A DNA stretch of 64,000 bases from Labia minor (Eukaryota; Arthropoda; Insecta; Dermaptera; Spongiphoridae): NCBI GenBank assembly GCA_963082975.1, contig OY720346.1, positions 42,509,296 through 42,573,295 on the forward strand, in the 5' to 3' direction. Below, one piece after another: positions 1 through 64,000 of this stretch. Within the stretch, counting starts at the first letter, position 1. The number at the start of each line of letters is the position of its first letter. Below the pieces are notes generated by a model that was not told the DNA's origin, searched no databases, and was given only the letters and a program-made list of their open reading frames with translations. The position numbers were made by a program, and so were the translations under genes.

Positions 1-561
1 TGCCTTCATGGTTTTATTTTGAAATTTCTGAATTATGTTCATATTAGTGTTGTTTGTTGTTCCCACAATTGAATAACATATGTCCACATTGGTCTGATCT
101 GCTTATTGTATAATAATAGTTTGTTGTCTAGAGTCACGTTAGATTTACGACCTATAAGCCAATAGTAGTTTTAATTGTAATTGTTTTTTTTGTCCGTATG
201 TGAATCTCTCAAGTTAGTCTTCTGTCTAACAATAAGAAGACTTAAACCTAACGACTTGATACCCAATAGACTCAAATATCTTTCGACTAATGGACCGTCA
301 GTTTGATTTAATATATATATCTTCTCTTACTTGTCCCTCATAATATCCCCATCATCTTTTTTTCTATCTAAATCCTCTCTAGTATATATTATACCTATCC
401 CATTAATATCTATCTATATACCCCTCATAATATTCCTCTATATTTAATTGTATATATTTTGTATATATATTACCATTACATGTTCTTATGATGCCTCAAA
501 TAAGGTAGATGTAGAATAAATGTATTTTATGGAAACTAAATAAAAAAATTATTTATTTAAT

Positions 562-601
<40 letters not shown>

Positions 602-1782
602 TAATTAAATTAAACTAAAATCTTATTTTTTTCACTAAAACTGATTTTTATTTTTTAAAATTTAATTTATTAAAATATATATATATATATATATAAACAT
701 ATATTTATTTAAATATAAAGATAATTAACTAACAGCATCTGTTTGCATAATTTTGAACTCTAAAATAAACTAAAAGTTAAATGCCACTTTGACCTATTTT
801 TATTTTTTTTTTTGTTTTGTTTGTTTTTGTTATATATATATATATATATAAGAATGTGTACAAGAGAGAAAGAGAGAGTTAAACTTTATGCTATTATGGT
901 AAGTAAAGTGGTAGGCAAACAACACAAAACCTCTTTCTACTCTCCACTCTCTCTTCCATTTTAACCCTTTAACCCTTTATTTTCTTACTTTAGCCCATTT
1001 GCTTATAGTTGGTACACTTTTTGTGTCTTTATTTATTATATAGTCATATATATATATATATATATATAGTCATATATATATATATATATAAGATCGGAAA
1101 GTAAATATATTTACTTTATGTTTCATTGGACACATAAAATTAAATAATTTTCATTTATTATTTATAATTTAATTGAAAATTAGTTAATATAATAGTTAAT
1201 ATATATATATATAACAGTCATTAAACCAAAGTGTATTAATAATTTCTTATATAAAGTGCCAAATATTTCATGATTAAATGAATTGTATATATAAATCCTA
1301 TATATCAATATAGTAAAGTTTTTTTATAATCAATTTGAATCGTATCGCTCAAATTATTTGATAGCTTTTCAAATCACATCATCATAGCTTCACTAAATCG
1401 GTGTCTTTCTAAATCGTGTCTTCAAAATCATGCTTTACAAATTCATGTTTTAACATCTTATAAACTCAAATGAATTTTTTTTTAAAATACTATTACAAGT
1501 TAAATTATCATTTTGGCCATCCAATCAGCTGAAACTGGGACTCGCGCCAAAAGAATACTTGTATCAAGATGACGTCACAGAAGGTAGCTTACGAGGGTAT
1601 CGTCGTTTAATATTAGTTTACCTCGCTGACCCTTACTATGACTAGGTTACTTTACTGGCCCTTTTGAAGGACTGTATATCAACAAAGAACTTATTCAATA
1701 GCTCTTTTCAAGGCTTCTATATTAACCTAGAAGGTTAATTCTACTCCCACTTTCATAAGAGTGATATTCTTATATACCTATT
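1..1782. other. AT-rich non-coding stretch with TA microsatellites
   Basis: No coding exon is recognisable. The stretch has several (AT)n tracts, the main ones near 565-598, 677-694, 832-850 and 1047-1090. A slightly less AT-rich block at about 1515-1700 contains a CRE-like GATGACGTCAC but no open reading. It probably belongs to an intron or the 3' flank of the CUB gene. Confidence 0.5.
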
Positions 1783-1790
1783 GTATATAA

Positions 1791-2094
1791 CAGTGATTCC
1801 CAAACTGTGAGCCGCGAAAAAATTTCCTAATACTTGAAATTTTAAAAAGGTAAGATGATTTGAAAATTTTGCAACATTCTGTCTCTAAGAAAAAAAAGCT
1901 CAACCATTTTTTGGACCAAGCTTTTGAACATTTCATACTTTTTCAATTTGCCTCTAGAAAAAAAGTCAAACGTTTTCTGGACCAAGCATTTGAACAATTT
2001 CTTACTTGACATATGGTCACCCTAATTATGGGAGCCGCGGAAAAAATCCAATGTATTATGGGAGCCGTATACCGAAAAAGTTTGGGAACCTCTG
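1791..2094. mobile_element. Non-autonomous hAT element with exact 8-bp target duplication
   Basis: Terminal inverted repeats begin CAGTGATTCCCAAACT on the left and, reading inward from the right, CAGAGGTTCCCAAACT. The element is flanked on both sides by the identical 8-mer GTATATAA (1783-1790 and 2095-2102). CAG-type ends with TTCCCAAACT and an 8-bp duplication are diagnostic of hAT transposons. The 304-bp length and lack of a reading frame make it a MITE. Inside are two imperfect copies of a roughly 60-bp unit (about 1888-2007) containing GGACCAAGC, and a GGTCACCCT motif at about 2015 resembling the end of the element at 8759-9314. Confidence 0.85.
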
Positions 2095-2399
2095 GTATAT
2101 AATCTATATATATAAAGGAGAGTGTTTGTATGTATGTATGTATATATATATGTATGTAATTTGTTTACTTTTTTGCTGTCATAGAAACAAACAAAAAAGA
2201 AATTCCCAATCAAAGAATTAAAATAATATTTCACTTTTTATTTTAAATTCTAATATTCAAATATCATTTCACACAATTAAATAATTTATTCTAAAAAAGT
2301 TCTCATTTTAATTAATATAATAAAATATTTAAATCATATTTAACTTAAATTTTATTTTGTATTTATTCTTTCTATATTTGAATACTTCTTTTATTTTAA

Positions 2400-3849
2400 G
2401 AGAGGGAATTAACTATGATCTAAAAAATTAATAAATGAACTTAATAATAAAAAATCAAATAAATCCATTAATTTAAATTAATACTATTAATGAATGTATA
2501 TATTGTTAATTTATCTTTAGTTTTATCAATACTTTTATACCGTTAATTTTTATAAATTGTTTCAAATTTTATTATAATTAAAAATATTCAATAAAAATCA
2601 AGCAATGAAATTAAAATATCAAAATGAAATGATCAAGAAATATTATACTCTATTATAACATATACAATACTTATAAACTATAGGCGGAGGAAATATTAGA
2701 CGATATCATTGCGGGTTCAGGCCAAATCGATCAACATTAATTAAGATATTTTCATTATGACAGATATTAAAAAAACCGCGAATTCAATAATTCTGTTCTT
2801 TAATTATTTGTAGACTTTAGTAAAACCTACGCATGACTCAATAGATCCGGATAAACTTTTTCAAATTTTGATCTTAAAATTTATCTTGAAGGTAGTAAAG
2901 AATGAGTAAGATGTGGAAATCAATTGTAAAATATTAGGTTACCCAGACGACTTAAATTTAATAGGAGATTCGGCAATTGCAATTACAGATAGCGAGGAAA
3001 AATTAATCGAGGTAGGAAAAGAGATGAGGTTTGAAATTAATAATGATAAATAAATATATTTAGAAACAAACAGGAGCAGTATTCCTGTAGAATTTGAATA
3101 TGTAGAAAAATTGAATGTAATCACGAAGGATAATAATATTTGAGAAGAATTTAAATAGAAGTTGCAATCGGGAAACGCCTGTTATCATGCAGTAAAGAGG
3201 CTTATCTCATCAAAATTATTATAAAAGGGAATGAAAATTAAAATATATAAAACAATTATTTTGTCAGTTGTATTATATGAGTGTGAGACATGGTCTATGA
3301 TCTTAGGAGATGAGAGTGGATTCAGAGTATTTGAGAATAGGATTCTCCCCAGCATGTATGGGCCAAAGAAAGATGAGTACATCAGGGAATGACGTACGAG
3401 AGATGGAACAGAGGTTCAGGATAAGGACACTTGGAGAAATGTGGTTGTAGCTGCCAAGAACTTTCGAGTACCGTTGAGTCACGCATGGTCTATGACCCTG
3501 GGAGATGAGAGTAGATTCAGATTATTCTTTCCAGCATTTATTGGCAAAAGAAAGTTGAGGTCACCGGGGACACTTGGAGAAATGTGGTTGTAGCTGCCAA
3601 GAACTTTCGAGTAGATAGATATAACATATTCAATAATAATATATATAATTAATTTACTAAATAAATTAAAATATATTTTAAATAATCACACAATAAGAAA
3701 TGAATGTTTTATGTTATACATTGTTTTAAACAAAATGGATGAAAACCTTTTACTACTTTCAACCAAATACTATGTACCACTCGGGGGTACAGGGGGCGGA
3801 GCCCCCGTCTAGATGTGAAGAGCGACGAAGGAGCTCTGAGCAGCTAGTA
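2400..3849 (+). mobile_element. Decayed LINE fragment: RT C-terminal region and 3' tail
   Basis: The plus strand carries broken reading with reverse transcriptase features. A catalytic-box remnant Tyr-Pro-Asp-Asp lies at 2940-2951 (normally YADD), followed by LNLIGDS. Downstream are remnants of the C-terminal region typical of arthropod endonuclease/RT LINEs: GNACYHAVKRLIS, an E-T-W motif near 3288 and RDGTEVQDKDTWRNVVVAAK near 3400-3460. A second, partial copy of the last segment follows at about 3480-3615. The 3' tail ends with GC-rich hairpins at 3774-3849. Stops and frameshifts interrupt it throughout, so it is dead. An inverted copy of its 2400-3140 part lies at 47225-47975. Confidence 0.7.
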
Positions 3850-3861
3850 TATATTATATAT

Positions 3862-4782
3862 CAGGGATGGCGAACCTTTTTCAAACCTTTTATAAAAAAT
3901 CTTTTTGAAAAAATTAACGTGCCACAAAATTGTCATTATTTTTTTCTCCACCTCTTTTGGCGTTAATATATAATTGAATATTTTTGTATAAATTCTAACT
4001 ACCCTGTATAAAAGTGTTATAGTTTTAAATATTAAATTTTATATGAAAAAATAAAATGATTTTTAAAAAATTTGGAATTTATTTATGGTAAAAATATATC
4101 TTTCATATTAAATTGTCTTATTATTTTTTTTTTACTTTTATTGTATGAAAATTTTTTAATTGATTTTAGTTAGTAGTGGTGTGGACTCATATAATTTCAA
4201 ATATTTAACTGAATTTTAGGCAAATTCACATTTCCTAATTTTTAAATTTTTAAAATTTTTTTTCTTGTTTTATTATTCTAATAACTTTCTTTCTATCTCA
4301 GATGATATTCAAAAATTAAGATATTATCAATGTAATTTCCACCAAATTCTTGTAAATTATTTAGCGATTCTGGCACTATTCTCTAACCGTCCCAATGATG
4401 AAAAATCAAATTTGGATTCTCCAGGCTATGAAAAGTGAAGTGAAAAGCAAAACATTTTAAATCTTGAACAATGCGATTTGTACGGCAACAACACTCAATG
4501 ATATTAACAGAAGTTCAAACACCAAATTGCATACACTGTATTTATCATGAATGTTTTTATACTGCGAAGTAATTGAAGCGACATTTCAGTAATAAATTAT
4601 ACAATTTAATCTAATAAGATAGATAAATAAATTACTAGAAATTTCATAAATTATAATTTTAATGCGGATTGTTCAATTTTAATTCATTTCTATTGAAAAA
4701 AGTTATAATTATTAAAAAAAATAATCTTGTCTTTGTGCGTTCCATCAAAATTTTCAAACGTGCCATAGGATCGCCATCCGTG
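3862..4782. mobile_element. hAT-like element, 921 bp, CAGGGATGGCGAACC ends
   Basis: The left end reads CAGGGATGGCGAACC. The right end, read inward, is CACGGATGGCGATCC. Flanks are TTATATAT and CTATATAT, a 7-of-8 target duplication. Both the CAGGG-TGGCGAACC type of end and the 8-bp duplication are characteristic of hAT (ZBED-related) transposons. No intact transposase frame is visible. It sits directly after the LINE tail and just downstream of the 5064-4921 exon in the CUB gene's direction. Confidence 0.75.
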
Positions 4783-4920
4783 CTATATATCAATAAATAA
4801 ATATATATATAGGCTGAATGGTTGATTAATATAAAAAAAGAGTATGTAAACTATTTGTGAATTATACAATTAATTATTACTGATAAATCACATAACCATA
4901 TAAGAGGGCTGTTTACTTAC

Positions 4921-5064
4921 TGGAAGATGAATGTTGCTGGACCACGATCAGCAAACAACACAACAGGCGGTGCAAAACGTTCATTACCACCGCATATCAT
5001 CGAATCTGCAAGACGATGTTTTGGTTCTGTGCCGTCGACCAATTGAACGAATCCACCTTCGCAC
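4921..5064 (-). CDS. CUB domain, C-terminal half (exon)
   Basis: Internal exon on the minus strand, 144 bp, acceptor TTTGTTTCTAG and a strong donor GTAAGT. It begins with one base and ends with two. The preceding exon ends with AC and this one starts with G, giving an in-frame Thr codon. The translation begins CEGGFVQLVDG and continues through MICGGNERFAPPVVLFADRG and an ATFIF strand. This is the canonical second half of a CUB domain: Cys-x-Gly-Gly-hydrophobic, Asp-Gly, Cys-Gly, the proline region, then the final hydrophobic strand. Phase continuity plus a correct domain join across a 6.9-kb intron is strong evidence that both exons belong to one gene. The next exon is not visible before the left edge, so the gene continues outside the window. 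Confidence 0.85.
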
Positions 5065-5215
5065 CTAGAAACAAATTATAATTATTATAATACAATGTTG
5101 AAATGAAATTTAAAAAATAGAACCATCTAGCTATCATCAATCTCTGTGACTCTTTTGTACTTAAAAGTTCATGGTCGCGTCGCAGCCTCCATACGTCCTT
5201 AATTCCATTCATCTC

Positions 5216-7535
5216 CTAGTTTCCAAAAGATCATTATTATGTTTTCTGTCTAATTTGTTCTTGTTTTAAAGATTTCTTTAAACAAACTTTTTAGAAAACT
5301 TTCTACATTTGTGCCCTGAGTGAAATTTAACTTTTATTGGGAATGCATAGAGATAATGCAATTCTTCGTTATGCAATATCAGCGATTTCTAAAGGATTTA
5401 AACTTTTCCGGTCTCTGAGATTCGAAGAAATTTATTATTAATTACCCTCCATTTTTATTACATCTACATATTACTTTTTTATAGGCGGTCTAATTGAACC
5501 ATAGATTTCGAAAGACAAAAAAATATACCTACTTACTTTGCTCATATATATAAATATATATATATAATTGCGAATATGTACTAATATAGAATATTATATA
5601 TTTAAATATAATATAAAAGAATTTTAATTTTATAAATTTGGAATCCTAAGTGATGCGGGTTGCATAAAGGCAGGAGCCCCTATAAGGACGGAAGAGAACG
5701 AATTAGTTTTTTACCGATGTAGATCAAAAATAATTTTTTTTTTTCAGGTAATAAATAATTAATGAAATAAATATTAGTAATATATGATTAAATCATTTTC
5801 TGTATTGTCCAATTATGACATAAATTTAGAAATTTGTTTCTTTATCTATTCTATTCTAACATTTCTAGATAAAAAAGAAATACAATCCATTTTCTTTTTT
5901 TTTCTTTGTTTTTGTATATATATATATTCTACTTCTTTTTCTTTTACTTTCTCTTTTCTCATTCCAATTTCCATTTTGCACCCACACACTAAACAGTACT
6001 CAAAGTAGTAATAGTAGCAATGTCAGACAATGATGGATCACAACGCCCCATTACTCATTACTGACTGTACTACACCTACAATCCCCACCCATCACTAAAA
6101 CAGAAACCACTTGACGCAATGACCTTCTTTTTCTCACTTTATTCCATCCTTTCTCTTTTATTCTCACCAATTTAACTAAATATTTAAACATTAAAATTAA
6201 TATTATTTTAATTAAAAATAGCTCATATATATATGACAATAAGCATATATAATTTTATTATTATTCATTTACTTTTATACTCTCAATTTCATTTAAATTT
6301 AGTTGACGTATACCAGATTTTAAAAATTCATATTTATATATAAAATATCTCTTTTCTTATTTAATTTTATTTTTATTATTTTTAGTATTATTTTGTGAGT
6401 TTATGGATTTTGTAAAATTAATACAACGTCTACTAATATTGTTAATAATAATAATAAATAAAGCTTGTTACGGTGTGTCATTGATGTTATAAAATAATTA
6501 ATTCATTTATAATAATAAATGAGTTTTCGCTTTGATTTGTCAAGTGACGAAATAAAATTAATATTACATTTTGTGAAAATTAACTCTCTCTCTCTCTTAC
6601 TCCTATATAGTATATACCACTCATTATATACATTTTCATTCCTTTTCCCTTTTGTCAGTCGTCTAATCTTATGCTTTTTGATTAAGAGAACACAAATCTC
6701 TCTTTCTCTCTGTTCTTATCATTTTCTTCCGTCTTTTCATTTAACAACTCCCCACCAACCTTCACTAACAGCCACTCCACTCCTCACCCTTCTGATTAAA
6801 AAAAAATAGATGAAAGTGAAAGTGAAACTCAAAAAGTAAAGTGCAAACACCATACATTAAGAATATTATTAAAATAGTTTCTTATTTTTATTTAAAATTA
6901 AAAAATAACAAATTAATTAATTAATTAATTTATAATTCAAATTTTATAATTATAATATAAAAATTAATAATTTTTTATATTTTATTAGATTAAAAAAATA
7001 TAAACCTTTATAAATGTTATTTTTTTAAATGATAAATTATGAAGAAGTTATTTTTTGGTTTAATAAAAAAAAAAAATTTCAATTGCTTACCCAGCTAAAT
7101 CAGCTCACTTTCCATTCATCGTTTTATTTTCACTTCAATTTATTCAATTAAATAAATAATCAATAACCAATGAACTTGAAGAACTTTTTAACCTTGATGA
7201 TAGAATATTGGTAAAAAAATAACAATAAAAACATTTACAAACCCAAAGAATTTCATTCAAGGTTTAATGATTTTATTTTATCCTTTAAAATATACATATT
7301 TAACTAATAATAATAAAAAATTCATAATTTTAGTTATTTATTTATTTTCAGTATTTAACGTATATTTTAAACAAAAAATAATTGAACAAAATTATGAAAA
7401 AACTTCATTTTTATTTTTAATTAAAATTAATTTAGTATTATTCCAATTTTATTTATTTAATTAATCATTATATTTAATATATTAATTTTGGCATATTTAT
7501 TATTATATTATTCATTATTATCGTATTATTTTATA
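5216..7535. other. Intron sequence without recognisable genes
   Basis: AT-rich sequence inside the CUB gene intron. Pyrimidine-rich stretches (5930-6000, 6580-6790) and short AT repeats are present. Small open frames here have low-complexity hydrophobic translations and no domain features, so none is annotated. Confidence 0.5.
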
Positions 7536-7539
7536 AGGT

Positions 7540-8040
7540 GCTTGAATAAGTTCTCGCTGTTTTTTTTGTGAAAATCAATGCTTTATTTACACAATGTGGT
7601 GCACAACACGTCACTCAAAGTAAAGCCCATCACAAGACACTACTTTTTCCCATCCCTCCAATTCTTCGTCTTTAAACTTTTTCGGTGCGCCAGAACGTTC
7701 TTTATCTTGAAGATCAAATTCGTCATTTTTGAACCGTCAAAACCAGTTTCTGCAAGTCGTTTCCGACAAAGCATGTTCCCCATACGCCTCAACAAGAATT
7801 CGGTGTGCTTCAGCTGCTGATTTCTTCTGTATAAAATAATGCAATAGAATTCACCCGCAAATACTCTTTTCGTGGCACAAAACTCGACATCTTTAAGCAC
7901 TCAAAAGCAAACAGAAACACACTGGCGTTCAAGAATACGAACAGTATTTCCTGGAAATGCGTTCGTTTCAGAAATAGCATCCACTTATATTACTGGAAAC
8001 GCCATCTGTTAGAAAACAGCGAGAACTTATTCAAGCAACT
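7540..8040 (-). mobile_element. Internally deleted mariner element (N- and C-terminal transposase remnants fused)
   Basis: Near-perfect inverted repeats of about 28 bp bound the element (GAATAAGTTCTCGCTGTTTT on the left and its complement on the right), with TA at both outer borders. The minus strand encodes remnants of the mariner transposase N-terminal helix-turn-helix region (SAAEAHRILVEAYGEHALSE, then TTCRNWF, a stop, then DKERSGAPKKF) and jumps directly to the usual C-terminal end (VVSCDGLYFE followed by stop). The entire catalytic D,D(34)D core is missing. At about 500 bp, compared with about 1.3 kb for complete mariners, this is a non-autonomous deletion derivative. It lies in an intron of the CUB gene. 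Confidence 0.85.
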
Positions 8041-8042
8041 TA

Positions 8043-8757
8043 TAATAAATATTACTTAAATATTTATAAATGATTTTATTTATTTCGGAGCTCACGTGGA
8101 AGATGTCATATATGCTAACACTACACTGAGGTGAAGTCTATATTCATTATGTTAGATTCTTAGTTATCAATAAAACTATGATAAATATAAAAATATATGG
8201 GATGTATTATTTATATTTATTGCTAGTTATTTTTATCGGTTTTATTATGATTTAAAAATTGAAATCATAGAATAAAGAAAGGTTTGTGGTGATTATAATG
8301 TAAAATTAAAGCAATAGAGAAGAGAGAAAAGGAGAGGGGGTGAAGGTGGAGGGTAGAGGGTTGACAAATTTCAATCTCAATTCTAAAAACTTTAACGATA
8401 TTTTTATGGTCTATTAAAACTTTTCTTATTATTATATCTATTATCATAAAACAAATTGTATGCAATTTATTTATTTATTTCTCTGAATGTTATTTTATTC
8501 TTGCACGTGTATAATAATAACATTTATTTTCATTACTAAGTCTATACATAAAAATTGAATACGAATTAATTATAAGGGATTTTTATTTTATTTATTTAAT
8601 ATTTATTCAGATAAAATTTTCAATTTCTATCTATTCTAGAATAAAAAATTAATTCATCATCATTTGTTTTTACTACATAAAATGTATGTTGTGTGTTTAT
8701 GAGATAGAGAATTACAAAGTATTATTATATAAAATATTATTTTTTATATTGCCTATA
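8043..8757. other. AT-rich intron stretch
   Basis: No exon or repeat ends recognised. A short purine-rich run (about 8320-8365) is the only compositional departure. Confidence 0.5.
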
Positions 8758-8758
8758 T

Positions 8759-9314
8759 GTAGGGCGATCATATTTCGAAAACACCAAACCGGGACAAACG
8801 GTTTACCTTTTTTTTTAGAACCAAATTGAAAAATTTTAGAAAAAAAATGTCGGAAATGTCCTAAATGTTTGATGAGCTTATTAAAATATTTTCGGCGCCC
8901 GTGGGCTTCTAAAATTTTGCGCCCCTTTTCATAATAAATTCACGTAAAATAAAGACACTCTTCAATAAAATTTGAAACAGTGTCATTTGTGTTGAAAATG
9001 TTATATGTCAACATTTTCAAACTGCACAATTATCGCTGCTGTTAGGATTATTATTAAAATTATTTATTCAATGCTTATACGGATATAATGATTAAGAAAA
9101 ACTAGATATGTATTTTGAATGTGCATGATTAAAATCTTTGAAGTGATGTCACTCCGGGTTGGAGGTTACTATAAAACTACTATTTAACAATAAGAAAAAA
9201 TATATAAACCAATAAAAAATGCCGCCCCCAGAAGGATTGCGCCCTAGGGCTATAGCCCAATTAGCCCTGTGGTTAGGGCGGCCCTGGGAAAAACGGAACG
9301 TTTGGTCACCCTAC
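8759..9314. mobile_element. Terminal-inverted-repeat element (GTAGGGYGAYCA ends) containing a nested GC-rich hAT-like fragment
   Basis: Ends are GTAGGGCGATCATATTTCG on the left and, read inward from the right, GTAGGGTGACCAAACGTTCC. Flanking CTATAT/CTAGAT may be a decayed target duplication. The interior right part (about 8893-9288) includes CGGCGCCC and a block ending GGCGGCCCTGGG, a different GC-rich terminal type that resembles the small element at 55014-55150. This suggests one transposon inserted in another. No transposase frame is visible. Confidence 0.6.
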
Positions 9315-10519
9315 CTAGATTAAAATTTTTAGAAAATTTCCTATTTATCTCACAAAATAATTTTGGTAACAATAATAAAACTATGATCAATATTTAAAAT
9401 TGAGCAATTATCATCATAATTAAACTAATTTTATAGCAACAATTAATATATAATTAAAATTTTATGCAACACAATAATTAATTATCAAAACATAGATAAT
9501 GACAATTAAAAATAAATAATAATACTATTAATAATTAATGTGTTAATTATATTAGTATAAAACTTTTAATTTTTATCAAGAAAAAAGATTAAATTTTAAT
9601 TGTCAAAAAAAAAAAAAGATTTAAAAAACACAACAAATTAAATTACAATAAACAAAATACTAATAATAATAAATAATTAGATAAATTAAAGAGTGAAAGA
9701 GAAAGACAAAAAGTAATTTAAATAAAAATAATTATATTAATTAAACTTTTATAAGTAAATAAATGTTTAAAGGTTATTTAATTATTTTATAATATTATAT
9801 ATATTTAAGTATATATATCTATATAGATATATATAATATTAATGAATAATTTTTATTCATCAGCCATCCTCTCGAAAATGTTTTATTTTATTCTCTCCTT
9901 CATTTGTGGTTGGTTTCTTGAAATAAATTGAAGAAAAATATTCTTTTTTCTTTAAATTCTCAAATTACAACTTTTTATTGATTCTTTAGTCTCCCCCTCT
10001 TCATCCTTTTCTGCTATACCTTAGGTTGCTTGAGTTGAAAGAGAGTAATGGAGTTGGGTGGGGATAGGGTGGTGGTGGTGGTCGAAGTTGATAATTTTAA
10101 GGGTTAAACAACGTTGCGAGTGAAGGAGAAAGAAAAAGACGAAAGAGAAGATGAAAAAATAGACGCAAGTATTATTAATTAAGAAACCTTATTTTATTTT
10201 ATTTTTATAAAAAAAGGTGGGGTAGCTTTTTAACGAAAATATAAAAGTGTGAGAAGAAAGATGGTACGACCTTTAACTCCCTCTTTTTGCTACCCCCGCC
10301 TCAGCACCACGTTTACCCCTTCACATAGAATCAACTCAAAAAAAAAGAGTGGGGAATGATTTATGGTTTCATTTGAAACATGCTAGTTAGATGATAATAG
10401 AGACACGTCGTGCACTCAAGTCACGTATCAAATTCAAAGGAACCCATTCCCCACCCCCAACTCCACTCTCAACCCTTCCCCTCCATTGAAAATACAATAA
10501 TAATAATAAGAAGAAGAAT
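9315..10519. other. Non-coding intron stretch with purine- and GT-rich blocks
   Basis: Mostly AT-rich. From 10020 to 10330 there is an unusual G-rich then purine-rich run (GGTGGTGGTGGTGG at about 10070, GAAAGAGAAGATGAAAAAAT at about 10142). No splice-bounded open reading is present. Confidence 0.4.
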
Positions 10520-10800
10520 AAATATATATTTCCATAATATAGAAAAATTAATTTATTTATATCTCTGTGGCTCTTCAGAACTCGAAAGTCCTTGGTTGCA
10601 ATAATTATATTCCCCCACACAGTCCTATAGTACAATAATTGTTTTATATATTTTATTGTATATATCCTTTGATAATAATTTTAACGAAATATACTCTTTT
10701 ACTGGTTGATAACAGATGTTACCCGATTGCAACTTTAATTTAAATTCTTTCCGAACATTATTAATCTTAATGATTATAGGACCAAAATATCTAAATTTTT
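10520..10800 (-). mobile_element. LINE 3' fragment, short and diverged
   Basis: The plus-strand text has the order CTCTGTGGCTCTTC, AACTCGAAAGTCCTTGG, TTTGATAATAATTTTAACG, then TGATAACAGATGTTACCCG. The same order of segments occurs in the LINE fragment at 30648-31360, so this is the same LINE family in minus orientation, heavily decayed and lacking the hairpin tail. Confidence 0.5.
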
Positions 10801-10899
10801 CTTCATTTTCAAATTCTTTGTATGTTAAGAGTTTGTGTATTAGATAAATTTATCTTATCTTATTATACTATCAAAAATGTATATATATTTGTATTTTTG

Positions 10900-11190
10900 A
10901 ATTATTAAACCGCTCGAAGGATTTTTTTGAAATTCACACCATAGATAATATTTATAAAGAAAAATCGATTTTATTGGTTTCAGCCTCGGGAAAAATCATC
11001 TTGGTTAGTTTTTTGTTAATTAAAAATAGTCAATTTAAATGACGTCAGCAACTACGTCATACAGTGCTCTCCTTAAATACAAAATTTTATAAATAAAATT
11101 AAAAATATTTACTTTAATAATATTTTGTAATCAAATTACGAAATATACATAAATCTTATGTTATATCCACAAGCCATACTTTTATCTTAT
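10900..11190 (+). repeat. Repeat sharing the TGACGTCA-containing core of the Helentron-like family
   Basis: It begins AACCGCTCGAAGGATTTTTTTG and contains AAATGACGTCAGCAAC, a second ACGTCAT and the common block AAATAAAATTAAAAATATTT. The same order occurs at 32170-32500 and 33830-34240, and the central block is also in the elements at 25300-25940 and 48409-49046. No coding potential. Confidence 0.55.
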
Positions 11191-11960
11191 GATGCATTAA
11201 TATGTACGTTTAAGAGCTGTATATTTTATGACTAATTTATGTTCTTTTAAATTATACGGCTCTTGGTAGTTTATATATTAATCTAAAATTTATATTATTA
11301 GTCTTGCAAACATTGTAAGTATATCTTATCTTTCAGTCTTTCTATCTTGAAAATTGTTAACATATTATTTATGATATTTTAAGAACAATTTCTATCTTTA
11401 ATTAATATTCATTAAAAATGATAATTAAAAAAATATATTATTCAAAATAAATTCTTGAATAAATAATATAATATTAAATTATTTTAATTAAAGTGACAAC
11501 TTTTACAATAATTTAAATGATATTTGATTATTATAAATAAAAAGAAAAAAATTATATATATATATATATATATGAATAAATTTGTTTCTCAATTGCTAGA
11601 ATTATTATTAATAATTTTATTTTTATTGTGTTGAACATGTATGATCAAATCAACAGCTTACAACTTTTAATTCTTATAAAATGTTTTATACCTAAATTAA
11701 AACAAAGAAATTGATTGATAGTTTCTAAATAGAAACAAAAGTGAGATTATAAGATAATAATAGTAGAAAAGAGGATTATCATTATATATAAACGCCCCAA
11801 TAATATTATCAGCCAAACCCGATAATAAGGAATCCAGCGACTCGGTGAACCAGGAATTAATTATTAAAATAGTATTAATATTTTTAAATACATTTAATAT
11901 AATAACAATAATAATAAATATTTTATACCTATGTGTGTTGAGATGATATAAAGTTGATGA
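11191..11960. other. AT-rich intron stretch
   Basis: No recognisable gene. A short motif at about 11832-11860 (GCGACTCGGTGAACCAGGAA) resembles the right end of the MITE at 59114-59610, a possible remnant. Confidence 0.4.
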
Positions 11961-11965
11961 CTTAC

Positions 11966-12149
11966 GTTGTGCCATTAAATTTGCCAACGCTGACTAGTCG
12001 ATAAAGTTGAATTTCTACCCGTTGTCCGTGATCGGGCTGCAAGAGATACCAACATTGGCCAGGGCCCTCCAGGGAGGGTGACTTGAGTTGACCAAATGCC
12101 TTTCCAGAATGTGCAGTTAAAAAACGAGCATCCAGTGTCACATTACACA
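11966..12149 (-). CDS. CUB domain, N-terminal half (exon)
   Basis: Internal exon on the minus strand, 184 bp, acceptor TTTTTGTTCGTAG and a textbook donor GTAAGT. It starts with two bases and ends with two bases of split codons. The translation has the hallmarks of the first half of a CUB domain: an early Cys followed by an aromatic/Gly-Ser-Pro stretch ([14 protein letters not shown]), then [20 protein letters not shown]. This matches the CUB pattern Cys-x-Trp/Tyr-x-Ile/Leu, a short turn, then alternating hydrophobic residues of a beta strand. The last residues (VSVGKFNGT) lead directly into the next exon. CUB domains bind ligands or mediate extracellular protein contacts in secreted proteases and receptors. 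Which of these applies cannot be told from this window. Confidence 0.85.
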
Positions 12150-12884
12150 CTACGAACAAAAACACAGACAATTTTTTTTTTAATATTAATAATAATAATA
12201 ATAATAATAAGACAAATACATATTTTCATTTAAAACAAAAAAAAAATATTATTATTATATACATGAATTAACTTAATGAATAAAAAATTAATTGAATGCG
12301 AAAATTTAAGAATGTACCAAATTAGTATCACTTACAATATAAATATCTAAAATTTATTTTACTAACAAAATACTATTTACATATTTTAAAAGGAAAGTTT
12401 TTTAAAGGGAAGAATCGACCTGTTAATGTCTTATTTTTTATTAAAGCATTTTAATTATTTTAACTTCTTATTAAATTAAAATAATATAGGTATAATAGAA
12501 TACTAAGGATATCATAATCAAAATCATGATGAAGTCATAATTAAAGGATGCTTTTTAGGCTAACTAAACGTATTTCAAAGTATAAATAAAAATATATAAG
12601 TTGTTTAGATCTCAAACTTTCTCTACAGTTCCCTGCAATGCTAGTTATACCAGATTTTTTTTATATTTAAGCAGAAACCAATTAATAGTAATAAAATGAG
12701 TGTATTTAACAATTATTATTAACTCTTAAATTATATTTTTGTATTTAATTATTGTTATTTAATTTTAATTTCCAGTTGTTTTTAACTATGTTATGTTATA
12801 TTTTTTTATATTCCCAACATTATTTATATATATATATAATGAATATTATAAAACATTACAATAATGAAAAAATATTGTATAATT

Positions 12885-13197
12885 ACGAGGAACATTCAAT
12901 AAGTAAAGAGACTCAAAACGTTTATTTAATTCTTACAAAATTCAGGCTATTTTTCAACCCCTACAGTTATGCACTTACCCCATCTTTCTTGCAGCTTCCT
13001 AAGCTGACCCGTAATATGCTTCAAAAATTGGTTTGGTAGGTCTTACCTCATCCAGCCTACAATCCTGACCTCGCCCCATCAGAATTTTATCTATTTGGAC
13101 CACTCAAATACGACCCAAAAAAGGTTTGCTAATAATGAGGAAGCGGTGCAAAAGTTGCTTCGGGGTAAATTGAAAGAATTCTTCACCAAGGGAATTA
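12885..13197 (+). pseudogene. Mariner transposase C-terminal remnant
   Basis: The plus strand at 13043-13129 reads LPHPAYNPDLAPSEFYLFG and continues to a stop. A shifted frame continues with NNEEAVQKLLRGKLKEFF up to about 13197. The His-Pro-x-Tyr-x-Pro-Asp-Leu-Ala-Pro-Ser-(Asp/Glu) block is the classic region around the last catalytic Asp of mariner transposases. The left border at about 12885 (TACGAGGAACATTCAATAAG) resembles a mariner terminal repeat. The upstream catalytic part is missing and the right terminal repeat is not found. Confidence 0.7.
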
Positions 13198-13399
13198 TTT
13201 TTCTATTATTTTTTTTCTTTATTAATCGAAATAGTGTATAAGTGAATTCATTATTTCGAAACTAACTTTAAATTATAATTTAATATATATATAATATATA
13301 TAATATAACATAATTTTTGATAATTGGTATGATTCATATTAGTCGGAGAGTTTTAAAGGCGTGAACTGAGAATGTGTATCAATTAACCACCATATAAAA

Positions 13400-14640
13400 A
13401 GTCTTATAATAATAATAATATATATATTTTTATATATTGTTTATTTTTTTATTTTTTATTTTTATTAATTAATAAGTATTAATAAGTATTTGATAACTTT
13501 TATTCAATTTTAATTTTATAATTCGATATTATCTATATATATATATATATATATATATAATTTCCGTCGTATGTATGTGATGTCTGTAACATTATGAAGT
13601 TAGTTACGAATAAATTGTAAAAATTAATTTAATTTGTAACTAACTTCTTTTTAAATTTTGTTTTGTTAAATTAAATAAGTGCCAAATAAAAATATATAAA
13701 AAAATTATTAGGACGATTAAAGTTATATATATTTAAACATTGTGTTGTTTTGTAAGTATTTGAAACTAGAAGCAGCTTGTCCCTGAGAACAGCTAGTAGT
13801 CAATATAATTCAATTAATTATGTAACTTTCCAAAAAAGTAAAGGGGTTGGAATTTTTGAATAAAACTCCGACCACTAATTTTTTATAATTCAACTCAGAG
13901 CATGAACCTTCTTTTGATTAACAGGGTGCCTCCTTCAATAATTTCTATGGAAGTAAATTATAGCATTAATCAAAACTTAGTTTCTTGACTATAATTTTTG
14001 TGTTTATTTTTTTTTAAAATTAAATCTTACTTTCGATAAACTATACAAAGGGCTTAATTATTTGTAACATTATTTTGCAAATCCGATTCCTTTATTATAG
14101 ATATTTCAATCATTAAATTTTCACGGGGTTTTATTGTTTTTGCCATCGGGAATTTCACTTTGATCAAATTGCTATAATATTATTTTCATAAATCATTATA
14201 TTATAATTAATTCTTCGTACCTTTGTCATATTATTATTTTGCTTTATTTTTTATTAATTTGTTTGTTTTGTTATATCAACACCAACGTCAATTGTTTTAT
14301 AATTTTAATCCTTAACAATTTACATTTGGATAAATTATTATTATTATATCATAGCCGGGTCCCTTCCAATTTTCCTTGACGAACCCCAATGCTTTATCCA
14401 AATATAATTTTCATAGTTTGCATATAATCTATAAAATATTATTGGTGACATACACTATGTTTGTCATATACCCCCTGAAGTCTATCATTTTTAACCTATC
14501 TTCTTTTTCTTATTCTGTCTCAGTAGAGTGACTAGCTGCATGTAAGACCCTATCTTTAAAAAGCCTATTTTCTCTCACAGACTGAGACTCAATTAATCGT
14601 TTTTTTTTTGTGGCATTCTGGAAAAAAAAAATTCTAACTA
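13400..14640. other. AT-rich intron stretch
   Basis: No exon recognised. It has a (TA)n tract near 13532-13558 and a short inverted match, GAAGTTAGTTAC (about 13593) against GTAACTAACTTC (about 13638). Nothing else supportable. Confidence 0.4.
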
Positions 14641-14885
14641 AAATGTAGAGTCAAATTTGAAATTTGTTATTATCGATTGTCATGGTAACGTTACGTTTGC
14701 ATGGAAAAAAGGGCTATTTTTAGGGGGTTCCCGGAAATTATTCTATTTTTTCTTATCTTTGGACTTCAACGAACATTTAAAAAAAAGAATTGGCAAAATT
14801 GGTCTAGGCGTTATTGAGTTATGCGCTTACCAACATATTTTGCGATTCATTTTTACCGACCGACGATAGTAAGGGAGGTATTGTT
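14600..14885. repeat. Repeat ending in the 5' end of a Helentron-like element
   Basis: A block including TGGTAACGTTACGTTTGC, GGCGTTATTGAGTTATGCGC and finally TTTTTACCGACCGACGATAG with AGGGAGGTATTGTT (to 14885). The last 36 bases are the same as the starts of the elements at 25300 and 48409. Here the rest of that element is absent, so this is a truncated copy or a solo 5' end. Confidence 0.5.
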
Positions 14886-15310
14886 ATATATAAGATTAGA
14901 GAGATTTTATTCTGTATTTAATATTTTTTTCTATGATATTGAACCAATAAATAAATATAACAAAATTAAAAACTGTTCTATTGCAAAATATAAATATAGA
15001 TTAATTAAAATTTCAAGTAATAATATGTTTAATATATAAACATTAATTCATATTTTTAACATTCAAATAATATTTTTTTATATTAATTAAATAATTTATT
15101 ATATTCCAAAAGTTAAATTTTTCTAAAATTAAGCATTTTTTTTTTAATTAAATAAGAATAAAAAAGAAAAAATTGAAAAGGTTCAAAAAGGCATGAAGAA
15201 AAAAAAATGAAAACAATGAATGATGCATCTTTATTATTATTATTTGTTTAATATTTATTTAAATTTAAGTACTTTTTTGTTTTTTGAAAGGGAATAAATA
15301 GAACAAAAAG

Positions 15311-15346
15311 GGAAAGATGACGTCAGATGCAAATTAACGTCATAAG
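15311..15346. promoter_or_regulatory. Candidate intronic regulatory cluster: CRE palindrome, octamer and second ACGTCA half-site
   Basis: About 220 bp downstream of the donor of the cysteine-rich exon lies TGACGTCAGATGCAAAT followed shortly by AACGTCAT. TGACGTCA is the full CREB/ATF palindrome and ATGCAAAT is the POU octamer. Having both plus another ATF half-site within about 30 bp in otherwise AT-rich intron is unusual. No conservation data are available, so a role in expression of the gene is inference only. Confidence 0.25.
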
Positions 15347-15568
15347 CAGCATTATTATTAGTAATAATAATAGTAATACTAGCAATAGTAGAAATAGTAT
15401 TATTAGTAGCTTTGCATATTCAATTATGACATTTAAATTAAGTTAAGATACCCTCTCTCAAAGAAATTAAAAAGGCATATTAATCAATTTTTTTTTATTT
15501 TCTTGTTTTTTATTCTCCACAAGGATTTCCCATTCTCCCTTTTTAAACAATAATGATAATAATAGTAC

Positions 15569-15730
15569 TATTATTGCAATGTCGTTCCAGTCCGCATTGG
15601 GCACATCGATGTGGTGATGCCTTTCCACAATGACAACCGCCATCACGGACACAGCATGCACAATTGCGAACCGTTGCATTCCATGGACACGCGCATCCTT
15701 GCGCCTCTTGAGTCCATAAATCCACTTGAC
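15569..15730 (-). CDS. Cysteine-rich exon of a CUB-domain gene (partial gene, first visible exon)
   Basis: Internal exon on the minus strand. The acceptor is a pyrimidine-rich TTTGTTCTAG just above 15730; the donor is GTACTA below 15569. The exon is 162 bp, begins with two bases of a split codon and ends with one. The reading is open and rich in Cys, Trp and Gly, with clusters such as [23 protein letters not shown] and [10 protein letters not shown], about eleven cysteines in 50 residues. Such spacing fits a disulphide-bonded extracellular module. I do not recognise it as a named domain. Base composition is clearly more GC-rich than the flanks, as expected of a conserved exon. The closing phase (one base) fits the next exon at 11966-12149, which begins with two bases. 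The donor is weaker than those of the two downstream exons, so the exact 3' border is less certain. A secreted or membrane-anchored receptor-like protein is an inference from the cysteines and the CUB domain that follows. Confidence 0.7.
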
Positions 15731-16169
15731 CTAGAACAAATAATAATAATTATAATAATCATATCATAACATAACATCAATAAGAAAATAATTTTAATTG
15801 AATTTTGAAACTCTATAAAATATAGAGTTTATTAAATGTATAATATTCTTAAGAAATTTAAAATATAATACTTATAGTGATATTAAAGAAAATATGATTT
15901 TAAAAATTAATTTAAGAATTTAAGTGTAATAAAGAAAAAGAGACGAAGGTGGGGAGATTGGGGATGGGGATGATAGTGATTGAAAATGCCTCAGCTTCAT
16001 AAAACATGAATAATATATTTTAAAAAAAAATGTCGATCAACGTCACAACAACAATAACCACCCTTTACGAAATTAACAACAATAGCGTATTCTGACAATA
16101 AGTATTATTAATGAATTATTAATTAATTAAATAACACAAACATAACAAATGCTTATTTTATCAGTATTA

Positions 16170-16686
16170 CGAGAGCAGGTGAATAAGTCTGTGACTTTTT
16201 GCATGAAATACTGATTTTTGAATAAACATTTTATTTTTCAACGTAGTCTCTTTGAGTTCTATAACCTTCGTCTATTGGTCTAACGTTTCTCCAATTTTTT
16301 TATCTCTCATCCAAAAAATTAGATTGGTCTAGGACATCAAAATAGATTTGTTTGCGAGATTGTAGTCAAATCCCTTTCGACCGAGTCATTTCTTTAGATC
16401 TGGAAACAAGAAATAGTCACTCGGGTTTAAATCCGGAGAATAGGGAGGATGATGCCCAATTCGTATCCAAATTCATGGATTTTCATAGAACTTTTTTCCA
16501 TTTTCTTCTCAAATCACGAGGTAGTCTGCTATTAATGGATGGATGTAAAAAAAAAAATTAAAAAACCCATCTGGTTTTAATTTAGGCAGGAATCAGCTGA
16601 TAGTTGCCTGCTGACAGGTCTAGTGTTGCCATTTCATTTAAGAGATGGGAAATTCAAACAGACACTGACTTATTGACCTGCCCTCT
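16170..16686 (-). mobile_element. Short mariner derivative (irritans-like), copy 1
   Basis: Ends are CGAGAGCAGGTGAATAAGTC on the left and, read inward from the right, AGAGGGCAGGTCAATAAGTC. TA flanks lie on both sides. Minus-strand sequence carries decayed transposase 3' coding (the segments matching the YSPDL block and the CGTTGGA end seen in the 17902 copy). At 517 bp it lacks most of the transposase gene. It shares its internal deletion structure with the copies at 17902-18410 and 62469-62940. Confidence 0.75.
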
Positions 16687-16689
16687 TAT

Positions 16690-17497
16690 TATTTTAAAAT
16701 AAAATCTTTAATTAATTCAATTATTATAATGATATTAAAAAATTAGTGAATTCTATATCGAATAATAATTAGTTTTTAATTATTAAAGTAATTATTTGTG
16801 ATTTTGATATAAAAATAAACTAATCATATTTTTTATTCTTATTATTTCTTTTCATTATTGGATTTATATATCATTAATGAAAGTAATGTGGAGGGGTTTT
16901 GTAATTTGATCTATGAGGTCTACCTACCAATGAATGTATTTTTATTATTTGTAAAATGAAGGGAAGAAGAATATGATGGTTCGTTATTTATTTATTTCTT
17001 TTTCTTTTTTTTTGAAATATTGTTAATTATATTTGCCCTTGTGGTTGCTTATATATATATATATATATATGTGAAAATAAAAATGTTTCATTCACTGTTA
17101 GTCCCTATGGCACGTCAAACATCCCTTTACCCTTCGCTCCTAACCTCTCCATATTGCACCCCACTATCCAAATAGACATATGACCACCTCGTAACACCCA
17201 AAGGACCTTTCGGGTTAATGTTGACGTTCTACGGGGCCCCCTGGAGGTGGAAGGAGTGGACAGTGGGTGGAAAGAGGAAAGGGCGTTGTTAATTAAACGG
17301 AGAAGCTCTGAAAGGGTAGATCGATGAATCATTTTCAGTCACCTACACCCCTCCCCTGTTAATATTATATTTTTTTTATTTAGATGAACGTACGTATATC
17401 ATATACTATAGTTCGTTATAAGATGAACATGTTTGAAAATTTAATTAAAAACATTTCTCCCTCCTCTATCTCTGCCTATATCCTTCTATATATTTTG

Positions 17498-17535
<38 letters not shown>

Positions 17536-17900
17536 ATATATATATATATATAAAGTAATTTTTCATCTTATTTTTCCATAAAATAATAAATAAATATTTT
17601 TAATAAATTTTAATGAAAAAAAAATGTTTGATAAAATAATTAATAATAAAATATTTGAAATTATAATTTAAATATTAATTTATTATTTATTATTTTTATA
17701 TCATAAATTATAAATATCTATGTAATTATATGATTGAATATAAACAGCAATTTCACTTTAAAATTAAGAAAATTATAGAGATCTTAGATAAATTCAAGTA
17801 TATACTCATATACAAGTATAACATTGAAATGATTTTATTTTAAAATTTAAAATTCTAATATTTCTTCAGAAAGTTTATAATTATTGTTAGCTTCCTAAAT
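16690..17900. other. Spacer with one less AT-rich block and a TA microsatellite
   Basis: Most is AT-rich. From 17105 to 17345 composition rises (CGTTCTACGGGGCCCCCTGG near 17225), but no splice-bounded reading or domain is evident. (TA)n tracts lie at 17050-17070 and 17503-17552. Confidence 0.35.
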
Positions 17901-17901
17901 A

Positions 17902-18410
17902 CGAGGGCAGGCAATAAGGCAATGAGTACGTGACTTTTTGAATTTCCAATCTCTCAAATATATGGCAACACTGCTCCTGCCAGCAGGCAATTATCAACTG
18001 ACTCCTGTTGAAATTTGAATCAGCTGGGTCTTTTAGTTTTTGTTTGACATCCATTAATAGCAGAATACCTCGTGATTTGAGAATAAAATGGAAAACATTG
18101 AATTTCCATAAAAATACATGGATTGGGATACGAATTGCTCCCTCATCCGCTCTATTCTCCGGATTTAGTCAAGAATGATTATTTTTTGTTACCAAACCTG
18201 GAGCAAAGACTTGGCGAAAAGAAATTTGACTCCAACGATGAAATCAACTCACAAACAAATCTATTTTTTGAAAGGGATAAAAAAAATTTGAGAAACGTTG
18301 GACGAAGTGTTTAGAGCTCAAAGGAGAATATGTAGAAAAATAAATTAATTTTTTGCCCAAAAACCTGTGTGTCATTCAAAAATTCACTGACTTATTAACC
18401 TGCCCTCTCG
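17902..18410 (+). mobile_element. Short mariner derivative (irritans-like), copy 2
   Basis: Ends are CGAGGGCAGGCAATAAGG on the left and, from the right inward, CGAGAGGGCAGGTTAATAAG, with TA on both sides. The plus strand at 18123-18314 reads the end of a mariner transposase: LPHPLYSPDLVKNDYFLLPN, then GEKKFDSNDEINSQT. The catalytic-region Asp after Pro-Asp-Leu is followed by Asn-Asp-Tyr. The N-terminal two thirds are gone; only about 60 bp after the left repeat precede the 3' coding portion. Confidence 0.8.
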
Positions 18411-18414
18411 TATA

Positions 18415-19455
18415 TATTTATTTTCTTCAAAAACAAAATAATGAATATGTTGCTAAATTATGTCTGCATTTATTAAGAATTTTTCATAATTGTTTTTTTT
18501 TATCTAAATTAAAAATAAAAAAATTGAAAAAATAAATTTAATTATATAATTAGGTTAATTGATATATATATTTATACATAATTTGATAAATGTTTATCTA
18601 TTTCAATAATTATACATTTTAGTATTTAAATTATTTGCAAAAATAAGATAATTTTATTAAAGCAAATTGACAGAAATGTCATCACAAAATGTAAATATTT
18701 AAATAATATATACTACATACGAATATTAGATAGATAATGATAAAATATGAATTTAATATCTAGTTAAACTTTTAACATAATTATATTTATCTATAGCAGT
18801 TAATTTACAATATTCTTAAAGTAATATATATTACATGATATTTATATTAAATATAATATTTATAATAATTATATATGCATATACTCTTATGAAAAAGAGA
18901 GATGAAAATTAACTGATTTACATATTAATAGGTATTATTTTAATTATAATGTCTCTTATTTTTATTCTACTTTTTTTTAAAAGCTTAAAATATTTTCAAT
19001 TTACATTTATATGATCTTATTAGCAATTTCTAATTTGAAATTTAATTCTTTATATACCTGATATAATCATAATATAATTATTTTATTGTTTTCATTATCA
19101 ATATTATTGTTGTTTTGTTATTTAATAAATAAATGGATCAGGTTAAGTTTGAACTGATATGTAGAATTTATGGATAAAAGTTTAAACGGAAATGGAATTA
19201 ATTGTGAGTAAAGAGTGACTGACTGACTGATTGACTGACTGACTGCATGGCTACCCATTAAATATTTATGATGGAATTGCGGTGACAACTAACATTCATC
19301 ATTAAATCATTTACACCACATCATTTAGAAATACAAACTACTAGTATATATAATTTAAAAGACATTAACATAACAATATTCATATAAAATTATCATGAGA
19401 AATAATAATAATATTAATTGTGTTTTTTTAAGAATGTATACTCTTAATCATAAAT
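18415..19455. other. AT-rich spacer
   Basis: No gene or complete element recognised. A short GACT repeat (TGACTGACTGACTGATTGAC) is at about 19217. Confidence 0.5.
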
Positions 19456-19459
19456 ATTA

Positions 19460-19690
19460 AGTACCTGGTACACCGAACTGCCACAGGATAGTTTAAAGAA
19501 ATTATTCTTTATGGACTGCGATTTTAAGAATATTAGGGGATTTTTTTGGGAATATTAATAATTACACTATTATAATTTTACTTCTGTTTCCATTTGTAAT
19601 AGAAAATATCAATTAATATGTTACTTCAAAACCCCAGAAATATTTTAATATAAAACATTTTATAAGAATTGATTAAAAGTTTCCAAAAGT
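19460..19690 (-). repeat. Truncated copy related to the MITE at 59114-59610
   Basis: AGTACCTGGTACACCGAACTG at about 19460 matches the terminal sequence of the 59-kb element. Further in, GGGAATATTAATAATT and TTTTATAAGAATTGATTAAA match internal parts of that element in the same order. The opposite end is missing. Confidence 0.45.
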
Positions 19691-19960
19691 CCATTTAATA
19701 CCTTATTAAATAAAGGAAATAATATTTAAAGTTTCTTTATTTTTAATTGTTCATATGTATTATTATATTGCTAACTTATTTATTAAAGCTTATGTGGTTA
19801 TTTTCATAATTATTAAATATGTGGTATAAATTATTTATACAAACCATGTGGTCTTTAAATAAAAATTCCTTTAATTATATTGCTAACTTCATGAATATTT
19901 TTTTATTTTAGGTTATTATATATATATTTCGTAATTTGATTCCAAATATATATAAATATA

Positions 19961-20421
19961 CAGTGGATACTCGGATGTCGTCATTAATTTGTTCAAAAAA
20001 ACTGACGACAACCAAAAATGATGACAAGCAAATTTAACTTTCCCATATGAAATAATTAATAACCAAGTAAACCGTTCCAAGATGTTATTGCTAAATTATA
20101 AATAAAGTTAAATTACATTATTAATAGAAGAAATATAAATAAATAAAAATAAATAGAATAAATATGTAAAGCTATAGCACAATCTAGCCCGGGTTTTCTC
20201 TGATTGTACACAGCCAGTACCGTTTTCTTTCTGTCCACAGTATTCTATGTTATTTTTGCACATTTTTTCAACACTTTTTTTGCAAAATAATCTTGAAACT
20301 CAGTTGATTTAATTGTATAGGTGTATTTCAAAAGAGACGAGAAGTGAAGTAAACTGAACTAGCTGTGAATTTCCGACGAAATTTTTTACGAGTACTGAAA
20401 GTGATTTTCAAGTATCCACTA
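19961..20421. mobile_element. Pogo/Tigger-like element with TA duplication
   Basis: The left end is CAGTGGATACTCGGATGTCG and the right end, read inward, is TAGTGGATACTTGAAAATC. TA lies immediately outside each end. A CAGTGG start with a TA target is typical of the pogo/Tigger branch of Tc1-mariner. The 461-bp interior has no transposase frame. The match beyond the first 12 bases is weak. Confidence 0.55.
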
Positions 20422-20468
20422 TATAAAATATATATATAAAATTATTAAAGCTTTGGTGGTTGTTTTTA

Positions 20469-20645
20469 TTTATAACGGAATTTTGTAAATTAAACCACAT
20501 ATTGATATTTGTTATTGTAAATTTATTCAAATCGTTATCAAGCGACTGCAGAAGTAGCAATCGAAACGTTGTGTATATGTTTGTATTTTTTGAATAAATT
20601 TACAATAACAAATATCAATATGTGGTTTAATTTACAAAATTCCGT

Positions 20646-20651
<6 letters not shown>
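20469..20651. repeat. Perfect 63-bp inverted repeat with 57-nt loop
   Basis: The arms 20469-20531 and 20589-20651 are exact reverse complements over 63 bases as read. The loop contains GCGACTGCAGAAGTAGCAAT followed by CGAAACGTTGTG. A transcript would fold into a long unbranched hairpin. The loop resembles the CUGANGA...GAAA pattern of hammerhead cores found in Penelope-like and other retroelements, but with mismatches. It could be the end structure of such an element or a recent foldback element. Confidence 0.8.

Positions 20652-20696
<45 letters not shown>
20652..20696. repeat. Compound (AT)n(AG)n microsatellite
   Basis: An AT dinucleotide run passes directly into an AG run. The same composite type recurs near 20980-21028, 32809-32852 and 49094-49146 (the last two in the opposite orientation). 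Confidence 0.9.
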
Positions 20697-20697
<1 letters not shown>

Positions 20698-21211
20698 ATT
20701 TTTGGTGTCTATACTATATGAATTATTGAATTTGAAAACAATATTAGTCAATAATATCTGATTTTGAGATATTTAGTAATTAAAGTTTTAATTTTGTATC
20801 ATGCGGGCTCACACAGGACGACTAGACTGGCTGAATCATCAAAATACTTCCATCGACTTGTCATATTCCACTCTAAAATTGATCCTTCTTCATAATCAAA
20901 GCCATTTTTTTAATATAAAATGTTAATTATCAAGTTTGGTCTAATACGGTTTTTGAACTTGAAATCGATATATACATATATAAATATATATATATATAGA
21001 GAGAGAGAGAGAAAGAGGGAGAGAGAGAGGGCATAATGGAGTTCTACATTTCAAAAACTTACTGATATGGTAAATAAAAAGGGAAAAAACATAAAAGAAA
21101 AATTATCAAATTTATCAAATAATATTTTTAAAATATTGAATACATATAATATAAATATATAGAAACACGGTTTATTTATATTGCATTTGTTTGCTTATGA
21201 TTTAATAAAAA

Positions 21212-21640
21212 CTAGCTGATCAGAGCGCCCTCGGCGCTTTTATCACTTAGACGGGGGCTCCGCCCCCTGTACCCCCGAAGTAATACATAGTATTTGGTTG
21301 AAAGTCTGTATGTAAAAGGTTTTCATCCATTTTGTTTCAATCAGTATATTACATTATATTATCATTTCTGTTTGTGTTCTTATTTAAAATATATTTTAAT
21401 TTAATCAGTAAATTAATTATATATTACTATTGTATTTTTATATCTATCTAACTCTGTGCCTCTCCGGATCTCGAAAGCAACCCCATTTCTCCAAGTATCC
21501 CAATCTTGAGCTATAACCATCTAACTCTTATCCTGTCCCATCTGTCCACGTCCCTACATTGTCCACTCACCGCGTCCTTCATCTTCCCAATCCCACCATA
21601 TATTTTGCAACATTTCTGGAAAATGGAACACCCGCAGCTC
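21212..21640 (-). mobile_element. LINE 3' end with hairpin tail (minus orientation)
   Basis: It starts at the ACTAGCTGAT/GAGCGCC...GGCGC hairpin and the GGGGGCTCCGCCCCC block (about 21252), followed by the common TTTTCATCCATTTTGTTTCA tail. Then comes minus-strand coding reminiscent of the LINE RT C-terminus (CRDVDRWDRI and similar, about 21540). It is the same family as 2400-3849, 30648-31360 and 34466-34980, but its coding part is more diverged from them. Confidence 0.65.
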
Positions 21641-22850
21641 AGCTCAGGAGTTACCTAAGATTCTAATTTCTTTTTTATTTTTCATCTCTCATTTGAGGTA
21701 CCCTTCACCTCAGAATAATTTGGTTACCTTACTCCTTGTATTTTAGGCTCTGGAGTTTTTTGCGTACGGACGGACAGACTGTCGTATTAAATATATAGAT
21801 ATGATATCCCACCATATATATATATATATATATGATTCAAATTAAGAATTTATTATATTGTATCTATCTTTAAGAAATTAAAATTTGATTATAAATAAGT
21901 AAAGGTATGATATATTTATATTTTATTTATATCGTATTGCACAAGTTTTTGATGATACTAAGGTTATATTTATGTTTGAATATTACTGCCTGTTCCTTCT
22001 CTACTCCTCCTTTGGGGATTTATTTATTTATTTCAATTTCTATCAGCTACCATATATATATATATTCTTTTCTTTTTCTTCTTCGTCTTCTTCTTCTTCT
22101 TCTTCCTCTTGTCCCTTTTGTGTGAAACAATTTCAACATCAGTAACTATAACTATATATGATGTTCCACTCCTTACCCATCCTCTTGAAATAAAATGAAC
22201 ATAGAAAAGAGAGTCAGAGAGTGAAAATAATTTTTGCTTTGATTTTTCCTTTACAAAGTGACAGACGAAAACCAATTTCAATTTCCTAAATTCATATTAA
22301 TCACCCCTTAACTATACTTCTACGCTTTCACCACCATTTCTGTCATCTGTCATAAAAATATATAATTTATTTAATTAAATATTTTCATAATCTTTATTTT
22401 TCCAAAAATATGCGAATATGCGTTGGAATTTGTTTTACAGATCTATTTTTAATTACGTATTACAAAAATATTTGTCATTGATAATGCATTGATTAATGCC
22501 TCAAGGTCTGCAATGAGATATATTTATTTATAAATTTCGAAATTTCAAAACATAATCCAATAATTTTTCCATAAGCTAACTTGAAGTAGAAAAAAGAAAA
22601 ATGTAACTTTAACATAATAATTTTAAAAATACAAAAAAAAAAAAAATTACATTTCACACTTTGAAATTAAAAATTTAACAACTAATAGTTATTTCTATAA
22701 TAAAATATATTTTGTTAAGAATGTAGGAATTCTATATTTGTTTGTTCTTTTATTTATTGAAATTTTTTCTCTTCCCTTATTAAACTTATAAATAATATTA
22801 TGTAATGTGTATATTATATATATCTATATATATATATATATATATATAAA
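21641..22850. other. AT-rich spacer with a TTC repeat
   Basis: No gene recognised. (TA)n lies near 21814-21832, a TTC-rich run at 22070-22105 and (TA)n at 22818-22848. Confidence 0.45.
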
Positions 22851-23935
22851 AAATTATTTTATTTTTTAACGAAGCCTCCTTTGAGCTCTATATACTTCGT
22901 CTGGACAAGCCGAGGATTAAATAAAATATTGTTCAGCCTGTCGGACCACCTGTGCCACTAGTGAAGGAGTTAAAAAGAATTCTCAACTCTTTCACACGGG
23001 GAGTAAAACAAATTATTTGGGAAAGGAACCCTTAAATATACTTCACCAAAGAGTGCAGTTCGTTTGACTGTTAGTGCTTAGGCGATTCGCCTTGAATAAC
23101 CAAAATCGGAAAGAAATAATGACAAATTAAATTAATCAAAATATCCGATGCTAACATATGGACCTGCAAAGGAAAGATCAGGTTCACTTTTTTCTAAATA
23201 AAAGAAAATTGTTCTTTGCCACGTTATAATATTTAATCAAAGGAAAATTAATATAAAGTAAAAAATAAAATAAAATTAAAATATAAAAATAAGAGAAATA
23301 AATGCTGGCTAATACTCAGCTAAAACAAACAAATTACAAAAAATAATAATAATAATTGAAACACAGTGTCTCCACGTGTTTTAACAACAAAATGGCGAAT
23401 TCACATCTAAAAAGCGTGGAAAAGATATCCACGTTCAAAATACAACTTCGCAACAAGGCGTCTAAGCAGCAAGTGAGGTAGATCACCTCTCCGAAGCTAT
23501 TTGGAAAAACCATCAACAAAAGGGAGCACGGTGATTGGTTGTGAGGGGTCATGTGACCCCTACTGGCGAAGTCAAATACGCCACTGAGCCCTCCACGTGT
23601 TACCTTAGTATAAATATATAATATATATATATATATATATATAAAGAAAATAATTATAAAAATTATATAAAAGTAAATTTGTATTAAAATAAATAAATCT
23701 AAATCAGGGAGAGGCGTTAACATCGTCCAACGTTTCTCCAATTTTTTTATCCCTTTCAAAAAATAATATTTGTCGAGGACGTCAAAATAGATTTGTTTGT
23801 GAGATGATTTCATCGTTGGAGTCAAATCGCTTTCCGTAGTGACATTTCTTCAGGTTTGGAAACAAGAAATAGTCATTTGGGACTAAATCCGGAGTAATTC
23901 GTATCCCAATTCATGAAAATTCAAATATATATTAA
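22850..23935 (-). mobile_element. Mariner derivative interrupted by a solo LTR
   Basis: The segments 22850-22901 and 23723-23935 match contiguous parts of the mariner copy at 16170 (GAGTTCTATAACCTTCGTC and AACGTTTCTCCAATTTTTTT in that copy). On the minus strand the right segment reads the transposase end, FLKGIKKLEKRW. The outer terminal repeats are not recognisable; the left border is a TA microsatellite. Confidence 0.65.
22902..23722. mobile_element. Solo LTR with exact 5-bp target duplication
   Basis: The insertion begins TGGACAAGCC and ends GCGTTAACA, i.e. TG...CA termini. It is flanked by TCGTC on both sides (22897-22901 and 23723-23727). It splits a mariner copy whose unbroken sequence is known from 16170-16686. 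TG...CA ends, a 5-bp duplication, 821-bp length and no coding are what recombination between two LTRs leaves behind. A related full element is not present in this window. Confidence 0.75.
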
Positions 23936-24480
23936 TTTTTCTTCGAAGAAATAAAATTGAATAGCCTTAATTATTTAGCGGGGCTGCACTCCTTTAAATA
24001 TAAATTCTATTCTTAAAATTAATAGTGTTAAAATGATTTTAGTTGTATAAGAGAAATTAATGATTTCTTGGCGTCCATTAATTTGATTGAAGGAATAAAG
24101 AGGCTTTAATTAATATATTATGAGAAACACATCTCCTCTCTCACATCATTAATTGAGTAGACTGAAAAAAGTTTGTTTTTTTATGCCAACAAATCAAAAG
24201 AGATTAAATAAATCATTAAATTATAAACATTAAATTCTCAATAAAATTTTATAACTTATTTATATAAATCAATTAGAATTCAATGCAATTAATAATATAT
24301 GAAATATAGCAATAATAATTAATTCTAAATTTATTAGTCATCGACTAAACTTAAATCCAATACTTCAATCCAATTTAATTAGGGTAATAAGTTCATTTAT
24401 ACATATATGATTATAGGTAAAAAGAGATATATTCTTATGTAAGCTGGTTCAATCAATTAGTGATAAATATTTATCAATTA
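23936..24480. other. AT-rich spacer
   Basis: Nothing recognisable beyond low-complexity AT-rich sequence. Confidence 0.45.
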
Positions 24481-24484
24481 GCAG

Positions 24485-24850
24485 AATTTCCTCAAAGAAT
24501 CCAGCGGCAAGCGAATTGGATTTATCTCTCTCAGAGATAAGGTAGCTGCCAAATGTTCGGTTATCGGTGTCAATCTAAGCCCGGCAGGCCTGCAAATCAA
24601 TGAGTAACGGACGACCCTGTCAAATCGTGGGACAGTCACAAGGGCCACACTAGGAACAGTGAAAAAAGCCGCGGCGGGACAAGAGCCAACAAGCCCCGCC
24701 AGTTGACACCAGAAAAGTCCCGCAGGGTAACACCATAAAGCTCTGCCAATTTACACGAGAAAATCCCCTCTCAGTCGGTCCGCACGAGCCTCTTTATACA
24801 GTTCGGGGAAGGGTGGGGGTTGCCACACAAAGAGGAAGTTAACAGGATTG
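24485..24850. repeat. GC-rich island with degenerate 23-30 bp tandem units
   Basis: In an AT-rich setting this block is near even composition. From about 24680 to 24800 a unit recurs about four times, each with an AGAAAAGTCCCGCC-like start and a TGACACC-like end (CCCCGCCAGTTGACACC, TCCCGCAGGGTAACACC, CTCTGCCAATTTACACG, TCCCCTCTCAGTCGG). GGCGGG...CCCGCC near 24675-24700 could pair. There is no open reading with domain features. It may be a retroelement untranslated region; I do not recognise it. Confidence 0.45.
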
Positions 24851-25074
24851 TGGTCATCAGAAATATTAATTTTAAACACATTTAAATTAACTACAAAAAT
24901 AATAATTCATCTTAAAAATATTAATTTTAATTAATTTAATTATTATATGTAATTAAAATATATAATCTTAATTTTAACTTATTTGTCAAAGAGTGGTGAT
25001 ATTAATAAATTTATATAATTGCGTTCCTTCCTTGAAAACTAAGATTTCTGTACACATTTATATTATTAATGTCA

Positions 25075-25120
25075 ATATATTTTTACCGACCGACGATAGT
25101 ATAAGGGAGGTATTGTTAAT
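25075..25120 (+). repeat. Solo 5' end of the first Helentron-like family
   Basis: TTTTTACCGACCGACGATAG followed by TATAAGGGAGGTATTGTT is a nearly exact match to the starts at 25300 and 48409, with a two-base insertion, but not followed by the body of the element. Confidence 0.5.
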
Positions 25121-25295
25121 TTATTTCTTCCTCTTTATATTTTTTATTATTGTTAAAGCAAAGAGTTTTATAAATTCAGTCCTATCACGGACTCGCCAAA
25201 TTTATTATTCTAAATCAAAAGGCTTAAACCCCCTACTTGATTTAACTATTTTATAATTATAGAAAGACTGGTAAATCTACGGCCGCCAGCAAACT

Positions 25296-25942
25296 TTTTA
25301 CCGACCGACGATAGTAAGGGAGGTATTGTTTTCACACCAAATTTCACATGTGAAGATTTTTACATATCTTCACGAATCATGCATTTTCTTAACAGAAAAA
25401 AATATTTTTAGCATGATGTCTGTCCGTCCGTCTGTCTGTCCGTCCGTCCGTATAGATGTGTACAGCCTGAACGGATTTTGATGAAATTTGGTATATTTAC
25501 TTTATGCATCAGTGGGATGAATTGATCAACTTTTGGTGCAAATCCGGAAACCACCTGGTAGTATTAGCGATCGACGATAATAAGGGAAGGGTTATTTTCA
25601 CACAAAATTTCACATGAGGAGATTTTTTTATATATCACCACGAATCATGCACTTTGTGGTGGTTTTATACACGAGAAAAATCATCTTTATTAGTTTTTTT
25701 CTTAATTTAAAATTATATGACGTCATCCAGCCATTCATGACGTCACAGCCAGGTCTTATATATATTATAAATAAAATAAAATTAAAAATATTTATGTTAT
25801 ATCCATATCTGTTTTTTATTACATTAATAGATACATTAAAATTATTTGAAATTGTTTCTGTAGCTGGAAATTAATTTATTTCAAAATTCAATTCAATTCA
25901 ATTTATTTCGGTTCGGACCTGGCCACAGGTCAACTTATTTAA
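25296..25942 (+). mobile_element. Helentron-associated (DINE-1-like) element, family 1, copy 1
   Basis: The 5' end is TTTTTACCGACCGACGATAG. The middle carries a GTCTGTCCGTCC microsatellite-like block (about 25417-25450) followed by GATTTTGATGAAATTTGGTA. The 3' part has two CRE-like palindromes (ATGACGTCAT and ATGACGTCAC near 25717-25745). It ends with the stem-loop GACCTGGCCACAGGTC at 25916-25931 and AACTTATTT. The 3' subterminal inverted repeat present in the copy at 48409 is replaced here by an ATTCA repeat. No coding capacity; mobilisation would need a Helentron elsewhere. Confidence 0.65.
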
Positions 25943-26800
25943 AGGTGTTTTACTTAACCTTTTAACTCAACAATATTTATCTATTAATTAGGATCAATTA
26001 CTGGTTGGACTCAAATATCTCTCAAATATATAAGGAATATCTGAAGGTGACCCCTCTATAGCAGATACGAAGTTTTTATTCTCTATTTAAAGAATCAAAA
26101 ACACTGCAAGGTTTCCAAACCACAATTAATCCAACTCACCTGTTTTTCCCATGAAACAAGAAAATATTTTGATTAAATATAAAATTAATATATGTAAGAA
26201 ATACAAAATGATTACAAAAGTACGGCAAAAAGGTAGTTTTAACAAAGAATCAATTTAACAATAATCTTAAACAAATAAATTATAATAAATCTAAATTATA
26301 AAACTAAATTTGAGTCGGTTCAATATGCACTAAACAAAATCTTAATCAATGGACCTTAAATAAACACAATATTCAAATGATACTTTAGAAATAAAACCAC
26401 AAGTTAATTGATATGAATTTAAATACCTAGACATCAATAATTATACTTTTATTAAACTTAAAAAAAATGTTCCAAAAATCCTACTAATGGGACCGTCATA
26501 CTATCTTAATAGGCCGAGATACAAGTTGCTGTAAAAGAGCCAAAGACATACAACCAAGATGGCAAATAAATATTAGAATTCTCAGTCCCATGACACGTGA
26601 CTGTGTCAAAATTTTAAATAACTAATTAGAGGGAAGTTTAATTTAGTTTAAACACTTATGTTATTTGCTTCTAAGAGTAAAAAGCCTGAAATATATATGT
26701 AGGAGATGATTTAATGGTTGTTTAAATTATACAATATATCAAATAGGGATAAATGTAAATTTTATTTAATCTCTTAATGGGTTAACTAATTGTTTTAATT
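25943..26800. other. Unassigned spacer, possibly retroelement-derived
   Basis: AT-rich with scattered less AT-rich patches (26490-26620). It contains no recognisable reading frame or terminal repeat. Confidence 0.35.
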
Positions 26801-26807
26801 TTTTTTA

Positions 26808-27434
26808 CTATCTCGCCAGGGGTAGTATTGCGAACACGAAAATTTTCGATGTTGAGATTTTGATGTTTTTATACGTTTTGAAGGTTCCTGAATCATTTTC
26901 ACTAAGGTTGAGAAAAATGTATGTGTGTGTGTGCGTGTGGGTATGTATGTGTGTGTGTATGTATGTAGAAAAGATTACGCAAAAACGGTTTGAGCTAGAA
27001 TCATGAAATTTGGTACATGGGCTTTATTCAAAATTCTTAGTTTTCTATCAACTTTTGAGAAATGTTGCTCAACCGGAAGAGGGTCATTTCCTACAACGTT
27101 TTGATTTTTTTTCCTCTAAAGTGACCGTAAAAATAAAGGTATATGTTTGATAATTTTTCACATGATAAAAAATTGTATGAAACCGCTATATTTAGAATTT
27201 CAGCTTGATTGAATTGCTGAAAGTACCAGAATTAATTTTTTAACACTGCAAATCTCACGCGCCAACACGTGACGTGGTGCCATCAACAAAGAGCCAAACA
27301 TGCGCTCGTTTAATAAATATTATTTATTACTTTTAATTTATAATTTATAATTAATTAAATTTAATTTAAATATATAATATATGCTATTTAATCCAATTCA
27401 AAATGCGAGATAGTCGAGAGGAGACACTCCAACT
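26808..27434 (+). mobile_element. Helentron-associated (DINE-1-like) element, family 2, copy 1
   Basis: The 5' subterminal repeat is ACTATCTCGC (26808-26817). The body contains AATTTTCGATGTTGAGATTT, a GT-rich microsatellite (about 26925-26968), then AAAAACGGTTTGAGCTAGAA. The 3' subterminal repeat GCGAGATAGT (27405-27414) is the exact complement of the 5' one, followed by a degraded stem-loop and CTCCAA. No coding capacity. Confidence 0.7.
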
Positions 27435-29000
27435 AATTTTTTTTAAAAAATTATTTAAAAGTGAAGAAATCAAATGAAGAAATAAGACTTATGGAAAGTG
27501 AAAGTGAAAGGGATAGAGATGAAATATGGAAGGAATGTTGAAGATATTTTTTTCATCTTATTTCTTTTCATTTCTCTCTCTCTCCCTCTTTCATTCTAAT
27601 TCGTAAAAACGAAAAATCTCAGCAATCATCATCATCATCATCTCATCTCATCCACCTACATTCCAGTTCACCCCACCCTAATCTCCCTAACACTTTCTCT
27701 GTCTCTTCTTCATTTTCATTCTTCTTCTTCTCTGCTTAAGATTAACATCTCTCAACGGTCGGTTATTTATACCAGCTCCTCCCCTTCTTCTTTACACCCA
27801 CTCCCACCCCTTAATAAACATTGTCAAGAGAATTTTAAAACAGAAATTCATCATATTCCACAAAGAAACGAAAATAAAAAAATAATAATAATAAAATATA
27901 AAAAGAAATTCTGAAAATAATCTTAACGTCTCATTTTCTATTAAAAAAATTATAAAATAAATAATAATAATAATAATAATACGACTAATGAGAAACTTAA
28001 ATATTAAAGTTTCAATTTTTTCTATATTATAATTACTATTTTATAAACTATTTCTCCTATCGCTTTCTTCTTTAATTTTTAAATTTACAATTATTTATTC
28101 ACTAGTTATTTGATGAGAACGTGGGAGAAACATTGAGACCACAAGCATTGGAATGAACCATATGGAAACATGCTCTGAGCATCTGCATAAATAAATGGAA
28201 CCGATCAATGTTCAGCTGTGACACAACAAACACTCTTCCTTGTTTAGTTATTAATGTACAATCTATAAAAGATGCATTTCTGATATTTATATATTACTAA
28301 TATCTCTTTCTTTCTTTGTCTGTTTATATATAATATATATATATATATATATGTATGTGTTTTAGGTGGAGGTGAGGTGGTAGTTTGTAGAAAAGATAAA
28401 CGACAAAGCGTTTTTATCCAAATTTTTTTTACATAAGTTAGTACATAAAGAGATTTTATCCTTAATAGAACATTCGCTAAATGTTTTTCAGATAAAATTG
28501 GTAATTCTGGAAACACCACTGCCAATTTTTTTTTTATTTATTATTTTGAGTAGAAAAAGAAATTTTCATTCTGTACTTAGCATTAACTTTTTTATAATGA
28601 TTTTTAAATATTGAAATCTTAATTAGGTAAAAATATTTGTGTGAAGACACCTATGGACCTTTAATCATATCTATTAATGAAAAATTCTATTATGAAAGAA
28701 TAAATAAATTACTATAATAAAAGTTGTTTTAATTTTTTTTATTGAATACAGTATCCAAACTGAGGGGTGCACGAAAATTTTAAAAGAAATATAATGTATA
28801 ATATAATTTTAAAAAATATAAATTCAATTATAAACTACATAAAATTATTTTTTTAAATTCCATATATTTTATTTTTAATTATGTAGTTTATTATTTTTTT
28901 AAAATCAAAATACATGAGTATTATTTTATTACATTAGACGAGTGATGCTAAATTATATAGATAATATTGTTTAATTAAATTTTGGGCCAATTTTTAGACA
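27435..29000. other. AT-rich spacer with pyrimidine/purine runs
   Basis: CT-rich stretches at 27560-27740 (with an ATC repeat near 27625) and a TA microsatellite at 28330-28352. No gene supported. Confidence 0.45.
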
Positions 29001-29007
29001 ATTTTTA

Positions 29008-29614
29008 CTATCTCGCCAGAGATAATATTGAGATCATAAAGATTTTCGATGTCGAGATTTTGATGTTTTTATACGTTTTGAAGGTTCCTGAATCATTTTC
29101 ACTAAGGTTGAGAAAAAATGTCAGTCTGTGTGTGAGTGTATGTATGTAGAAAAGATTACGCAAAAACGGTTTGAACTAGAATCATGAAATTTGGTACACG
29201 GGCATTATTCAAAATTCGTAGTTTTCTTACAACTTTTGAGAAATGGAGCCCATTCGGAAGAGGCCCATTACCTACCACGTTTTTATTTTTTTTCCTTTAA
29301 ACTGACCGTAAAAATAAAGATATATGTTTGATAATTTTTCATAAGATTAAAGATTGTATAAAACTGCTTTATGTAGAATTTCAGCTTGATTAAATCGCTG
29401 AAAGTACTAGAATTAATTTTTTAAAACTGCAAATCTCACGCGCCAACACGTGACGTGGTGCCATCAACAAAGAGCCAAACATGCGCTGGTTTAATAAATA
29501 TTATTTATTAATTTTAATTTATAATTTATAATTAATTAAATTTAATTTAAATATAATATATTATGTTATTTAATCCAATTCAAATTGCGAGATAGTCGAG
29601 TGGAGACACTCCAG
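29008..29614 (+). mobile_element. Helentron-associated (DINE-1-like) element, family 2, copy 2
   Basis: The best-preserved copy. The 5' end is ACTATCTCGC inside the hairpin-forming ACTATCTCGCCAGAGATA. A short GT-rich microsatellite lies near 29125-29145. The 3' subterminal repeat GCGAGATAGT (29587-29596) is followed by the stem-loop GAGTGGAGACACTC (29598-29611) and a terminal CCAG. It is 607 bp and non-coding. By eye it is highly similar to copy 1 about 2.2 kb away. Confidence 0.75.
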
Positions 29615-29764
29615 CTTATTAAAATAGCAATATGCCAATACCTTTCCTAGAAATAGACTATATATGAAGTAAAATTCATAATATACTGTTATTTCCTTAA
29701 GATTTGTAAAAATATATACTAACATACACATATTCATATACATGTATCGATTTCTACGTATAAA

Positions 29765-30018
29765 TGTGCCACTCAGAAGCCAAAGCGATTAACTCCAAAT
29801 ATAAACAAACTGAGAAATTGAAGCCCAAAGTTCACAGCAGGTAGGAAATTCAGGTTTATTGTTTACAGAAAAATATATATTGCATTGCAATATTAAGATT
29901 ATCAAGCTCATTATTCACTTCATATGTTGCAGCTTATATTACATTACATTACATTACAATACATTATTAGCAAAATTTTAAAAATTGGAGTTAATCGGTT
30001 TGGCTTCTGAATGGCACA
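29765..30018. mobile_element. MITE with about 34-bp terminal inverted repeats
   Basis: Left end TGTGCCACTCAGAAGCCAAA continuing to GATTAACTCCAA. Right end read inward TGTGCCATTCAGAAGCCAAA continuing to GATTAACTCCAA. The interior (about 190 bp) is non-coding and includes an ACATT repeat near 29940. The superfamily cannot be assigned from the ends alone. Confidence 0.7.
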
Positions 30019-30019
30019 A

Positions 30020-30640
30020 ATATAGGGATATATTTACTAAATATTCTATGTATAAAAGTTTATTTATTTTATATATTCATTGGCTTTAAATTATAACTCT
30101 TTTTTTTATAAATTGTTTTTTCTTTGTTTTATTAAACATTTGTATAAACCTTCATAACTCTACATATATAGGTATATTTAAATATTCAAATGATTCATAA
30201 ATACTTACATATATTTAAATATCATATTTTCTTTTCTCTCTTATTTTTGTTTTATTTAAGAATTTTATTTTCAAATGCAATTTCTTACTTTTTGTGTTTT
30301 CTTATTTAATAAGGAATGGTAGCAGATATAGGGGGGAGGAGAGAAGAATAAACAAAAAGGACAAGAGCTTTTTTCCAATTCTCCCACTCTTCTCGTTTTT
30401 TTTTTTTTACTATCCTTCCCTCTCCATCAAAATATCGTCAGTTAAAAAAATGAATATAATATTAAGTGTGCTTGTAGTCAGATCACATTCATTTTTTTAA
30501 CATTTTTAGTTTCTTATAGTGTTTAGAATTACAAAAATTAAAAACAAATAAATAATAAATAATCGTTTAATATTAATAGATATATATACTTATATAGCGT
30601 ATATATAAATATTTTAATAATTAGTATACTTAAGCTTATA
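30020..30640. other. AT-rich spacer
   Basis: No recognisable gene or element. Confidence 0.5.
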
Positions 30641-30647
30641 ATATATG

Positions 30648-31360
30648 ACCAGCTGGTCAGAGCGCCTTCGGCTCCGCCCTCTGTACCCCCAGTGGTACAT
30701 AGTATTTGGTTAAAAGTAGTAAAAGGTTTTCATCCATTTTGTTTCAATCAGTATATTACATAAAACATTCATTTCTTTTTGTGTTCTTATTTAAAATATA
30801 TTTTAATTTAATCAGTAAATTAATTATACATATATATTATTGATTATTGTATATGTTATATCTATCTATTTATATGGCTCAAAGATACTCGAAAGTTCTT
30901 GGCCACATTTCTCCAAATGTCCCTATCCTGAGCCCATCCCATCTCTCTTACGTCCTTCCTATGCGTCCATGGTCTTGATTCCCTTTGATAATAATTTTGA
31001 TGAGATAAGCCTCTTTACTGCATGATAACAGGCGTTTCCCGATTGATACCTCGATTTAAATTCTTCTCAAATATTCTTATCCTTCGTGATTACATTCAAT
31101 TTTACATTTTGTATATTAAGATTTTGTATGTTAATACTGTTCCTCTTTGTCACTAAATATTTTTTCTTATCACTATTAATTTCAAACCTCTATTAATTTT
31201 TCCTCGCTATCTGTAATTGCACAATTGCCGAATCTTTTATAATATTTAAGACGTCTGCTTAGCCTAACTTTTCAATTTTTTGTTTAATTGCATTTCGAGT
31301 GATTTTTTCCCAATTTGTGTAATCACATACTCACAACATGCAACATATAATTGGCCATGG
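30648..31360 (-). mobile_element. LINE 3' portion, left outer arm of a large inverted duplication
   Basis: It begins at the palindrome ACCAGCTGGT (30648-30657), then the partial hairpin block and the tail CAAAATGGATG (complement). Then come minus-strand remnants of the RT C-terminus: the segments for a DTWRNVAKNF-type motif near 30900, GNACYHAVKRLIS-like near 30990-1040, and the ADD-region near 31230. It extends to ACACAAATTGGG-type sequence near 31310-31360. The copy at 34466-34980 is its inverted counterpart. Confidence 0.7.
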
Positions 31361-31942
31361 GAAAAACATGGAAGAAACATCAAAGAATATGTATATTTTT
31401 TATTATATTTATAATTTAATTTTTTTAATATATATTAGCCTTTTTATAAATAAACACTGAACACATTTTCAAGATTATATCAATAAATAATTTTAATTTT
31501 GATCTCATAATTGGATTTTCATTTTCAAGTAAGTAAGATGGCTGGAATCACAATATATGAAGGGACATTTACAATAATAATATATAATTAATTTACTGAT
31601 TAAATTAAAATATATTAAAAGTAAGAACACAAAAACAAATAAATGTTTTATCTAATATCCTGATTGAATATTTATTATATAATATTACAATTACAATTTT
31701 TTTACTCTCTACTGACTGTTCATTTCATAACTGAAAATAGTGTCGAATAGAAATATTACTTGGATTAATCTTATAATGCTAGCTAAAATTGTTTGTTTGA
31801 TTATTAAGGACCCCAGATCCATTAATTTTAATCAGATTGATGCAATGATGCAACATTTAATAATTGTAATAAATAATTAAAGAATTGTATATCAATATTT
31901 TTTAATTCAAACTCAATAATAATGAATTATTTTTTTTGACTT

Positions 31943-31986
31943 ATGTACCGAGCCGAGCCTCGGGGTCCCGGTCGTCCCGGTACTAA
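31943..31986. repeat. GC-rich hairpin island
   Basis: GTACCGAGCCGAGCCTCGG and then TCCCGGTCGTCCCGGTAC make a 40-base GC-rich block with self-complementary ends (GTACCG/CGGTAC) inside AT-rich DNA. It has no similarity to the other hairpin tails apart from the GTACC start. Confidence 0.5.
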
Positions 31987-32169
31987 AATATTATTATGGG
32001 TGGAATTACAATATATGAAGGGACACACAGAGATAAATAGATATAACATTTACAATATAAATATATATATATTTACTGATTTAATTAAAATATATTAAAA
32101 ATAAGAACCCAAAAACAAATAAATGTTTTATCTAATATATACTAATTGAATATTTAGTATATAATATTT

Positions 32170-32500
32170 TATAATATTTACCGGAGTATAATAAATTGAT
32201 AACGTCATTTAATTCTCCTATATATCGAATCCAATATAAAGATAAATCTTCTACTAAACATTGTGTAAAAAAAATCAAATATGAATATAATATAAATATT
32301 TTTAATTTTATTTTAAGAATAGATATAAATATCTCACAGGCGATGGTTGTGACGTCATCCATATATAAATTTAAATTAAGAAAAACTAATAAAGATGTAT
32401 TTTTCCAGAGATGTGATCAATAAAACTCAATTTTTCTTTATAAATACTATCTCTAGTGTGAATTTCAAAAACATCGTTAGAGCGGTTTTTGAGAACCCAT
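32170..32500 (-). repeat. CRE-core repeat, left inner arm of the inverted duplication
   Basis: Contains GTGACGTCATCC, AAATAAAATTAAAAATATTT in complement, and AAACATCGTTAGAGCGGTTT. It is the inverted partner of 33830-34240 and shares its core with the repeat at 10900-11190. Confidence 0.65.
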
Positions 32501-32559
32501 GGCCAAATATATACATATATACAATTTTTACTCGTATAAGAAGATAAGATATAACATTA

Positions 32560-32806
32560 CTAACAAATTAATGTTTCATTGCAAGATTTATATTCTAGAT
32601 TTTTTTTACATAAATTAAAAAAAAATATTTTCCTATGATTTTATTTTAATAATTATTTGATTTTAATTTTAATAATTAAATTAAAAAAAAATGCAAGATC
32701 AAAAGAATATACAAAAATAGTATATAAATAAAAGAAATAACGAATTCTCTTTGAATTAAAATTTAAAAGAAAAAGTAATCAACTTTCTCTTTTTCTTATA
32801 TGAATA

Positions 32807-32851
<45 letters not shown>

Positions 32852-33794
32852 ACATTTATATTAATTAGATAGAAAGTTGAATTTATTATTAGTAATACTA
32901 AAGTTAAATAAATACAATTCAATTGACTAAATGTTTTTTTCTTCTTTTATAAAATACTATATATATAAATTTGTGTGTGTGTTTGTTTTTTGATGGAACG
33001 AAAGGTAAAGGAGGAGGGAATCAAAATGAATAAAGAGGACGAATAGAGGGATGGAGTTTTGGAGGGTAAAGAGGTGGGGAGATTTATTTTGATATAACAA
33101 AAACAAAAAACAGAAAGTAATAAAAAATAAAAAAATGAATTCAATGAACTTGAAAGAGTTTGTTTATTTATTTATTTATTTTTGTTTTTGAATATATATA
33201 TATATATACATATATATATTATACTCATATAAACACTAAAGAGAAAACGAATAAGAGGGATACGAATTTGTATCATCATCATTATCATCATTTTCATTAA
33301 TCGATACCAATTTTGTTTATAAAATATTGAATCAATTTACGCATTAAAATGAAACAAAACAAAAACAAAAAAATAAAAAAAAAACAGAAAAAGAAAAAAA
33401 AACAGTTTGTTTTTTATTAATTTATTTATTGAATTTGGATTGTTTTGTAAAATGAAAAGGGGATAATAGAGATGGTTTGGGGTGTTGAGATGAATTTGGT
33501 GTGAGGAGTTATGTAGGGAATTTTTAGGATGCAAAATTGGTATGGATAATTTGAATTGGGAATAGAAATATGAGTATACCATGTTGAATAGGTACAACTA
33601 GAAGGGGAAATTCATTTTTTATTTTTATTTTTATTTTCACACAATCATGTGTGAATTATATAGATAAATATAAACAAACAAAATATTATGCATTAATAAA
33701 TCAACAAACAATTAAAAAATAAAATATTTGTCAATCATATTTATTAAATTGAATGAAATTTAGGTTTATTTTTTGTATTTAACTTGTCATGATA
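32560..33794. other. Central spacer of the inverted duplication
   Basis: AT-rich, with a (CT)n(AT)n compound microsatellite at 32809-32852, a TTTA repeat near 33160-33182 and purine-rich runs. No gene recognised. Confidence 0.5.
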
Positions 33795-33829
33795 TTATAA
33801 TCTTATCTTCTTATACGAGTAAAAATTGT

Positions 33830-34240
33830 TTCTCTGTTTCTCTGTTTCATTGTTCTCAAAAACCGCTCTAACGATTTTTTTGAAATTCACAACAGAGATA
33901 GTATTTATAAAGAAAAATTGAGTTTTATTGATCACATCTCACGAAACTTTATTAGTTCTTCTTAATTTAAATTTATAATATATTGATGACGTCACAACCA
34001 CCGCCTGTGAGATATATATATCTATTCTTAAAATAAAATTAAAAATATTTATATTATATTCATATATTTGATTTTTTAATTTCATTAATAGTTTTACATT
34101 TAAATTATTTGAAATTGTTTCACACAACGTTTAAAAGAAGATTTATCTTTATATTCGATTCGATACATAGTAGGAGAATTAAATGACATCATCAATTTAT
34201 TATAGAACGAATCCGTAAATATATTTTTAATATTATATAT
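33830..34240 (+). repeat. CRE-core repeat, right inner arm of the inverted duplication
   Basis: Starts near AAAACCGCTCTAACG, contains GATGACGTCACAACC at about 33985 and the AAATAAAATTAAAAATATTT-type block. It pairs in inverted orientation with 32170-32500. Confidence 0.65.
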
Positions 34241-34465
34241 TAGCTATTGATTATATTGTAATTCCACTCTTAATTATATACTTACATGAAAAAGGAAATC
34301 CAATTATGAGATCAAAATTAAAATTAAAATATGATTTTTTAGACATCCTCTAGGCATTTTTAATATTAGATTTATTGATTAAAAGAAAACAAAAACAAAA
34401 TTAAATTATAAATATAAATAAAACATAAAAATTATAAATATTATATACATATTCTTTGACCAATT

Positions 34466-34980
34466 ATATGTTGCATGTTGTGAGTATGTGATTACACAAA
34501 TTGGGAAAAAATCACTCAAGTTAGGCTAAGCAGACGTCTTAAATATTATAAGAGATTCGGCAATTGCAATTACAGATAGCGAGGAAAAATTAATGGAGGT
34601 TTGAAATTAATAGTGATAAGAAAAAATATTTAGTGAGACAAAGAGGAACAGTATTAACATACAAAATCTTAATATACAATTTAAATCGAGGTATCAATCG
34701 GGAAACGCCTGTTATCATGCAGTAAAGAGGCTTATCTCATCAAAATTATTATCAAAGGGAATCAAGACCATGGACGCATAGGAAGGACGTAAGAGAGATA
34801 GGACAAGGGCTCAGGATAGGGACATTTGGAGAAATGTGGCCAAGAACTTTCGACTATCTTTGAGCTATATAAATAGAAGAATACTACTTTTAACCAAATA
34901 CGATGTACCACTCGGGGGTACAGGGGGCGGAGCCCCCGTCCAGCTGTGAAGAGCGCCGAAGGCGCTCGGACCAGCTGGTA
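34466..34980 (+). mobile_element. LINE 3' portion with intact chain of tail hairpins
   Basis: A decayed RT C-terminal segment runs from about 34530 to 34860, with internal deletions compared with 2400-3849. The terminal sequence has four consecutive self-complementary segments: GTACC...GGTAC (34905-34921), GGGGGCGGAGCCCCC (34923-34937), GAGCGCCGAAGGCGCTC (34951-34967) and ACCAGCTGGT (34970-34979). This is the best-preserved tail of the family in the window. Confidence 0.75.
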
Positions 34981-35265
34981 ATTCTAATGATATTATAATT
35001 GGAAAGTGTAATCAACTCTGTAAAACCCTATTATTAAAAACATATGCCTTGAAATGTATACAAATATAAAGTCCTAAGACTCAAAAACATCTTGAGTTGG
35101 TATTTGAAGAGGATTTGAAGAGGAAACATGAAAATATAATACCTAAATTTTGAACATTATTTTTGAACGTTATAACGATAAGAGCGTTAGAAGCAATATT
35201 CTATTGGTATTTTACAATAATATTTAGTCTCAGTAAATTCATTCAATAGAGATAAGGATAAAAAT

Positions 35266-35860
35266 CTGGAGTGTCTTCACACTACTATCTCGCAAATTTG
35301 AACTGGATTAATTAACATATATTATATATTTAAATTAAATCTAATTAATTATAATTTATAAATTAAAATTAATTAATAATATTAATTATAAGGTTTCCCT
35401 CTTTGTTGATGGCACCACGTCACGTGCTGGCGAGTGATAGGCAGTCAAAATTAATTCGGGTACTTTCAGCGATTCAATCAAACTGAAATTCTATATTTAG
35501 CAGTTTTATACAATTTTCAATAATCATATGAACAACACTATCAAAAATAATATATCTTTAATTTTACGGTCAGTTTAGAGGAAAAAAAAATGAAAACGTG
35601 GTAGGTAATGGTCCTCTTCCGAATTAGTTAGTTAGTTAGTTAATAGAAAACTACAAATTTTGAATAATGCCCGTGAACCAAATTTCGTTATTCTAGCTCA
35701 AACCGTTTTTGTGTAATCTGTCTACATACACACACAGACACACAGAGACATTTTCTCAACTTTAGTAAAAATGATTAAGGAACCTTCAAAAAGTATAAAA
35801 ACATCAAAATCTCGTCATCGAAAATTTTCCTGATCGCAATACTATCTCTGGCGAGATAGT
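35266..35860 (-). mobile_element. Helentron-associated (DINE-1-like) element, family 2, copy 3
   Basis: Minus orientation. The 5' end is ACTATCTCGC (35860-35851 in complement). The 3' subterminal repeat is near 35285-35295, and the terminal hairpin region begins CTGGAGTGTCTTCAC at 35266. The internal ACAC microsatellite is near 35725-35745 and there is a TTAG tandem near 35625-35643. Non-coding, 595 bp. Confidence 0.7.
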
Positions 35861-35866
35861 AAAAAT

Positions 35867-37420
35867 GTAAAAGATTAAATTTATCAGATAATGGGTCAAA
35901 TAGTCTCCAAATCCAAAATAATTTAAGGGACGTATAACCCTATTACTATTTAGTAAATAAAATTCCAAAAAGTTCATTTAAATGGACTAATTTAATATAC
36001 ACCAAATATCATTTGAATTTTATTGAAAAATTTCGATTTGTAAGTAATGATTTTTGAAAGAGAGAACTTGGCTGTATGTGGTGTGGTGGGTTAAATCTTA
36101 ATTTGATTGTTCTTTTTGTCATTCGCTTTTATAATTAATTTTAATTCCAAAAAATAAAATATTTTTTAAATAATATTAATAATAATAATCTATATCTCTT
36201 TTTCTCTTTAAATTTAATCCTTTTTCCAACAAAAAATATTTTTTTTTACTTTCTTTTATATTTAAGACGATTAATTTATCCCATTCCACCACCTACCCAA
36301 CCACTCCACTTTGTTTATTACACAATCCATTCTTTTCATCCTATATAATCCTTTAAATTGTAATTATTTAGTATTTAGATTATAAATAATAATAAAAGAA
36401 GATTTATATGGTATTATCTTAAGAAGACATAATATATACTGTAATAATATTATTTAATAATAGTGTTTATGTATATTTCTTATGGAAATGAATTAATTTC
36501 TTAAAAAAAATACTACCCCTTCATCTTTCTCCACTTCCCTTTTTTCTATTAGTGTATGTTTTGCACATCATTTCTTCTTTTTCTTCTCTTAATCGTAATA
36601 TATATATATATTTATAAACTTGAATGTTCTAATTTTCTTCTCAAAAGAGAAATTTATGTTCTGTCTCTCACACTCTTACCATATTATTATCACACAATAG
36701 GAAAAATGGGAGAGAGAAAAAGAATGAAGGTAATCTCTTTTTTTTTGTTTATCATTCTGTTGATGTTTATAAATTTTTTCTAATGTTTGTTAATGATCCA
36801 CTAAACAACTCTTAATTTATAATTGATTAAGTCATCATCACCATTCACCATACTGGCACTCATCCACGTTCATACGTTCAAAGAAAGAGATATTAGCACT
36901 TTTTTCTGTCTCTCATCTGTTCATCTAAATATCTTCTTAACTCTTTATTTTATTTTGTTTTATTTTTGTTTATATCGTATAAATGTACTATTAAAATTAT
37001 TTATTAATAATAATTTACATGAATATTACAAAAAAAAAAAACAGTCGTTTATATGTGGTAGCCCCCATATGACTTTGAATCGATATATACAGTAGTTGAA
37101 TAATTATATTTTTTTTTTAATTAAATTTAATAATAAAAATTATTATTATTTAAGTTATAAAAATTATAAAAGAATACTTTTACTAAAATTAACCCCAAAA
37201 AGCAAATAAAAAAGGAGGAAGGGGAACTTTCCACAAAATTTGTCCCACACCCACATATAAATATACACGTCAAGGGGAAACCTCTTGTTTGGAATAAGAA
37301 GGACTTGAAACGTATAGATCTGTTAAAAACGCATAGTTGTGAATCGAGAGATTATAAAACCTTTACTCTCCAAAAACTTAGAATTTTTAAGTAAAAATAA
37401 TTCAAACAAATAAAAAAATA
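35867..37420. other. AT-rich spacer
   Basis: No recognisable exon or element ends. Several pyrimidine-rich tracts. Confidence 0.5.
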
Positions 37421-37980
37421 AAAAAATTGTGGTAATTGTTTAAATAACGGGAAGTGTCAGGGATTTGGATTAAACTTTGCCAGTGGATTCCTTTTTTAAT
37501 TTCAAAAAAACTTTCCTTATACAATATTTTTCGGGCTTTTCTAGTTTACGAGATAAATTTTTTTTAAATTTGACAGATTGGCTGGTTATAAACGTCGAAA
37601 TGTGCAGGAATTAAGTGTTTTATTGACTAATTCACTAATTATTCACTTATTTACTAATTTTCGATTTTTTCGGTTCGGTTTGAATATAGGAAAATTATTT
37701 AATTAATTATTTTTTCAATTTACATCTATCCAAACCGAACCCAAACTCCCCCAAAAGAAAATTAGTGGAGCCATCTGCTGGCCAAATGAATAAAACATGG
37801 TAGTTCAATAGAATATCAATGGATTTATATTCAAATTTTAATAATTTTTATCTCGTAAACTAGAAGAGACCGATAAATATTGCATAAAGAAAGTTCCTTT
37901 GGAATTAAAAAAGGAATCCATTGGTAAAGTTTGATCCAAATCCCTGAAGCTTTCCGTTTTGTAAACAATTACCCAAATTG
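37421..37980. mobile_element. Long terminal-inverted-repeat (foldback-type) element
   Basis: The left arm from GGTAATTGTTTAAATAACGG through TTTGGATTAAACTTTGCCAG and TTCTAGTTTACGAGATAAAT to about 37560 matches, inverted, the right arm from about 37850 to 37978. Arms are about 130-140 bp with scattered differences. Flanks AAAATTGT and CAAATTGT could be a 7-of-8 target duplication. The spacer contains a second small inverted pair (CGGTTCGGTTTG near 37671 and CCAAACCGAAC near 37732). Non-coding. Confidence 0.65.
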
Positions 37981-37984
37981 TCTA

Positions 37985-39955
37985 TCTAGTTTCTTATATT
38001 AATCTTTTTATACAATTTATAATAATTAAAAAAAAACAAAAATTAAAAATAATAAATTATCTCATTAATTAATAAATTCTAGAAAATAAACTAATATTGA
38101 AGTGTTTAAAAAAATTAGTTTTTATACTCACACACATATATATATATTTATTTTATAATTATAATTTTTATTCTAATTTGTATTGGAATTTAAAATTTAA
38201 TTAATTTTATGATATATTGTAATAATAAATAAAAAATAACATTTAAACTTCATTAGCTTAACAATGCTATCTTCATTCTAACATATTTGATAATTATTCA
38301 ATTAATTATTTTAATTTTGATTTTTAAATTAATGATTTTGTTTCCGAAAAAATAAATATAATGTATATACTTTAGTGATTTATTGAACATATTAACGTAT
38401 AGGTATATTCTCTATTTTTTTCTTTAAATTTTATTATATATATTTATTATATGTGTTTTTCCTTACCTTTTGCTTTCCACGCCCCTTCCGCCCTCTTTCC
38501 ACCTATTATACTCATTTTAAAATATCCACCCTCTCCTTCTCACCTCAAGAGTAAAGTATCCATTACATAAAATTCTAAATATTTAATATCACATGAACAT
38601 GAAATTTCCATTAACAAAAAGAGTTATTTTCAGTTATAGATTTAGGTGAATGTATGTGTGTTTGTCGAAGAATGGTGGAGCATAGAAGGTATGGGTGGAA
38701 TGGGAAATGTTGGAGAGGGGATGATCTATCACAAAGTTGAACCGCAATCTACCTCCTTGAACGTATCTCATGTTAATTTGTATTCAACACATGAAAGTTT
38801 TTGAAAATTAAAATCATCCAAGTCTTTATGTCATTTGAACCTTCCTGGGATTTCCTGCCCCCTATCATTCCACCCCTTTTTTATTCTCCTTCCCTTGATG
38901 GTAACAAATAAAACAAACATACTTAATAAACAAATGAATGAATTAATTATTAAAAAAAAAATTATTAGACAATTTCTGTTGTTATTAATTAAATTCTAAC
39001 ATGATGGTAATAACTAATACACTTTTTATTCTTCTTTTACTTTATTTATTTAAAATGATATTTCTATCATTTGTTAATCCTTCCTTTCTTTTCTTTTCTT
39101 TTAACGTTAATTAAAAAAAAAACAAAAAAAATTATCCCTTTCGATTCTTTGAATTTTTTTTTAGCTAAAGAGTGTATGAGAGAGAAAGGGAGAAAAGGGG
39201 AGGGGTGTTGAAGTAAGAGGAGGGGGGGAATAGGAAGATGAAATTGGAATGGGTGTCGTAGCCATGGAAGTGAACTGAAACCACCCTCAGCTGCCAAATG
39301 ACATTGCAAAATGGTGCCTGTGTATGTGTATGTGTACGTGAGATGGGAGGGGGGAGAGGAAGAGAGAAGGGGCTTATCTTGGCTCTAAGCTTACTAGAAT
39401 ACTAATTCAGGAATTTAGAAACGAGTTCAAGTTTGAAATTAAGCAAAAAAAAAAAATCAATCAATATTGATGTATAGAATTTGCAATACAAATTAAACAT
39501 TTACAAAAATAAACAAATAAACAATAAATAGCGTAACAAATTTAACGATTTAATAAAAAAAAATTAATTAATTAAAAAGCAATTATAATAGTATATTTTT
39601 GAAGGATTTATAATCATTTAAAAATAATATGATAATTATTTATTGTTAAAAGAAAAATGAATAAACTAAAGATTTATTAACATATGAAAAAGGAGTAAAT
39701 TAAATATCCATACTAGAGATTTTCAAAAATTATAGGATCCGGTATTTTTCGGAATGTTTTTTAAATCAATTTATTTAATGGCTTACGTCTGAGTGTATTT
39801 AATGTAAATTTGTGACCCCAATTACGGTACATCCTTAATTAACGTTTTATAAAAAAAAATTTAAGAAATCCTGTGATTTATAGATTTACATACGAATAAA
39901 AAATCACCAATCGTACAAAAAACAAGTTCTTATATTATATTAACCAATAACAGAC
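37985..39955. other. AT-rich spacer with purine-rich blocks
   Basis: A purine-rich segment at 39170-39375 (GGGAGAAAAGGGGAGGGG and AGATGGGAGGGGGGAGAGG) flanks a short patch with more balanced composition at 39240-39330. That patch is short and open on the minus strand, but without convincing splice sites or a domain I do not annotate it. Confidence 0.4.
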
Positions 39956-39959
39956 TATA

Positions 39960-40610
39960 CCTACAATATAATTATAAATTTCCATATACTTTTAAAACAA
40001 CTTTACTAATCCAGCACTGAAAAAGGTCCACGAATTAGAATAATTTCTCTGGGAAAATTGAAAAATTTAATTTAATTTTTGAACACAGTTAATTTATCTT
40101 TATTTCTATTTTTTATGATATATGGACCATTTATTTTGAAAGTGGCGTAAGTCCATTTTTTGTTGTTTTGCAAAAATTATAGGTTAGCGTATTTTGTCAA
40201 TTAAAAATATTGATTGAATATTTTATGTTTAGCCACTATTTTATCAGTTTATCAGATTTCAAATTGATTATATAAATTTTTTTTAGTCAAATAAAACTAA
40301 ATATAAGTAAAACAATGTATATATAAAATAATACATAAATTTCTTTTAGCGATCAATTTTAAATTGTATAAAACATTGGTATTTTTTAAGATATTAAATA
40401 CTAATTAGTTATAAATAAAAAGTTTACAGTATATTAAGTATTTATTATAGATGGAGGACCTATAATGTAATTATACATTTACATATACTTTTAAGACAGG
40501 TTTACCAATCCAACACCGATAAATGCCTACAAATTGGAATAATTGACTTTGGGAAATTTAAAAAAATTAATTATATTTTTGAACAGAGTTCATTATATAA
40601 AATTTAATTT
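39960..40610. repeat. Two diverged direct copies of a roughly 130-bp sequence
   Basis: 39962-40092 and 40450-40590 share, in order, TATACTTTTAARACA, TTTACYAATCCARCACYGA, ATTRGAATAATTNNCTNTGG and TTTTTGAACASAGTT. Origin unknown; no coding potential. Confidence 0.55.
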
Positions 40611-40906
40611 GATTTATATTTAAATTTATATATATATTATTTATAAATAATGAATAAAATTTGATTTTTAATTGTTAATTAGTATAAAAATATCAAGGAG
40701 ATTTAATAAAATAAAATATTCGCATTTTTTTAATTTGGTAGTTTTTAATATATACGATGGTATATGATATTTAATTTGAGATTTCAATCAGTTATCAAGT
40801 GTCAATTAAAAATATTAATGAAAAAAATATTAATTTATCTATATTGTTATATATTGTAGTATAATACAATTACCAACATAATAGATTAGTATATATATAT
40901 ATATAT

Positions 40907-41655
40907 TGTCGTATATAAAATATAAGGGGGTTGGTATTTTATAAGAAAATATGGATTATAAAATTAGTTTAATTAATTGGTAGCACTCTGGATCGAATTT
41001 TGTATAATTAAAAGGGTTCTTGAATCCGCGTAGGTTGATATGGGAAATATAAAATTGAATAGGTTCAATATGAAAAATGCTTATATAAAATTACAACTAA
41101 AATTATTTATTTAATAAAACTATAAGAATTTAGGTTCCAATTGATAACAAAAGAAATTAAGATGAAATAGAATAATTGAATGGTACCGTAAAAAAAATAT
41201 AAATATAAATTAAAAGAACTTTAATTTATATTTTAGCAATTGCAATTATAATTAATTATTAATTATGAAAGTGTTATCACTTAGCATGAAAGAAAGGAAT
41301 GGAGAGTTCATTGGAGACTTGAGTCCTGATTGTCTTCCTGCGGATTTAACTGGAACATCTATTGTGCAGCAACATTTCTCAAAAAGGGGTTGTGTATGAT
41401 GTCCTTCCTGCAGGGATAAAATGTTTGTCTCACTTTTCTCAAACCTTGATCAAGACTAACTCAAATATCATTTTCACCAATAATGAAACCTTTCCCCCAC
41501 TTTGAACACATGGATGGGTCCCTGTACATGTGCAGACAACATGTCCCATGACCAATCGTCTTTTTCTTAAATTTAGCACGTGTTCAAAAATGAAAGTTCC
41601 AGCTCTCTCACCCTTATATACATAAAAACTGTATTTTTCAGGATTATATATTACA
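40907..41655 (-). repeat. LTR (3' LTR of the minus-oriented element)
   Basis: TG...CA-bounded 749-bp repeat. Nearly identical to 43453-44200, the visible differences being a base and a short indel close to its left end. Confidence 0.85.
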
Positions 41656-42114
41656 TCCTTTAGTTTATGGAAAAAAAAAAAATTTAAATGAAATGCATAA
41701 TTTTTTTTTTTTTTTATATATAATTATTAAACACAATGTTTTTCACTTAAGTATCTTGCTCAAAAACTATTATTCAATATCACTGCACTGAACACAAACA
41801 CTTAAATTTTCACATAACAATAACAGTAATTTATTTATTTTTTTATTTTATTTTTTTTTTTTTTATATTACATCCAATAGTTTAATTTGTCTTATTTAAT
41901 TTTTCGAAATTCTATCTCTTTTAAATTCAAGCAAATTGTCTTTACCTTATTTTATTTTTTTTTTTTTTATTAATATTACAACTCGAATTTATTTGGATTA
42001 CCTTTGTGGTCGGTGGATTATCGAAAATGAATTTAGAACAATTAATACAATTTTGCACTCTTTCTAATTACTAAGGTACCTCCTAAAACTAATAGAGAGA
42101 AAAAAAAAATAAAC

Positions 42115-43107
42115 TTATATAATAATATGCCGAAATAAAACAAATTTATACAATTTAAATTTAAATTTTGTCCACGCCCGTTTTAAGTAATATTTCCATT
42201 TTTTTGATGTCTTTCTCCTTATTTTATTTATGTGTGGAGAAAGTGACGGGGCTATTTGCCATGATCTAATATAATTCAATATAATATGATATTTAATTTT
42301 GTATTTGTATTCTAATTTATTTATATAAAAAAATTTGGGAGGTGTGCATTGCTTCGAACGTCTCGAACTCTGCGAAGTCTTGTTTTTATTATTTATTTTT
42401 ATTACTATGGAATTATAGTTATTATTTACCCTTATGAGAATGGGCCTAAGGGGGGTGTGGGTTTTAACTTTGTCAATTGCCTTACTTGCCCTTTTTATTT
42501 TTAGTTTCATTTCTATTCTATTGCTTACCGGAACAATAGGCATCTCTTTCCATGACCTTACCTGTGCTGGCTCAATGGAAATCATCTTTAATGGGTCAAC
42601 CGGCCTCTTTTTCTTTTTAAATTCTTTTATCGGGACACTGGGAATTATTTTCATGCATGTGTCAATTTTTTCTTTCAATTTTCTCAACTCTGGTCCCTCC
42701 CCTATTGTTTCTATATTTTCTTTGTTATTCCTATTTGGATTTTTTGTAATTTGAATATTGCTAATAGACATTGCCTCCGGGGCCTGGTCAATGCTTTCTT
42801 TTAAATTCAATATTTGTGGTACCTGCTCTATTATTTCACTTTCTCTATTTTCCAATTCATTATTTATTTCTTTAATTTTGTCTGACTTGGGTATATTGGA
42901 TATTAACGATACATTTACATTTTGACCCTCTATTTTTTCGATTTGCTGATGGTTATTTTCTTTTAAATTTTGCCTATTTGTGCTTGCCTCCCCCGTTCTG
43001 TTTAAATTAGTATACATTAGGTCCAGAATTTGTTGGAGCATTTCCTTTACACTAGGTTCCTTAGTCGTTTGCATTTTATTATTATTATTATTATTACTTT
43101 TATTCAT
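42115..43107 (-). CDS. Single open frame (330 codons) inside the non-autonomous LTR element
   Basis: An uninterrupted reading frame of 330 codons in an AT-rich region with frequent stops elsewhere. It starts about 345 bp downstream of the 5' LTR on the minus strand. The N-terminus is Asn-rich (MNKSNNNNNNKMQTT), followed by a Glu/Lys-rich probably helical stretch (about residues 25-150). Next is a Pro-containing middle (IPSVPIKEFKKKKRPVDPL) and a strongly basic C-terminus with several Trp/Tyr. No zinc knuckle or enzymatic motif is visible. By position it would be a gag-like or coiled-coil accessory protein. I do not recognise a family. The last third is low-complexity and could be a fortuitous extension, since it runs towards the 3' LTR. 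Confidence 0.5.
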   Translation of the reverse strand: MNKSNNNNNNKMQTTKEPSVKEMLQQILDLMYTNLNRTGEASTNRQNLKENNHQQIEKIEGQNVNVSLISNIPKSDKIKEINNELENRESEIIEQVPQILNLKESIDQAPEAMSISNIQITKNPNRNNKENIETIGEGPELRKLKEKIDTCMKIIPSVPIKEFKKKKRPVDPLKMISIEPAQVRSWKEMPIVPVSNRIEMKLKIKRASKAIDKVKTHTPLRPILIRVNNNYNSIVIKINNKNKTSQSSRRSKQCTPPKFFYINKLEYKYKIKYHIILNYIRSWQIAPSLSPHINKIRRKTSKKWKYYLKRAWTKFKFKLYKFVLFRHIII

Positions 43108-43452
43108 TAATAATCAGAAAGGCATGAAAAAATATATCAATTTTTTACCGCGACAAAAATTGAATATTATAAACAATAGGCAATTTGCTTTTAATTTTCC
43201 AGAAATAGAATCCCGCAAAATCAACTAATATAAGAAGTCAAAATCAAATAAATCCGACCAAAATTCAATAAAACAGAAAAAAAAAAATTTTTTTTTTTTT
43301 AAATAAAAAAAAAAAATTAAATTGAATTTTTCACAAAAAGAAAAAAAATATTTCAAACTATTAATATTAATATATAAACCGAACGTATCCAACTTTATTT
43401 TGCCAAATCAACCATTTCCAGTTTTAATTCAATTCGAGGTGGAAGACCTCCA

Positions 43453-44200
43453 TGTCGTGTATAAAATATAAGGGGGTAGTATTTTATAAGAAAATATGGA
43501 TTATAAAATTAGTTTAATTAATTGGTAGCACTCTGGATCGAATTTTGTATAATTAAAAGGGTTCTTGAATCCGCGTAGGTTGATATGGGAAATATAAAAT
43601 TGAATAGGTTCAATATGAAAAATGCTTATATAAAATTACAACTAAAATTATTTATTTAATAAAACTATAAGAATTTAGGTTCCAATTGATAACAAAAGAA
43701 ATTAAGATGAAATAGAATAATTGAATGGTACCGTAAAAAAAATATAAATATAAATTAAAAGAACTTTAATTTATATTTTAGCAATTGCAATTATAATTAA
43801 TTATTAATTATGAAAGTGTTATCACTTAGCATGAAAGAAAGGAATGGAGAGTTCATTGGAGACTTGAGTCCTGATTGTCTTCCTGCGGATTTAACTGGAA
43901 CATCTATTGTGCAGCAACATTTCTCAAAAAGGGGTTGTGTATGATGTCCTTCCTGCAGGGATAAAATGTTTGTCTCACTTTTCTCAAACCTTGATCAAGA
44001 CTAACTCAAATATCATTTTCACCAATAATGAAACCTTTCCCCCACTTTGAACACATGGATGGGTCCCTGTACATGTGCAGACAACATGTCCCATGACCAA
44101 TCGTCTTTTTCTTAAATTTAGCACGTGTTCAAAAATGAAAGTTCCAGCTCTCTCACCCTTATATACATAAAAACTGTATTTTTCAGGATTATATATTACA
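43453..44200 (-). repeat. LTR (5' LTR of the minus-oriented element)
   Basis: 748-bp repeat. Followed on the minus strand by the primer-site candidate, which is also self-complementary (GAGGT-CTTCC-ACCTC). Confidence 0.85.
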
Positions 44201-44205
44201 ATATA

Positions 44206-46960
44206 TATATTTATATATATATGATATATTACATATATATAATTAATATATTTTATGAATATATTATTAAAAGATTTAAAGTAGAAAAGGATGAATGGAA
44301 TTAAATAGACAATCACTCTTGATAAGTTTATGAATATTATATTATCACAACATCATCATCATCATCATCATCATCATTGATAGGATGGAAATATTATTAT
44401 TATTATTATTATATTGTATATTAGGATGGATGGATGGATAGAATTCTCATTAAGGTCAAACAGTCTGGAATAATTTAATCATTAAATGAACAAGAGAGTG
44501 AGAGTATAGAGTGTAGGGGGTGGTGGAGGGGGTGTAGTACTAGGTAGGCCTAGTGTGAGTCGATGCGGTAGGGATTTTAACGTGATTTGCATGATTGTTG
44601 AACAGACTAGATGGTTTTACATTTCGTATGCGGTTAGGAGTTTATTATGTGTGTCCTGTTGTTGTTGTTGTTGTTGTTGTTTTTGTAGATGTGTCTGAGG
44701 TGTTTAAATTATAATTTAAAAGAAAAACAAACTTTGAATTCAAAATAACAAATTTTTTTATAATCTATATATATAAAATATCATCATATTCATTAGGGCT
44801 GTTGGTACGAAGAATATTTTTAGAATAGTTCATATTTCATAGATATATAGTAGTGAAATATAATTATATTAGGGGTAAATATAATTTTTATATGCAAAAA
44901 AACAATTTTATAATGTAAATAAAAATACATAAACTCGAACACTATAATCATCATTGAGTTTATTTTTTTTTCTTTTAATCTACTCTTTATTATTTTTTTT
45001 CTTTTTCTTTATATTTAATTTTCCACTGAATGTGAAAGAAATTAAAAAAAATCCTATTAAAAACATTTGTGGGGGAAGTAGAAATCTTTTTTCCTCTCTA
45101 TCCCCTTGCTTTCTCTACTTTATATTTATTTGTTTCACTTTTTATTATTATTATTATTATTATTATCATTATTATTATTTTATCATATTTCTTGTAATAT
45201 AAAATGAAAAGGAAAATGAAATAAAGAAAGGAAAAAAAAACGTTATAAGGGCGTCTCTCATTCCCTTGTTAGAATGATTATCTCTCTAAATACTTTTCTT
45301 TTTTTTTTTACTTTTTCCTTTCTCTCTCTCTCTCTTTCTCTGCCTTTTTTTGATTATTCGCATCTGTGTGTTAATATATATATGTGAGGGTAAAGGGGGG
45401 ATGGAAGTGGATGGATATATAGGTGTCATATGCTTTCTATTGCGGTCAATAAAAGTACAAATTCTACTTTCTACTTTCACTTAAGATTATCATCATCATT
45501 GGACCAACTTGTCAACAACACTGCTCATCCCCTATTACACACCCCCACCTACTTATCTCGTTTGTTGGTTATGATAACTAAAAAGCTTAAAATAACCAGT
45601 GTCTCATTCCAACCCTTAAACTACCAACTAGAGACATTTTCAAATGGACGCATCTGTCTTTATTAGCGTCATTCGGTTAAGTTGTAAAATTTTGATTAGA
45701 TTTTAACCCCTTCCCACACCCTACTAACATCACTTCTCCGATCTTCTTCTCACTCTTCAAAATCACTGTCAGATATATAATTTACTTAAATTCTCCATTG
45801 AATTAATTTATTAAACCACCAAATGCAAAAATCATCAATAAAATCATAAATAATAATAATTATTATAATTAAATTAAATATCATAGAAAAATTTAGAGTA
45901 GGAATTATTTGGATAGATATAAATATAAATCATGAAACCCCTACCATAACAAAATCATCCATAAAGATTAAACCTCAGTATATAAGTTTTCTAATAATAT
46001 AAATTTTTTTTATTAATATTAATATTAATATAAAATAATTAAGACTATTAATTTCATACATTTGGGTATCAGTATATTATATATGTTATTTATTTTTCAG
46101 TTAAAGATAATAAAAACATAAATTGGACTTTAATTTTTAAAATAATTAATTAATTTCTAAATCGGAATAACTTCAATGAATAAATCACTTTTAGATTTAG
46201 TAAATTTATTAATTTAAATTTTTTATAATGAGGAGAAATTTAATATCAATTTTAAATATAGCATTTACTTACACAATTTTTAAGAATTCTTACATTAATG
46301 ATTTTTTTTTTATTTAAATTATTTATAAAGAAAATATTTTTTTATATTTATATAATAATACATTTTTTCCATTCCCCTTTTCCTTTTTCAACTTCTGTTT
46401 TGTTTAATTTTCTCTTTTTGAGGTGTTTTTTTTACCTTTCTTATTTTAAATATAAATATATATATGTATATATATACATATTCGTGTAGTTTATAAAAGG
46501 AGTGGATGAGGAAGTAAAGAGAGAGGGGGAGGGTTAATACATATGTATGGATGTATATCCAGATACATATAGAAAAGAAGACTAAGACTTGTCCTCTTCT
46601 TATTTTTTTTTTATTTTTACGGTCAAATGTCTATTTGCATATAATTTTCATATTTGTAGGCGAGATTAGATGATGTTCTTATAAAAGGGGGCGCTTTAAA
46701 AAGTGTAGTTGAGTGTTTTTTTTTTCTACTTTACTTTCCTACTCTTCATCTCTACTAGTAGATGGCAAATCAGAACAAAACAAAAATGAAAGTGAGAGGG
46801 AGAGAGAGAGAGAGATACTTTCATTCATTTTATTTTCAATTTAAAAAAATAAGTTTTTTATATTCATTTTCGACGGAATGGATGAATTTAATTTAAAAAA
46901 AAAATCATAAATGTAAAATATTACAAAAATATACACACATACTATTATATATAAAATCAT
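44206..46960. other. Spacer rich in simple repeats
   Basis: Contains an ATC repeat (44347-44378), an ATT repeat (44393-44412), GGAT (44423-44442), GTT (44661-44681), ATT (45145-45178), CT runs (45320-45335) and GA (46798-46816). Region 44500-44660 is less AT-rich, but no exon can be defended. Confidence 0.5.
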
Positions 46961-46964
46961 ATAT

Positions 46965-47222
46965 GAATTCAAGTATTAGGTTACGCGGACGATTTAAATA
47001 TAATAGGAGATTCGACAAATTCAATTAGAGATGCGGTAGAAAATTATAGACGGTTGAAAAATGGTGGAAATTAAAATAAATAGTTCAACAAAATATATAT
47101 TATCTGGGAGGTATATTATTAACACAAAATCTAAACATATAAAACAGAATTTGAAAATGTAAATGTAGAAAAATTTAAATATTGTAAAAATTTAAATTCT
47201 GTTATCACGAAGAATAATAATA
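46965..47222 (+). pseudogene. LINE RT fragment with intact YADD box
   Basis: The plus strand reads GYADDLNIIGDS, the catalytic box of reverse transcriptase, with Tyr-Ala-Asp-Asp at 46982-46993. Remnants of the downstream region follow, with several stops (for example FENVNVEKFKYC and NNNIQEEF near 47150-47225). It ends abruptly where an inverted LINE fragment begins. Confidence 0.65.
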
Positions 47223-47224
47223 TT

Positions 47225-47990
47225 CAAGAAGAATTTTCCTACATATTCAAATTCTACATTTTGTATATTAAGATTTTGTATGTTAATGCTGTACCTCTTT
47301 GTTACTAAATATTTTTTCTTATCATTATTAATTTCAAACCCCATCTCTTTTCCTACCTCCATTCATTTTTCCTCGTTATCTGTAATTGCAATTGCCGAAT
47401 CTCCTATTATATTTAAGTCGTCTGGATAACCTAATATTTCACAATTGATTTCCGCATCTTACTCTTTTTTTTACTACCTTCAAGACAAATTTGAAGATCA
47501 ATTTTGAAAAAGTTTACCCGGATATATTGAGTCATACGTATGTTTTACTAAAGTCTACAAATAATTAGTGAACAGAAATATTGAATTCGCGGTTTTTTCT
47601 AATATCTGTCATAATGAAAATATCTTAATTAATTTTGATCGATTTGGCCTGAACCCGTGATGATATCTCCTAATATTTCCTCCGCCTATGGTTCGTAAGT
47701 ATTGTATATGTTAAAATAGAAATAGAGTATAATATTTCTTGATCATTTCATTTTGGTATTTTATTTTCATTGCTTGATTTTTATTGAATATTTTGAATTA
47801 TTATTAGACTTGAGACAATTTATAAAAATTAACGGTATAAAACTATAGATAAATTAACAATATATACATTCATTAATAGTATTAATTTAAATTAATTGAT
47901 TTATTTGGTTTTTTTATTATTAAGTTCATTTATTAATTTTTTTAGATCATAGTTAATTTCCTCTGTTAAAAGGAACTTATTTAATTTTGT
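47225..47990 (-). mobile_element. LINE fragment, inverted copy of 2400-3140
   Basis: The minus strand repeats, in the same order, the blocks around the RT active site (about 47412-47440), the CAATTGATTTCC / CCGGATATATTGAGTCATACG region and the AATTTCCTC end near 47970. It matches 2400-3140 over about 740 bp. It abuts the plus-oriented fragment 46965-47222 head to head. Confidence 0.65.
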
Positions 47991-48400
47991 GGTGCTAGGA
48001 AATTTGAAAATTATTAGTCGCAACATGAAGATTTTGCTTACAGTTTCTGTCATGTCCGACCTCCATCCAACAGTTATTTTTTCTCAAGTTTCTTGCTTCT
48101 CTTAATCATATGATCTATATATTTAATTTTTTTGATTCATTATAATCAAATTTAATCAAATAAAAATTTTCATTTAGTTAATTTATATAAATTTCAATTT
48201 AAACTGATTGTGAGTCATACGCTTTCCCAAGACTGAATAATTTGTGTACAGAAATATTGAATGTTATTAGTGAGATTTGATATAATGTTGTCCAATTTGT
48301 CCTTAATCTGAATTAGAAGAAAATTATAAATTGCCTCCTTTTCCAGCCCAATTCATTTACCGATCCATGTTGTATAAGGCATCTTAATTTCTTAACACTC

Positions 48401-49046
48401 GGTTTTTTACCGACCGACGATAGTAAGGGAGGTATTGTTTTCACACCAAATTTCACATGTGGAGATTTTTACATATCTCCACGAATCATGCATTTTCTAA
48501 ACAGAAAAAAGTATTTTTAGCATGATGTCTGTCCGTCCGTCTGTCCGTCTGTCCGTCCGTATAGATGTGTACAGCCTGAACGGCTCAACCGATTTTGATG
48601 AAATTTGGTAGATTTACTTAATGCATCAGTGGGATGAATTGATCAACTTTTGGTGCAATTCGGGAAACCGGAAGTGGTAGTATTAGCGATCGACGATAGG
48701 AAGGAAAGGGTTATTTTCACACCAAAGGAGATTTTTTTATATATCACCACGAATCATGCATTTTGTATTGGTTTTATCCTCGAAAAAAATCATATTTATT
48801 AGTTTTTTCTTGATTTAAAATTATATGACGTCATCCAGCCATGCATGACGTCACAGCCTGGTCTTGCATATATATTATAAATAAAATAAAATTAAAAATG
48901 TTTATATTTATTATTTATGTATCCATATCTGTTTTTTATTACATTAATAGATATATGAAAATTATTTGAAATTGTTTCTGTAGCTGGAAATTAATTTATT
49001 TCAAACCGTCGGTCGGTTCGGACCTGGCCACAGGTCAACTTATTTA
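48401..49046 (+). mobile_element. Helentron-associated (DINE-1-like) element, family 1, copy 2 (most complete)
   Basis: The 5' subterminal repeat is ACCGACCGACG (48409-48419). The internal GTCTGTCCGTCC block is at about 48526-48560. Paired CRE-like palindromes lie near 48826 and 48846. The 3' subterminal repeat CGTCGGTCGGT (49007-49017) is the exact complement of the 5' one. The terminal stem-loop GACCTGGCCACAGGTC is at 49021-49036, followed by AACTTATTT. About 640 bp, non-coding. Confidence 0.8.
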
Positions 49047-49093
49047 AATTTAAAATAGAAGGAGAGAAAGAGTTTTAAATTATATTAGAATAG

Positions 49094-49146
<53 letters not shown>
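49094..49146. repeat. Compound (CT)n(AT)n microsatellite
   Basis: A CT dinucleotide run passes into a long AT run, the same composite (opposite strand) as at 20652-20696. Confidence 0.9.
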
Positions 49147-49149
<3 letters not shown>

Positions 49150-49499
49150 TATTTTTTTTTCTGAATTTAATACCAAGTTGATTTTCAAAATTTTCCATTC
49201 TTAATGCATATGATTGATTACATTAAATTATTTGAATTAAATTCAAATATTCTAATTTTTTTAATGTTTTTTTTATAAAATGTATACCTTTCACTTTTAA
49301 ATAGAAAAAAAGAAATATTCAAATATAGAAAGAATATATACAAAATAATTTAAGTTAAATATGATTCAAATATTTTATTAAATTAATTAAAATGAGAACT
49401 TTTAGAATAAATTGTTTAATTGAATTGATATTTGAATATTAGAATTTAAAATAAAAAGTTAAATATTATAATAATTCTTTGATTGGGAATCTCTATGAT

Positions 49500-49870
49500 A
49501 ATTCATTGTTTAAAATGATTCGGCTAGGGACAGTGAGCCGCGAGATGCTCTTGAATGAACACGGAGAATTATATAAACTTTAAAAAATTAAATTTTGCGG
49601 TTATTGATTAGATATTAATAAAATTTATAGCCTATGTTACTATAGAGGTATATAAGAATATTGTGATGTAATTTCATAGAAATCGGTTCAGCCAATTCTG
49701 AGTCTATAAAATAGTTATTTTCCGGACAGACAGACATGAAAAATTCTAAAGTCACTTTTGGATTCTAGAGGTCATGAAACGTGAAAATATTCAAAAATGT
49801 TTAAATTCTGAGCAATGTGCAGACAAAAACCTTTTTATTATATTTATATATAGATGATATATGTATTTTT
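49500..49870. repeat. Dispersed repeat with TTTTGGATTCTAGAGGTCATG block
   Basis: A block at 49750-49860 (CTTTTGGATTCTAGAGG, TTTAAATTCTGAGCAATGTG, ACAAAAACCTTTTT) recurs at 58985-59085 and, more diverged, inside the hAT-like element at about 4410-4480. Upstream, AAATCGGTTCAGCCAATTCTG is a motif common in invertebrate dispersed repeats. Non-coding. Confidence 0.5.
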
Positions 49871-50610
49871 ACCATTTTTATTGTATTTTAAACATTTTTA
49901 AATAAGTATAATAAATATATATAATTTCGGTTTACTATTAATGTGTTCTTGTATATATATCATATAATTATAATATTTTTAAAATTCATTATCAGGTTGA
50001 ATTTAATTTTATAATTTTTTTTAGAAGTCTATTATCTTTGTGTATACGGATGTGTTGGGTTTGTAGATTGTGGGATGGGGAAAGCGTGTCTGTGTTGGTT
50101 GGCTATTATAAGTCTGAAATACGAGGGCAAAAGTTGGTCCAAATTTAATGACGTGTAATGAATTATATATTACAAGATAAGAGAGTGAGATGAAGGAAAG
50201 GGTGGGTTAGCTGCTGGTTTTATTACACGATCGAAGAGAGAGAGAGAGAGGGAGAGAGAGTCGTGGATGATGTCAGATGCCTTTAGATGGTTGGATACTA
50301 AGTTGTGTAGGTGGACGTATTGACACATTCATGAATAATTAAAATCTATTCCATATAGACACAGACACACATACACTGACCTACTCTATTTGCATATACT
50401 CAAATGCTAATTTCATAAATAATATATTAATTTTCTTTCTAAACTCACTTTGATTGATAACGAATTAAAATAATATTAATAATAATTACTTATTTCTTTT
50501 AACCATATAAAAAATAATTTTATTAAAATATAATCAAGCACATATATATGATAATTTAAAATAAATATTAATATTATATACCTATATTAAATATTATAAT
50601 ATGTAAAATA
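49871..50610. other. AT-rich spacer
   Basis: A short CGAGGGCAAAAGTTGG at about 50131 resembles a mariner terminal repeat fragment, and a GA run lies at 50237-50262. Nothing else recognised. Confidence 0.4.
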
Positions 50611-50611
50611 C

Positions 50612-51033
50612 AAACCTTTGACTTTTGTATAATAATGAAAAAAAAAGCAATTGAGAAAGCCCCTGGCATATGGATCGACAAACTTTCACATCTACTATGC
50701 AGGTTGCAGTACGGTTGATAAAGGCGCACAGCGCCTACTGGCGATTTCTTTTTTTTCATGACTGCACTTCCTACGAAAGAACAGCACTTATCAAGTTGGT
50801 TGCTGCCTAAGCGAGTTAAGGTGTTCTATAATCAGTAGCAAGTGTCCTATCAACCTTTATCTTGATTTTCTTGATCGGAGGCACTACTTATTTATCAAGT
50901 AGATTCCCAATTTTGATCCCGAAGACTTAGAGGACTCCATCTCAGGGACTCCAATCCCGAATCCTGAACCCGGGACCATAAGGATGAGAATCAAGCGTAT
51001 TGGCACATCAGACTGTGTTGCGTCTAATTCGAA
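50612..51033 (-). mobile_element. tRNA-derived SINE, copy 1
   Basis: On the minus strand the 5' part has a tRNA-like A-box region (TGATGTGCCAATACGC) and B-box region (GGTCCCGGGTTCAGGATTC) about 30 bp apart. A body with GGGATCAAAATTGGGA, GTGCCTCCGATCAAGAAAAT and GATTATAGAACACCTTA follows, then a 3' end close to ACAAAAGTCAAAGG. The body segments recur in order at 53041-53300, which supports a dispersed SINE family. A roughly 130-bp segment (about 50625-50760) is absent from copy 2. Confidence 0.65.
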
Positions 51034-53035
51034 CTTTTATATATAAAAGTTAATAAAACTAATTTTCAATTAAAGACATTTGGAAGTAAAAAATATCTTT
51101 AAGAAAAGAGGTGACAGTAACAACCGTGATGCTCATAAAGGAAAGATATCAATAAACTAGAAACTTCACCGAATGTTTAAGTAAAAATTATTCTTTTTAA
51201 GTTTTATGTTAAATATATTTATAGAAAGAATATCAATTTAGAAATATTAAATATTTACTATAATAATAATTATTCAAAGTTAAAATAATTTTTTATTAAT
51301 TAATTATTATTATTATTATTATTATTTTAAAGAATTTTCTCTCTTCAATCATATTTATTAATATTAATATTTGCATTGATTTATTTGTCATTAAATAGAA
51401 TTAAATTAAGCCATTACGTTTAATTCATTAATCATTTATTGGTAACGTATATTCCAATATCAAATATTGGCATCCATCAAATAATGCTTCCTCACTCTCT
51501 CTCTCTCTCTCCCTCTCTCTTTTTTCGATGGGAATCTTTTAAATTAGGGCTCTGAAAGCAGAGAGACCGTTCTTCTATTCTATTCCTTCTTCTTCCGATC
51601 AATGAAAGAGACAGAAATAGAAAAAAAAAAGAAAAGGCGCAAACGGCACTCGTGGGAGACCATTTAATCCACCCCTTCCCCTTTCAAAAAAAAAAACCAC
51701 CAAAGAAAAAAGAAACTTTCACAATAATAATAATACTAGTAGTAATAGTAATAGTGGTATTACATTAAGTACAAAAAGGTTGTGCTGTTTTTGAAAAGAC
51801 AAGAAACAAAAATTATCCCTTCATTAAAGTTAATGATTTTTTCAAATTTATAGTAATAATTAACTGAAATGTGCTTCACAAAGTATATTAGGTTAATTTT
51901 TTAATTAAAAGTATCCATTTTCAATATTATTGTTATTATTATTACTATTAGTCAAATAATTTTAACAAATATCATACATTTTTTTTGTTTCATGAAATAA
52001 GTATTTATATTATATATTTATATAAATTAGATTACAATTATTTTAAATTTTTTTTTTACTTCCCTCAATTAACAAAAACATTATTTTCCATTTATTGGAA
52101 ATATATAATGAATAATTTTTTTTTATAAGTGATAAGTGGTATTAAAATCATAATAATATCATGTGAATTGTAATTTTATTTGTTTAAAAATCTATTTTTT
52201 AAATGAAGTTAGACTGGAAAAAAATATTTTTAAAAATATATCAAATTCTCGTTATTTTTTTATATTACATATTTAGATATATTATGAATATCTCATTCCA
52301 CTCTTAACTCCTCTCTACCCTTTAAAAAAAATTATATTTATTTATTATTAAGTGTATAAATCAAAATATATATAAAATTAATTTATTTCATTAATAATAA
52401 TTCGAAATAAAAAAAAACAAATTAACTAAATTTCAATTTTATTTCATTCCATTGAGAGTATAAATTATTATTTATGGAAATATAATATATTATATATATA
52501 TATTATAAATGATTTATGATTATGGTATTAATTTTACTGATACATTATATGTTTAAAAATAACACATATATATAAATATTGATGTTAATTTATTCAATAA
52601 TCTATAGACATTTATAAATATATACTGAGTAATATAATAATAATATATTATTTGATGTACAATTTAAAAATGTTGCAGTATTATATAAAAGAATTTATTA
52701 GTCTAAATACACGTGATGATAGTTACCTAGATCAAGGGGCTTCTATAAACTGAACACACTGACAAACTTAAAGAATGATAAATAGACCATTGACAATGTC
52801 AGTTGTCATAGATGATCACAATTTGTCAATTGTAAATTTACATGACTACCACTTTCATTTGAAAATATTAGTCAATACTAAATATCTCAATAATTAATCC
52901 AATAAAAAATAATTTTTATAATTTTTTTCTGAATAATAAATATTTAATCAATTTATGTTATCATAATTATGATTAAAAAATAAATATTTTCTTGATTGAA
53001 ATAATTGTGATTGTGAATATAATATTTATATATTA
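51034..53035. other. AT-rich spacer
   Basis: No exon or element ends recognised. CT runs near 51495-51520 and an ATT run near 51308-51327. Confidence 0.5.
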
Positions 53036-53040
53036 TATTA

Positions 53041-53285
53041 CATGCGATCCCACATCCTCGTTGTCCCGGGTTGAAGTCCCGTGCAGGGCAAGCGAATTTC
53101 GCTAGGGCCTATGGGACGAAGGCAACCCAGCCTCTGGGATCAAAATCGGGAAGGTACTTGATAAAAAAGTAGCGCCTCCGATCAAAAAAATCAAGGTAAA
53201 AGTTGATAGGATCCGATATACTGATCATAGAACACCTAATTTATATATCTATCTGGAGAGGCGCTGTCTTTGCTTAGGATGTACA
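53041..53285 (+). mobile_element. tRNA-derived SINE, copy 2 (5' truncated)
   Basis: Starts within the tRNA-related part (CATCCTCGTTGTCCCGGGTT with B-box-like GGGTTGAAGTCCCG). It continues with GGGATCAAAATCGGGA, GCGCCTCCGATCAAAAAAAT and GATCATAGAACACCTAA, and ends GATGTACAAGTCAAAG. Same order as copy 1. Confidence 0.65.
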
Positions 53286-53289
53286 AGTC

Positions 53290-54205
53290 AAAGATTTATA
53301 TATATATATATAATATATATAGGGGGTTATCCTATTAATAAAGACTGAAAATTTTATTAAAAAAAATTTACTTATTAAGTATGGAATTATGTATATATCA
53401 TTAAATTTTGATTGAAAACTGATTTTGATTTTGTATTAATAATATATAATTTATAATAATAAAATAATATATCTAAATAAATCTTTTTTGGTATAAATAA
53501 TGCGTTGTCAGATTAATGCATTATGTCACTCATCCTTTTACCAATATGGCGTTGATAAGCTCTGCATACATGATTTTAAATTTTATTTTTTATATCGTAT
53601 TTATTATCTTATATGATTTCTTTGACTATTTATGGGTGTTAAGAGATGTGCTTACTTGTTTTTCTATTTTTAAGATAAATATTCTTGATTGCCTGCTGGG
53701 TATGCTTTCAAAGTCAGGATACGGTCCTTTTTTCTTTTGATTTGGTTTACCACAGACTTTCAAACGCCTGCAATCGTCTCTGTGAATTGTTTGAATTCAA
53801 GAGAGGAAGACTTAAGTTCAGCTGTTTTTCTTGGATAAATATTTGCATCTTTGTCTTTTCTGAAAAATTCTCATGTTCATTTTTAATATGGAATAAGAGC
53901 TAATAAAGAGAGAAAAAAATATTTTTTTTATTATTAAAAAATGAAGGAATATAGAATGAATTGGATCAAAAATCAATTTTAGCGCAGAATTCAATTCAAT
54001 TTTTTTTTAATACTTTAATTGTCACGACAATAACATTTTCTATATAAATTAAATGATAAATGTCATGTTTTTAACAATAATATATAAATGAAATTATTGA
54101 TATATTGATATGATAATTTTTATAACTTATAAAGAACCAAAGTAGAAATTCTAAACCCAAATATTTGACCAAAGTTCATTCAGAATCATTTGCTAACTTA
54201 AAATA
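53290..54205. other. Spacer with a less AT-rich block of unknown nature
   Basis: 53500-53900 has mixed composition and two overlapping short open frames on the plus strand, the first with a strongly hydrophobic translation. No domain, splice context or repeat copy allows a call. Confidence 0.3.
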
Positions 54206-54799
54206 TCTGGAGTGCCTCCAATCGACTATCTCGTAATTTGAATTGGATTAAATAACATATATTATATTTAAATTAAATTTAATTAATTAAATTATAAATT
54301 AAAATTAATAAATAATATTTATTAAACCAGCGCGTGTTTGGCTCTTTGTTGATGGCACACGTCACGTGCTGGCCCATGATTTACAGTCCTGTTAAAAAAT
54401 TAATTCCGGTACTTTCAGCGATTCAATCAAGCTGAAATTCTATATATAGCAGTTTTAAACAATTTTTAATCATGTGAAAAACTATCAAACATATATCTTT
54501 ATTTTTACGGTCAGTTTAAAAAAAAAATATTTTTCTAAAGTTTTTTTTGTTAATTATTTTCCTTTTATATTTTATTAAAAAAATAAATTTTCAATATAAA
54601 ACCTTTAAAAACAATTTATGAAAAGTAAGATAAAGTGAATCTATATATATATATGTAGGATTTAAAAATAAGAAACAATAAGTTGGATTCGAACTCTGCC
54701 ATCTATGAACGTTTATAAGAATCACGTCACCCGCTAGTTTTAAACAAGCGCCAACAAGTTTTCAAGATATTTTTAATTACTTATATAATTTTATCAATA

Positions 54800-55011
54800 T
54801 GTCTGTTTTAAAAGATATAAAAATAATAAAAGAAAGAATTACTTCAGCTAAAAGTAATTTAATTAAACCTTTAAATAATATTATATTTGGTGATGAATCA
54901 AGATTAAATAGAAAAAAAGCTTTTGTCATTTAAAGGCTTTTTATATAAAGAAAATTCTAATGATTATGTAAAGAAGTATGAAGAAATGAAAACCAAATTA
55001 TCAGCCCCAGA
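54800..55011 (+). pseudogene. N-terminal gag remnant of the gypsy-like element
   Basis: Begins MSVLKDIKIIKERI at 54800 and runs into a stop near 54932. Lys/Ile/Asn-rich. It is separated from the rest of gag by the small insertion at 55014-55150. Placement suggests the original gag start. Confidence 0.4.
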
Positions 55012-55013
55012 CT

Positions 55014-55150
55014 CAGTGGCGGATTAAAGGTCCAGAGCGTCCTAGGCAATCACTTTATCGGCGCCCCTGGAACGGCCATAAATGCCCATCATAATACTAT
55101 AAATTTTAAAAATTCTGAGCTCGAGCGCCCCTTGTAACTACACGCCCCTG
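55014..55150. mobile_element. Small hAT-like MITE inside gag
   Basis: Left end CAGTGGCGGATTAAAGG and right end, read inward, CAGGGGCGTGTAG. Interior GC-rich with CGGCGCCCCTGG. About 137 bp. No matching 8-bp duplication remains. It separates two gag segments that share the same Glu/Asp-Lys composition. Its interior resembles the GC-rich part nested in 8759-9314. Confidence 0.55.
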
Positions 55151-55331
55151 TCACATTGAAGAAGTTCCCGACGATGACTCCGAAGATGAAGACTAATAGA
55201 TAACTGAAGATGAATCTAATTCCGAAGATGAATATGAGAGCGAAGATGAAGCTGAAAAGAATGTTAAAATTAAAAATAAAACTTTTTCAAAAAAATCTCA
55301 GGTTAACACATTTTCCTTATCTCTTAGAGAT

Positions 55332-55769
55332 ATGGAAGGATCAATTAGAAAGTTAAATGGGAAAGATGGTTATTCCAGTAATAAATGGCTAGAAGAATTT
55401 GAAGAACTGGCTGAAATCACAGGGTGGAATGATGTACAAAAATTAATTTTTGCTAAAAAATCTCTTGATGGTCTAGCCCAAGTGCTAATTCAAGCTGAAA
55501 GAGGTCTAACGTCGTGGAAAAATTTAAAATATGTTTTGAAAAAAGAATTTATAGAAACAGTTAGCTGTGCTGACGTGCATAAAACGTTGATCACGCGAGT
55601 TAAGAAAAAAGAAGAAACAATTCAAGAATATACCCTTGTGATGAGAGAAATTGCGAGTAGAATAAATCTTATTCCAAGTGTGATTATTCAATATATTATT
55701 GATGGTATTCCTGATTATCAGTCAAATAAAATTCTTTTATATGGTGCCAAGACATTTTTTAGAATTTAA
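55332..55769 (+). pseudogene. Gag core of the gypsy-like element
   Basis: Open for 145 codons from MEGSIRKLNG. It shows the Retrotrans_gag pattern: WLEEFEELAEITGW, then a helix with LIFAKKSLDGLA, a W..L...L...F segment and a long amphipathic C-terminal part. An acidic Asp/Glu-rich run precedes it (55155-55260). The frame breaks near 55750 and continues in another frame to about 55887. Confidence 0.6.
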
Positions 55770-55905
55770 AGAAAAATTAAAATTGTATGAAACTTTTAAG
55801 AAAAGATTTCAAGAAACGAAAGAAATGAATAGAGATAAAAAGTCAACTTTAAATAAAGAAAATACAAAATCACAAGATAGGAATTAGAAAAGGCCTGGAG
55901 AAAAA

Positions 55906-56190
55906 ATGTTAAGATGTTACTATTGGGGCTCCAAGAGGCATGTTTCAAATAATTGTCCGGATAAAAGAAAAGGGTTAAAATGTTTTAATTGTAATGAGTT
56001 TGGGCACAAGTCAAAGAATTGTCCAAATAAAACGAAAAATAACGATGAAAACAAAGTCAAAATTATTAAACGAGAAACGAATCCAGACATGAAAAATATT
56101 TCAATAGAAAAACTTTCGATATCAGCGTTGCTGGACACGGGAAGCGATGTTAATTTGATAAGATATAACCATTTTTGTGAGTTAGGTTAA
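55906..56190 (+). pseudogene. Nucleocapsid zinc knuckles and protease start of the gypsy-like element
   Basis: Two CCHC knuckles. The second, CFNCNEFGHKSKNC, is intact (C-x2-C-x4-H-x4-C). The first has Trp in place of its second Cys (CYYWGSKRHVSNNC). After a Lys-rich linker comes LLDTGSDVNLI, the aspartic protease active-site Asp-Thr-Gly (about 56132). The frame stops at 56190; a decayed continuation (VPNLV near 56310) follows in the same frame. Confidence 0.65.
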
Positions 56191-56308
56191 AAAACTCTTG
56201 TTAAGAAGATCATCACCCTATCCAGCATTGGAGATAATAAAGTAACCTCTTTGGGAAATTTTCACGTTGATGTAGGTGTTGATAATGTCATAGTGAACAC
56301 ACTAATTC

Positions 56309-56629
56309 ATGTTGTTCCCAATCTTGTTTAAATATCCAGTTGTGTTAGGCCAAGAATTTCTCAAGAATGTAACTATTTACATGGACTTGAATGGAATAAC
56401 AGTCACGCCTATCAATAAAGAAATTGATTCTCAAGTTTTAAGAATTGAATATGAAAACCCCGAACTAGATTTAAGTCACATAACTAACAGAGAAGTGAAA
56501 AATAAAGTTGAACAATTATATAGAGGTTATAATCCTGATAATAAGTCGAAAGAAACTCCATTAATGATGAAAATAATTTTAAAAGATGAAATTCCCATCT
56601 ATCAAAGGCCAAGAAGGTTGGCACCTTAA
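56309..56629 (+). pseudogene. Protease end and reverse transcriptase start of the gypsy-like element
   Basis: Contains VVLGQEFLKNV (typical end of the retropepsin domain) and ends with IPIYQRPRRLAP, the conserved entry into gypsy-type reverse transcriptase. After a stop at 56627, remnants of the next conserved block (REGVIRPS and FASPIVLVNKK) are readable to about 56750, then the RT is cut off. Confidence 0.65.
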
Positions 56630-56798
56630 GAAAAAATCTAAGTTAACCCACATATGGAAATATTGTTACGAGAAGGAGTGATTAGACCTAGTCACCTAGT
56701 CGATCAGACTTTGCAAGTCCGATCGTTCTAGTTAACAAAAAAGTGGTGAAATTTGCATACTATTAGACTTATAGATTTTTTTTTATAGATTCTTGGAT

Positions 56799-57300
56799 TT
56801 CAAAATGTTCAAACGCGTTGCAACATCAGATGATATTGTCCCTCAAAAACGAACTCGATTTGATTATGATTTTATTTTTGAACGAATAGAAAAACCTTAC
56901 AGAATTGATGATAAAATGATTAAGACAAATTATTATGATTAAGAAAACAACAAATCAGAGAATAAAGTAGATTTAAATCTTCCCGCTATGGAAGTTAATA
57001 ATCTAAAGGAATTAAACAATAACTCTGATAATAAATGGGAGAAATTTAATTGCGACGATATAGATGACACTATTTCCGCCAATGATGTTGAAGATATAAA
57101 AGAACTTACTTTTATCAATGCCGATAAAAGAACACAATACTTCTTTCAATGATGATGGCCAAAAGAAAATGATTTCTGATGATAGTTCTACCCACAACGA
57201 TCAATCAGATCCCAATAAACCGAAATGCACAAACGATTTTTGCGGAACATCTTCCAATGATTTTTATACACTTCTTTCTGACTTTCTGATAAACTAAACT
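56799..57300 (+). pseudogene. Unidentified acidic reading frame in the 3' part of the gypsy-like insertion
   Basis: Starts MFKRVATSDDIV at 56799, interrupted by a stop near 56940, then acidic and Asn-rich (DLNLPAMEVNNLKELNN; NCDDIDDTISANDVEDIK). No recognisable domain. It lies where integrase or an extra 3' frame would be in a full gypsy element, but resembles neither. Confidence 0.3.
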
Positions 57301-57865
57301 CTCTTGTAAATTTATTAAATGACTAGAGTATTGATAACGATAAATAAATAAATTATAATTCCATTAATGTTTTTATGTTATATAATGTATATAAAAATAT
57401 TTAACAATATTTTCATATTTTTAAATTTTTTTTTATATTTAAACTTAAAAAAAATATAATATTGTATTAAAATTTATGTACATAATTATCATAAATATAT
57501 TTGACTCAACTACATTAAAAATTTCAGATTTAACAAAGAAATTTATTATTAGATTTTTTTTTTCTTTTATAATAAAATTTTTTTGTAATTTTTAAGTATT
57601 AAGGGAAAAAAATTGAAAATGTGGTAGGTAATGACCCTCATTTCTCAAAAGTTGATATAAAACTACGAATTTTGAATAATTTTCGTTCAAATTTTATTAT
57701 TCTAGCTCAAACCGTTTTTGCGAAATCTTGTCTACATACAAGCACACACAGACATTTTTCTCAACCTTAGTGAAGATGACTCAGGTACCTTCAAAACGTA
57801 TAAAAACATCAAAATCTCGACATCGAAAATTTTCGTGATGGCAATACTATCTCTGTCGAGATAGT

Positions 57866-58215
57866 AAAAAGTATGAAAAAATCACGTTACCCATAATAAA
57901 TTGGAAACTTAGTGTATCCTATATTTTAATTAAATTTCAATTTTTCACTCACTTTCAATATCAATTTCTGTTTCTCTAGTCCATTTGAGAGATTAACATC
58001 ATATTTCTAAAACTGAAGAGAGTGAGAGAGAGAGAGGAAGGGGGAGAATTTAAGACTTTAAGCTGAGTGGAATCTCTATATAAGGATCTGAAATTCTATT
58101 CCACCATGGGATTTCAGTTTGTTATTAACAGATTAAGGGTAAACGAAGGGTGTTGAATTAGAGATACCTCTTCCTCTCTCTTTAATCTAATGCTAAATTT
58201 TGCCTCATCGTGCAC
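57866..58215. other. Spacer, AG-rich in part
   Basis: A GAGAGA run near 58020-58040. A short inverted pair, GTGGAAT (about 58067) and ATTCCAC (about 58099), could form a small hairpin. No gene supported. Confidence 0.35.
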
Positions 58216-58217
58216 AG

Positions 58218-58337
58218 TGTAACTATTATAAAGTAAATGTGAATATTCAATTTGAATTCATTGCAACCACTACAAGCATTGATGACGATGATGAGAGTGT
58301 TTGTGCTCCAGTGCGAAAATCTAGATCAAATAAATAA
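58218..58337 (+). CDS. Possible terminal exon (low confidence)
   Basis: Preceded by TTTTGCCTCATCGTGCACAG, a plausible splice acceptor. Then an open frame of about 39 codons, beginning CNYYKVNVNIQFEFIATTT, with an acidic run (IDDDDES) and a basic end (VRKSRSNK) before TAA. AATAAA overlaps the stop. Codon composition looks more protein-like than the surroundings. No upstream exon could be linked and no domain is recognised, so it may be chance. Confidence 0.2.
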   Translation, partial: CNYYKVNVNIQFEFIATTTSIDDDDESVCAPVRKSRSNK

Positions 58338-59113
58338 TGTGCTAATATGATCATTCTGTTAAATTATAGGTTTCTCTATTATCTTGATATATGTATATAT
58401 ATATAAATATATATATATAGAAGAGAGAGGGAGAAAGAGAGAGAATGGGGGACTATTCATTTTAGAGAATATTTAAGCATGGATTAAAATTCTAAGCTTA
58501 TTATACACATACAAATACGTAATATTGATAGAGTTGAAATTGAGAATTGAAGAAGAAATATCTTAATATATATACATGAATAGATGAATATAAAATATTG
58601 AAAATTGTGTTTTTTGAATTTATTTTTAATACAATATGAATATACAATAAATAAAATAATCAGAATGAAATTTTCGTATAGTTTATTTAAAAAATTTAAT
58701 TAAAAAAAACACCATTTAATATTAAATAGAATATATATATTTGTACCTAATTCACGAGCCGAAGAATGTTTATAATGTTGGTATTTCTATTTTTCTAATA
58801 TTTACAATATTTCAATTGATCATATTTTGGCATTTTTAACTTATTTAACACATTGAAAACATTCACATTACGATTATATATTATCTCTATTAATTTTTAA
58901 GATTATATGTACATGTTGTCATTCATTAGCGCAAAGAATACAATACAAAGAATGTTTATAATACTTATATTTTTATTTTTCTAAATTCTAAATTCACTTT
59001 TGGATTCTAGAGATCAAGAAACACGAATATATGCAAAGAATTTTAAATTCTGAGGAATGTGTAGTCAAAAACCTTTTTTTATATATATAGATATAGCTAT
59101 ATATATATTTATA

Positions 59114-59610
59114 GTACCAGATTCACGAGCCGTCGCTCGATTCTTTACAAAAATTATTCAATATGAACTATGTATATTGTTTTAAAATTATTACAGGTTT
59201 CGCTGGGAATATTAATAAATTTGTATATAAATTTGTATAATAAATATTATCCTTTCAACTATACCTACTTATCTTATACTATAATCACACTTCTTTATTT
59301 ATATATATTTTGATACATATAAAATATTAATTACTTTCTTTTTTTGTAAATGTTGTAACAAAATGTTTTATAAGAATTTATTAAAAGTCCCTCTCTGTTC
59401 ATTCTAGTCTCTTATCTTGGTTCAGAGAACCTATTTATACATGTTTGTATTCATTGTGTCGAATATGGATGGATAGGTTCATTATAAACGTCCGAACGAA
59501 TTTATTAATATTCTCAGCCAAAACACAAATAATTTTAAAATAATATTCTCACTCAATAAGGAATAATTTTTTTAAAGAATTGAGCGGTTGCACGGTGAAC
59601 CAGGTACTAC
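59114..59610. mobile_element. MITE with AGTACC-type ends
   Basis: Left end AGTACCAGATTCACGAGCCG and right end, read inward, AGTACCTGGTTCACCGTGC, both followed by CTCRATTCTTTA. Internal subterminal segments (GGGAATATTAATAAATTTG near 59203, and its inverted partner near 59495-59515) also pair. About 497 bp, non-coding. Truncated relatives lie at 19460-19690 and near 11835 and 58744. Confidence 0.6.
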
Positions 59611-62465
59611 AATATATATATATATATATAAATATATACAATATTAATATATATATATTAATTTCTATGAAAAATATTAATATATTATCAAATATTTGTT
59701 CATAGATGAATAACTCATTTAACATAGTCAAACACTGACACGTAATCTTAACAATTATTAATTACACTCTGACTAATTAGTTAATAAAAATATTATTATT
59801 ATATTTTTTAAAAAATAATTTTTTTAACTTATACAATTAAATAAAATGATATTTCTTTACTATCTAAACATATTTTGCCAATTTGTACAATTATTTGATA
59901 ATCATTTGAATTAAATATTAAATTATATTTTTTTTAAACCATTTCATCCCTGAGCTACATTTTTGACAAATAAAATAATTGAAAAAAAAAAACATTTAAT
60001 TTAAAAAACGAATTTATTTAAAAGCAAATAATTATAAACTTTTAATAAATTTTATTGTAATAAATCCCATAAAATACAACATTATTTATTAAATTTAATT
60101 TATATTAATTAATCATTATTCGATTAGAATGAGAGGAAACTTTAGAGGAATTATTAATAGAAATAAATTTTTAGGTTTAGTACAGGCAGTGCCAGCCAGC
60201 TCTAGAATTTTGGCGATCTGTTGCTGCACAATTTTTGACGTCCATCAAATAAGCATTAAAAACAATTGATTTTATAATTTTAATTGAATAATTTTTTACA
60301 AATAGATTAATGATGTATAATATTCCAAACAACAAAATGAAATAAATATTTATTTCAATCTTACTTATTTTATTAGATTTAAGAATTATTTCTTAACAAA
60401 AAACCATGGACTTTTTGACCTGCCCTCGTATTTTAGAATTTGATTCGGTATATATTGTAAGATTTGATTTTTGATTTAAAATAAATAAATGGTTTTCTGT
60501 TGTGTGTTTTCAACCTTTTTTGGAGTAATTTTTTTTAATGTAATATTATGAGAGTTTTTAAAATAAAATAATATAAATAATTATTAATATTTTCAGATGT
60601 AACTGGAAACATCGAAAGAGAGACACATGGGACACGTAAGCCGCAGGTTGCCTATCTCTAGTTTACTAGATAGTGTACTAATTTAATAATTGGTTAGCTT
60701 GATCGGTTTTGCCTTCCTATCCCACCCAATTTTCTACCTCTATCATACAGTCGAAATTGTGTTTTTTAAGTATTTAATTATTTAATAATAAAAGATCTTA
60801 GAATAAATAAAATTTTAATAAATTATTATTTTAAGAGAGAAGATATAAGAGAAAAGTAAGGAAAAAAAAATAACTTATCAATTCTTTAGAAATTTTTTTT
60901 TATCAAAATATAAAAGAAAAAGGAATGAAAAAAAAACGAATGGTACTGATTTTCTTCACAATTTACTAACTAATCGTTTTTAAGAAAAAGTGAGCGAGAA
61001 AAAAAAAAGTTTATGGTAAAAAAAAAGAAATCAAATCAAATAAAATTTAAAAAGTACTATGCAAAACAACAACAACAAGAACAATAATACAACAAGAACA
61101 ACAAAAAAAAAGAACATAATATGTATTCTCTATTTTAATAATGAGGAAAGTTTTCTTTTTTTTAACATCTTTAAAATTTTTCTTTGAATTTTAAAAAAAA
61201 AATATTATATAAGTATAAATCTAATGTTTTTTGTTTAAACATTTAATTAGGATATAATTAAATATTTAATTAATTATAGTAGATTACAATGGATTTCAAT
61301 GTTAAAAAAAGAAATGTTTAATAATTTTTTGAAAGTCATATTTTTAGGGTCTAGAAACAATTTTAACGTTAGTCAAATGATAAAAATCTTTACTACAATA
61401 TAAAATAGAATAACTACATATTTATGTAAATATATTTTAGTACTAGTAAATGGTTAATAAAATGTTGCTTTGTTGATATAATTAATTGAATAGTACTTAG
61501 TAAATAAAATTAAATTATAAGATTTTTTTATAGGAAAAAAAACTAGTATTTTTTTAATTCAATATCTTAATTTAATTAATTAATTATAATTAATCAAAAA
61601 GATATTAATATACACATTTTAATGATGCAAAGAGATATTTATAACCGAAACATCATTATATATTATTTTATGTTTTTTTTTAATTTTGAACCATTCTAAA
61701 ACACATATACCCTCGCTCTCTGACTTTCTATTTTGGTATATTTATTTTATAGATATTTCTTGTTATTAATATCCCCATTTATTTTTATTATCAAATAAAA
61801 ATTTTAATATATTTTTTGACTTTAAAAATTGATAATAAATAAATAAATAAATAAATAAATAAATTCTTCACCAGTTTCCTTAAAGATTAGTTTTTTTTTC
61901 TTTTTCCTTTTGTGTTGTTGTTGTTTGTTGTGGTTGACAACTGATATTCATTGTTAAATATTTCATTTTCTTGCGCGTTGCAAAAAAAAGGAGGAGAGTT
62001 GGGTATAGAATGGAGATGGGGATTGAATAGAGATTGGTGTGAGTGAATGTTGTAGATGGAGGTGGGTGGGTGGTTGGTGTATTGTAAATGTCACGTTATC
62101 CACTCCCTAAAGAGGTTACGATAAATGAATCTATTGGAAAAAGATGTCGCTACTGTCAAAGGGTAGGAGGTGGGGGATGGACCAATTTCCTCATAGGTCA
62201 TCCATCAAATTTATATATAATACAAGAGATACTTGTATTATATATCGTATATAATCAATATCTATTATAAAGTAAAAGAGAATAATATATTATTTAAAAA
62301 GTATAAGATTTATTTCTTATAAATAATAGAAGAGTATTTATTGTTTTTTTTACATTTATTTATTTATATATTTAGAGTTGAACAGTTATTCAGTTGGAAA
62401 AATTACATATCATATATTTTATTTATATCTATCTATTTACATATCTATATACTCATATACTATAT
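59611..62465. other. AT-rich spacer with TE end fragments
   Basis: At 60405-60432 TTTTTGACCTGCCCTCGTA is a right terminal repeat of the mariner family seen at 16170 and 17902, with only a weakly similar interior to its left (from about 60180). At about 60630-60660 GTAAGCCGCAGGTTGCC resembles an hAT end. Mostly poly-A/T rich elsewhere. No host exon recognised. Confidence 0.4.
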
Positions 62466-62468
62466 ATA

Positions 62469-62940
62469 CTAGGGCAAGTCAATAAGTTTTTGAATTTTCC
62501 GTCTCTTAATTGAAATAGCAACTTTGTTCCACTCAACAGACAACCATCAGATGATTGGTGTCGAAATTTGAACCAGCTGTTTTTTCTTAGTTTTTGTTTG
62601 ACATCCATTAATAGCAGAACCTTGTGATTTGAGAAGAAAATGAAAAAAGTGAATTTCCATGAAAATCCATGAATTGGAATAAGAATTGCTCCCTCATCCG
62701 CCGTATTCTCCGGATTGAGCCTATTTCTTGTTTCCAAACCTCAAGAAATGACTCGGCGGAAAGAGATTTTGACTCCAACGATGTAATCATCTCACAAATA
62801 CCTATTTTGATATACTTGACAAATCTTATTTTTTGGAAGAGATAAAAAATTTGGAGAAACGTTGGACGTTGAAGTGTATTGAGCTAAAAGGATAATTTTT
62901 TATCCAAAAACCTATGTTTCATTCAAAAAGTCACGGGTTT
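62469..62940 (+). mobile_element. Short mariner derivative (irritans-like), copy 3
   Basis: The left end, CTAGGGCAAGTCAATAAG, is preceded by TA. The internal structure is the same as 17902-18410, with TTTTTGTTTGACATCCATTA, then CTCCCTCATCCGCCGTATTC (the Pro-His-Pro-Pro-Tyr-Ser block), then GAGAAACGTTGGACG. The right repeat is cut off at GTCACGGGTTTA by a TATC/TA microsatellite. Transposase 3' remnants on the plus strand are frameshifted. Confidence 0.7.
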
Positions 62941-62969
62941 ATATCTATATCTATATCTATATCTATATA

Positions 62970-63008
<39 letters not shown>

Positions 63009-63010
63009 GT
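62941..63010. repeat. TATATC / TA microsatellite
   Basis: Repeats of ATCTAT pass into a pure AT run, immediately at the truncated end of the mariner copy. Confidence 0.9.
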
Positions 63011-64000
63011 ATATCGTATAATAATATCGTATATATAGTAGGGTTATTGAAATAAATATGGTCATTATAAATAGTCGCGAGTTATTAAAAATAATAATAA
63101 TGATCTTTTTTGGATAATGTATTAAATATTGGATAATAATGGAATTCAATAGTTTATATAAAAAATACCTAAAGAAATTTGATCATTTTGATTAATATGT
63201 CGTAATTTATTGAAACTTCTATTCTAATGTGATAAATTTAATATCATAAATTTGTTATAGTAGACTTCAGAAGAATTAAAAAAAGGCTTTCATGATTTAC
63301 GGATTTTATAATACTTATGTTTATGGATAATATCCAAGTAAAAAGGTGAGAATTTTGAAAAGATTTATTACATAAATCTTTAATTATTATGGCCCGACTT
63401 GTTATATTTTTCAAATCATTCATAATTAAAGAATTTTACCTGCAAATAAAATGGATAATTTAGATAAAATTGGTGACCTTTATTATCTATCATAGTTAAT
63501 CAATCAAATTAAATTAATTTAATAATTAATAATTATTGATTTGATGTATATGTTTTATTAATAATTAGTGGTTTATGTGTGTGAGATATAATATGTATAT
63601 AATAAAATACAAAAATTTATAAATATTAATATTAATATTTTAAATATTATAATTATTATTATAATTTTTACAATTATTATTTGTATTTATTACTTAAAAT
63701 ATTAAGATAATAGTTATTTTTTTCTTAAAATTTCACTTTGTTTATCTATTTATTTATTTTATTCTTCTTACACTTCTTTGAGATTTTTTTTCTCTTGCTT
63801 CTTTTCTGTGTTGATTTTTTCTTTCTATTTCTTTTTTTTTTAACTTAATCCAACATACACACTCCCAAACAAGGATTCCATCCATCCATCCTCCCATCCA
63901 TCTTCTTAAATGGACCCACCTCCTTCCACTTTACCATTGCATCAACCCTTTCTACACACACATTTCAAAACAAACCCATTTCAACGCAATAATTGACAAT
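63011..64000. other. AT-rich spacer
   Basis: No gene or element ends recognised. A pyrimidine-rich final segment (63820-63960) has a CATC repeat near 63880-63900. Confidence 0.5.

What the first reader, a model, noticed from the sequence alone, without database searches (positions are those of the whole stretch)
48401..49046. Family 1 repeat has exact subterminal inverted repeats, an internal microsatellite and a terminal stem-loop: a Helentron-associated element
ACCGACCGACG at 48409-48419 and its exact complement CGTCGGTCGGT at 49007-49017 bracket a non-coding body with a GTCTGTCCGTCC array. The 3' repeat is followed by the perfect stem-loop GACCTGGCCACAGGTC. This order is the published layout of Helentron-associated/DINE-1 elements, but the sequence family is not one I recognise. 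Full copies at 25296 and 48401 and solo 5' ends at 14850 and 25075 show dispersal.
Basis: partly seen in the sequence, partly recalled or inferred. Interest (0 to 1): 0.7.

Follow-up and report, generated by a model that had tools for sequence, protein, structure and literature searches.

The report
Abundant jumping DNA with short stubs
This is one copy of a very abundant non-coding rolling-circle transposon of a known kind (a Helentron-associated, DINE-1-like element), and the tiny 36-base "solo ends" beside it belong to a second class of true insertion, estimated at over a thousand in the same genome, that look like transposition events which stopped early at one fixed point.

Summary
The window copy (48404-49044) has 11-bp subterminal inverted repeats, a (GTCY)8 array and a 3' stem-loop; the second full copy (25295-25939) lacks the 3' repeat. 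In the window's 604-Mb genome the last 38 bases occur 12,616 times exactly and the first 42 bases 15,772 times. Thirty-six of 39 fetched copies carry both exact anchors and share one pair of boundaries, T5|ACCG...stem-loop-AACTTA|TT. Empty sites show insertion into T-runs, most often with two T's gained and nothing else duplicated. No autonomous partner with these ends was found. New here: the "solo 5' ends" are 36-bp insertions, not debris. Forty-seven of 50 inspected genomic sites break off exactly at GGTATTG|TT; I estimate 1,100-1,270 such solos with a following T-run of 2 or 3, against 85 breaks at a control position. Solos use the same T-run targets, two of them in the very hotspot hit by full copies. 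Best reading: rolling-circle transfer that ends early just past the 5' partial inverted repeat. That termination step is inferred, not shown.

The parts
48404..49044 (+). Full-length copy B of the element (T5 ... AACTTA|TT), 639 nt from TTTTT to AACTTA
   Evidence: paralogues without this insertion in L114 (88.8% over 116 bp) and L079 (77%)
48404..48408 (+). 5' T-run at the boundary (exactly 5 T's in 28 of 36 copies; T6 in this copy, 48403-48408)
48409..48419 (+). 5' subterminal inverted repeat ACCGACCGACG
48427..48433 (+). GGGAGGT: 3' arm of the 5' partial inverted repeat, can pair with ACCGACC inside the subTIR (5 Watson-Crick pairs + tandem G.A)
   Evidence: weak fold, z about 0; published counterpart in DINE-1/HINE
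48434..48439 (+). ATTG|TT: the point where solo 5' ends break off
48459..48482 (+). Second hairpin, arms GTGGAGAT (48459-48466) and ATCTCCAC (48475-48482); copy A has GTGAAGAT/ATCTTCAC, a paired change on both arms
   Evidence: z -4.1
48527..48558 (+). (GTCY)8 microsatellite; 8 units in 31 of 36 copies
48683..48767 (+). Internal diverged second copy of the element's own first ~90 nt
   Evidence: 75.8% identity; same in other copies
49007..49017 (+). 3' subterminal inverted repeat CGTCGGTCGGT
49021..49036 (+). 3' stem-loop GACCTGGCCACAGGTC, presumed terminator
49037..49042 (+). AACTTA, last element bases before the TT of the target
25295..25939 (+). Full-length copy A, older (87% to copy B), 3' subTIR lost, stem-loop kept
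14850..14885 (+). Solo 36-bp 5' end: TTTTT + ACCG...GGTATTG + TT
25080..25117 (+). Solo 5' end with a 2-bp (TA) insertion; the only place in the genome where this variant is followed by a non-T
47895..47971 (+). Empty site (T7) paralogous to the insertion in L120
2391..2468 (-). Second empty site (T6, 96% identity) paralogous to the insertion in L120

Best explanation
The element is a non-autonomous rolling-circle transposon of the Helentron-associated (HINE / DINE-1-like) kind. A Helentron Rep-helicase acting in trans would nick at the 5' end next to T-runs, peel off one strand, stop at the 3' stem-loop followed by AACTTA, and join the copy into a T-run. The abundant 36-bp solo 5' ends are the same reaction stopped early: transfer starts at the normal 5' end but the strand is cut just after the 5' partial inverted repeat, at ATTG|TT instead of AACTTA|TT, and the 36-nt product is joined into the same kind of T-run. 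Shown: layout, boundaries, T-run targets, copy numbers, that solos have one fixed right end and, where an empty site could be read, are true insertions. Inferred: the Rep mechanism, the role of the stem-loop and of the 5' inverted repeat as terminators, and that full copies are the donors of solos.
For: Boundaries: T5|ACCG and AACTTA|TT in the 36 of 39 fetched copies that have both exact anchors. Exact ends 12,616 (3') and 15,772 (5'), reversed-pattern controls 0. Empty sites with +2 T: L028 (8 filled, 6 empty), L029 and L117 (8, 6), L042 (8, 6 if its lost A is taken as a T) and two of three paralogues of L120 (9, 7). Solos: sequence breaks right after GGTATTGTT in 510 places, 29 of the first 30 listed are true solos; after GGTATTGTTT in 863 places, 18 of 20 inspected are true solos; a control break about 12 nt further on occurs 85 times. 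Solo L098 has two paralogous empty sites with T5 against T7 filled. Solos L132 and L144 lie in the same antisense T6 hotspot as full copies L029, L042, L117, 8 T's against 6. A left T-run of exactly 5 is seen in 41 of 49 solos and 28 of 36 full copies. The TA variant of the window solo at 25080 occurs once in the genome in solo form: no sign of a solo lineage in the one variant tested.
Against: The 5' partial inverted repeat folds no better than shuffled sequence (-2.2 kcal/mol, z -0.01), so a hairpin-terminator role for it is weak on energy alone. The +2 T can be read as element-borne T's without duplication or as a TT duplication. Not every empty site gives +2: L120 against its closest paralogue gives +3; the window copy gives +3 against L114 (T6 then C) and 0 against the more diverged L079 (T9). 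Three further solos nested in family copies (L131, L135, L146) do not give a clean +2 by eye against copy B. No autonomous element with these ends was found. Solos were counted only where the following T-run is 2 or 3.
Confidence: 0.85

Rival explanations
1. The 36-bp solos are a self-propagating minimal element: start signal and stop signal in 36 bp, mobilised in trans, multiplying from solo donors.
For: Solos contain the whole 5' end and whatever stops transfer at ATTG|TT, and are numerous.
Against: The one solo variant tested (window 25080, extra TA) occurs once in the genome in solo form. Only one variant was tested, whether full copies carry it did not complete, and the 510/863 counts require the unmutated 31-mer.
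Confidence: 0.1
2. Solos are deletion remnants: full copies that later lost everything after base 36.
For: Left ends are like those of full copies.
Against: Unrelated host DNA follows directly at one fixed base in 47 of 50 inspected sites; at L098, L132 and L144 the right flank is intact with only two T's added. Deletions would have variable ends.
Confidence: 0.03
3. The element is a MITE of a cut-and-paste transposon with a TT target duplication.
For: +2 T at several empty sites is compatible with a TT duplication, as once argued for DINE-1.
Against: The 3' inverted repeat ends 25 nt inside the end and is followed by a stem-loop; 5' ends that insert alone suggest one-ended transfer; ends and layout match HINEs.
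Confidence: 0.05
4. The element is a canonical Helitron derivative moved by one of the many RGLPH-type Helitron transposases of this genome.
For: 23 of 30 fetched Rep loci are of the RGLPH (Helitron) type, five with a 1,652-aa open frame.
Against: No 5' TC, no 3' CTRR, insertion in T-runs rather than between A and T.
Confidence: 0.05

Closest known systems
DINE-1 / INE-1 of Drosophila (Yang and Barbash 2008, PMC2374699; Thomas et al. 2014, PMC4067079)
   Different: subTIR 11 bp (DINE-1 13 bp) with another sequence; no tandem central array in the copies read but one diverged internal copy of the 5' region; exact-end counts of 12,616-15,772, above the 334-5,424 BLAST hits listed for Drosophila (a different measure); a discrete class of 36-bp solo 5' ends, not mentioned in the passages I read
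HINEs of Metaseiulus (mite) and Culex (PMC4067079)
   Same: subTIRs a few nt from the 5' end, 3' palindrome, T-rich target, variable terminal T's, no clear target change
   Different: mite and Culex subTIRs are themselves palindromic, here not; here the 3' subTIR starts 36 nt from the end (mite: about 38-60 bp away)
Cg_HINE of oyster (PMC7492417, passages only)
   Same: 11-12 bp subTIR, 7-12 bp complementary IR 1-12 bp away, 4-nt microsatellite, 3' palindrome
   Different: oyster elements carry satellite-like tandem arrays
Helraiser / Helibat truncated and de novo 3' ends (PMC4778049)
   Same: truncations and read-through with a new 3' end, more frequent when the 3' hairpin is deleted; de novo 3' ends in 39 of 395 Helibat copies, put down to several causes
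   Different: here one fixed site, estimated at over a thousand times, in a family whose stem-loop is intact; the passages I read describe no such fixed site

Membership tests
HINE / DINE-1-like (Helentron-associated) | Subterminal inverted repeats of at least 11 identical bp | tested here: met
   11 bp; 3' copy exact in 33 of 36 anchored copies; absent from window copy A
HINE / DINE-1-like (Helentron-associated) | Stem-loop downstream of the 3' subTIR near the 3' end | tested here: met
   (z -1.9)
[quoted passage not shown]
   ACCGACC/GGGAGGT, 7 nt after the subTIR, with a 2-base internal mismatch; fold weak
HINE / DINE-1-like (Helentron-associated) | GTCY microsatellite, non-coding | tested here: met
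   (GTCY)8 in 31 of 36 copies; no open frame of 100 aa or more inside either full window copy, one of 96 aa in copy A
HINE / DINE-1-like (Helentron-associated) | Insertion into TT / T-runs | tested here: met
   TT in the two places after AACTTA in 36 of 36 (34 of 36 with exact AACTTA); T-runs at the empty sites read
HINE / DINE-1-like (Helentron-associated) | No target-site duplication | tested here: inconclusive
   Mostly +2 T: element T's or a TT duplication cannot be told apart in a T-run; nothing longer is duplicated
HINE / DINE-1-like (Helentron-associated) | Autonomous Helentron (Rep/helicase/endonuclease) sharing the ends | tested here: inconclusive
   Rep ORFs with the RGSPH signature exist; the 2,181-aa ORF at C1:47868109 also has PIF1 and a weak Exo_endo_phos_2 match, E 0.00099, below cut-off. 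A 5' fragment (1-534) of the element lies upstream of it but no 3' end. Three Rep families (four loci) were examined with long flanks; most of the 104 hits were not
Canonical Helitron | 5' TC, 3' CTRR, insertion between A and T | tested here: not met
   Ends T5ACCG and AACTTA|TT
MITE of a DDE transposon | Inverted repeats at both termini and a fixed target duplication | tested here: not met
   3' repeat is internal to stem-loop and AACTTA; duplication ambiguous

The most novel reading that the evidence does not exclude
The 5' partial inverted repeat of HINE/DINE-1 elements is a built-in early terminator: roughly one transfer in ten stops there and inserts a 36-bp stub, so the genome carries a natural record of one-ended, strand-wise (rolling-circle) transposition and of the termination rule (structure, 4-6 nt, then TT). 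In the boldest form the 36-bp stub holds every cis signal and is the smallest mobile unit of this class.
Probability: 0.45. Interest if true: 0.68.

Novelty: new variant of a known kind. Interest (0 to 1): 0.5.

Why it matters
The full element alone is one more HINE family, though a very large and partly recent one. The solo class matters because Helentron mobility has been inferred from structure, and where and how transfer starts and stops is an open question. A fixed-length 5' product, estimated at over a thousand copies and with empty sites for some, is natural evidence that the 5' end alone can insert and that a second stop site exists. It can be tested in other HINE-rich genomes (flies, mites, oyster) by counting breaks just past the 5' inverted repeat. 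It also warns that repeat annotation may miss 36-bp insertions.

Tried and rejected
Autonomous partner: of 30 Rep loci held, 27 show the HUH-region motif, 23 RGLPH and 4 RGSPH. In the 30 loci (1.5 kb flanks) exact element motifs were found only in L072 (stem-loop and 3' subTIR), whose Rep match holds eight stops. The 1,785-aa RGSPH family (C9:34498524, C6:19230938) starts TTTTACCACGTTTTTC, and the shared 3' end that I could compare has no such stem-loop. C1:85855789 has only short, weak matches to the element and no ends. C1:47868109 has a 5' fragment about 1.9 kb upstream of its ORF, but the 150 bp left of that fragment recur exactly just upstream of the ORF, so I read it as an insertion into a duplicated stretch, not as the partner's own end. 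The remaining hits were not checked with flanks.

3'-only solos and strictness of the TT rule: these pattern searches did not complete, nor was the search for the TA variant in full copies. In the first 10 listed loci with the exact 3' end none was a 3' solo: 7 near-full-length, 1 fragment, 2 composites.

Empty sites: the printed output was cut, so I saw only part of it. L004/L011 (against window 11157), L005, L017 (against window 4046) and L028 (against window 37585) also align across the junction but too loosely to count T's.

Viral and phage collections: no match for the 5' 31-mer or the element. Host: looked at only briefly, not named. Rfam and tRNA scans of the window were empty.

Pairing of exact ends on C1 0.26-4.25 Mb: 29 of 100 5' ends have an exact 3' 38-mer at 500-720 bp, 55 none within 12 kb. 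Both ends had to be exact, so this is a poor measure of truncation, but it leaves room for other truncated forms that I did not study.

Paper searches (open-licence full text only) showed me no description of fixed-length solo 5' ends in their listings; PMC4067079 and PMC2374699 do not use the word 'truncat-'. That is not proof of absence from print.

Full report
What is there. Copy B runs from 48404 to 49044, copy A from 25295 to 25939, and solo 5' ends lie at 14850-14885 and 25080-25117. Copy A is 87% identical to copy B and has lost the 3' subterminal repeat. Two features were not in the finding: a 5' partial inverted repeat (ACCGACC inside the subTIR, GGGAGGT 7 nt after it), and an internal, diverged second copy of the first ~90 nt (48683-48767). 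A hairpin at 48459-48482 folds well (z -4.1) and shows a paired change between copies B and A.

Copies and boundaries. The window lies in a 604-Mb genome of 71 contigs. The best 40 copies scored there, this copy included, are 98-100% identical; they are the best of 1,507 candidates, so a biased sample. I fetched the 39 others. Thirty-six have exact 5' and stem-loop anchors; the other three are L024, L037 and L039. In those 36 the left end is exactly T5 preceded by A or C in 28, and the two bases after AACTTA are TT (34 with exact AACTTA; L042 and L046 vary). Thirty-two of 36 are 639 nt long and 31 of 36 have eight GTCY units. The first ten places listed for the exact 3' end were older: 7 near-full-length at 88-98% identity, one fragment, two composites. 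The exact last 38 bases occur 12,616 times and a 42-base 5' end (TTT onward) 15,772 times; reversed controls gave 0.

Target. Empty sites came from nested insertions and paralogues already in hand. L029 and L117 sit in an antisense older copy at a run that is six long in all 36 anchored copies: filled 8 T's, empty 6; L042 is the same site but reads 8 only if its missing A is taken as a T. L028: 8 against 6. L120: 9 against 7 in two paralogues and 6 in the closest one. The window copy (9 T's): T6 then C in L114, T9 in the more diverged L079. So the insertion goes into a T-run, most often gains two T's, and duplicates nothing longer; T-run length varies between paralogues, which blurs the count.

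Solo ends. The first 31 bases from ACCG to GGTATTGTT followed by a non-T occur 510 times. I inspected the first 30 listed: 29 are followed by unrelated DNA, one (L084) is a point mutant of a full copy. L093 and L094 have the same flanks and L108 nearly the same, so about 27 are independent. With one more T the count is 863; of the first 25 listed I fetched 20, and 18 are solos, two point mutants (L133, L141). The five I skipped all had C or G next, where mutants are likelier, so the true share lies between 18/25 and 18/20. That gives about 490 + 620-780, or 1,100-1,270 solos with a following T-run of 2 or 3. A break about a dozen bases further on, again where the next base should be T, occurs 85 times (that pattern starts inside the 5' end, so it also admits copies with a changed subTIR). 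If solos have T-runs of 4 or more as often as full copies (14 of 36), the total would be about 1,800-2,080; that is extrapolation.

Solos are insertions. Solo L098 has two empty paralogues in L089, ATA-TTTTT-AAAA; the filled site is ATA-TTTTT-[ACCG...GGTATTG]-TT-AAAA: seven T's against five. Solos L132 and L144 lie in the same antisense T6 hotspot as full copies, 8 against 6. Three other nested solos (L131, L135, L146) are less clean. Of 49 solos, the two of the window included, 41 have a left T-run of exactly five. The TA insertion in the window solo at 25080 is found once in the genome in solo form; full copies were not checked for it.

Mechanism. Reported for the Helitron Helraiser: the left end is needed, the right hairpin acts as a terminator, and truncated products become more frequent when it is deleted (PMC4778049, passages and section 12). 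Here the stop points are parallel: stem-loop + AACTTA|TT for full copies, inverted repeat + ATTG|TT for solos. I propose that the 5' inverted repeat is a weak early terminator. Against it: that repeat folds no better than chance, so protein recognition of the repeated subTIR letters, rather than a stable hairpin, may be what stops transfer.

Known relatives. The element meets the published structural criteria of HINE/DINE-1 (PMC4067079 section 3 and section 4 parts 1-2; PMC2374699 passages and section 6 part 1; PMC7492417 passages). It fails canonical Helitron criteria. Helentron-type Rep genes exist in the genome: four near-identical loci with YWWR...RGSPH, one 1,754-aa and one 2,181-aa open frame with RGSPH, the last with PIF1 and a sub-threshold endonuclease match. 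None was shown to carry this element's two ends, so the autonomous partner is not identified.

Verdict.

Noticed in passing
L123 and L126 (C1:358005-358705, C1:441490-442190); window 3328-3853: Two of ten copies taken for their exact 3' end carry the 3' end of a non-LTR-retrotransposon-like repeat (also in the window at 3328-3853) fused at element base 472: a composite subfamily, probably amplified after a retrotransposon landed in the element (class of that repeat judged by eye).
   Followed up: partly
window 32266-32496 and 33852-34078: A second repeat family in inverted orientation shares part of the element's 3' body (about 74-78% over 110-136 bp) but not its ends.
   Followed up: no
G000:C9:43365333, C9:45506044, C10:14925745, C1:82181971, C2:51174103, C5:81088381, C9:43358460: Seven copies of a canonical Helitron (RGLPH) with identical Rep score, five of them with a 1,652-aa open frame: a young Helitron family beside the Helentrons.
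   Followed up: no
L078/L076/L079 and L080/L074/L081/L116: A Helentron-type element (RGSPH, 1,785-aa Rep-PIF1 frame, DUF6570 match) without a detected endonuclease, 5' end TTTTACCACGTTTTTC: possibly Helitron2-like.
   Followed up: partly
family copies, antisense T6 run (window 48505-48510): The A6/T6 run inside the element is a recurrent landing site for new copies of the same family, in antisense (L029, L042, L117, left side of L024, solos L132, L144).
   Followed up: partly
window 55200-56629: Degraded Gypsy/Ty3-like gag with a CCHC zinc knuckle (the gag match is below its cut-off).
   Followed up: no
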